DNA of 40,347 nt from Oscillospiraceae bacterium (GTDB taxonomy: Bacteria; Bacillota; Clostridia; Oscillospirales; Oscillospiraceae): NCBI GenBank assembly GCA_009787995.1, contig WQSH01000012.1:1-40347 (forward strand), in the 5' to 3' direction. The notes beneath the pieces were generated by a model. It searched no databases and was not told the DNA's origin. It worked only from the letters and a program-made list of their open reading frames with translations. Position 1 is the stretch's first letter. Every line of letters begins with the position of its first letter. Position numbers and translations under genes: made by a program. Shown here in pieces: positions 1-40,347 of the stretch.

Positions 1-2
1 CC

Positions 3-305
3 CCTCCGCCTCCCCCGCCACCCCCTCCATCCGACGATGCGCCTCCCGTGGACTTTGGCGCATTCGGAAGGCTGACGCGCCCTGCCTCGGATGCGGCAAA
101 GCGCATTTTGAGGGGCGTCAGACGAGGCGATTTATACATTGTCACGCATTCAGAGTTCAAGGCAGGCTTTGAGGAGCGAGTAAATGCGATGCTCAGGGCA
201 TTCCCTGACGAAGTGCCCAACGAGGAATTTAAAAAACTGTTTAGCTTCTTGGTTTCAAATCCGGTGTTCAACAAGCAGACACAGGTTCCGGCACTCGAGG
301 GCTAA
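3..305 (+). CDS. C-terminal part of a short-chain dehydrogenase/reductase-like protein with a polyproline tract, truncated at window start
   Basis: Frame open to the window edge: PPPPPPPPPSDDAPPVDFGAFGRLTRPASDAAKRILRGVRRGDLYIVTHSEFKAGFEERVNAMLRAFPDE; the 'RGVRRGDLYIVTHSEF' tail resembles SDR C-termini. Confidence 0.5.
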   Translation, partial: PPPPPPPPPSDDAPPVDFGAFGRLTRPASDAAKRILRGVRRGDLYIVTHSEFKAGFEERVNAMLRAFPDEVPNEEFKKLFSFLVSNPVFNKQTQVPALEG

Positions 306-351
306 GTCGGTAAGTCGGGAAGGGTTTGAATACCAAAGGAGAGGCTATACA

Positions 352-1581
352 TTGGGCAAGCACGACAAAAGACAGCAAGTAGATAAGGCCAAGCGCCGCG
401 AGGGGCGCACAGCAAGCAAGGCTCTGGCGAAGAAACGGCGGATTAAGGCTGCGATAATCATTGCAGCCTCGGTCGCCGTTGTCGTTGCGGCTATGGCGCT
501 GGTGCTGAATACGAACGCCATGCGGCGTACGCTTACCGTAGTATCCGTCAATGGAAGGGATTTTTCCGTTGCAGAGTTTGAGTATTTTGCGACTGCTCAG
601 CTTGCTGAGCATCAGATGATGGTTATCCAGATGACGGGAGAACTGGACGGTGGGGGCATGCTCCCCATAGAGGGCGTTTCGCTTAGGAATCAATTGCAAG
701 ATGATTTCATAGGCAGGACATGGGCCGAGTTTGTGCGAGATCTTGCCCTCCGCAGGATATTGGAGCTGTCGTTGATGTACAGCGCCGCAGTCGAATATGG
801 CTTTGAGTTAGATGAAGCGGCGCGGCTGGAAATGGAAGAGGAAATTGAAATGCTGAGGGAAGATGCGAGGGGCTTGGAGATATCTTTTGAGCGGCGCCTC
901 AGGGACTTGTTTGGACGCAGCATGAACGAGCGGGTGCTTGCCGAAATCCAGGAGTTCATTCATACTGCGGTGGTGTTCGAGCAGTATATGCGGGATTTTC
1001 GCACTTTCACTGCAGCAGAGCTGGATGAGTTTTATGAAGCGAACACGCATTTGATGGACAATTTTACGTACAGGTTCATCCTTATGAGGGCGCATGATGT
1101 TGGAACAGTGTCAGACTTTGATTCTGAGGAAGAGTTTGAAGAGGCGAGGCAAGAGGCCCGGGCATGGACCAGCCGAGCCGCCGTGCGGATGGCGGAAGGG
1201 ATAACGACTCAAGCGGATTTTATCATTGCTGCCCGAGAGCACGACCCAGAAAACCTCTCTGAGCCGGATTCCACTTTGCGGTCGCACATGGGAGAATTGC
1301 TCGGGCCCTTCTACGGAGAGTGGATGCGTGACGAGTCCAGGAGCTACGGCGATATGACGACGGTAGATGTTCCTGCCGGCTCATTTGTCCTTTATTTCAT
1401 AGAGCGTGACGACAACACCGGGCTTACGGAGACGGGCGAGAGGGCGCGCGATGTCATTATTGAAGAGCGCTTGAGGACGCGGGGCTTTTCGGAGTGGCAG
1501 AACAGCCTTGATATACCGGAGCTGAGCCTAAGGTGGACTGAGCGCTTGGTGCAATACACCTTCAATCCTATGCAATTTTAA
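352..1581 (+). CDS. Membrane-anchored SurA-N/peptidyl-prolyl isomerase-like protein
   Basis: TTG start at 352 with RBS AAAGGAGAGG; basic N-terminus, one TM helix (AAIIIAASVAVVVAAMALVL), then 'VSVNGRDFSVAEFEYF' typical of SurA_N-like proteins. The ORF-track start at 184 overlaps the previous gene. Confidence 0.55.
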   Translation: MGKHDKRQQVDKAKRREGRTASKALAKKRRIKAAIIIAASVAVVVAAMALVLNTNAMRRTLTVVSVNGRDFSVAEFEYFATAQLAEHQMMVIQMTGELDGGGMLPIEGVSLRNQLQDDFIGRTWAEFVRDLALRRILELSLMYSAAVEYGFELDEAARLEMEEEIEMLREDARGLEISFERRLRDLFGRSMNERVLAEIQEFIHTAVVFEQYMRDFRTFTAAELDEFYEANTHLMDNFTYRFILMRAHDVGTVSDFDSEEEFEEARQEARAWTSRAAVRMAEGITTQADFIIAAREHDPENLSEPDSTLRSHMGELLGPFYGEWMRDESRSYGDMTTVDVPAGSFVLYFIERDDNTGLTETGERARDVIIEERLRTRGFSEWQNSLDIPELSLRWTERLVQYTFNPMQF

Positions 1582-1633
1582 AAACGGCCGCAAAATTTGT
1601 TTCTGCTTAAAAATTCAAAAAAATCCAAGAATC

Positions 1634-1669
1634 GCAAAGTCGGCTTCAAAACATGAAAGCCGACTTTGC
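1634..1669. terminator. Rho-independent terminator hairpin between convergent genes
   Basis: GCAAAGTCGGCTT (1634-1646) pairs perfectly with AAGCCGACTTTGC (1657-1669), followed by AAATTTGTTTATTTTTT. Confidence 0.8.
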
Positions 1670-1692
1670 AAATTTGTTTATTTTTTGTATGC

Positions 1693-3702
1693 CTAAATGT
1701 GCAACGATGCCTGGAAAGCCTGATTTACTGCTTCACAGATGCTAGCAACGCCATGGGCGTCGCCCACAATTTTTACCTCTGTCTCGGGTGCACAGTGCCG
1801 CAGCGAGTCGGCGACGTCCCAGCGCGGCTTCATGCCGATTGCGTAAAGGACTGTATCTGCCGCAAACTCGACAGCCTTGCCGCCCTGCACCTCAGTGCCT
1901 GTTACTTTGTCATCATGAATTTCCGTGATGCTCACGCCATAGTGGACGGGGATGCCCTCTGCCTTGAGGATTTTCGGGAACTCTGTTGCGGCAGTCCTTG
2001 CGCCTTGCATCAGCGTCATCATGGCAGTCTGTGGGTCTGCAAGCTCGATGACCTCAACATCCTTGCCCTCGCGCTTGAGCTCAATGGCGACTTCAAGGCC
2101 CACAACGCCTGCACCGATGATTACGACCTTCCCTTTGACGGGGGTCCTGCCCAGCTCGCCGTCCACAGCCCAGCCCACATGAGGTTTGTCAATGCCCTTG
2201 ATTTTCGGAACGGCGGGCTCTGAGCCGACGGCTATGATCAGCGCATCGTAGTTTTCTTTGTCCAGTAGCGCCTTTGTAGCCTCGGTATTCATCAGAATTT
2301 TTGCAGGGGTCTTGCCAGGCTGGCGGATTAGCCACTTAAGATAATCTTGGCAGTCGATTTTATATGGGGGGGCGGCGGCGCCGATTACATGACCGCCGAG
2401 CTCTCCCGTTTTTTCGTATAGCGTGACATCATGCCCTCGGTCGATGAGTGTCGTAAGGGCTGTAATGCCGGCAGGCCCGCCGCCGACGACGGCGACTTTC
2501 TTCTTGACCCTAGCCTCGGGCACAACGCCTTCGACCAAATCCCTTGCCATGAATGACATGGGGTTTACGGCGCAGAAAATCGGCTTGGGCACGAAGAGGT
2601 GACCCGTGCATGCATCGCAACGGAGGCAAGGGCGGCGGTCTTCAGGCCTGTTTTGCGCATACTTTCTGGGCATGTCGGGGTCAGCCATGAGCGGGCGGCA
2701 CATGGCGACAAAGTCCGCCCAGCCATTGCCGATAATCTCCTCCGCCATCTCGATGCTCACAATCGAACCGACGGTGGTGACAAGCAAGTCGGGGTGGGCC
2801 TCCTTGACCTTCCTCGCATAATGCACATTAAAGCCGCGATCCATCATGAAGTTCTGCATCCAATTGCGAAGATATGCATAGTTAAAATCGCTGTGCAGGC
2901 CGGCAGACATATGCGCAATGTCGATGTGAGGCTTCAGGTAGCCCAGCATTTCGAGAGTTTCGTCAAAATGCATGCCTTCTTCGGCAATTTCATCTGCGGA
3001 AATACGCATTTCAATAACAAAGTTCTCCCCGCACAACTCGCGGATTTTTTGGCAAACCTCGATAGCGAAGCGCGCCCGATTCTCTGTGGAGCCGCCGTAT
3101 TTGTCAGTCCTTTTGTTGTACAACGGGCTTGTGAATTGGGAGATTAAATTGCCGTGCCCACCGTGGACAAGCACGATATCCATGCCTGCTTGCTTCATGC
3201 GATAGGCGGCCATCGCATACTTCATGACGGTTTCGTCGATTTTCTCTTGGGTCATCTCGATGGAAGGGATTGGATCGCGGCCAAGCCTTGCTGCGCGTTG
3301 GCGCTCAGAATCCGAGATGAATGAGGATGAGGAAAATGGCGCATGACCTACTTCTTCAAAAGTGGTGTTTTCGCCGTTGTGGTTGATTTCAAAGGAAGCG
3401 TGGCACCCATATTCCTTGCACATGTCGGCATACCACGTCATAGGCAGGATGCCTAGGTCGTTGTTGAGGTTGAGCTGATAGGCCTCGTCTTTGCATTCGG
3501 TGATGTCGATTGAGCAGTTTCCAACATACAGTGTAGTTACGCCCCCGCGCGCAAACATTCTAAACCAGTTGACGAAATCCTTGGTGACCAGTCCGTCTTC
3601 GCTTGCGAGGTTTGGGGAGGGCGGGGCGAGAATTATCCTATTCTTAAAATCGACCCCCCTGATTCTGATTGGTTTAAACACGTGCTTGAAATTTGATTGC
3701 AT
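1693..3702 (-). CDS. OYE-family NADH:flavin oxidoreductase / 2-enoate reductase-like iron-sulfur flavoenzyme (paralog A)
   Basis: 669 aa: TIM-barrel OYE motifs (VHGGHGNLISQFTSPLYNKRTDKYGGSTENRARF), CLRCDACTGHLFVPKPIFC cluster, FAD motif VAVVGGGPAG and NAD motif VVIIGAGVVG. Confidence 0.9.
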   Translation of the reverse strand: MQSNFKHVFKPIRIRGVDFKNRIILAPPSPNLASEDGLVTKDFVNWFRMFARGGVTTLYVGNCSIDITECKDEAYQLNLNNDLGILPMTWYADMCKEYGCHASFEINHNGENTTFEEVGHAPFSSSSFISDSERQRAARLGRDPIPSIEMTQEKIDETVMKYAMAAYRMKQAGMDIVLVHGGHGNLISQFTSPLYNKRTDKYGGSTENRARFAIEVCQKIRELCGENFVIEMRISADEIAEEGMHFDETLEMLGYLKPHIDIAHMSAGLHSDFNYAYLRNWMQNFMMDRGFNVHYARKVKEAHPDLLVTTVGSIVSIEMAEEIIGNGWADFVAMCRPLMADPDMPRKYAQNRPEDRRPCLRCDACTGHLFVPKPIFCAVNPMSFMARDLVEGVVPEARVKKKVAVVGGGPAGITALTTLIDRGHDVTLYEKTGELGGHVIGAAAPPYKIDCQDYLKWLIRQPGKTPAKILMNTEATKALLDKENYDALIIAVGSEPAVPKIKGIDKPHVGWAVDGELGRTPVKGKVVIIGAGVVGLEVAIELKREGKDVEVIELADPQTAMMTLMQGARTAATEFPKILKAEGIPVHYGVSITEIHDDKVTGTEVQGGKAVEFAADTVLYAIGMKPRWDVADSLRHCAPETEVKIVGDAHGVASICEAVNQAFQASLHI

Positions 3703-3733
3703 AAAAACTATGTCCTTTCGTTTATGTAAATTT

Positions 3734-4690
3734 TTAATGGATTATAACGTTAAGACCCATGCCTTCCAACTGTTTTTTGCGCTCCTCGAGAAGCTCCTCC
3801 TTTGGAGGGGCCGCTTCAAAAACAGGCGCTGTCCTATTGAGCCGCTCCCATTTGACAATGCCTAGGTTGTGGTATGGCAAAATCTGAACAAGCTCGACTG
3901 CATCGCCGAGCTCAAGTATGAACCTTCCGATGTCGTCAAAAGCTTCTTTGGAATCTGTGTACATCGGCAAAACAGGTATCCTTATCTGAAATTTACCTCC
4001 GGCGGCGGCGATTTTTCGCGCATTTTCCAATATTAGCCCATTCGGCTTGCCAACGACCCTTTCGTGCATTTCGCTGTCCACACCCTTTATGTCGTAAAGG
4101 AATAAATCGGTATATGGCAAGATGGACTCGATGTCCTCCCATTTGACGAAACCCGTGGTGTCTACTGCGGTGTGGACGCCTTCGTCCTTGCAGCGCTTGA
4201 GCACTTCACGTACAAACTCCGGCTGAAAAAGGCATTCTCCCCCGGAGAGTGTCACACCGCCGCCGGATTTGTCGAAAAAGGGTTTCTCGCGCATGACCCT
4301 TCCCATGATTTCGTCGACGGTGTAATCGGTGCCGCACATATACAGAGCCTTAGACATACACGCTTCGGCACAATTGCCGCAGTCGTCGCACTTGCTGCGG
4401 TCGATTGTTATTAGCTGGATTTCCTCGTCCGTTCCCATTGCCGCTTTTGTTTCGCCCCGGGAAATTGCATCGCGAGGGCAGGCGTCCAGGCAACGCCCGC
4501 ATTTTTCGGTGCCTACGCACTTAATGCTCATCCAGTTGAGCTCTGTATGAAATGCCAAAGATTCCGGGCTGTGGCACCAGGGGCAGCTGAGCGGGCAGCC
4601 TTTGAAAAAAACTGTAAGGCGTATGCCCGGGCCGTCGTGGACAGAAAATCCTTGGATGTCAAAAATTTTGCCAATGACTTGTTTTTCCAT
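3734..4690 (-). CDS. Glycyl-radical enzyme activating enzyme (radical SAM, PflA-like, with ferredoxin insert)
   Basis: KGCPLSCPWCHSPES radical SAM motif, ferredoxin-type Cys motifs, GGGVTLSGGECLFQPEF; RBS GGGGAAG upstream of ATG 4690. Confidence 0.9.
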   Translation of the reverse strand: MEKQVIGKIFDIQGFSVHDGPGIRLTVFFKGCPLSCPWCHSPESLAFHTELNWMSIKCVGTEKCGRCLDACPRDAISRGETKAAMGTDEEIQLITIDRSKCDDCGNCAEACMSKALYMCGTDYTVDEIMGRVMREKPFFDKSGGGVTLSGGECLFQPEFVREVLKRCKDEGVHTAVDTTGFVKWEDIESILPYTDLFLYDIKGVDSEMHERVVGKPNGLILENARKIAAAGGKFQIRIPVLPMYTDSKEAFDDIGRFILELGDAVELVQILPYHNLGIVKWERLNRTAPVFEAAPPKEELLEERKKQLEGMGLNVIIH

Positions 4691-4767
4691 ATGCACTTCC
4701 CCAATCCATGTTTTTCTGGTATTATGTCATAGGCGCTTGCGCCGAGATGATATATGCATTTTCAAAC

Positions 4768-4776
4768 ATTATAGCA
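4768..4776 (-). promoter_or_regulatory. Extended -10 promoter for the activase/OYE operon
   Basis: TGCTATAAT on the minus strand (TGn + perfect TATAAT) in the divergent intergenic region. Confidence 0.45.
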
Positions 4777-4823
4777 TAAATATAACATAAAAAACAGCAT
4801 TATTGAAAGGAATTGTAGCAAGT

Positions 4824-6755
4824 ATGTACAAGTCAAAGTATCCGAATCTGTTTAAACCGCTGAAAATTCGTAATCTTGTGATGAAAAACCGTATTATGTC
4901 CGCACCAAACATGCTGTTCCACACAATAGGAGGAAGGCCGGACAACTTCTACATTTCGTACCTAGAGCACAAAGCGAGGGGAGGGTGCGGCATTGTCACC
5001 CTGGGAGAAGCCAATGTTTGTGATGGCGGGAACCATACTCCCGGCATGGAGACGACCTTGGAAAATATGGCCATCTATGCAGAAATGGCCCAAGCAATCC
5101 ATGAACATGGCGCAATAGCCAGCGTCGAGCTGACCCACGGCGGACAGGGGGCAAAGACGCAATTTAACATTGACCCCAATATGATCATGGGGCCATGCGA
5201 AACAGTGAACCCAATGACAGGGGCAAAAGTGAGGGCTATGACCGCAGATGACATGGAGCATGTGGCGACGGCATTTGCCGACGCAGCGGCATACTACATC
5301 CACGCAGGCTTCGACACGGTGCTGGTACATTGCGCCCATGGCTGGTTGCTCACGCAGTTCCTGTCACCAATAATCAACAAGCGTACCGACGAATATGGGG
5401 GGAGCTTGGAAAACCGTATGCGCTTCCCGCTCCAGGTTCTAAAGAAAATACGAGAAAGACTGGGGGAGAACAGGGCAATCCTGATTCGGCTGTCAGGCTC
5501 TGAGAGGGAGCCAAGTGGGTTCACGACGGACGATATTGCAGTATTTTTGTCAAAGGCTCAAGAATATGTGGACATGGCCGAAATATCGACCGAAGGGTTT
5601 GGCACGATTTTTGCAACACCATTTGTCGAGCGCGGGCAGAATGTGCCTCTTGCCGAAGCCTTGAAGAAGTCGGGACTTGTGAAAATCCCGCTCTTCACGG
5701 TCGGCTCGATTCTGGGCCCGGCGCAGGCCGAGGAAATAATCGCATCAAGAAAGGCGGACGGCGTATCAATGTCCAGGGCGCTGATTGCCGATCCATTCCT
5801 GCCAAAAAAAGCTGCGCTGGGAGCGGAAGACGACATCACCCCCTGCCTGCGCTGCATGAACTGCACAGGCAGCGACAATGCGAGGCGGCACCTCATTTGC
5901 AGCGTCAACCCGCTTATAGCCAGGGAAGCGCGCCTCGGCTTTGGCGATACTGCCATCAAACCCGCAAGAGTTGCAAAAAAAGTCCTGGTGGTCGGCGGCG
6001 GACCGGCAGGGATGCAGGCGGCAATCACGGCCTCCGAGCGCGGACATGACGTCACGCTTGTGGAGAGGGGAGAGGCGCTCGGCGGTTATTTGCGCTTTGT
6101 CGAAAAGGACAGCCATAAAAGCGAACTTAAGCAGCTTTTAGCTTTTTTAATCCGCAAGGCAAACCGTTCGGGGGCAAAAATCCTGCTAAACACTGCGGCG
6201 ACCGATGAGCTAATTGAAAAGATTACGCCCGACAATATAATTGTTGCGACGGGTGGCAGGCCCATTGTGCCCGGCATAAAGGGCATCGAAAATGCGCACC
6301 ATGCTGCAGAAGTGTACTTAAATGGCGAGCTTTCAATAGGCAAGGATGTCGTCATAATTGGCGGCGGGCTGACAGGGCTTGAGACCGGGCTGCATCTTGC
6401 AAGCCAGGGCAAGCAGGTTACGGTGCTTGAGCTAGAGGAGAGCATTGTAAAGGACACAATGGATTTGTATACTATGAGCGTAATGGATGCCGCCGGAAAG
6501 CATGGGCTAACGGTCATCACTGGGGCAAAGACTCTCGAAATAACCGACTGCAACGTGACATACGAGCAAGATGGAAAAAGGCAAACCTTAATGGCCGACA
6601 CCATATTGCACGCCATAGGCATGCGCCAGTGTGCGCAGGTATACTTAGACCTGCACGATAAGGCGCCGTTCGTCGCTCTGATTGGCGATGCAAAAGCGCC
6701 GGGCAAAGTTGACGGAGCAATCCACGGCGGATTCTTTGCGGCATTGGAGGTATAG
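4824..6755 (+). CDS. OYE-family 2-enoate reductase-like flavoenzyme (paralog B)
   Basis: VHCAHGWLLTQFLSPIINKRTDEYGGSLENRMRF, CLRCMNCTGSDNARRHLIC, VLVVGGGPAG, VVIIGGGLTG; ATG 4824 preceded by GAAAGGA. Confidence 0.9.
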   Translation: MYKSKYPNLFKPLKIRNLVMKNRIMSAPNMLFHTIGGRPDNFYISYLEHKARGGCGIVTLGEANVCDGGNHTPGMETTLENMAIYAEMAQAIHEHGAIASVELTHGGQGAKTQFNIDPNMIMGPCETVNPMTGAKVRAMTADDMEHVATAFADAAAYYIHAGFDTVLVHCAHGWLLTQFLSPIINKRTDEYGGSLENRMRFPLQVLKKIRERLGENRAILIRLSGSEREPSGFTTDDIAVFLSKAQEYVDMAEISTEGFGTIFATPFVERGQNVPLAEALKKSGLVKIPLFTVGSILGPAQAEEIIASRKADGVSMSRALIADPFLPKKAALGAEDDITPCLRCMNCTGSDNARRHLICSVNPLIAREARLGFGDTAIKPARVAKKVLVVGGGPAGMQAAITASERGHDVTLVERGEALGGYLRFVEKDSHKSELKQLLAFLIRKANRSGAKILLNTAATDELIEKITPDNIIVATGGRPIVPGIKGIENAHHAAEVYLNGELSIGKDVVIIGGGLTGLETGLHLASQGKQVTVLELEESIVKDTMDLYTMSVMDAAGKHGLTVITGAKTLEITDCNVTYEQDGKRQTLMADTILHAIGMRQCAQVYLDLHDKAPFVALIGDAKAPGKVDGAIHGGFFAALEV

Positions 6756-6810
6756 GCGGGAAAGAGCATTGGTTTGCCCATGTGCAAACATATAAGGAGG
6801 GATTAATGCC

Positions 6811-8754
6811 ATGGAGAAATATCCAAATCTGTTTTCATCGATAACCCTGGCCGGAACGGTGTTCCGCAATCGAATTTTTTCATCGCCCACGGGGCCTGCG
6901 TATATGACCTCGCAGCATTTTCCGCTGCAAGAAACTAATGCCTACTATGAAGTGAAGGCAATTGGCGGGGCGGCATCCGTATGCGTCGGAGATGCGGTCA
7001 TCGACTCAAAAAATGCGAGGTTTAACAATGGTCACCTGGCCCTCGACAATCCAGCAGGCTTGGCTGCGATGTCAAGGCTATCGGAAGCCATTACCAGACA
7101 TGGCGCAGTCGCCTCAATTGAACTGTCGCATAGCGGGAGCCACTCCCATTCATCGGCCAGGGAAGGAATCCAGCTTTATGGGCCTATGGAGTATACTACT
7201 GCGGAGGGCTACAAGGTCCTGCCGATGACCGAGGAAATTATATACGAAATTGTGGACAAATATGTCGCTGCGGCTCTTTATGCAAAAAGCTGCGGCTTTG
7301 GTATGGTGACGATACATGGCGGACACGGCTGGCTACTCACCGAATTTATGTCGCCTGTCACAAATCAGCGCACCGACAAATGGGGAGGCTCAGTAGAAAA
7401 CCGGTGCCGCTTCGCAGTTGAAGTCTGCAAGGCGGTGCGCCGTGCCGTCGGGCCGAAATTCCCAATTGAAATGAGGATATCAGGCTCTGAGTGCAACCCC
7501 AATGGCTACGACCTTGATGAAGGAGTTGCGATTGCGAAGCAGCTGGATGGGCATCTGGACTTGATTCATGTCTCGGCGGGCAGCCATGAGGTCTGGGATG
7601 TGTTTACCGTGACCCACCCCGACATGTTCCTACCCGACGGAGCTAATGTGAAATATGCAGCGGAGATAAAAAAGCATGTGAAGACTGCGGTCGCAACGGT
7701 CGGTGCGCTGGCTGACCCTGAGCTTATGGAAGAGATTATAGCCACCGGGCAGGCCGATGTCGTCCAACTTGCGCGCGGGCTGATGGCAGACCCTGATTTG
7801 CCGATTAAGGCCTGGGTGGGAAGGGAGAAGGAGGTCAACAAATGCATGCGTTGCCTCACATGCTTCTCGACCCATATGATGAGAGGCCAGTGGCTCTGCC
7901 CGCTAAACCCCGAGCTCGGGCATGAGTTGGACGCAAGGATAACTCCCCGGCCGGCTGTTAAGAAAAAAGTCCTTGTCGCAGGCGGGGGAGTTGGGGGAAT
8001 GCAGGCGGCGATAACAGCGGCAGAGCGGGGGCATGAGGTAATACTTTGCGAAAAGTCCGGCAAGCTCGGGGGCGTGCTCAACTGTGAGCACGATGTGCCA
8101 TTTAAGAAGCCGCTTGCCGAATACTTGGAGCGCCAGGCGGTTGCTGTAAAAAAAGCGGGAGTGGATGTAAGGTTGGGCACGGAGGTCACACCGGAGCTCG
8201 CTAAGTCGCTCTCGCCTGATGTGCTAATTGCGGCGCTCGGCGCAAGCCCGGCCGTTCCAAAGATATCCGGAACAGCAAATGCCAATGTATTCAGTGCGGA
8301 GGATATTTACAATGATGTTGGGAAGGCCGGAAAAAAGGTAGTTATCCTGGGGGGCGGGCTGGTTGGCACGGAGCTTGCTATTTACCTGGCGCAGCTTGGG
8401 CGTGAAGTGACAATTTTGGAGATGGCTGAGGGTCTGCACGATGGCGGGAACATGTTACACGGTCTTGCTATTAGGCTGGAGCTTGAGCGGCGGAAGGTGT
8501 CTGTGAGCCTATCGACGGAAGCCGTTGGAATAAGCGGTGGGGGAGTTGTGGGCAAAGCCCCCAGCGGCGAGAAGCTCTTTGAGGCAGACACGGTCGTCTA
8601 TGCTGTCGGACAAACGCCAAAAAGGGCCGAGGCAGAGGCGCTGCGGAGTTCGGCGGCTGAGTTTCACCAAATCGGCGATTGCCTGGATGCGCAAAACATT
8701 ACGGAAGCAACACGGCTGGCGTACCATATAGCAAAAGACATAGGCAGGTACTAG
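6811..8754 (+). CDS. OYE-family 2-enoate reductase-like flavoenzyme (paralog C)
   Basis: IHGGHGWLLTEFMSPVTNQRTDKWGGSVENRCRF, CMRCLTCFSTHMMRGQWLC, VLVAGGGVGG, VVILGGGLVG; RBS AAGGAGGG upstream. Confidence 0.9.
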   Translation: MEKYPNLFSSITLAGTVFRNRIFSSPTGPAYMTSQHFPLQETNAYYEVKAIGGAASVCVGDAVIDSKNARFNNGHLALDNPAGLAAMSRLSEAITRHGAVASIELSHSGSHSHSSAREGIQLYGPMEYTTAEGYKVLPMTEEIIYEIVDKYVAAALYAKSCGFGMVTIHGGHGWLLTEFMSPVTNQRTDKWGGSVENRCRFAVEVCKAVRRAVGPKFPIEMRISGSECNPNGYDLDEGVAIAKQLDGHLDLIHVSAGSHEVWDVFTVTHPDMFLPDGANVKYAAEIKKHVKTAVATVGALADPELMEEIIATGQADVVQLARGLMADPDLPIKAWVGREKEVNKCMRCLTCFSTHMMRGQWLCPLNPELGHELDARITPRPAVKKKVLVAGGGVGGMQAAITAAERGHEVILCEKSGKLGGVLNCEHDVPFKKPLAEYLERQAVAVKKAGVDVRLGTEVTPELAKSLSPDVLIAALGASPAVPKISGTANANVFSAEDIYNDVGKAGKKVVILGGGLVGTELAIYLAQLGREVTILEMAEGLHDGGNMLHGLAIRLELERRKVSVSLSTEAVGISGGGVVGKAPSGEKLFEADTVVYAVGQTPKRAEAEALRSSAAEFHQIGDCLDAQNITEATRLAYHIAKDIGRY

Positions 8755-8821
8755 CCACATTAGCGCCGCCCGGCGCAATTTAGGACGCCATTTTTGGCTT
8801 TGGAGGATTGGAGGAATATTT

Positions 8822-9997
8822 TTGAATAGTTTTTCATTTTGGAGTCCGACTAAGGTTATTTTTGGTACGGATACGGCAAAGCAGGCAGGCGGAGAAGTCA
8901 AAGCCTTTGGTGGCAAAAAAACGCTTGTCTTATACGGCGGCGGCAGTGCAGTCAAGAGCGGGCTGATGGATACGGTCACAGGCTCGTTTGCGGCTGAGGG
9001 CATAGAATGTTTCTGCGTCGGAGGCATACAGCCAAACCCCCTGCTGGAGTATGTACTGAAAATCATTGATGACTACAAAGGCAAGGGCATAGATTTTGTC
9101 CTCGGCGTTGGCGGAGGCAGCGTTATAGATTCGGCAAAGGCTGTGGCGGTCGGGCTTGCTACCGATGAGCTTCCCATGTGGGACTACTTCTTGCGCAAGG
9201 CGTTGCCCAAAACTGCGCTGCCTGTAGGCGCTGTCCTCACAATTGCCGCTGCGGGCAGTGAAACAAGCGATTCATGCGTGGTGACAAACCAAGCGGAAGG
9301 GAGCAAGCGAGGGTTTAACTCGCCCCTCAACCGACCAAAGTTTGCTATAATGGATCCTGTTTTGACATACAGCCTGCCGCCATATCATCTTGCCTGCGGT
9401 GTAGTTGATATGCTGATGCACGCTTTGGAGCGTTATTTTGCGCCTGATGCGGACAACGCCGTTACGGACGAGCTTTCCGAAGCGGCGATGAGGGTCGTAG
9501 TAAAATATGGACGTAAGGCGATGGACGACCTGACAGACTACAAAGCGCGGTCGGAGATTATGTGGGCAGGCAGCATCACGCACAATGGGCTGCTGGGGCT
9601 TGGGCAGGCAATGGACTTCTCGGTGCATCAATTTGGAAGCCCGCTCTCAGCCAAGTATGACACGGCGCATGGGGCAAGCCTTGCTGCGACTTGGCCCTCG
9701 TGGGCGAGGTATGTCTATCGCAGCGACGTGGCGAGATTCGCTAAATATGCCAAAACGGTCTGGGGCATTGCAGTGGCGGACGACGAAGCTGCGGCTAAAG
9801 CAGGTATTGCGGCGACGGAAGAATACTTCCGCTTGCTCGGAATGCCCACCACGCTGACTGAGGCTGTGGGGGAAAAGGTCAAGGATGACATTGATGCGCT
9901 TGTGGAGCTATGCACGTACAACCGCACCCGCACTATAGGCGCATTCAAGGTGCTGGGTTACGACGACATAAAGGCTATTTACCAATCTGCTATATGA
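8822..9997 (+). CDS. Iron-containing alcohol dehydrogenase (butanol dehydrogenase-like)
   Basis: NSFSFWSPTKVIFGTDTAKQAG N-terminus, GVGGGSVIDSAKA, DMLMHALE and HQFGSPLSAKYDTAHG metal/substrate motifs; TTG start with GGAGGA RBS. Confidence 0.9.
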   Translation: MNSFSFWSPTKVIFGTDTAKQAGGEVKAFGGKKTLVLYGGGSAVKSGLMDTVTGSFAAEGIECFCVGGIQPNPLLEYVLKIIDDYKGKGIDFVLGVGGGSVIDSAKAVAVGLATDELPMWDYFLRKALPKTALPVGAVLTIAAAGSETSDSCVVTNQAEGSKRGFNSPLNRPKFAIMDPVLTYSLPPYHLACGVVDMLMHALERYFAPDADNAVTDELSEAAMRVVVKYGRKAMDDLTDYKARSEIMWAGSITHNGLLGLGQAMDFSVHQFGSPLSAKYDTAHGASLAATWPSWARYVYRSDVARFAKYAKTVWGIAVADDEAAAKAGIAATEEYFRLLGMPTTLTEAVGEKVKDDIDALVELCTYNRTRTIGAFKVLGYDDIKAIYQSAI

Positions 9998-10022
9998 TTG
10001 CTATCAACGAATCTGTGAATCT

Positions 10023-10064
10023 GCCAGCCCGGGAGAATCGCATTTGCGACTCTCCCGGGCTGGC
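10023..10064. terminator. Strong GC-rich hairpin between convergent genes
   Basis: GCCAGCCCGGGAGA-a-TCGC-ATTT-GCGA-c-TCTCCCGGGCTGGC: 14 + 4 bp with one A/C mismatch, then TTGGTAATTT. Confidence 0.7.
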
Positions 10065-10122
10065 TTGGTAATTTAATTCGCTGCGGATTGACGCCGTCCG
10101 CTGCTAGATGGGCACAACGGCC

Positions 10123-11190
10123 TTATTTACTGTTGGCCGCTGCCTTTTTCTTGCGGCTCACAGCCAGCCCTGCGACAACGGCGGCTACACCTAATACCAA
10201 TATGACTATATAAATGGTCATATTGCTGTCGTCACCAGTAGCTGGGGAGCCGTGGGCCAGCACCAGCGCAGATAGCGGCTGATCCTGGGGCATGCCTGCA
10301 AAATTGCCGAGGTCGGATGCAAGCAAGAAATTCAGGCTGTTATCTGTCTCTCCAAGTGCAAAATTGTAGCCATTAATCGCACTGACACTAACTCGTTCGC
10401 CGGCGCCGACATTTCTTTCAACCATGTTCATAGCAGCATCGAATGTGAATAGAGTCACATTTTGCGAGAATGCGATTTCGCCATCATCGTTGAATACGAT
10501 GCCGTACACGCGCCCTGTGCCAAAACCTGCTGCGGCAAGGTCAAAAAGGATGTACTGGCTCTGATAGCCTCTCATGCCAACTTGAACATCGCTGCCGGGG
10601 AAGCGGTAAACGCTCATGTCATCGGGTATCACCGACGGCACGGCCGCAGGGAGAGTTACAGGGGTTTCCGGGGGAGCTTCCGGAGGCGGCTCGGCAGCCT
10701 CAGGGGCAGGATCAACCGGGGGCTCCGGTTCTGCGGGTGGTTCCGGCTCTGGTTCTGGTTCCTGTTCCGGAGCGGGTTCCGGATCGGGCTCCGGCTCTGG
10801 CTCTTGTTCCGGAGCAACTGCCTGTGCGGTGCCCATTAATGCAACATAGCCGAATCCGCTCGACGCTGTGAAAGCGTAAAAGGTGCCGTCAACCAACTGT
10901 GCCATAGACGTGACGGCAGTAAAGCCCGTGACAGCGGTGGGTAGCGGCAAATGCTCAAGATTGGGAAAATCTCCTGCAAAGAAACCGAAGAGTCTTGCGC
11001 CCGCCGGTATAGATTCATCACCAAGAGCTGGGTCGTAAGTTCCGTCCGGTAGCGGCCATACGCCCATGTCAAGCGCTGCCGCAAGCTCAGGCGGTACGTC
11101 ATCAGCGAGTGCTGCGAGTGGCATAATTGAGACAATCAGCAGCAAAGATATCGTGAGCACAAGAAGCTTCTTAAACCGTAATTTTTTCAT
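10123..11190 (-). CDS. Secreted, wall-anchored surface protein with Pro/Glu-rich linker
   Basis: Signal peptide (KKLRFKKLLVLTISLLLIVSIMPLAALA), PEPEPDPEPAPEQEPEPEPEP linker, C-terminal SPATGDDSNM + TM + RKKK tail; AGGAGG RBS. Confidence 0.75.
   Translation of the reverse strand: MKKLRFKKLLVLTISLLLIVSIMPLAALADDVPPELAAALDMGVWPLPDGTYDPALGDESIPAGARLFGFFAGDFPNLEHLPLPTAVTGFTAVTSMAQLVDGTFYAFTASSGFGYVALMGTAQAVAPEQEPEPEPDPEPAPEQEPEPEPEPPAEPEPPVDPAPEAAEPPPEAPPETPVTLPAAVPSVIPDDMSVYRFPGSDVQVGMRGYQSQYILFDLAAAGFGTGRVYGIVFNDDGEIAFSQNVTLFTFDAAMNMVERNVGAGERVSVSAINGYNFALGETDNSLNFLLASDLGNFAGMPQDQPLSALVLAHGSPATGDDSNMTIYIVILVLGVAAVVAGLAVSRKKKAAANSK
10660..10815 (-). repeat. Low-complexity tandem coding repeat (PEPEP-type linker)
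   Basis: Repeated GGTTCCGG/GGCTCTGG units encoding APEQEPEPEPDPEP/APEQEPEPEPEPP. Confidence 0.75.
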
Positions 11191-11290
11191 GCTAGATTAA
11201 TTCCTCCTAAAAAATTTAATAAATGACCCATGCGAACAAAGACTGCTATTTAAAAATCCTCCTTCCAACGCACACACTACTTACCTTATC

Positions 11291-11395
11291 TTCTCACCTG
11301 AGAAACCCTGTATATAGGCATAATTCCGCAATTACAGCGTGGAAATCCACTATATGTGCGAAAACGATACTATGTAGGGTGAAGTTACATAGTAT
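11291..11395 (-). promoter_or_regulatory. Hairpin-rich 5' leader of the surface protein gene
   Basis: Inverted repeats ATACTATGTA/TACATAGTAT (11367-11395), ATATAG/CTATAT (11312-11317 / 11350-11355) enclosing GTGG-AAAT-CCAC and TAATT-CCGC-AATTA hairpins, plus TTCTCACCTGAGAA (11291-11304). Confidence 0.4.
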
Positions 11396-11424
11396 TTCCG
11401 AGGAAAACGCATCAACATTTGTCA

Positions 11425-11453
11425 ATAATACACAATGATTGGGCGCTTGTCAA
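11425..11453 (-). promoter_or_regulatory. Sigma-A-type promoter upstream of the surface protein leader
   Basis: Minus strand TTGACA - 17 nt - TATTAT. Confidence 0.6.
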
Positions 11454-11479
11454 TGTTTTTTGACAAATTTGTTACCCTA

Positions 11480-13036
11480 TCATCGCAGCGGCACTACCAC
11501 CCCGGCGACTTCTATGGAAGTTACAGTGTCCAGGTCGAGGATTTCAAACTCCGCTGCGGATTGAGGTATCGGTATTCCCATTCTCCTGTTAAAATTGGCA
11601 TTGATGGAGTACGAGCGCAAACCTTCGTCAAAGATGTTGGAAATAACCGAGAAGCTGTAGGTGGGGTTGCCTGATGCGTCGGTGGAGCGCACACGAAGCT
11701 CATGGTCGCCCTCTACCTGGATTATGCCTTCAGTTGTGTGGATGCGCACAGGCACGCCGGGGACTCCGATGCTCATGCCGGGAGTTTCGCCTTTAATCAG
11801 CACGGTAAACGGAGTCATTCTAACTTCCCGCACGATAAAGTTTCTGGCCTCAGCATCCAAATTCTCCACTATTAGAGCTCCGTCATATGGGGCGACCTCA
11901 AAGGTTTCGTCTAGCGTAAGGAAGATGCGGAGCTGTCCGCCGCTGCCAAAGGCGCTGTATGTCTCAAACGCATCAAGATAAACTCCTTCAAACACATGCT
12001 CAACATAAGCAGCCATCATATTTGAACCTAAAACAGTATTAATAATATTGCCATAGTCATCTATATCAAAAGCAGCGACTCCTTGTGGAAGGACATGATC
12101 CCGCCTGGTCGGCAGTGTGGATAAAGCATTGGTGCTCAGCTGTTGGATATTGCTGCCAACAAAATCCGCTTCGCCTAGGTTAGGCGAATGTGTCTGAATG
12201 TGGAGATTCCCATCTATTATTCCAATTGAAGATATATACGTATTCAGCCTTGCAAAATCCTCCCACTCGCCATCTATAGTTTCCAAAGGGGTTAAGGATG
12301 AAAATGGGATGTCGTGCATGTGAGGCGGGAGGATTGGCACGCCGAATATTTCAGCAATTGGATCCACCTCTTGTGCAATGGTCAAATCCAGGTCAACAAT
12401 CCCGAGCCAAAAGTTTTGCATGTTTTGAAATCTAACGCCGACAGTTATCTCTTCTCCCACAATTGGGCGACTGAATGCCCTTCTGGCGTGGAGCGTCAAA
12501 AAGCCGTCCGAGCGATCTACAACATGAAGCCGTTCAGGGCTGGGCTGTTCGTGGGGAAGGCCTGCTGCGGAGATAGTGGCGAAAAGGGAAAGGTGCTCGG
12601 TGCTTACCCCATAAAAGTGGTTGGACACTGTGTCGTCCAATATGATGTAAATGTCCACGACGCTGTCAAATATCCCGATAGCGACAAATTCGACCCCAAG
12701 CCCATCATCCGTGACAAAAGACCTCACCACAGGCTCCAGCATCGCAGCCCGCCGTTCCCCTATGAGTCCCAAGAGCCTGTAAAAGCCTCCATAGTTTGCG
12801 GCGATTGCGGTGATGGTCGTGATGAGCAGCACTGCAGCGATGGCGGCTATTATGAAGGTGCGCTTGAACGTGCGCGGGGTGGGGCTTTTTGTTAAATTGA
12901 GGGATTGCTCCCCGAATGCGTTTTTGACCTTGTTTAGCAGCTCTGGGGCAGGCTCGCGCGTGTTTTCCATATCAATCCTCTTTGAGGTAAAAGCTCTGTG
13001 CAAAAGCTTATCGGTGTTAGTCCGTTCCATATCCAT
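11480..13036 (-). CDS. Membrane protein, DUF4179-like putative anti-sigma factor
   Basis: Single TM helix (TFIIAAIAAVLLITTITAIAA) after a short cytoplasmic N-terminus, large extracytoplasmic domain; overlaps the ECF sigma gene by 20 nt. Confidence 0.6.
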   Translation of the reverse strand: MDMERTNTDKLLHRAFTSKRIDMENTREPAPELLNKVKNAFGEQSLNLTKSPTPRTFKRTFIIAAIAAVLLITTITAIAANYGGFYRLLGLIGERRAAMLEPVVRSFVTDDGLGVEFVAIGIFDSVVDIYIILDDTVSNHFYGVSTEHLSLFATISAAGLPHEQPSPERLHVVDRSDGFLTLHARRAFSRPIVGEEITVGVRFQNMQNFWLGIVDLDLTIAQEVDPIAEIFGVPILPPHMHDIPFSSLTPLETIDGEWEDFARLNTYISSIGIIDGNLHIQTHSPNLGEADFVGSNIQQLSTNALSTLPTRRDHVLPQGVAAFDIDDYGNIINTVLGSNMMAAYVEHVFEGVYLDAFETYSAFGSGGQLRIFLTLDETFEVAPYDGALIVENLDAEARNFIVREVRMTPFTVLIKGETPGMSIGVPGVPVRIHTTEGIIQVEGDHELRVRSTDASGNPTYSFSVISNIFDEGLRSYSINANFNRRMGIPIPQSAAEFEILDLDTVTSIEVAGVVVPLR

Positions 13037-13571
13037 GCTTTACCAATCCTTTCTCAACTATTTTTCTGGATTTATGAAGCCTGCTTTTGACTGTGCCGCC
13101 AGGGATTTCCAGTGCCTCGGCAATTTCCTGCACGCTCATTTCCCAAGCGTAGTACATAAGTGTTGGGATTTTGAGCTTTTCAGGCAACTCTTCGACTAAT
13201 TTGAAGACCGTCCGAAATTCCTCCTGCTCCGCCGCAGCGCGTTCAAGGTCAACATCGCTGGCTATGGTATCGCTCAGCGGCTCGGTGGGTGCTAACCTAG
13301 AGCGCCTTGCGTACTTGGTTACATGCTTTTTACGCAAATTCGCCGCCGTTGCAAAGAGGAATCTTTTTGGGTTGTCTGATTTGCTGAGCTTTGGTAGAAG
13401 CTCTGCCGCTTTGAGAAACGTTTCTTGAAACAAGTCGTCAGCATCCTCATCTGAGGATGTAAGGTTTAGGCAAAACCTGTAGACTGCACTGCCGTGTTTA
13501 TCAACCAAATCCGCAAACAAATGTTGCGGGGCTATTGCGTCTTCTCGGCTTTTATCCAAGTTTATCACCAT
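13017..13571 (-). CDS. ECF-type RNA polymerase sigma factor (sigma-70 family)
   Basis: LFADLVDKHGSAVYRFCLNLTSSDEDADDLFQETFLKA region 2 and SVQEIAEALEIPGGTVKSRLHKSRK region 4. Confidence 0.9.
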   Translation of the reverse strand: MVINLDKSREDAIAPQHLFADLVDKHGSAVYRFCLNLTSSDEDADDLFQETFLKAAELLPKLSKSDNPKRFLFATAANLRKKHVTKYARRSRLAPTEPLSDTIASDVDLERAAAEQEEFRTVFKLVEELPEKLKIPTLMYYAWEMSVQEIAEALEIPGGTVKSRLHKSRKIVEKGLVKHGYGTD

Positions 13572-13689
13572 GCTATTCCTCCCTATCTCAAAGTGTTAAT
13601 AATGTGAGGCCTCTATTTGTATATCCCCACGAGATGCGATAGGGTTCTTTTTTTATGCCCATCGGCAGCATAGTTTAAGCGTTTTCTGG

Positions 13690-14589
13690 CTAAATTTGTC
13701 CAGGCTCAGAGCAGTTATAAAAGCTCAGCAGAACCGATGCCACGCAGTCGGCATGAGTAAGTCCAAGCATATGGGTGGCGTTTTCGATCGGATAGAGCCG
13801 AGGCACTTGCACTTGTGAAGCTATATGCAAAGCCGTCGCCTCGTCATACAGCGAGCCGGGGCGTGCATATATTATTGCAAGGGGCTTGTCGATTTTGGGA
13901 AGCACGGGGCGGAAATCGTTTTCGCACATCGAAATCCAGTATGCGCGGCGCACTGCCTGAACGTTGGCGGGCAGCTCTACCAAGGCTTCGGCTCCGCCGG
14001 GCAGCATTTCGAACATGCTCTTCAAAGCGTCATATTTTTCCTCTGTAGGGGTGAGGTCTCTTTCGTTCTCCGCCTGATTTGGAAGGACCGTCTCCGTCAG
14101 GAAGCTAATGTTGAAGCCCTTAAAATCCCTCTCCATCATTTCCAAGTCTTTGTGATAGGACTCATGCGTATAATGCCCTTGGTGTAGGCCGTGAACCCAG
14201 CCAGCTTCGTTTATTAGGCAGGGGGACATATCAATAATAGCCATGCGTGCCAAGTTCAAAGTACCGAATTGACGTACATAATCGAACAGGACTGCCGCAC
14301 CCATGGAATACCCAACGCAGCAAACATCCGCCAAACCAAGATGCTCCATCAGCTCCTTGGCATCTTGAGCCGATTGCCCCAAAGACAGTCGCCCCTCAGC
14401 AGGCGTGCCGCCATAGCCGCGTTGGTCAAATGAAACCACACGAAAGTGTTTGCCCAGCAACCTGAAAAAGGGCATCTTTGCGGCAATGCTCTCCCCAAAG
14501 GCATGAACATAGAAGAGGGTTGGGCCTTGCCCCATATCCACGTAACTAATTTTTGCGCCATCCGAGGCAGTAAAATAATTTTTCATCAT
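13690..14589 (-). CDS. Alpha/beta hydrolase
   Basis: VSFDQRGYGGTP, nucleophile elbow VGYSMGAAV, C-terminal NATHMLG; start inferred at MMKNYFTASDG. Confidence 0.85.
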   Translation of the reverse strand: MMKNYFTASDGAKISYVDMGQGPTLFYVHAFGESIAAKMPFFRLLGKHFRVVSFDQRGYGGTPAEGRLSLGQSAQDAKELMEHLGLADVCCVGYSMGAAVLFDYVRQFGTLNLARMAIIDMSPCLINEAGWVHGLHQGHYTHESYHKDLEMMERDFKGFNISFLTETVLPNQAENERDLTPTEEKYDALKSMFEMLPGGAEALVELPANVQAVRRAYWISMCENDFRPVLPKIDKPLAIIYARPGSLYDEATALHIASQVQVPRLYPIENATHMLGLTHADCVASVLLSFYNCSEPGQI

Positions 14590-14686
14590 AGTGACTAGGA
14601 TATTCTGCTTTTGGAAATTTGTCAATTCGGAATGTGCGCCGAATGTAGGGCAGCATTCTTATATTTTATAAATTTGTTTGTCCACA

Positions 14687-14715
14687 TTGAATATAAAATC
14701 AGTATATGATATGAT
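14687..14715 (+). promoter_or_regulatory. Sigma-A-type promoter for the URO-D/MtaA-like gene
   Basis: TTGAAT - 17 nt - TATGAT. Confidence 0.4.
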
Positions 14716-14834
14716 TACGCCTAGCAGTTGTCGATTTCTCACAAGCAACATCTGAAAACGGCATGTGTTATTGTCAATTATTATACATAATTGCCGGAAA
14801 AACAAATATAAAAAATATAAGGAGGACTGAAGCG

Positions 14835-15824
14835 ATGACGTTAACGCCAAAGGAAAACTATTTACGCACCCTGCGCGGGGAGATTCCTGATTTTGTCCCA
14901 TCCCTGTTTCATCCCCACATGATGCCAATACGCGAAGAACTGCTTACCCCAAGCAGTCTGCCCGACGGAAAGCCCTTCGTCACGGGGCTTGGAGTCACCT
15001 ATGTTGGGTCGGAGGAGCTCAACTTCGGTGCAATGCCGGCGCCCAACATTATCATCGTCGACGACATCCTCAAGTGGCGGGATCGGCTGAAAATCCGTGA
15101 CGTCACAGGCCGGGACTGGGAAGGCTACTACAAGAAGGAGGAAGAGAAAATCGACAGGGAGAACCTCTGCCTTGCCGTTGATGGGGGAGACTATTTCCTT
15201 ATACTTGTAAGTCTGATGGGGTTTGAAAATGCGATGTTTGCGATTTCGGAAGAGCCGGAAGAAGTCATTGCGATGCTGACTGAGATTTCAAAGTTCTTGC
15301 TCATGGTCACGGAGAAGCAGATGCAGCACTTGAGGCCGGACGTCTACATACTTATGGACGATGATTCCGCCTATACAGCGCCGTTTTTTTCGCTCAAGAC
15401 TTATCGTGAGATTTTTAAGCCCTTTCATAAGTTGCACATTGAGTTGGCGCTGAAGTATGGCTGTATGATACTGCGCCACGACTGCGGCAAGTCGGATCAG
15501 TTCCTTGAGGACTGGCTTGAGATGGGCGTCAACTCATGGCATCCGTTTCAGGTGACAAATGACTGCAAGGGGATTAAGCAGAAGTATGGGGACAGGCTTA
15601 CCCTTGAGGGGGGCTGGGACAATCAGGGCAAGTGGAACGGCGTAGACTATTCTGACGATGAGCTTATTGCGGCAATGGAGGAATACACTGCAATCTTCGC
15701 CCCGGGCGGAAGGTTCGTATTCAGCGCGACAGCGGGTCCGTTCGGAGCAGGGGCAGGCCCAAACCCGAAGAGCGAGGTAGTGAGGAAATTTTACGAAGAG
15801 AAGGTCAAGTATTATTATAAATAA
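14835..15824 (+). CDS. URO-D/MtaA superfamily protein (probable corrinoid-linked methyltransferase-like rather than heme HemE)
   Basis: TPKENYLRTLRGEIPDFVPS N-terminus and LRHDCGKSDQFLEDWLEMGVNSWHP; AGGAGG RBS before ATG 14835. Confidence 0.75.
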   Translation: MTLTPKENYLRTLRGEIPDFVPSLFHPHMMPIREELLTPSSLPDGKPFVTGLGVTYVGSEELNFGAMPAPNIIIVDDILKWRDRLKIRDVTGRDWEGYYKKEEEKIDRENLCLAVDGGDYFLILVSLMGFENAMFAISEEPEEVIAMLTEISKFLLMVTEKQMQHLRPDVYILMDDDSAYTAPFFSLKTYREIFKPFHKLHIELALKYGCMILRHDCGKSDQFLEDWLEMGVNSWHPFQVTNDCKGIKQKYGDRLTLEGGWDNQGKWNGVDYSDDELIAAMEEYTAIFAPGGRFVFSATAGPFGAGAGPNPKSEVVRKFYEEKVKYYYK

Positions 15825-15867
15825 AAACAGGGGGGACGGTTTGAAATGCCGTCCCCCCTGTTTTTTT
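15823..15867. terminator. Bidirectional rho-independent terminator
   Basis: AAAAACAGGGGGGACGG / loop TTTGAAATG / CCGTCCCCCCTGTTTTTTT, perfect stem with A-run and T-run on either side. Confidence 0.95.
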
Positions 15868-15880
15868 GCCTAATCTGCGG

Positions 15881-17470
15881 TTAAAGTTCCCCCGTGAGGG
15901 CATCGGCAAGCTGCATCATGTACGCCAGCGCCCGGCCGTAGCTGTTTCCGTTTAACAGCAGCGGGTAGTCGAATGCGTACATGCCGCCTGCAACGTTCCC
16001 TACTGCATATAGGCCAGGGATGGGATTGCTATCTTCGCCCAGCACGTTCAGACGCTCGTCAGTTAATGCTCCGCCGTAGATGTCGAGCAAAGTGGGCCCC
16101 CACTTGAGAGCGTAAAACGGAGGCTTGAGGACTGGAGTGAGCATTATGCTGCGTTTTCCAAAATCATTGTCTTCACCCTTCTCGCAGATCTCATTATAAC
16201 GCTTGACGGTAGCCTTTAGGTTCTCTGCCGGCACGCACATCTTTTCTGCGAGCTCATCAAGCGAATCTGCCATGAAACCATTTGGGGCTTTCGTAGAGTT
16301 GGGCATATCCGCCGGGTAATGATACCCCTGTATCGACCTGTCTACTGCCGAGACGAGCTTCTCCTTGTCAAACTTATCGCCATACATGGTGAGAAGTGAC
16401 ATCCCCTGGCCGCCAAGCAAATCCCAGCGGGAAGAAATCTCGTCAACATATTTGCTGTCAAAAATTGAAAAGGCGTGGTCGCCGCCGGGCTGCATCAGGC
16501 ACCGCAATGCCTTTGCCTGCATCCACGTATCCTCGTTCATAAACCTCTTGCCCAGTTTATTGACATGCAGGAAAAAAAACTGAAGGCCGCTGTAGCGGAG
16601 CAAGTGCAGAGTCGTGGCCCATTCGGGATTATCCAGCACTCCGCCCGCCCAATACGCCATTTTATGGCCGTCGCCGGTGTTGCCGCGCCTTGGGAATTGA
16701 TTTTCGGCCCGCAGGCCCGTGGGGGTGAAGGCTTCCAGCATCTCACGGTTTTCGCTGCAGTCTCCCGTAGCGAGGACAACGGCTTTATTGCCCTTGTAGC
16801 GCATATACGAGCCATCGGCATTTTTTGCTATGCAGGACACTATGCGCCCCTGCCCATCCTTCTCGAGCACCTCGCCGGCGACGCCGCGGAACAACTTTCC
16901 GCCGTTTTTCAACAACTCCTGCTCAAAAATCTCGCTGGTGAGCATCCCGCCAAAGAGGTTCTTGTACTTGCCCCCCTGTTTTGCGGTGATATGGTGCGTT
17001 CCAAGATATTCGTTGAACATCGGTCCCTTGTAGCCGACATAGATATCGGCCTCGACATCGGCCCCTGCAAGCTCCATCATCCACTCAAAACCCTCGGCGC
17101 TCCGATTGATGAAAATCCATAGCAGTTTTTCTTCAACACGGCTCCCGCTGACTTTCAGCCAATCTGCTGCAAGCTGCGCCTTGTCGATGTGAATGCCTTT
17201 GTCTGCCATCGTCTTGGTGTTGATTGCCGCAATCTGCGCCCCGATTGCGACGAGGCTTTTGTTTTTGTCAATCACGATGCAGGACAGCCCCTTTGCCGAG
17301 CACCTGGCGGCGGCGGCCAACCCGCTGATTCCGCCGCCTACAACGACGACATCAGCTTCAAGTGTTTCCTTTATGTGAGATTCAGGGATATTCTCAGGAG
17401 GGGTCTCCCAAGAGTAGCCCCTCTTGGGAGAATGGCTGCCATAGAACTTCATATTCAAGCTTGTATCCAT
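15881..17470 (-). CDS. FAD-binding fumarate reductase/ketosteroid dehydrogenase-type flavoprotein
   Basis: ADVVVVGGGISGLAAAARCSAKG dinucleotide-binding motif, AVVLATGDCSEN, GLYAVGNVAGGMYAFDYPLLLNGNSYGRAL; start at ATG 17470 with GGGAGGA RBS. The longer track ORF overlaps the upstream OYE gene. Confidence 0.85.
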   Translation of the reverse strand: MDTSLNMKFYGSHSPKRGYSWETPPENIPESHIKETLEADVVVVGGGISGLAAAARCSAKGLSCIVIDKNKSLVAIGAQIAAINTKTMADKGIHIDKAQLAADWLKVSGSRVEEKLLWIFINRSAEGFEWMMELAGADVEADIYVGYKGPMFNEYLGTHHITAKQGGKYKNLFGGMLTSEIFEQELLKNGGKLFRGVAGEVLEKDGQGRIVSCIAKNADGSYMRYKGNKAVVLATGDCSENREMLEAFTPTGLRAENQFPRRGNTGDGHKMAYWAGGVLDNPEWATTLHLLRYSGLQFFFLHVNKLGKRFMNEDTWMQAKALRCLMQPGGDHAFSIFDSKYVDEISSRWDLLGGQGMSLLTMYGDKFDKEKLVSAVDRSIQGYHYPADMPNSTKAPNGFMADSLDELAEKMCVPAENLKATVKRYNEICEKGEDNDFGKRSIMLTPVLKPPFYALKWGPTLLDIYGGALTDERLNVLGEDSNPIPGLYAVGNVAGGMYAFDYPLLLNGNSYGRALAYMMQLADALTGEL

Positions 17471-17484
17471 GTCGCTATCCTCCC

Positions 17485-19476
17485 TTAGATATACAGAGCA
17501 GCCTGGAAAGCCCCGTTTACTGCTTCGCAGATGCTTGCGACCTCGACGCAATCTCCGACAATCCTGACCTCGGTCGCCGGGACGCTCTGCCTCAAGGACT
17601 CCACTGCCTCGGAAAGGGGCCTCATGCCCGCTGCTACCAGTACCGTGTCGGCAGGGAACTCTACGGACTTGCCCGCGCTGTCCTGGCAAATGATTTTGTT
17701 ATCGAGAACCTCAGTAAGCTTTGTCTCATAGTGAATCTTGATGCCTTCTTCCTCCACCATCTTCATCAAGTCCCGCACGCCCGATGAAGAAGCGAACAAC
17801 TGCCCCATATTCGTTTGCTCATCGACAAGTTCGATTACAGTGACGGACTTGCCGGCTTTCTTGAAATCCAAAGCGGCTTCAATGCCGACAGCGCCGGCTC
17901 CGATAATCGCAATTTCGTCGCCTACGGGCGCTTTGCCAAGCTCTGCGTCGACAGCCCAGCTCACGTGCGGCTTGTTGATGCCGGGAACCTTCGGGAACAC
18001 AGGCTCTGCGCCGACTGCGATGATGAGGGCATCGTAGTTTTCCAAGTCCAGCATTTCCTTAGTTGCCTCGGTGTTCAGCAGAACCCTAGCATTGGTCTTG
18101 GCAGGTTGCCTGACCAGCCACTTGAGGTAGTCTTGTGCATCAATTTTAAATGGGGGTATTGCTGCCCCGACGACATTGCCGCCGAGCCTGCCCGATTTCT
18201 CATACAGCGTGACATCATGGCCGCGGTCGACGAGGGTGGTCAGCGCCGTGATGCCGGCAGGGCCGCCGCCGACAACGGCGACCTTTTTCTTGGTACGAGC
18301 AAGCGGAACCAGGCCGTCCGTCAACTCCCTGGACATAAAAGACATGGGGTTGACGGCGCAATAGATGGGTTTTGGAACAAATAAATGCCCGCAACAGTTG
18401 AGGCAACGCAGGCAAGGCCTGCGGTCCTCCGGCTTGCCGAGGGCGTATTTTCTGGGCATGTCAGGGTCGGCCATAAGCGGGCGGCACATGGCGACAAAAT
18501 CGGCCCAGCCATTGCTGATGATTTCCTCCGCCGCATCTATGCTCATTATGGAGCCTACGGTCGTTATCAAAGTATCCGGATGCGCCTCCTTGATTTTTTT
18601 GGCATAATGCACGTTGAACTCACGGGGCATTAAGTGCGTCTGTAGCCAATAGCTCATATACTTGCCGCCATCATAGAGCCGCATTCCCGCCGAAATATGG
18701 AAGATATCGACGTGCTTTTTGAGTATTCCGATGATTTTTATGGTATCGTCGATATGGACGCCCTCAGGTGCGATTTCGTCTGCGGAAATTCGCAGCTCGA
18801 TAACGAACTTCTCGCCGCACTGGGCGCGGATTGCCTCGCAGACCTCAATGGCGAAACGGCAGCGGTTTTCAAGGCTTCCGCCGTACTCGTCATTCCTCTT
18901 GTTGTAAAGCGGGCTAAAGAAATGCGAGATGAGGTTGCCGTGGCCGCCGTGGAGCAGGCCGACATTCATGCCCGCTTGCTTCATACGGCGCGCAGCCTGC
19001 GCATACTTGTCAATGATGATTTTGAGTGCTTCCTTAGGCCTCTCAACGGGGGGCAGAAGCTCCTTGTCGTCTGTGGCATGGCCCAGCTTGAACGAGCTGT
19101 CGCCGCCGGAGCCTGCAGTCCTGTCGAATACTATCGGTGCTTTTTCGCCGTTGTGGTTGATTTCCAGCGAGGCATTGCAGCCATATTTCTTGCCCATGTC
19201 GGCATACCAGGTTAGAGGGCGGATTACTGAGTCGTCGCCCAGGTCGAGCTGAAATGCTTCGTCACGATGCTCGGAAACGTCGATAGAGGAATTGCCGACA
19301 TAGAGCGTGGCCACGCCGCCGCGGGCAAACATTTCAAACCAGTTTACGAATTCCTTTGTTACCATGCAGTCCGGGCTTGCCAGGTTTGGGGATGGGGGAG
19401 CCAGCGTAATTCTGTTTTTGAACTCCACCCCCCTGATTTTTATTGGTGCGAATACATGCTTGTAATTAGACTTCAT
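17485..19476 (-). CDS. OYE-family 2-enoate reductase-like flavoenzyme (paralog D, close to paralog A)
   Basis: LHGGHGNLISHFFSPLYNKRNDEYGGSLENRCRF, CLRCLNCCGHLFVPKPIYC, VAVVGGGPAG, IAIIGAGAVG; AAGGAG RBS 8 nt before ATG 19476. Confidence 0.9.
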   Translation of the reverse strand: MKSNYKHVFAPIKIRGVEFKNRITLAPPSPNLASPDCMVTKEFVNWFEMFARGGVATLYVGNSSIDVSEHRDEAFQLDLGDDSVIRPLTWYADMGKKYGCNASLEINHNGEKAPIVFDRTAGSGGDSSFKLGHATDDKELLPPVERPKEALKIIIDKYAQAARRMKQAGMNVGLLHGGHGNLISHFFSPLYNKRNDEYGGSLENRCRFAIEVCEAIRAQCGEKFVIELRISADEIAPEGVHIDDTIKIIGILKKHVDIFHISAGMRLYDGGKYMSYWLQTHLMPREFNVHYAKKIKEAHPDTLITTVGSIMSIDAAEEIISNGWADFVAMCRPLMADPDMPRKYALGKPEDRRPCLRCLNCCGHLFVPKPIYCAVNPMSFMSRELTDGLVPLARTKKKVAVVGGGPAGITALTTLVDRGHDVTLYEKSGRLGGNVVGAAIPPFKIDAQDYLKWLVRQPAKTNARVLLNTEATKEMLDLENYDALIIAVGAEPVFPKVPGINKPHVSWAVDAELGKAPVGDEIAIIGAGAVGIEAALDFKKAGKSVTVIELVDEQTNMGQLFASSSGVRDLMKMVEEEGIKIHYETKLTEVLDNKIICQDSAGKSVEFPADTVLVAAGMRPLSEAVESLRQSVPATEVRIVGDCVEVASICEAVNGAFQAALYI

Positions 19477-19548
19477 TTTCATATCTCCTTAAAGTAGTTA
19501 TTTCGTTTATTTTCAAGCCGAAGACAGATGAACGCCGTCCTGCCTTCG

Positions 19549-20883
19549 TTATGACTCCTCGTCTGGCTCTGGGTCCGGCTTTATCACAATGACCTCTGCT
19601 ATACGCTTTTCTTGCACGCTTTCGACCTTAAATGCCACGCCGTTGTGCGTCAGTTCGGGGGTTTCGCCCTCCGTGGGAATGTAACCCAGCTGGCCAACCA
19701 GAAATCCGCTCAGAGTGTCGTAATCCTCTATGGGCAGGGCTATCTCGAGATGGTCTTGGACAGTTTCCAAATTTGCCGTGCCAATGATTCGGTATGAGTG
19801 TCCACCGCTGTGAGTTATGTCAGGCAGCTCGTCGTCGTCATATTCGTCGTGGATGCTGCCGACGATTTTTTCCACCAAGTCCTCCATTGTCACAATGCCC
19901 ATCGTGCCCCCATGCTCGTCGATGACCACTGCCATGTAAGTATGCGCTTCCCGCATCTCCTGAAACAGTTCGCCCGCCCTTTTTGACAGGGGAGCGAAAT
20001 ATGCCTCGCGCAGCAAGGTCTTTAAGTCAAAGTTTGTCAAATCCGGGTTTGTCACCATATAATTCAGCACATCCTTTGAATTAAGGATGCCCCTTACGTT
20101 ATCCAGGCTCTCTTCGTAAACGGGAAGCCTGGTATAGTTTTCTACTGTCAGCACATCAATCACGGCCCTAAAATCCGATTCAATTGGCAAGGCCACGACA
20201 TCGATGCGATGTCTGCAAATGTCACCGGCGGTCAAAGTGTCGAATTCAAAGATGTTTTCAATCATGCCATGCTCGCTCTCGGCTATGTGGCCGTGGTCGC
20301 TGCTGGACTCCACCATCAGGCGGATTTCCTCTTTTGTTATATTATCATCCGGCGAATCGTCCTTGATGCCAATCAGCTTGAGCACCACCTTTGCTGAGGC
20401 AGAGAGAGCTTTGACAAAAGGGAATGCAATGATGGACAACACGTTCAATACAAGAAGAGCTCGTAGAGCATAGGGTATGGCATAGCGCATGGCAATCCGC
20501 TTGGGCACAAGTTCCCCAAAAATGAGCGAAAAATATGTGAGCAGAGCTGTTATCAGTATGAATACCAGCGGCTCCAGCACATGTTCAGAAATAGGGAAAC
20601 CGGCCCGAAGCGCCCAGTTGAGCAGCGGGTCGGTAAATGAACTTGCAGCAAATGCGCCTGAAAAAAATGCTATGAATGTTATGTATAGCTGCGTTGTTGC
20701 AAAAAATTTATGTGGCTCGTCGACCGTGGACAATAGCTTCATTGCCTTCTTATCGCCGGCTTCGACTAGCATTTTGACCTTGTTCCTGTTCGATGAGCTC
20801 ACAGCGATTTCCAAAGAGGAAAGGAAGCCGCTCACAAAAATCAATATGACTAATATGACAATACTCAGTAACAAAAAGTTCAC
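19549..20883 (-). CDS. HlyC/CorC (CNNM-domain, CBS) transporter family protein
   Basis: N-terminal DUF21-type TM domain, HGMIENIFEF, CBS domains with TRLPVYEESLDNVRGIL, VVIDEHGGTMGIVTMEDLVEKIVG. Confidence 0.9.
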   Translation of the reverse strand: MNFLLLSIVILVILIFVSGFLSSLEIAVSSSNRNKVKMLVEAGDKKAMKLLSTVDEPHKFFATTQLYITFIAFFSGAFAASSFTDPLLNWALRAGFPISEHVLEPLVFILITALLTYFSLIFGELVPKRIAMRYAIPYALRALLVLNVLSIIAFPFVKALSASAKVVLKLIGIKDDSPDDNITKEEIRLMVESSSDHGHIAESEHGMIENIFEFDTLTAGDICRHRIDVVALPIESDFRAVIDVLTVENYTRLPVYEESLDNVRGILNSKDVLNYMVTNPDLTNFDLKTLLREAYFAPLSKRAGELFQEMREAHTYMAVVIDEHGGTMGIVTMEDLVEKIVGSIHDEYDDDELPDITHSGGHSYRIIGTANLETVQDHLEIALPIEDYDTLSGFLVGQLGYIPTEGETPELTHNGVAFKVESVQEKRIAEVIVIKPDPEPDEES

Positions 20884-20931
20884 TCCTTGTGTAAATCCGG
20901 TGGCAGTTGCTTTGAAAACAGATTCTGAATA

Positions 20932-21996
20932 CTAAGCACTTCCAATCTGCTTGGCTAGTTGGTCGGGGTTTGAAGCATTATGCAGCGCAGTTTGCTTGGA
21001 TATGCCTCCATTTTTGTATAGCTTTAAAATATATGCATCCATGCCAATCATGCCTTCTTGGGAGGATGTTTGGATGACGTTGTCTATTTGATGTGTCTTG
21101 GATTCGCGTATGATGTTGCTTATTGCGTTGTTGACCCGCATAATCTCAAAAGCGGGGATGGACTCCCCGCTGAGGTTGGGGAGCAGTTTTTGTGAGACTA
21201 CCATGCGGAGCACCATCGAGAGCTGGATGCGCACTTGCTGTTGCTGCGCAGGGGGGAAGATGTCGATAATCCTGTCTATTGTGCTTGCCGCGCCTACTGT
21301 GTGGAGCGTGGAGATAACGAGGTGCCCCGTCTCGGCTGCTGTGATTGCTGTCTTTATCGTTTCATGGTCGCGCATCTCGCCAAGCAGGATGATGTCCGGG
21401 ACTTGGCGCATACAGGCTCTCAGCGCAACCGCATACGAACTCGTGTCCGTCGAGATTTCGCGCTGGCTGATGAGGCTCAGGTTATCCTTGTGCAAAAATT
21501 CTATAGGGTCTTCAAGCGTTATTATGTGGCAGTTCCGGCTATTGTTTATGGCGTCTATAATACAGGCAAGCGTGGTCGACTTGCCGCCCCCCGCAGGGCC
21601 AGTGACCAGCACCAGCCCATTTGTTTCGGCGGCTATCTGCATAACCCCTTCCGGGATTAGGAGGTCTTTGTAGTCAGGGATGTTGAACATCACCACCCGG
21701 ATAATCGCAGCCATTGTGCTGCGCTGACGAAACGCATTGACTCTAAACCTGGCAAGGCCGGGCACGGTCACTGGAAAATCATCGTCGCCGTTTTCAAGGA
21801 ATTTGCTCATAGGCCGTTTTCCCAGCTCATATAGCCCGGTTATGAGGGCTTCGGCCTCAGGCGGCTGCAGCACCTGGGAGCCTTTGGTGGCAATGATGCC
21901 GTTTTTCTTGTAGGAAATGCCGCGGCCTGCACCAATGAATATATCCGAAGCGCCTTCATCCACAGCCTGCCTCAACCAGTCAATAACCAACAGCAA
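20932..21996 (-). CDS. PilT-like type IV pilus/type II secretion ATPase
   Basis: Walker A GPAGGGKSTTLA, LEDPIEFLHKDNLSLISQREI, PDIILLGEMRD, ETGHLVISTLHT. TTG start at 21996 proposed from promoter and RBS position; the track ORF extends to 22062. Confidence 0.85.
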   Translation of the reverse strand: MLLVIDWLRQAVDEGASDIFIGAGRGISYKKNGIIATKGSQVLQPPEAEALITGLYELGKRPMSKFLENGDDDFPVTVPGLARFRVNAFRQRSTMAAIIRVVMFNIPDYKDLLIPEGVMQIAAETNGLVLVTGPAGGGKSTTLACIIDAINNSRNCHIITLEDPIEFLHKDNLSLISQREISTDTSSYAVALRACMRQVPDIILLGEMRDHETIKTAITAAETGHLVISTLHTVGAASTIDRIIDIFPPAQQQQVRIQLSMVLRMVVSQKLLPNLSGESIPAFEIMRVNNAISNIIRESKTHQIDNVIQTSSQEGMIGMDAYILKLYKNGGISKQTALHNASNPDQLAKQIGSA

Positions 21997-22033
21997 ATCA
22001 AACCTTTCTGAAAACGTCCCCTGAACACTTACA

Positions 22034-22062
22034 ATTATAGTCAATTGACCCATTGTTTGCAA
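22034..22062 (-). promoter_or_regulatory. Sigma-A promoter for the PilT-like gene
   Basis: Minus strand TTGCAA - 17 nt - TATAAT. Confidence 0.5.
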
Positions 22063-22263
22063 GGTTTATTTCTGCCCATGAAAATCCGTGGTATATCAAC
22101 GGACGCAGAGAGGGCGATTCCTTGTGCACAATTTCGTTCTTTATACCGACAGATGTAAGATATTGCGAATAATTTTCTGCGAAAACGGTTTTTTCCGAAG
22201 TGTCTACCCCATTGACACCGATTATGCGCTTCCCCTTGAAAGAAACGACTCTGGGGTGGCTAA

Positions 22264-22584
22264 TCAGGGAGAAGGCGGCCCTGTGTTGGGGGCTCGCTGC
22301 CTTTGCGGCATTTTTCGGGCGATATCGTCAAGGCGGCTTGTTATGTATCCATAGTTGTTGCGCTCATGGGGGACTGTGCAGTGATTGCAGTCCTTAACAC
22401 CGTTTTGCAGATATTTATGCGCACCGCCGCACTCGCTGCCGAGCATGTAAAGCGGGCAATAGCAGAACAGGCAGTTGAAGTTGTCCTCGTCACCACCCAC
22501 GTGGCATGGGAACGCCTCGCATTTTTTGTGGGAGAAAAATGCGTATTCCTTGCCCCTCCAAAGTTCTTCGTCAGTACGGCTCAT
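22264..22584 (-). CDS. Cysteine-rich small metal-binding protein
   Basis: KEYAFFSHKKCEAFPCHVGGDEDNFNCLFCYCPLYMLGSECGG...KDCNHCTVPH; recognisable cysteine-rich small-domain pattern. Confidence 0.8.
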   Translation of the reverse strand: MSRTDEELWRGKEYAFFSHKKCEAFPCHVGGDEDNFNCLFCYCPLYMLGSECGGAHKYLQNGVKDCNHCTVPHERNNYGYITSRLDDIARKMPQRQRAPNTGPPSP

Positions 22585-22693
22585 ATGTCAGGCCCCCTCG
22601 CTTTCAAATCAAAAAATAATAGAGCCCGCACCTGGTAGAATAGGCGAGCGAACGACAAAGTGCCCGTCTGCAGACCTATGATTGATAGGGATA

Positions 22694-23026
22694 TCATCGA
22701 TTTAGCTCCAGTACCGCAATGTCGGGAAAAATGTTTGATGCGAAAATCCGGTAATGCACCACAAACCTTGACCAATCGATATGTATCCCATAGTGCTTTT
22801 CAATATGCTGTATGCTCTCGGGGTATCTGCCCTCGATTGCATAAGCGACAACTACGGCGCAGCGGATGCTGTCCTCAAGGACTCTACGGGCCTCGGCTCT
22901 GCTTGCTTGCTCGGTTTGGTGCAGCCCAAATGCAATCATCAGCATCACTGCGGCTGTGAAGAGAATGGGGACTATGACTGCGCGAATCACATCCAAGGCG
23001 TTTTTTTTGTAAATGCTTTTTTTCAT
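22694..23026 (-). CDS. Small membrane-anchored pilin-like protein
   Basis: ATG 23026 with GGGGTGA RBS; N-terminal hydrophobic helix AVIVPILFTAAVMLMIAFGL then soluble domain; co-directional in the secretion operon. Confidence 0.5.
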   Translation of the reverse strand: MKKSIYKKNALDVIRAVIVPILFTAAVMLMIAFGLHQTEQASRAEARRVLEDSIRCAVVVAYAIEGRYPESIQHIEKHYGIHIDWSRFVVHYRIFASNIFPDIAVLELNR

Positions 23027-23052
23027 AAATTCACCCCATTGCTGCGATGGTA

Positions 23053-23481
23053 CTACCCAGGCGGGCCTTGCCATACGTTTAAGCGGGCATCATATTCCCA
23101 CAGGCTCGAATTGTACAGCCGCCAGCTTAGTATGTCATATGAATCCTCACGGACAGCCAAACGCACGAAAATCGCCAACATATAGGATATGGGCGAAGAA
23201 AAAAACACAATGTACGCATCCATGTGTGAGTCCCACTGCGTATGAATTTCTATGCCCTGAACGCTGTCCGGTATTGTGCCGCTGCCTAGTATTTCTGCCA
23301 CAATGCGCTCAGCAAGCGCATCTGCCTCAAAATACCCAACAACAAGCCGGGCTTCGTTAGCTACCAGGGTTTTGTCGTTTGAGGCGACCACGAAGGTAAT
23401 TAAGGAAAATACGGATAGACATAGCACGGCAAACACCAGCACGATAGACGAGCTGCCTACGCCAATTCCTCCTCTAGTCAT
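23053..23481 (-). CDS. Small pilus-assembly-like membrane protein
   Basis: MTRGGIGVGSSSIVLVFAVLCLSVFSLITFV N-terminus; GGGGGGAT RBS. Confidence 0.5.
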   Translation of the reverse strand: MTRGGIGVGSSSIVLVFAVLCLSVFSLITFVVASNDKTLVANEARLVVGYFEADALAERIVAEILGSGTIPDSVQGIEIHTQWDSHMDAYIVFFSSPISYMLAIFVRLAVREDSYDILSWRLYNSSLWEYDARLNVWQGPPG

Positions 23482-23501
23482 GCTTATCCCCCCAGAAAAA
23501 A

Positions 23502-23945
23502 TTAATTGCCAGCTTGTAGCCTCACCGCTACGGGGAAAGTCACTAGGTTGCCTCCGCCTGTCCTTGATACTGTCAGCTCGCTTGTTAGCAGGCCGGTGTG
23601 CTTTGGTGGATTGTCTCGCACTAAGCGCAGTATGTACTGCGCCTCGCTTTCGTCCGAAACTCGCCAATTGCTGTCAAAGAACACGATGATCGCATCGGCG
23701 CCGTCCACTGTTTCTGCCCATCCTCCGGATATATCCGCTGCGCTCAGAAAATCTCCAGAAACTGCTTTGAAGCTCTCGGCCACGCTCTCAGCAGCCAGCA
23801 GCGCATTGCTTATATCCCTTGAGTCCCTCGCCATGAAGTATGCATTTGCAAATATACTGATGCATACAGCCGCACATATTGCAAATATGGCGATAACTAT
23901 AAGCTGCTCTATCAGAAACAGGGTAGCTTTAGAATGGTGTCTCAC
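23502..23945 (-). CDS. Type IV pilin-like (prepilin N-terminal methylation-like) protein
   Basis: ATLFLIEQLIVIAIFAICAAVCI resembles FTLIELLVVIAI pilin helices; GTG start overlaps the upstream stop (GTGA). Confidence 0.6.
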   Translation of the reverse strand: MRHHSKATLFLIEQLIVIAIFAICAAVCISIFANAYFMARDSRDISNALLAAESVAESFKAVSGDFLSAADISGGWAETVDGADAIIVFFDSNWRVSDESEAQYILRLVRDNPPKHTGLLTSELTVSRTGGGNLVTFPVAVRLQAGN

Positions 23946-24457
23946 CTGGGAAGCACCTCCTTGAGAGGCTCGCTGCCGGAGGCTGTATTTGCCAAGCGGG
24001 TTCGAGTATGTAGCAGCAAGCTCCTGGTGCCCGTAGCCACCATTATCAGCCCCTCGCCCAGCTCTTCGAGCCGGAGCTCGTCAAGTGGCATTATTTGCGT
24101 TCCGTCAGCAGGGGAGAAGTCGAGATCTGCTTCGCTAAAGAGCTCGTTAAGCCAGCCATTGTAATGATATATGACAGTGCGAAAGAGCCTACCGCCGAAT
24201 ACCTCATGGTAGATGAGCGCCGGGTGCCCATGGAATTCGCCTATGTGGAGCCTTTCGCTTTCGTCGTTGCTCCTGACTTTCGTCCTAATATACGAAAGCG
24301 CTAAACGCTGGTCTTGCTCCTCGCGAGATATTTCTGTTAGATTTTGATAAATGCTTACGCCAAGCATCAGGACCATGAGTACCGATACAGCGAAAATACA
24401 GAAAATAATAAGCACAAAGACGGTGCTTATGCTTTGGTCTCCAATGTTTTTTCTCAT
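23942..24457 (-). CDS. DUF4860-like pilus/secretion accessory protein
   Basis: N-terminal TM helix (STVFVLIIFCIFAVSVLMVLMLG), 'EISREEQDQRLALSYIRTKVRSND', FGGRLFRTVIYHYNGWLNELF; start 24457 with GGGTGAG RBS. Confidence 0.55.
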   Translation of the reverse strand: MRKNIGDQSISTVFVLIIFCIFAVSVLMVLMLGVSIYQNLTEISREEQDQRLALSYIRTKVRSNDESERLHIGEFHGHPALIYHEVFGGRLFRTVIYHYNGWLNELFSEADLDFSPADGTQIMPLDELRLEELGEGLIMVATGTRSLLLHTRTRLANTASGSEPLKEVLPR

Positions 24458-24461
24458 AAGC

Positions 24462-25559
24462 TCACCCAAATGCTGTCATGATTCCCATGAGCGGCAGCAT
24501 TACAGATAGCAGTATTACCCCAACTATAACCGAGGAGATTATCACCAAAGTTGGTTCGATTTTGCCGACTATACGGTCTATGCTGTCCCTCACGTCAAGG
24601 TCGCGCCTACGGGCGATTTCAGCAATGGCGAGGTCTGCTTTTCCGCTTCGGCTGCCGATAGAAAGCATCTTGCCGTCTGGCCCTGACAATATGCCTGCGC
24701 CGCAGAGCGCTTCGTGGAGCGGGTTGCCTGAAGCTATTAGCTCGATGCAGTGTTTATGCCTCTCGTCAACTGCTCTCGAGCCGCCGCTGACGGCGGTGGC
24801 CAAGTCAAGGGCATCGGATGCATCCAGGCCGCTTGCCATCGCCAATCTCATGGCAAATATAAAGCGTGAAGAGGCGATTTTTCCGAAAATGCCGAAGTTG
24901 CCCCACTTGTTGGAAAATGCTTTCGAGAGCCTATTTCGAAGGGAGGGCAGGGCCACAATTAAAATAGCGAAGACGAATATGGCGCCAAAGCCTGCGGCAA
25001 TGGCAGCAGCGGCCCCGCCAAGCCATCCTCCGAAATTCATTAGGGCGGTAGCAAGCGGAGACATCTGTGCGCCCAGCCTGGCGAAGACGTCACTAAAAAT
25101 CGGCAAGACCTGAACGATAAGAATGATAACGACCACAATCATCAGCAAAAGCAAAATTGCCGGATATAAGACCGAGTTTTTTATAGTTACCGAAAGACGG
25201 TTTTGCCTTTCGTAGTATTCGGAGAGTGCGTTCAACGTCTCAATTAGACGCCCAGTCTTTTCGCCAACTTCCACCATTCGAACCATATAATGCGGGAAAA
25301 CGCCCGATGCCTCAAGTGCGGATGAAAACTGCCCGCCGCCTTCCAGCGGCTCCGACAAAACCTGCATAAGCGCCTTTCCTTCTTTGCGAGGTTCATCATC
25401 TTGTAGGATGCGTATGCTGTCGCCGACGGTGAGGCCGGCATCTAGCAGCATTGCAAGCTCAGCGCAGAGCATGGACAGATAGGTGTTTGTCAAAACTTTA
25501 GGTCCCACAGCGCCTTCCCCCCTCCTCATGTAGAAGTGTGAAATGCGAAAATTCTCCAC
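24462..25559 (-). CDS. Type II secretion system F family (GspF/PilC-like) inner membrane protein
   Basis: AMLLDAGLTVGDSIRIL, VEVGEKTGRLIETLNALSEYYE, three TM segments, C-terminal 'KIEPTLVIISSVIVGVILLSVMLPLMGIM'. Confidence 0.9.
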   Translation of the reverse strand: MENFRISHFYMRRGEGAVGPKVLTNTYLSMLCAELAMLLDAGLTVGDSIRILQDDEPRKEGKALMQVLSEPLEGGGQFSSALEASGVFPHYMVRMVEVGEKTGRLIETLNALSEYYERQNRLSVTIKNSVLYPAILLLLMIVVVIILIVQVLPIFSDVFARLGAQMSPLATALMNFGGWLGGAAAAIAAGFGAIFVFAILIVALPSLRNRLSKAFSNKWGNFGIFGKIASSRFIFAMRLAMASGLDASDALDLATAVSGGSRAVDERHKHCIELIASGNPLHEALCGAGILSGPDGKMLSIGSRSGKADLAIAEIARRRDLDVRDSIDRIVGKIEPTLVIISSVIVGVILLSVMLPLMGIMTAFG

Positions 25560-25592
25560 TCAAATATAGGCCGGTATTTCGAATGCGCTGCG

Positions 25593-26597
25593 CTAGTGCA
25601 GGAATCTAGGCGAGTAGTTTGTGCCGTCGCCAATAAATCTCATGACCTCAGTGCTTTGGCTTCCTGTGGCAGCGAATGTGGGATCCATAAGGTTCCAGTC
25701 GTTGCCGTCAAAATGAATTATATTGTTAATCCAGCCTTCTGCGTCGGAGTACACGTCTATCCAAGCGTGGAGCTGCTCGCCTGCATATCCTATGACCAGC
25801 CTGGTTGGAATCCCAAGGCTGCGAAGCATTGCGGTCATAAGCGCAGCATAATCGAAACAGATGCCTTTGCCCCTTGCCAACACCGCATCTACATCGGGTA
25901 CATAGCCCGAGTGCATACCCTGCTGCACTTCCTCTGCAAAAACCCTGTCATATGTGATATTGTTTATAACGAAGTTGTATATGGCCTCAACTCTGGGGTA
26001 GGCCTCTTTGAGGCCCCTTGTGAGCTCTGTGGCTTTTGACACAACCGAACTGTCCTTGCTGAAGTTGACGAATTGGTTGGGTCGGAGGAAGGGAGCAAAT
26101 TCGTCCCTGAGAGCAACGTCAAAGGTCACAGAATTGATTTGCGCAAACCGAGAACCCTCAATCTGTTCCCACACGGCAATCGTATAGCTGCCATTTCCGT
26201 CAGATAGGGGGAAGACCTCCCACTGCCCATTTTGATCGAGCCTGTATTGGTAGATTACCTCGCTCGGGCCGACTATCCGCACGCGCAACTGCTGGGCCGT
26301 GCTTTTCAGAACCCTTATCATTACGTAACCCTCGCAAGCGTTTGAAAAATCGATGGTGGATGTCCGGTTTGTGCTGACCTGCTTGCCCGGTGCGGTGGGC
26401 ATGGGGATGGTGAATGTAATTGGAGTTGCCGCAAGAGGGACTAACTCCGCTGAAAAATCAAAGAAGCCGATGTTTTCGGACGTAGGCGCATCCGTACCTG
26501 CGCCGACCGCTGTCCCAGGCCGGCCACAGCCTGGAACAGCGGTTATTGTAACCAGTATGGCAAGCAGTATAGCTGTCTGTCTGACTTTCCTGCTCAT
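25593..26597 (-). CDS. Transglutaminase-domain lipoprotein
   Basis: Lipobox-like VTITAVPGCGRPG; transglutaminase Cys/His/Asp pattern GKGICFDYAALMTAMLRSLGIPTRLVIGYAG...HAWIDVYSDAEGWINNIIHFDGNDWNLMDPTF. Confidence 0.85.
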   Translation of the reverse strand: MSRKVRQTAILLAILVTITAVPGCGRPGTAVGAGTDAPTSENIGFFDFSAELVPLAATPITFTIPMPTAPGKQVSTNRTSTIDFSNACEGYVMIRVLKSTAQQLRVRIVGPSEVIYQYRLDQNGQWEVFPLSDGNGSYTIAVWEQIEGSRFAQINSVTFDVALRDEFAPFLRPNQFVNFSKDSSVVSKATELTRGLKEAYPRVEAIYNFVINNITYDRVFAEEVQQGMHSGYVPDVDAVLARGKGICFDYAALMTAMLRSLGIPTRLVIGYAGEQLHAWIDVYSDAEGWINNIIHFDGNDWNLMDPTFAATGSQSTEVMRFIGDGTNYSPRFLH

Positions 26598-26788
26598 AGC
26601 GCTCCCCCCCATGTATCTGAGGATAATCTGAAAAAAACATAGGCCTTATAGACCATTACTGAGAAGTCAAGGGCACACGCCTACACTCTAAATACTTGAC
26701 ACCGATACTTGAATCATAACATATATTATACAAATTATACAAAATCAATGTCACGAGAATGTCACAAAATAGCTGTGCCGTGCAAAAA

Positions 26789-27865
26789 TTATTTTATAGT
26801 GCCACCACCGAGGACAAAGTCCCCATCATATATGACGGCGGCCTGCCCACTGGTTATAGCCCTCTGCGGCTTGTCAAATTCAATAATCAGGGAGTCGTTG
26901 CCGGTCTGACGAACCGTCGCAGGCTGCTCTACTTGCTTGTATCGTATTTTCACCCAAGCCTTTAGCGGCGTATCCAGCCTGTCATATGGGATGAGGTTGA
27001 TATTTTGCACTTCGAGTGTTTTTGAATACAACATCTCGTCTTTGCCAACAACTATGGTATTGTCCTCGGGATTGAGCTTTACAACGTAGGGGGGGTGCGA
27101 CATTGCAAGTCCCAAGCCTCGGCGTTGGCCGATAGTGTAATGAACTATGCCTTTGCTTTCCCCAAGGTCATTGCCCTGGGTATCGACGAAGCGCCCCTTT
27201 GCGGGCTTCTGGCCCGTATGCTCTGCGATAAACCGGGCATAATCCCCATCCGGGACAAAGCAGATATCCTGGCTCTCTTTCCTGTCGGCGACCGCCAGCC
27301 CTGCTTCCCGGGCGAGCTTGCGGACTTCCTGTTTTGTATGGCCGCCAAGAGGGAAGCGGATATTGGCAAACTGGTGCTGTTTCAGCGAATATAGCACATA
27401 GCTCTGATCTTTTGTCAAATCAGTGGCTTTGCGCAGCAAATACCTCCCGTCTGCACCCTGCTCTATCCGTGCGTAATGTCCTGTCACCAGGCAGTCTTTA
27501 CCGAGCTCCAGGGCTTCTTCCAGCAGGCGGCCGAACTTTATGTTTCTGTTGCAGTCAACGCAAGGGTTGGGCGTGCGCCCTTCCTGGTATGCCGTTACGA
27601 ACCGCCCTATGACCTGCTCGGCAAAGCCGGCGGAAAAATCCAAGGAATAAAAGGGGATGCCCAGCTTTTCGGCGCAGGCTCGGGCATCCGGCTCGGCGTC
27701 CTTGACGCAAGGGTGAAGTTTCATTATCGCTCCGGCGCAATCAAGCCCGGCACGTATCATGAGCATTGCGGAAACAGTGCTGTCAACACCTCCGCTCATT
27801 GCGATGAGCGCACTTTTTGGCATTTGGCCAATTGCAGTATCTCTTTGCGTGTTTGTAAAATTCAT
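26789..27865 (-). CDS. mnmA: tRNA-specific 2-thiouridylase MnmA
   Basis: AMSGGVDSTVSAMLM, GRTPNPCVDCNRNIKFG, TGHYARIE, KDQSYVLYSLKQHQ, ESQDICFVPDGDY, YTIGQRRGLG. Confidence 0.95.
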   Translation of the reverse strand: MNFTNTQRDTAIGQMPKSALIAMSGGVDSTVSAMLMIRAGLDCAGAIMKLHPCVKDAEPDARACAEKLGIPFYSLDFSAGFAEQVIGRFVTAYQEGRTPNPCVDCNRNIKFGRLLEEALELGKDCLVTGHYARIEQGADGRYLLRKATDLTKDQSYVLYSLKQHQFANIRFPLGGHTKQEVRKLAREAGLAVADRKESQDICFVPDGDYARFIAEHTGQKPAKGRFVDTQGNDLGESKGIVHYTIGQRRGLGLAMSHPPYVVKLNPEDNTIVVGKDEMLYSKTLEVQNINLIPYDRLDTPLKAWVKIRYKQVEQPATVRQTGNDSLIIEFDKPQRAITSGQAAVIYDGDFVLGGGTIK

Positions 27866-27893
27866 TTGCTTTCTCTCATCCTGTTTTGGGTTG

Positions 27894-29030
27894 CTACAGT
27901 GATTTTAATAATGTCTCAGAGGCGCACTTGAGGGTTTGCACGAAATGCTCTGCCTCCTCAACTGTGCTGTAACGCGAAAAACTGACCCGCAGCGCACCGT
28001 CGATTATGTTGTTTTTAAGGCGCATAGATTCAAGCACCCGGCTGCGGGCGCCTTTTTTGCAGGCGGAGCTTTTTGACACGCAAATACCCTCAGCCTCCAA
28101 ATAACTCATCAGGACCTCGCTTTTATGCCCCGGGAGCGAGATGCTGAGCAGGAAGGGGGAATCGCCCCCGCCGATGAGCACTGCTTCGGGCAGCTTGTTT
28201 CGGAGCAGGGACACCATGTGCTCGCGCAAGGCCTTGACAGCCTCTGTGGTTTCCTTGTGCTCAAGCCGACCCAGCCGCGCCGCTTCACCAAAGCCCACTA
28301 TGGCGGGCAAGGCTTCCGTGCCGGGGCGCTTGTTGTTTTCTTGACTGCCGCCGAACTGGGTCGGGGGCAGGTTGATGCCAGGCCTAACATACAAGGCTCC
28401 GACCCCCTTGGGGCCGTGCATTTTGTGGGCGCTGACTGCGATTATGTCCGCTCCAAGATCTTTAGTGGAGATAGGGATTTTACAGAACCCTTGCACGGCA
28501 TCTGTGTGGAGTATGGTTCCGAGCTTGCGGCGCTTGATTTCGGCGGAATACTCGCTTAGCGGGTTTACTGCGCCTGTTTCATTGTTTACGAGCATGATTG
28601 AAGCAATGGCTGTGTCACCGCGGAGCGCCGATATGAAGGTTTCGACCGTTATGCGCCCCGAGCTGTCGGGCATGAGATAGGTAGATTCCCAGCCTATGCT
28701 TTCGAGTTTTTTTACCGACTCCAGCACTGCGTCATGCTCTATTGCCGACGTAAGTATGTGCCTGCCTTTTCGTCCTTGGATTTCAGCCGAGCCGAGGATT
28801 GCCCAGTTATTGGCCTCGGTCCCGCCCGATGTGAAATATATGCTGTCCGGATGCGCTTTAATCACATCTGAGACATGCTTGCGCGCAGCCTCGCGCAATT
28901 GCGCGGCCTTGCGGCCCATGAAATGTGTGGAAGAAGGGTTGCCGTAGTTTTCTTGCATGGCCGAAACCATGGCATCTACAGCCTCGCTGCGAACCATCGT
29001 AGAAGCGGCATTGTCAAAATAAGCTTTCAT
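27894..29030 (-). CDS. Cysteine desulfurase (NifS/IscS family)
   Basis: AYFDNAASTMVRSEA, FTSGGTEANNWAI, HTDAVQGFCKIP, SAHKMHGPKGVGALYVR, SKSSACKKGARS. Confidence 0.95.
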   Translation of the reverse strand: MKAYFDNAASTMVRSEAVDAMVSAMQENYGNPSSTHFMGRKAAQLREAARKHVSDVIKAHPDSIYFTSGGTEANNWAILGSAEIQGRKGRHILTSAIEHDAVLESVKKLESIGWESTYLMPDSSGRITVETFISALRGDTAIASIMLVNNETGAVNPLSEYSAEIKRRKLGTILHTDAVQGFCKIPISTKDLGADIIAVSAHKMHGPKGVGALYVRPGINLPPTQFGGSQENNKRPGTEALPAIVGFGEAARLGRLEHKETTEAVKALREHMVSLLRNKLPEAVLIGGGDSPFLLSISLPGHKSEVLMSYLEAEGICVSKSSACKKGARSRVLESMRLKNNIIDGALRVSFSRYSTVEEAEHFVQTLKCASETLLKSL

Positions 29031-29094
29031 GTGTATAATAATACATCATCATGTAGCGGATTTCAAGATATCCTTTATGGATTGGGGAGGGGTC

Positions 29095-29886
29095 ATGGGA
29101 AAAACTGCTTATAAATACTTTATCGTGGACGCTTTTGCCGAAAGACTATTCAAAGGCAATCAGGCGGGGGTGTGTTTGCTGGATGATTGGCTTGACAGCG
29201 ATGTCATGCAGAGCATTGCCGCAGAGAACAGCCTTGCGGAAACTGCCTTTGTCGCGAGGCGCGAAAACCACTATGACATCAAATGGTTTACACCTGAGGT
29301 GGAGGTCGATTTGTGCGGACATGCGACCTTGGCGAGCGCATATGTGGTTTCAACTTTTGTAGATAAGGGTGCGGACACCATACGCTTTGAGAGCATGAGT
29401 GGAACGCTAAACGTCAGCAGGAGCGGAGATCTGTTTGAGCTGGATTTTCCGCAAAGGATGCCCAAGGTTGTGGAGATTGCCGAGCAGATGGGCAAGGCGA
29501 TAGGCGCACCTGTGCTCGAGGCGCATCTGTCGAGGGATTTGATTTTGCTTGTGGAGAGCGAAAAGGTGGTTCGGGAGATTGAGCCTAATTTTGAGATTAT
29601 GAAAAAAATGACGGAGTACTTTGGGATTGTGGCTACCGCAAAGGGAGAGGACGCCGATTTTGTCTCCAGATACTTTACTCCCGGCGCAGGGGTCCCCGAG
29701 GATTCTGTGACAGGCTCGGCACATTCCACGCTGATCCCGTTTTGGGCGCAGAGGTTAGACAAAAATGAAATGGTCGCAAAGCAGCTCTCCAGGCGCGGGG
29801 GGACGCTCTATTGCAAAAATTGCGGCGACAGAGTAAAAATCGCAGGCAGGGCAGTGCTTTACCTGCAAGGCGAAATTTTTGTGTAG
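29095..29886 (+). CDS. PhzF family phenazine-biosynthesis-like isomerase
   Basis: YKYFIVDAFAERLFKGNQAGVCLL, ENSLAETAFV, IKWFTPEVEVDLCGHATLASAYV, GVPEDSVTGSAHSTLIPFW; GGGGAGGGG RBS. Confidence 0.92.
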   Translation: MGKTAYKYFIVDAFAERLFKGNQAGVCLLDDWLDSDVMQSIAAENSLAETAFVARRENHYDIKWFTPEVEVDLCGHATLASAYVVSTFVDKGADTIRFESMSGTLNVSRSGDLFELDFPQRMPKVVEIAEQMGKAIGAPVLEAHLSRDLILLVESEKVVREIEPNFEIMKKMTEYFGIVATAKGEDADFVSRYFTPGAGVPEDSVTGSAHSTLIPFWAQRLDKNEMVAKQLSRRGGTLYCKNCGDRVKIAGRAVLYLQGEIFV

Positions 29887-29890
29887 TCAA

Positions 29891-31204
29891 GTGAAATTCT
29901 GTACAACCACCCTTGGGTGCAAGGTTAATCAAGTCGATACGGAGGCCGTGGAGGGCGCCCTCATCTCTAATGGGCACGTCTTGGCCGAGGCTGGCGATGG
30001 ATGTGATGCCTGTATCATAAATACCTGTGCAGTGACGGCGGAGAGCGTCAGGAAGTCGCGGCAGGCAGTCCGGCGCATGAGAAAACTTGAGCCGGGCGCG
30101 CTTATTGCTGTGTGCGGATGCCTCTCACAGCTCGAAGCCGAGGCCGCAGAAGCGTTGGGTGCTGACGTTGTAGGGGGCAGTGCGGACAGGCTGGGATTTG
30201 CTTTGGAGATAGAAAAGCTATGTGCCGAACGCAGCGACGGTGATTTGGTGGATTTCCGAAAGTTGGTTGATGGAGGGCCGCCTGAGGGTGGACAGTTTGA
30301 GGAACTGCCTTTGTGCGGCCCATCTGGACGGACGCGCGCATTCTTGAAAATAGAGGATGGGTGCGACAATTTTTGTGCGTATTGCGTGATACCATACGCC
30401 CGGGGAAGAGTGCGCTCATTGCCTCTTGAACGCATAGCGGCGCATGCGCAGGCGCTTGCAGAGCGCAGCTTCAAAGAAATTGTAGTCACGGGGGTTGAAA
30501 TATCGTCCTATGGCAAAGACCTCGCAAGCGGGACAACGATCATAGATGCGGTGCGGGAGATTAGCAGGGCGGCGCCGAATGTTAGGCTTCGGTTGGGTTC
30601 GCTTGCGCCCAGCGCTCTTACCAAGGAGTTCTGCGGCGAGCTAGCCGCGTTTCCGAACATATGCGGCCATTTTCACATTTCTCTCCAGAGCGGGTGCGAC
30701 GAGACTCTGCGCAGGATGGGGCGCAAGTATGAGGCAGGGGCGGTGATGGACGCAATGTCGTCGCTCAGGGCGCTTTTCCCTGACTGCGGGATAACGGCAG
30801 ACCTTATAACCGGATTTCCCGGCGAAACTGATGAGGAATTTGAGCAAACATTAAGCTTTATCAAAGCCGCAAGATTTTCGAGTATGCACGTTTTTCCATT
30901 TTCGCAGCGCCCGGGGACAAAAGCCGCCGATATGCCTGAGCAGGTAAAAAAAATGGTGCGCCGGGAGCGGGCGCACGTAGCGAAAGAGGCTGCGGATGTC
31001 ATGGCCGCTGATTTTGCTCGCAGGCAAATCGGCAAAACAGTCCAAGTGCTGTTTGAGCGGGAGCGAAATGGGTTCTGGACAGGGCATTCAGAAAATTACA
31101 TTGAGGTCGCAGTGAGGCAGGGCGGGAGGAAAAACGCTGTGTTTACGGTAAAGCTGACGGACATAGCGGATGGCAGGGTTTTTGGGGAAATAAGAAACCG
31201 TTAA
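29891..31204 (+). CDS. mtaB: tRNA (N6-threonylcarbamoyladenosine-C2)-methylthiotransferase, MtaB-like
   Basis: KFCTTTLGCKVNQVDTEAVEG, INTCAVTAESVRKSRQAVRR, radical SAM EDGCDNFCAYCVIPYARGRVRS; GTG 29891 start inferred. Confidence 0.88.
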   Translation: MKFCTTTLGCKVNQVDTEAVEGALISNGHVLAEAGDGCDACIINTCAVTAESVRKSRQAVRRMRKLEPGALIAVCGCLSQLEAEAAEALGADVVGGSADRLGFALEIEKLCAERSDGDLVDFRKLVDGGPPEGGQFEELPLCGPSGRTRAFLKIEDGCDNFCAYCVIPYARGRVRSLPLERIAAHAQALAERSFKEIVVTGVEISSYGKDLASGTTIIDAVREISRAAPNVRLRLGSLAPSALTKEFCGELAAFPNICGHFHISLQSGCDETLRRMGRKYEAGAVMDAMSSLRALFPDCGITADLITGFPGETDEEFEQTLSFIKAARFSSMHVFPFSQRPGTKAADMPEQVKKMVRRERAHVAKEAADVMAADFARRQIGKTVQVLFERERNGFWTGHSENYIEVAVRQGGRKNAVFTVKLTDIADGRVFGEIRNR

Positions 31205-32691
31205 AGTTGACCAATTAGCTCCCGCAGCCTGTCCGACACCCTTGCGCGGCTATAATCCTTTAGCGATGGCGAAAAATCGCCGGCGATTTTTTTGCAGATA
31301 ACTTGCACCAGGTGCGGGTGGTGGGACTGGTATGGGATAAACCTATCGTTGATGCGGGCGTACATAAGCTTTAGCCGCTCTTGGATGAGGAAATGATCCT
31401 CGACAGGCCTGTCCTCAACAAGCAAAACCAAGTTTTTGCATTTCTCAAAAATAACCAGCATGTTTTCGAGAATTGCCCGGCATTGGCTCGGCGTGAAGAA
31501 AACCCTTTGATCCTCTTGCGTGAACAGGCAAGGGGCGCTTGCCCTGTTGTCCGGCGAAAAACGGAAAGAATCTGCCGAAACGGATACAAAAAGCATGTTC
31601 TGTTCCAAAAATGCGCCAAGCTGCTCGCTCAGCCGCTCATATGCAAATCCAGACGCAGACAACTTCAATTCGGTTTCGTCCATAACCTCGTTCATAACCT
31701 CAACCGGGACAAAAGGGAGGAACACCTGAGACGAGCGGTAGTAAGCGTTTGCATTTTGCATAAAAATTGTTGAATAAGCCCTGCACATGTCCCATATCGT
31801 AAACCTTGGAACAAAGCGGAGGGCAATTTCCGAACTGTTGAAATTAGCCTCAAAATCAGTAGCAAGTTCGTGAATAAATCGTTCATCGCTGTGCAGGTGC
31901 GTGGGGAGGTAGTGCTTGGAATAAAAGCCAAAGCAGCTTATGGCGACGTTGTTGTCATATATGCCCATGGAGTGCTGGAACATGCTGCGTTCGTCCTGGC
32001 GGACATAGTTGATGCTGACAGTTGCGGTTTCCATGAAGATTTTTGCAAATTCCAGAATCAGCGAATGGTTTGCAGTGGGAGAATTTACCGGCAATAAGAT
32101 TTTTACGATATTGAACTTATTTGCAAGCTGCTGATCTTTCCCTGCTGCTTCCAAGAAAAAATTATGGTCGATCTTGAGCCACTCCGTGGATTGGTCGGTG
32201 TAGAACCTCAACGTGCCGCCTGAGGGCCAATGCTCGACAAAGCTCATAATCCACTGCAAAGCCTTAATTCTGCCTTCCTTGCCGATGCAGTAAGACTCTG
32301 CGACGCTAAGGGAGTCCAAGGGCGAGACCCGCCTATCGTGATAGCTGGGGTAAGGCTTGCGCCGCAGCGGCTTTGTGGAGCTGATTATCTCAGTGGGCTG
32401 ACCATCTGCAAACCACTCCAGCACCGACTTTGTAATGCCCTTTTCGTCAGATAAGCTCTCAAGGCTTGTTTCAGAGATTTCAGAAAACTTTGTTTTCCGA
32501 AAATCATCGCTTATGCGGCAAACAAGCGCCCTAGCGATGCAGAGCACTGCATCAGAATGCAAAACCGGGACTTTTATTCCCCGGCGCCATCTGCTTATCA
32601 GTGATGGGTCGATGTTTGCATCCTTTGCCAGCTTGCTGTTAGTTATGTCAGTCAAGCACATCAAAAAATCCAATTTATCGTGAAATTGCAT
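31201..32691 (-). CDS. XRE/Cro-type helix-turn-helix regulator with large uncharacterised C-terminal domain
   Basis: N-terminus LTDITNSKLAKDANIDPSLISRWRRGIKVP is an HTH; the remaining ~420 aa has no domain I recognise. Confidence 0.65.
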   Translation of the reverse strand: MQFHDKLDFLMCLTDITNSKLAKDANIDPSLISRWRRGIKVPVLHSDAVLCIARALVCRISDDFRKTKFSEISETSLESLSDEKGITKSVLEWFADGQPTEIISSTKPLRRKPYPSYHDRRVSPLDSLSVAESYCIGKEGRIKALQWIMSFVEHWPSGGTLRFYTDQSTEWLKIDHNFFLEAAGKDQQLANKFNIVKILLPVNSPTANHSLILEFAKIFMETATVSINYVRQDERSMFQHSMGIYDNNVAISCFGFYSKHYLPTHLHSDERFIHELATDFEANFNSSEIALRFVPRFTIWDMCRAYSTIFMQNANAYYRSSQVFLPFVPVEVMNEVMDETELKLSASGFAYERLSEQLGAFLEQNMLFVSVSADSFRFSPDNRASAPCLFTQEDQRVFFTPSQCRAILENMLVIFEKCKNLVLLVEDRPVEDHFLIQERLKLMYARINDRFIPYQSHHPHLVQVICKKIAGDFSPSLKDYSRARVSDRLRELIGQL

Positions 32692-32710
32692 GATATCCCG
32701 CCTAGGTAAG

Positions 32711-32731
32711 AATACAGCTTAATAATACAGC
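32711..32731. promoter_or_regulatory. Tandem 8-bp direct repeats, candidate operator
   Basis: AATACAGC at 32711-32718 and 32724-32731. Confidence 0.4.
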
Positions 32732-32759
32732 ATTATACCCAGTTTGTCTACATATACAA
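32732..32759 (-). promoter_or_regulatory. Sigma-A-type promoter for the XRE regulator
   Basis: Minus strand TTGTAT - 16 nt - TATAAT. Confidence 0.5.
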
Positions 32760-32889
32760 CAATGCTGCGCAATGTTAAATTGCGTCAATAGGTTGATATT
32801 ATGTGGCTTTTAGCAAATACTGGATTTATGGTCAAAGACACTCTTGAATCCGGTCTCAGCTCCGGAGGGCATATCGGAGGGCCCGCATA

Positions 32890-34206
32890 ATGCACGTTAG
32901 CACAGACAAAAAGGAAGCAAATAATGCCAATAATTCTGATATTGTGCAGCAAGCAATCTTAAAGTCCAATCAGGCATACAGGGAATTATCTTCCTTGCCG
33001 CAAAGTTGCAAGGAAACGGTCGTGGCGGCAATAAAGGGTGCGCTGATTCCGCTTGCGGAGGAGCTCACAAAAATGGAAGTGCATGAAACAGGCATGGGCA
33101 ACGCTTGCGACAAAGCTGCAAAACTTATGTTGGCACTGCATAAGACGCCGGGCTTGGAGGATTTGGAGCTGCGCGTGTCGGTAGGGGACTGTGGAATCAC
33201 TTTGCATGAGTATTCTGCTTATGGCATAATTTGCGCAACCCAGCCGGCAGCAAACTTTTGCGCAACTGTTGCAAATAATATAATCGGCATTGTATCGGCG
33301 GGGAATTCTGTGATAATCGCCCCACACCCAAGATGCCTAAATGTTTCAGGATATATGGTCAAACTGATTAACGATGCTGTCAGCTCGGCAAGCGGCATTG
33401 ACAGCCTTGCTGTTTCATTGCCGAGTAGCTCCATGGAATTGGTTGCAGAGCTAATGAGCCACCCCGATGTCGCTATGGTTGTTGCGACCGGCGGCGGCAA
33501 GATTATTAAGCAGGCATTGGCGAGCTCGAAGCGGGTCATTGGCGCAGGTGCGGCAAACCCTGTAGCAATGGTCGATGAAACAGCCGATTTGGACATTGCG
33601 GCAAAAAACATTGCCGATGGAGCATCGTTTGACCACAATACGACCTGCGTCGGCGAAAAGAACATTGTGGTAGTATCTTCGGTGGCAGACAAGCTCATCG
33701 AGGAGCTTGAAGCCAAGGGCGCATTTTATGTCAGGGGACCTGACGAGGTGCTAAAACTGACCAAGGCAGCAATCAACAACAGCTTTATGACGAACCGCTC
33801 CTTAGCGGGGAAGAGCGCAGTGGAAATCCTAAAGGCCGCAGAAATCCGCTGCGATAGGGATGTTAGGCTAATTGTCGCCGAGACGACAAAAACGCATCCC
33901 TTCGTGACTGTTGAGATGCCTATGCCGCTGGTTCCGCTTGTCAGGGTGAGCAACTATGATGAGCTGCTTGAAATGGCGCTATTTATGGAGCAGGGCCATA
34001 GGCACACCGCAACAATCCATTCGCAAAGCATTGCCAGGCTCAATAAAGCTGCTCAGGTAATGCAGACGTCGATTTTTGTCAGAAATGGTTCGGCGCTTTC
34101 TGCACTTGGATTCGGCGGCGGGGTCGGAGCTGGGTTTACAATTGCAAATATCACCGGAGAGGGGGTCACGACAGCAAGGAATTTTGCAAGGCTGAGGCGA
34201 TGCTAA
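32890..34206 (+). CDS. CoA-acylating aldehyde dehydrogenase (EutE/PduP-like)
   Basis: ATQPAANFCATVANNIIGIVSAGNSVIIAPHP, AAKNIADGASFDHNTTCVGEKNIVVV (catalytic Cys), FGGGVGAGFTIANITGEGVTTARNFARLRRC. Confidence 0.88.
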   Translation: MHVSTDKKEANNANNSDIVQQAILKSNQAYRELSSLPQSCKETVVAAIKGALIPLAEELTKMEVHETGMGNACDKAAKLMLALHKTPGLEDLELRVSVGDCGITLHEYSAYGIICATQPAANFCATVANNIIGIVSAGNSVIIAPHPRCLNVSGYMVKLINDAVSSASGIDSLAVSLPSSSMELVAELMSHPDVAMVVATGGGKIIKQALASSKRVIGAGAANPVAMVDETADLDIAAKNIADGASFDHNTTCVGEKNIVVVSSVADKLIEELEAKGAFYVRGPDEVLKLTKAAINNSFMTNRSLAGKSAVEILKAAEIRCDRDVRLIVAETTKTHPFVTVEMPMPLVPLVRVSNYDELLEMALFMEQGHRHTATIHSQSIARLNKAAQVMQTSIFVRNGSALSALGFGGGVGAGFTIANITGEGVTTARNFARLRRC

Positions 34207-34264
34207 GAGCCCGTTTATGATCTCGGTGTGGATGCTGCATGAGCGAGGGTTACAAACAGGCTCT
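34206..34264. repeat. Imperfect palindrome filling the gap between two convergent genes
   Basis: AGAGCCCGTTT... / ...AAACAGGCTCT; inverted termini remain alignable for about 17 bp. Confidence 0.5.
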
Positions 34265-34268
34265 AGCG

Positions 34269-35441
34269 CTACCCATGATGAAACTCCACCCCTGGCTGGA
34301 GCTCTACTCCAAAAAAGCACATCAGCTCTGAAACTGTGACAAATTGGAACCCCTGAGCCAGCAGTGAAGGTATTACCAGCCCCATGGCTTCGGCAGTCGT
34401 TCTGTGGATGTCGTGGCAGAGTATGATGTCCCTGTCTTGCACGGTCTGCATTATCGAGTCATAAATTGCCCTGGCGTTTCTTAGTTCCCAGTCGCGCGTG
34501 TCAAGCGACCAGCCAATAATCGGCATCCCGAGGCTGCGAGCGACGTCCTTCACTCTGGAGTCTACCGCACCAAAAGGCGCACGGAACAGCGTAGGAGCCA
34601 CGCCGGTTACGGATTCGATTTGCCTATTAGTGCTTTCCAGCTCTGTCCGGATGCGGCTGGTCGAGACAGAGGGGAGCCTTGCGTGCGACCAGCTGTGATT
34701 GGCAATCTCATGCCCTAGGCGGAATGTTCGAGTCAGTGTGGATTTCCTGTTTTGGATACTGCTGCCTATGACAAAAAAGGTTGCGGGGACGCCGTGTTCT
34801 TCTAAGATATCCAACACCGTTTCCGTGTGGGTGCCGGGGCCGTCGTCGAATGTCAGCGCAATTGTGGGTCTGCTGGGGTCGATTACCCTTATGGTAGAAC
34901 CCGGCCCTTGTGATGCGGAGATGGAGTACCGAATCTGCCTGTCGCTAGTTTCTATGATTATAGAGCTATTGGGGGCAGACCATCTAACCTGGAAGCCGAG
35001 GGCGTCGCTGATGTCGCGCAGCCTGATGAAGGTCTCGCCCCCAATGCGGAGCGCCGAAAGAGAAACCTCTCGTCCGTCAAGAAAAATCCCTGCCGTTGTC
35101 AACGTGCCTGTTTTCGTAGCCGCACGCATGGGCGACCATTCGCCGCCGACCCTGGTGTAGGGGGCGCCGCTTTTTAGCTGAACCGCCCTGTCGGCGGCGT
35201 TCCAAGCGACGTCGAATTGATTTGATGTGCCATATAGCATGAGCGCAAGATCCCGAAGCCTCACATGATTTTGGCCGCCGAGGTCGAATGTGTGAAATTC
35301 GATACGCCTCCCTTCAAAATGGAGCGTCGAGTCCCTGCGGGTCGCAGTTGCGGTGTTTGCTGCATACGCCGGCGTCGCAATAATGAAAATCAAGCATAGC
35401 GCCAGCAGAAGTGTAATCAGTTTTTTCAAAATCAGTACCAT
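34269..35441 (-). CDS. Polysaccharide deacetylase with copper-amine-oxidase-type N-terminal stalk domain, secreted
   Basis: Signal peptide; VRLRDLALMLYGTSNQFDVAWNA and FIRLRDISDALGFQVRW repeats; NodB motifs TFDDGPGTHTE, HEIANHSWSHARLP, RAPFGAVD. Confidence 0.9.
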   Translation of the reverse strand: MVLILKKLITLLLALCLIFIIATPAYAANTATATRRDSTLHFEGRRIEFHTFDLGGQNHVRLRDLALMLYGTSNQFDVAWNAADRAVQLKSGAPYTRVGGEWSPMRAATKTGTLTTAGIFLDGREVSLSALRIGGETFIRLRDISDALGFQVRWSAPNSSIIIETSDRQIRYSISASQGPGSTIRVIDPSRPTIALTFDDGPGTHTETVLDILEEHGVPATFFVIGSSIQNRKSTLTRTFRLGHEIANHSWSHARLPSVSTSRIRTELESTNRQIESVTGVAPTLFRAPFGAVDSRVKDVARSLGMPIIGWSLDTRDWELRNARAIYDSIMQTVQDRDIILCHDIHRTTAEAMGLVIPSLLAQGFQFVTVSELMCFFGVELQPGVEFHHG

Positions 35442-35455
35442 CCTTTGCTAGGTAC

Positions 35456-35485
35456 ATTTTAAACAAAACGTCACCCCTTTGTCAA
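35456..35485 (-). promoter_or_regulatory. Sigma-A-type promoter for the deacetylase gene
   Basis: Minus strand TTGACA - 18 nt - TAAAAT. Confidence 0.5.
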
Positions 35486-35576
35486 CAGAATGGATGGCTT
35501 TTTTGTGAGGTTTTGAGAGCCTGCCGCCTGCCGCACCAGGATGCGCATCAAATGTCAAAATATGCAAAGAAAGCAA

Positions 35577-35605
35577 TTGACACTGCAAAATCATTGCTAT
35601 ACAAT
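35577..35605 (+). promoter_or_regulatory. Sigma-A-type promoter for serC-serA
   Basis: TTGACA - 17 nt - TACAAT, about 57 nt upstream of serC ATG. Confidence 0.6.
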
Positions 35606-35661
35606 TGGTGGAGCATAAATCGAAGGTTGCAGCGTACAGGCTGCACGAGGAGGAAAAAGCG

Positions 35662-36747
35662 ATGTCCAACGAGAGAATATTTAACTTTTCAGCCGGACCG
35701 TCGGTGCTGCCGCTCACGGTGCTTGAGCAAGCGGCGGCGGAGATGACCAACTACCGAGGCAGCGGCATGTCGGTCATGGAGATGAGCCATAGGAGCAAAG
35801 TGTACCTCGATATCTTTGAAGAAACAAAATCCGACCTAAAGCGGATTATGAAAATCCCGGACACACATGAAATACTGTTTACGCCCGGAGGAGCCACGCT
35901 CCAGTTCTCGCAAGTGCCGCTCAACCTGATAGGAAAAACAGGAAAAGCAGACTACGCAGTGACGGGCAACTTTTCGGAGCTTGCTATGAAAGAAGCAAAG
36001 AAATACGGCGAAATCAACATCTCGTGTACATCCGGGGACAAAAACCACACCTACATACCGGCGCAAAACGACCTAAAGCTCACCCCCGGCGCCTCTTATT
36101 TCCACTACTGCTCAAATAACACAATTTATGGCACTGAGTGGAAGTACGTGCCTGAAGTGGGTGAAGTGCCGCTGGTCTGCGATATGTCGTCAAATATACT
36201 GTCCATGCCGATAGATGTATCAAAATTCGGGCTTATATACGCCGGAGTGCAGAAGAACATGGCGCCGGCCGGAGCGGCTGTGGTCATAATCGACAAAAAC
36301 CTAGTCGGCAATGAACACCCGCTCACGCCCAAGCTGATGAGCTACAAAGTCATGGTTGACGGCGATTCCATGCACAATACGCCCCCCTGCTACACCATAT
36401 ACATGCTGGGGCTTGTACTTAAATGGCTGGATGCACAGGGCGGCACCGAGGGCATGGAGAAAATCAAAGCCGCTAAAGCAAAAATACTATATGACGCCCT
36501 TGACGAAAGCAAAATGTTCATTGGGTGCGCTGAAAAGGACGCCCGCTCAGATATGAATGTGACGTTTAAGACCGCCGATGAGGAACTTGACAATAAGTTT
36601 GTGAAGGAAGCTACTAAGGCAGGGTTTGAAAACCTCAAAGGGCACCGTATCGTCGGCGGGATGCGCGCTTCGATATATAACGCTATGCCTACGGAAGGCG
36701 TGCAAGCGCTGGCGGAATTTATGCGCAATTTTGAAAGGAACAACTAA
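35662..36747 (+). CDS. serC: Phosphoserine aminotransferase
   Basis: RIFNFSAGPSVLPLTVLEQAAAEM, GSGMSVMEMSHRSK, LVCDMSSNILSMPIDVSKFGLIYAGVQKNMAPAG; GAGGAGG RBS. Confidence 0.95.
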   Translation: MSNERIFNFSAGPSVLPLTVLEQAAAEMTNYRGSGMSVMEMSHRSKVYLDIFEETKSDLKRIMKIPDTHEILFTPGGATLQFSQVPLNLIGKTGKADYAVTGNFSELAMKEAKKYGEINISCTSGDKNHTYIPAQNDLKLTPGASYFHYCSNNTIYGTEWKYVPEVGEVPLVCDMSSNILSMPIDVSKFGLIYAGVQKNMAPAGAAVVIIDKNLVGNEHPLTPKLMSYKVMVDGDSMHNTPPCYTIYMLGLVLKWLDAQGGTEGMEKIKAAKAKILYDALDESKMFIGCAEKDARSDMNVTFKTADEELDNKFVKEATKAGFENLKGHRIVGGMRASIYNAMPTEGVQALAEFMRNFERNN

Positions 36748-36751
36748 CGCT

Positions 36752-37921
36752 ATGTTCAAGGTAAAACTGCTTAACAACATTAAATCAAAAGAGCTTGAGA
36801 GGCTTGGCCGTTCAAAGTACGAGCTTTCAGGGGACGTTGAGAACCCCGATGCGATAATGGTTCGCTCAGCAAAGCTGCATGATGAAGCATTTGGAGAAAA
36901 CTTATTGTGCATAGCCCGCGCCGGCGCCGGCGTGAACAACATACCGCTTGAGCGCTGTGCCGATGAGGGCATTGTCGTGTTTAACACGCCAGGCGCAAAT
37001 GCGGGGGCAGTAAAGGAGCTTGCGATTTGTGCCTTGCTGTTGTCGACCCGTGATATCATTGGGGGAGTCGACTGGGTGAGGTCGGTTGCTTCGCAGGGGG
37101 ATGAAGTCGCTGCGCTTGTTGAGAAGCAAAAGGCTCAGTACGCCGGGCCTGAAATTCTTGGCAAGACTCTCGGCGTTATAGGGCTTGGCGCGATAGGGGG
37201 CAAAATCGCTTGTGCGGCAAATGCGTTAGGCATGAGGGTGCTTGGCTACGATCCGCACCTGTCGGTCGAGGCTGCCTGGGGGTTGTCGCCGGAAATTATT
37301 AGGGTGAGCGACATAGGCGATATTTACAGGGAAGCGGAATTTGTTTCGCTCAACCTACCCTACATGGAAGCTACGAAACGGTTCATAAACAAAGAAACGA
37401 TTGCAAAAATGAAAAAGGGCGTGCGCATTATCAATCTGGCGCGCGCCGAGCTTGTCTGCGACGATGGGGTGCTCGATGCGCTCGCATCGGGGCATGTCGC
37501 TTGTTATGTCACGGACTTTCCAAACGGAAGAACTGCTGGCGCTAAGGGAGTTATCCCGATCCCGCACCTTGGGGCATCAACTCCTGAGAGCGAAGATAAT
37601 TGTGTGAGCATGGCATGTGATGAAATCATCGAATATGCCGAAAACGGCAATATAGTCAACTCAGTGAACTTTGCGCCTGCTTACCTCCCGCGCAGCGAGG
37701 GGCCGCGCGTGTGTGTTATCTACAACAGGGACGCAGACGTGGCCGGCAGGGTAGCTGACGCATTATCTAAGCTTGGCGCAAGCGTTGGGAATACGCTAAA
37801 TACGGTTGCGAAAGGGCATTCCCAATCCTATATTATGCTGGACATCAACGCATCAAAGGATGGAATTGAAGATGCTGTGAAGAGCATTGATGGCGTGACT
37901 AAGGTCAGGGTGCTGCCGTAG
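36752..37921 (+). CDS. serA: D-3-phosphoglycerate dehydrogenase
   Basis: ARAGAGVNNIPLERCADEGIVVFNTPGANAGAVKELA, GKTLGVIGLGAIGGKIA, IINLARAELV, IPHLGASTPESEDNCV. Confidence 0.92.
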   Translation: MFKVKLLNNIKSKELERLGRSKYELSGDVENPDAIMVRSAKLHDEAFGENLLCIARAGAGVNNIPLERCADEGIVVFNTPGANAGAVKELAICALLLSTRDIIGGVDWVRSVASQGDEVAALVEKQKAQYAGPEILGKTLGVIGLGAIGGKIACAANALGMRVLGYDPHLSVEAAWGLSPEIIRVSDIGDIYREAEFVSLNLPYMEATKRFINKETIAKMKKGVRIINLARAELVCDDGVLDALASGHVACYVTDFPNGRTAGAKGVIPIPHLGASTPESEDNCVSMACDEIIEYAENGNIVNSVNFAPAYLPRSEGPRVCVIYNRDADVAGRVADALSKLGASVGNTLNTVAKGHSQSYIMLDINASKDGIEDAVKSIDGVTKVRVLP

Positions 37922-37959
37922 GTATATCTAGGGGCGATGAGAGTGGGTGGCTTGCTACA

Positions 37960-38838
37960 GTGAAAAATACGATGCTAATTATAAATCCGGCGTCCGGCAG
38001 GGGGCTTTCGAAGGTCGCCATAGGCACAATCCTGTCGCAGCTTTGTGAAAATGGACATATCGTCACAGTCTACTTTACAGGGAAACTCACGGCGGAGGAG
38101 CTGGCATTTGAACATGCCGGACAATATGAGCTTGTCGTCTGCACTGGAGGGGATGGGTCTATCAGCTCTGTCATATCGGGGGTTTTGCGCAGCGGGGCGT
38201 CAATTCCCATTGGCTACATCCCTGCTGGGACAGCAAACGACATCGCAACTACGCTGTCCTTGTCAAAAACCCCAGCAGAGGCAGTAAAGACGATTGTTGG
38301 AGGCGCACCGAAGGCGCTGGATATCGGATTCTTTGGCGAAAAATATTTTACATATATTGCGGCGTTTGGCGCATTTACAGGTGTTGCGTATTCAACGCCT
38401 CAGAGTGCGAAACGTTCTTTGGGGCACCTTGCGTACGTCCTCGCCGGACTTGCGGAGATGCCTGCAATCAAGGCCCGGCACACAGTAGTTGAGTATGATG
38501 GGAGCACTATTAGTGGTGATTTTGTTTTTGGGGCAGTAGTTAACTCCACGTCTGTGGCAGGCTTTTTGAAGCTAGACCCTCAGCGGGTCAACTTGGCTGA
38601 CGGCATGTTTGAGATTGTCCTTGTAAGGCAGCCGCTTGACCCTGTGGCTTTTTTAGATTTGATGGCGAGCCTTGCGATGCAGAATTACGATGGGGACAAT
38701 ATTCAGCTGCTGCAAGCGTCTTGCGTGAAATTTACATTTGAGGAAGACGTGGCGTGGACGGTCGATGGCGAGGATGGAGGGGTTCATAGTGAAGTTGAAA
38801 TAACCAACTCCCACAGGGCGGTCAGTATTATTGTTTGA
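37960..38838 (+). CDS. Diacylglycerol kinase-family lipid kinase
   Basis: MLIINPASGRG, VVCTGGDGSISSVISGVL, IPIGYIPAGTANDIATTL. Confidence 0.92.
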   Translation: MKNTMLIINPASGRGLSKVAIGTILSQLCENGHIVTVYFTGKLTAEELAFEHAGQYELVVCTGGDGSISSVISGVLRSGASIPIGYIPAGTANDIATTLSLSKTPAEAVKTIVGGAPKALDIGFFGEKYFTYIAAFGAFTGVAYSTPQSAKRSLGHLAYVLAGLAEMPAIKARHTVVEYDGSTISGDFVFGAVVNSTSVAGFLKLDPQRVNLADGMFEIVLVRQPLDPVAFLDLMASLAMQNYDGDNIQLLQASCVKFTFEEDVAWTVDGEDGGVHSEVEITNSHRAVSIIV

Positions 38839-38852
38839 ATTGTGGAGAAAAT

Positions 38853-39626
38853 ATGAGAATAAATGTTTTGGCTATTGGCGATGTCTGCGGGCAGACGGGG
38901 CTTGATTTTTTAGTGGAAAAGCTGGGTGGGATTAAGGAGCAGCATGGTGTCGACTTTGCTGTGGTAAACGGTGAGAATGCTGCAGGTCTCGGGATTTATC
39001 CGGCACAGGCCGATGCGATTTTTGATGCTGGCGCAGATGTAATCACTCTGGGCAACCACACCTGGGGGGCACAAAAAATAAACAAGTACCTTGACGGGTG
39101 TCAGCACATCCTTCGCCCTTCAAACTTTGCCCCGCAAGTCCCCGGCTACGGATGGGGAGTATTTGAGACGGCATTCGGCAATGTTTGCGTTATAAACCTT
39201 GTTGGGCGCGCCAATATGCCTTATGGCACAGAAAATCCATTTTTTGAAGCTGACAAAATTCTCAATCAGGCTGATGCAAGCATTGTTTTGATTGATTTTC
39301 ATGCGGAGGCGACTAGTGAGAAGCTGTCCCTTGCATATTATCTTGATGGGCGGGCATCAGCTATTTGGGGCACTCACACGCACGTCCAAACATCAGACGC
39401 TCAAGTGTTCAGGGGCGGTACCGGGTATATAACCGATTTGGGTATGACGGGGGCTTGCGACTCAATTATCGGAATGAGGGCGGAGCAACCAATCTCCAGA
39501 TTTTTGGGGAATCCGCCTAACCGTTTCGAGCCGGCGGATGGCCCGGCGAAAATCGAAGGCGCAGTTTTTGAAATTGACACAGAAACAGGGAGGTGCCTAA
39601 GAGCTGAAGCTATTAGGGTACTGTAA
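38853..39626 (+). CDS. YmdB-like (TIGR00282 family) metallophosphoesterase
   Basis: INVLAIGDVCGQTGLDFL, VVNGENAAGLGI, ITLGNHTWG, IDFHAEATSEKLSLAYYLDGRASAIWGTHTHVQTSDAQ. Confidence 0.93.
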   Translation: MRINVLAIGDVCGQTGLDFLVEKLGGIKEQHGVDFAVVNGENAAGLGIYPAQADAIFDAGADVITLGNHTWGAQKINKYLDGCQHILRPSNFAPQVPGYGWGVFETAFGNVCVINLVGRANMPYGTENPFFEADKILNQADASIVLIDFHAEATSEKLSLAYYLDGRASAIWGTHTHVQTSDAQVFRGGTGYITDLGMTGACDSIIGMRAEQPISRFLGNPPNRFEPADGPAKIEGAVFEIDTETGRCLRAEAIRVL

Positions 39627-39753
39627 ATGAAAATTACTAACGAAGGCGGAGAACCATCAGAGGGCGGTTAACCAAAACAGTTGCGGCGACAAAATGAAGC
39701 ATGGGCGACCGCCTCGGCCGCCCATACCCGGTTGTTTTGCCCGGGGCAAAAAC

Positions 39754-40146
39754 TCATTTCACCCCGATTTCAGAGAGCCAAGCTTTTACCTTGTCGGGGG
39801 CGGAAGCCACCTCTTCGCCCTTTATGGCAAAGCTTGCCAGAACTGTCGAATTTGGGCATAGCGCCGTGATATCCGCTGCGACATTTTGCAGCCCGCCCAT
39901 GCCGTGAGTGCAGAAGGGGACAACGGTCTTCCCGGATAGGTCCTTAGCTTCCAGGTATGCCTTGACCTCAGGGACGATTGTAGCTGCGTAGTTCGGCGAA
40001 CCGACAAAAACGGTGTCAAACGCTGCGACATCCGTGTTGTCCGCAACCTTTGCAAGCGTCCCGCCGACTTCAGCATGAATAAATTGCGCCAGCTTCTCGG
40101 TGTTTCCGCTCTGTGACCAGTAGACCACTAAAGAATTTTTGCTCAT
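39754..40146 (-). CDS. Flavodoxin
   Basis: VVYWSQSGNTEKLAQFI FMN-binding loop, VFVGSPNYAATIVPEVKAYL, VVPFCTHGMGGLQN. Confidence 0.92.
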   Translation of the reverse strand: MSKNSLVVYWSQSGNTEKLAQFIHAEVGGTLAKVADNTDVAAFDTVFVGSPNYAATIVPEVKAYLEAKDLSGKTVVPFCTHGMGGLQNVAADITALCPNSTVLASFAIKGEEVASAPDKVKAWLSEIGVK

Positions 40147-40169
40147 ATTTTGTCCTCCAAATAAATAAA

Positions 40170-40347
40170 ATGGATTGGTTACAATTCAGTGTCTGCTATC
40201 AGTCCGGCATTGAGAAGCCTGCACACTCCTCTACGCTCGGTCAGCTGACGTGACAGTAGCCGGAATTCCCTCTCTACGATGAGCGCACAGGCTTCTCAAT
40301 GCCTGCTACTAGGTTTTCTTGGCTGGCACTGAATTGTTACAATGGAT
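40170..40347. repeat. Nested inverted-repeat element (MITE-like or structured RNA leader), possibly continuing past the window
   Basis: ACAATTCAGTG (40181-40191)/CACTGAATTGT (outer, near 40328-40338), GGCATTGAGAAGCCTG (40206-40221)/CAGGCTTCTCAATGCC (40288-40303), flanking ATGGAT at 40170-40175 and 40342-40347. Confidence 0.55.

Follow-up and report, generated by a model that had tools for sequence, protein, structure and literature searches.

A 163-bp sequence at the end of the analysed DNA is very probably a non-autonomous transposable element (MITE) of the IS66 type that carries a core hairpin module. Its interior forms a hairpin module confined to the genus, with a 36-nt tip that is conserved, and in sister species the same core module sits on hairpins with other arms, mostly without IS66-type ends. 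The analysed DNA, called the window, comprises the first 40,347 bases of contig C12 of an Oscillospiraceae MAG (genome G000, 2.42 Mb in 163 contigs, about 97% complete); the contig extends 268 bases further, starting with an NN gap. The features are as follows:

39754 to 40146, minus strand: flavodoxin gene, a neighbour outside the element (PF12682, E 2.3e-13); 31 bp separate its start codon from the element
40169 to 40176, no strand: probable left target duplication, AATGGATT, with one extra G at 40177, placed by the 8-bp rule from other copies
40178 to 40340, no strand: very probable IS66-type MITE, complete, 163 bp, GTTACAATTCAGTG...CACTGAATTGTTAC, with boundaries common to the aligned copies and at least 40 copies in its own genome
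40178 to 40196, plus strand: left outer arm, a terminal inverted repeat with the same ends as the IS66-family element L228
40206 to 40231, plus strand: left inner arm of the central hairpin, with an extension beyond its 16 perfect pairs
40237 to 40272, plus strand: 36-nt apical core, matched by sequence model R1; genomes G002, G006 and G016 have it at the tips of hairpins whose arms are different
40278 to 40303, minus strand: right inner arm of the central hairpin
40322 to 40340, minus strand: right outer arm, a terminal inverted repeat with the same ends as L228
40341 to 40347, no strand: right target duplication, 7 of 8 bases visible (AATGGAT), followed by the NN gap

The element at the end of the window

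The initial annotation had described a nested inverted-repeat element at 40170-40347, either a MITE or a structured RNA upstream of flavodoxin. The element proper is shorter (40178-40340), with both ends inside the window, but all of the sequences described are present. The outer arms ACAATTCAGTG and CACTGAATTGT lie at 40181-40191 and 40327-40337 and extend to a pair of 19 nt that is 84% complementary, while the inner arms GGCATTGAGAAGCCTG and CAGGCTTCTCAATGCC (40206-40221 and 40288-40303) belong to a 26-nt arm pair (85%). The repeated CGTAGAG reads on the plus strand as CTCTACG at 40229-40235 and 40272-40278, and the palindromes are GTCAGCTGAC at 40240-40249 and GGAATTCC at 40262-40269. The element folds far more stably than its shuffled versions (z -5.5 on the minus and -5.4 on the plus strand), with 0 of 200 shuffles equally stable, and the inner arms of one other copy (L007) carry a compensatory change, GGCATTTAG/CTAAATGCC. 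Among the window ORFs, none of 60 aa or more falls within 40178-40340. At 163 bp and with no transposase gene the element lies in the MITE size range of 50-500 bp, its 19-nt outer arms form terminal inverted repeats, and it is dispersed in many copies, whose target duplications have a fixed length.

The genome-wide copy search proposed in the initial annotation returned 40 strong places in the own genome, most of them 83-98% identical, and the MITE reading is borne out by this dispersal together with the duplications and ends described below. The central 24-mer, with up to 3 mismatches, was likewise found at 40 places, against 0 for the reversed pattern; the core model gave 44 matches and the end sequences 73, some of them without the core. 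In the alignment, the copies share the boundaries GTTAC...GTTAC. A search of 60 genomes for the element added a single further genome, G016 (Oscillospiraceae MAG Co191P1bin31, WQRL01), in which the core alone matched, and a search of phages and plasmids found no element. Forms of 53 bp and 79 bp (L114, L115, L116, L119) might have been ancestors of the full element, but deletion between short direct repeats, CARTGCCTGCTA or GCCTGC, is the simpler explanation for them.

Target duplications give the clearest trace of insertion. Exact 8-bp repeats stand at the boundaries of 6 of 23 distinct end pairs (TTTGCCAT, ATGTAGGG, AGGCAATT, CAATAGAT, CATCAGTT and GCAGCAGC), compared with 1 of 506 mispaired ends (0.2%). 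One further end pair has a direct repeat matching at 7 of 8 positions, and others match if a slipped end is allowed (TAAAAACG in L020 and GCACAAAT in L115); many copies have no readable duplication. For the window copy, ATGGAT at 40170-40175 and 40342-40347 had been taken as a 6-bp target duplication. The direct repeat is there, but seven letters (AATGGAT) are visible and the rule of the family is 8 bp. Extension past 40347 leads directly into the NN gap, which starts at 40348, and the AATGGAT repeat would be part of an 8-bp duplication whose right copy has an N as its eighth base.

The assignment to IS66 comes from comparison with L228, an intact 1895-bp IS66-family element in the same-genus genome G006, which has a 514-aa ORF with a PF03050 domain, lies between two copies of the 8-bp repeat CTTTTTCA and ends in GTAACTATTCAGTTAG and GTAACTGTTCAGTTAC. 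The MITE ends are GTTACAATTCAGTG and GTAACAATTCAGTG, and these GTWAC.ATTCAGTG ends match those of L228, while other IS66 elements in the genus begin with GTAAGCG. Duplications of 8 bp have been recorded for IS66 elements elsewhere (PMC3281130). Because of the 8-bp duplications and the ends held in common with L228, the element is classed as an IS66-type MITE. It also resembles IS-derived MITEs in being small, gene-free and intergenic, but differs from them in that its interior is a nested hairpin with a conserved tip and holds no relic of a transposase gene.

A second difference, this time from IS66-family insertion sequences, is that the own assembly gave no match to the IS66 transposase (PF03050), which is present in seven same-genus genomes. 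This absence is uncertain in an assembly that is interrupted at repeats and about 97% complete; it lowers the claim of present activity, not that of origin. A likely course of events is that an IS66-family transposase acted in trans on the GTWAC.ATTCAGTG ends and has since been lost from the strain or is missing from the assembly. Copies would have inserted mostly between genes, the window copy landing 31 bp upstream of flavodoxin by chance.

Taken as a MITE the element is ordinary, and its copies seem to interrupt this assembly, which would account for the many breaks. At least 14 contig ends of G000 lie inside element copies, often in the core (C17, C23, C26, C30, C39, C42, C59, C64, C82, C91, C100, C111, C120 and C148). 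Two copies, L008 and L013 on contigs C106 and C113, have nearly the same left flank and different right flanks, with a duplication in L013 only, a pattern that reflects either recombination between copies or misassembly. In L010 (C50) and L028 (C91) a second, partial right end follows the first, in an arrangement identical in both contigs. Past the NN gap of the window contig, 266 bp (L001, C12:40350-40615) contain a short truncated ORF; a sequence of about 95 bp in this piece, CCGAGTTTGCCACTTAGTTAGC...CTTTTATGAT, recurs at the start of C94 (L125) and is another repeat at contig ends.

The conserved tip and its paired arms

The 36-nt core has the consensus TTCGGTCAGTTCCGTGACAGTAGCCGGAATTCCCTC, with a mean column identity of 86% over 16 types. 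Its model matched 44 times in G000, 15 times in G016, 10 times in G002, 3 times in G006 and once, weakly, in G017, with no matches in the other 14 genomes of the genus. In the sister species G002, G006 and G016 the core is nearly always the tip of a long hairpin whose arms differ between copies; the exceptions to this placement are the G017 match and one truncated G002 copy. Outside the main family, IS66-type ends accompany 1 of 21 core loci, compared with 1 of 961 random centres, which shows that the core module can be separated from these ends. The one exception, L038 in G016, has IS66-type ends and a near duplication, CACTCAAG/CATTCAAG, matching at 7 of 8 positions.

The distribution of the core is narrow. 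In a collection of 84,980 genomes, core hairpins came from the G016 MAG only; the core was absent at up to 2 mismatches from the searched same-family genomes of other genera, and it was absent from viral contigs. Single core hits in four unrelated bacteria (L106, L107, L108, L112) have no capped hairpin and look like chance. The weak G017 match (L222, C16:10529-10559, minus strand) lies within a dprA-like ORF (SVNFVPVAGIHS) and is perhaps an old in-frame insertion.

Conservation is divided sharply between tip and stem. Among nine G002 copies, pairing between the two arms of a copy reaches 94%, likeness of the arms from copy to copy is 63% and that of the core 98%; in nine G016 copies of a second subtype the corresponding values are 88%, 58% and 94%, and random 30-mers average 32% by the same alignment. 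The covariation that the initial annotation had suggested looking for is present: of the 288 cells in the ungapped alignment of G002 copies, 283 hold standard pairs, and 24 of 25 arm pairs occur in at least two Watson-Crick forms. With many copies, covarying arms and both ends inside the window, the outcome that the initial annotation named as refuting its reading (single copy, no covariation, no matching end past the window) did not arise. One G016 copy (L214) has a compensatory change in the stem of the tip as well, with AGTTTCGG..CCGAAATT for AGTTCCGG..CCGGAATT.

Arm pairing maintained by one strand, whether as RNA or as single-stranded DNA, would be expected to leave an excess of G.T (G.U) pairs on the strand concerned. 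In the pooled genomes, arm mismatches read as G.T on the minus versus the plus strand in a ratio of 51:18 (two-sided p 9e-5), with each combination of genome, position and pair counted once and the test chosen after the data had been seen. This bias is a lead rather than proof of an RNA: the test is post hoc, and C-to-T mutation favouring one strand would give the same picture. In addition, the apical pair, which does not vary, reads as G.T on the plus strand, and arms in G002 are almost devoid of such pairs (no G.T in 225 arm-pair cells). The hunch of a structured molecule holds in part, given the conserved tip and the covarying arms of the inner hairpin in related species and the preference of its non-Watson-Crick pairs for the minus strand.

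We regard it as nearly an even question whether a putative factor recognises the tip when one strand, more likely the minus strand, is folded on itself, with a stem of any sequence as long as it is paired and with the MITE carrying this hairpin as payload. The search for a candidate tip-binding factor found none. Such a factor, if it exists, would be a new hairpin-binding activity. More tentatively, and with some doubt on our part, the 36-nt tip may define a new kind of interspersed hairpin, in which the apex is recognised, in the form of one folded strand, by a putative reader factor, any paired stem suffices, the second arm is copied from the first and the carriers differ; carriers of the same tip are an IS66-type MITE in the window species and REP-like arms in another species.

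Alternatively, the capped hairpins may have no role in the cell. Template switching while DNA is replicated (quasi-palindrome correction) would keep the arms identical, and the core would appear conserved owing to the recent age of the copies or to their spread by recombination. The 0 of 225 G.T pairs in the G002 arms are what DNA-level copying predicts and what selection on an RNA usually does not, and the likeness of most own-genome copies fits a recent spread. This account leaves unexplained, however, why the G002 copies are so much more alike in the core than in the arms, why the mismatches are biased between strands and why the tip stem of L214 changed in a compensatory manner, and we consider it a rather unlikely explanation. 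The arms form a natural series of paired sequences that allows selection for folding to be told apart from arm copying at the DNA level.

Relation to other interspersed repeats

REPINs and BIMEs are likewise interspersed long hairpins with compensatory changes, and some G002 core hairpins have REP-like arms. In REPINs, however, the outer REPs are conserved and the compensatory changes are found in the variable spacer (PMC3116915). The capped hairpin inverts this usual rule: the tip is conserved and the stems are free to change as long as they stay paired. That the window element is of the REP/REPIN type, moved by a RAYT tyrosine transposase, is accordingly quite improbable, even though REPs and REPINs occur in the genus, RAYTs are found in some of its members, and two core hairpins of G002 have REPs as their arms. 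The window family has 8-bp duplications, its interior is conserved where REPINs conserve their ends, and no match to RAYT (PF01797) was obtained in G000, G002 and G016, the three genomes with the most copies.

REPs of the type AGGGGACGGTTCTTCTGTCT number about 99 in G002 and 283 in G010, and the large REP families of the type AGGGGACGGTTCNTCTGTCT have 99 matches in G002, 283 in G010, 45 in G013 and 36 in G011. The G002 REPs are without an evident mover, given that this genome has no RAYT match, and REPINs with unrelated loops are also present there.

Another parallel to the IS66-type MITE is QMITE2 of Coxiella burnetii, which an excerpt of PMC10969869 describes as having terminal repeats of 23-29 bp, duplications of 7-9 bp, a core of 113-145 bp and a strongly folded transcript. 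Both are MITEs with terminal repeats, duplications and a strong fold; the difference is that the excerpt on QMITE2 makes no mention of a conserved tip common to hairpins with other arms.

Gene context of the copies

Almost every copy of the element in the own genome is intergenic. Only one ORF runs across a copy; this 81-aa frame, at a tandem copy, is unlikely to be a gene. The strands of the flanking genes are mixed (-/- 7, -/+ 6, +/- 5, +/+ 4), with no orientation bias. A scan of the element for promoter-like or terminator-like sites found none. Rfam gave no match at the gathering score for the window or for ten core-hairpin loci with Rfam 15, and at E values up to 10 the element had chance matches only.

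That the element acts in cis as a regulatory RNA leader for flavodoxin, with a minus-strand transcript that can fold in alternative ways, is scarcely credible: its position 31 bp upstream of the start codon and its strong minus-strand fold would suit such a role, but at least 40 copies lie beside unrelated genes in unbiased orientation, Rfam has no match and the element has no promoter-like or terminator-like site. For a flavodoxin-specific riboregulator, no evidence was found, and it is this gene-specific part of the structured-RNA proposal that lacks support.

Rickettsia palindromic elements (RPEs), which an excerpt of PMC10969869 notes for frequent in-frame insertions, are palindromic elements of a similar size, about 150 bp. 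They differ from the window element in that the copies of the latter in its own genome are nearly all intergenic. An RPE-like insertion is seen in one clear case, L183 on contig C115 (minus strand), where a radical SAM gene contains a divergent core hairpin in its reading frame. The insertion adds about 43 residues that are missing from the orthologues in G004, G013 and G015, which align to either side of it.
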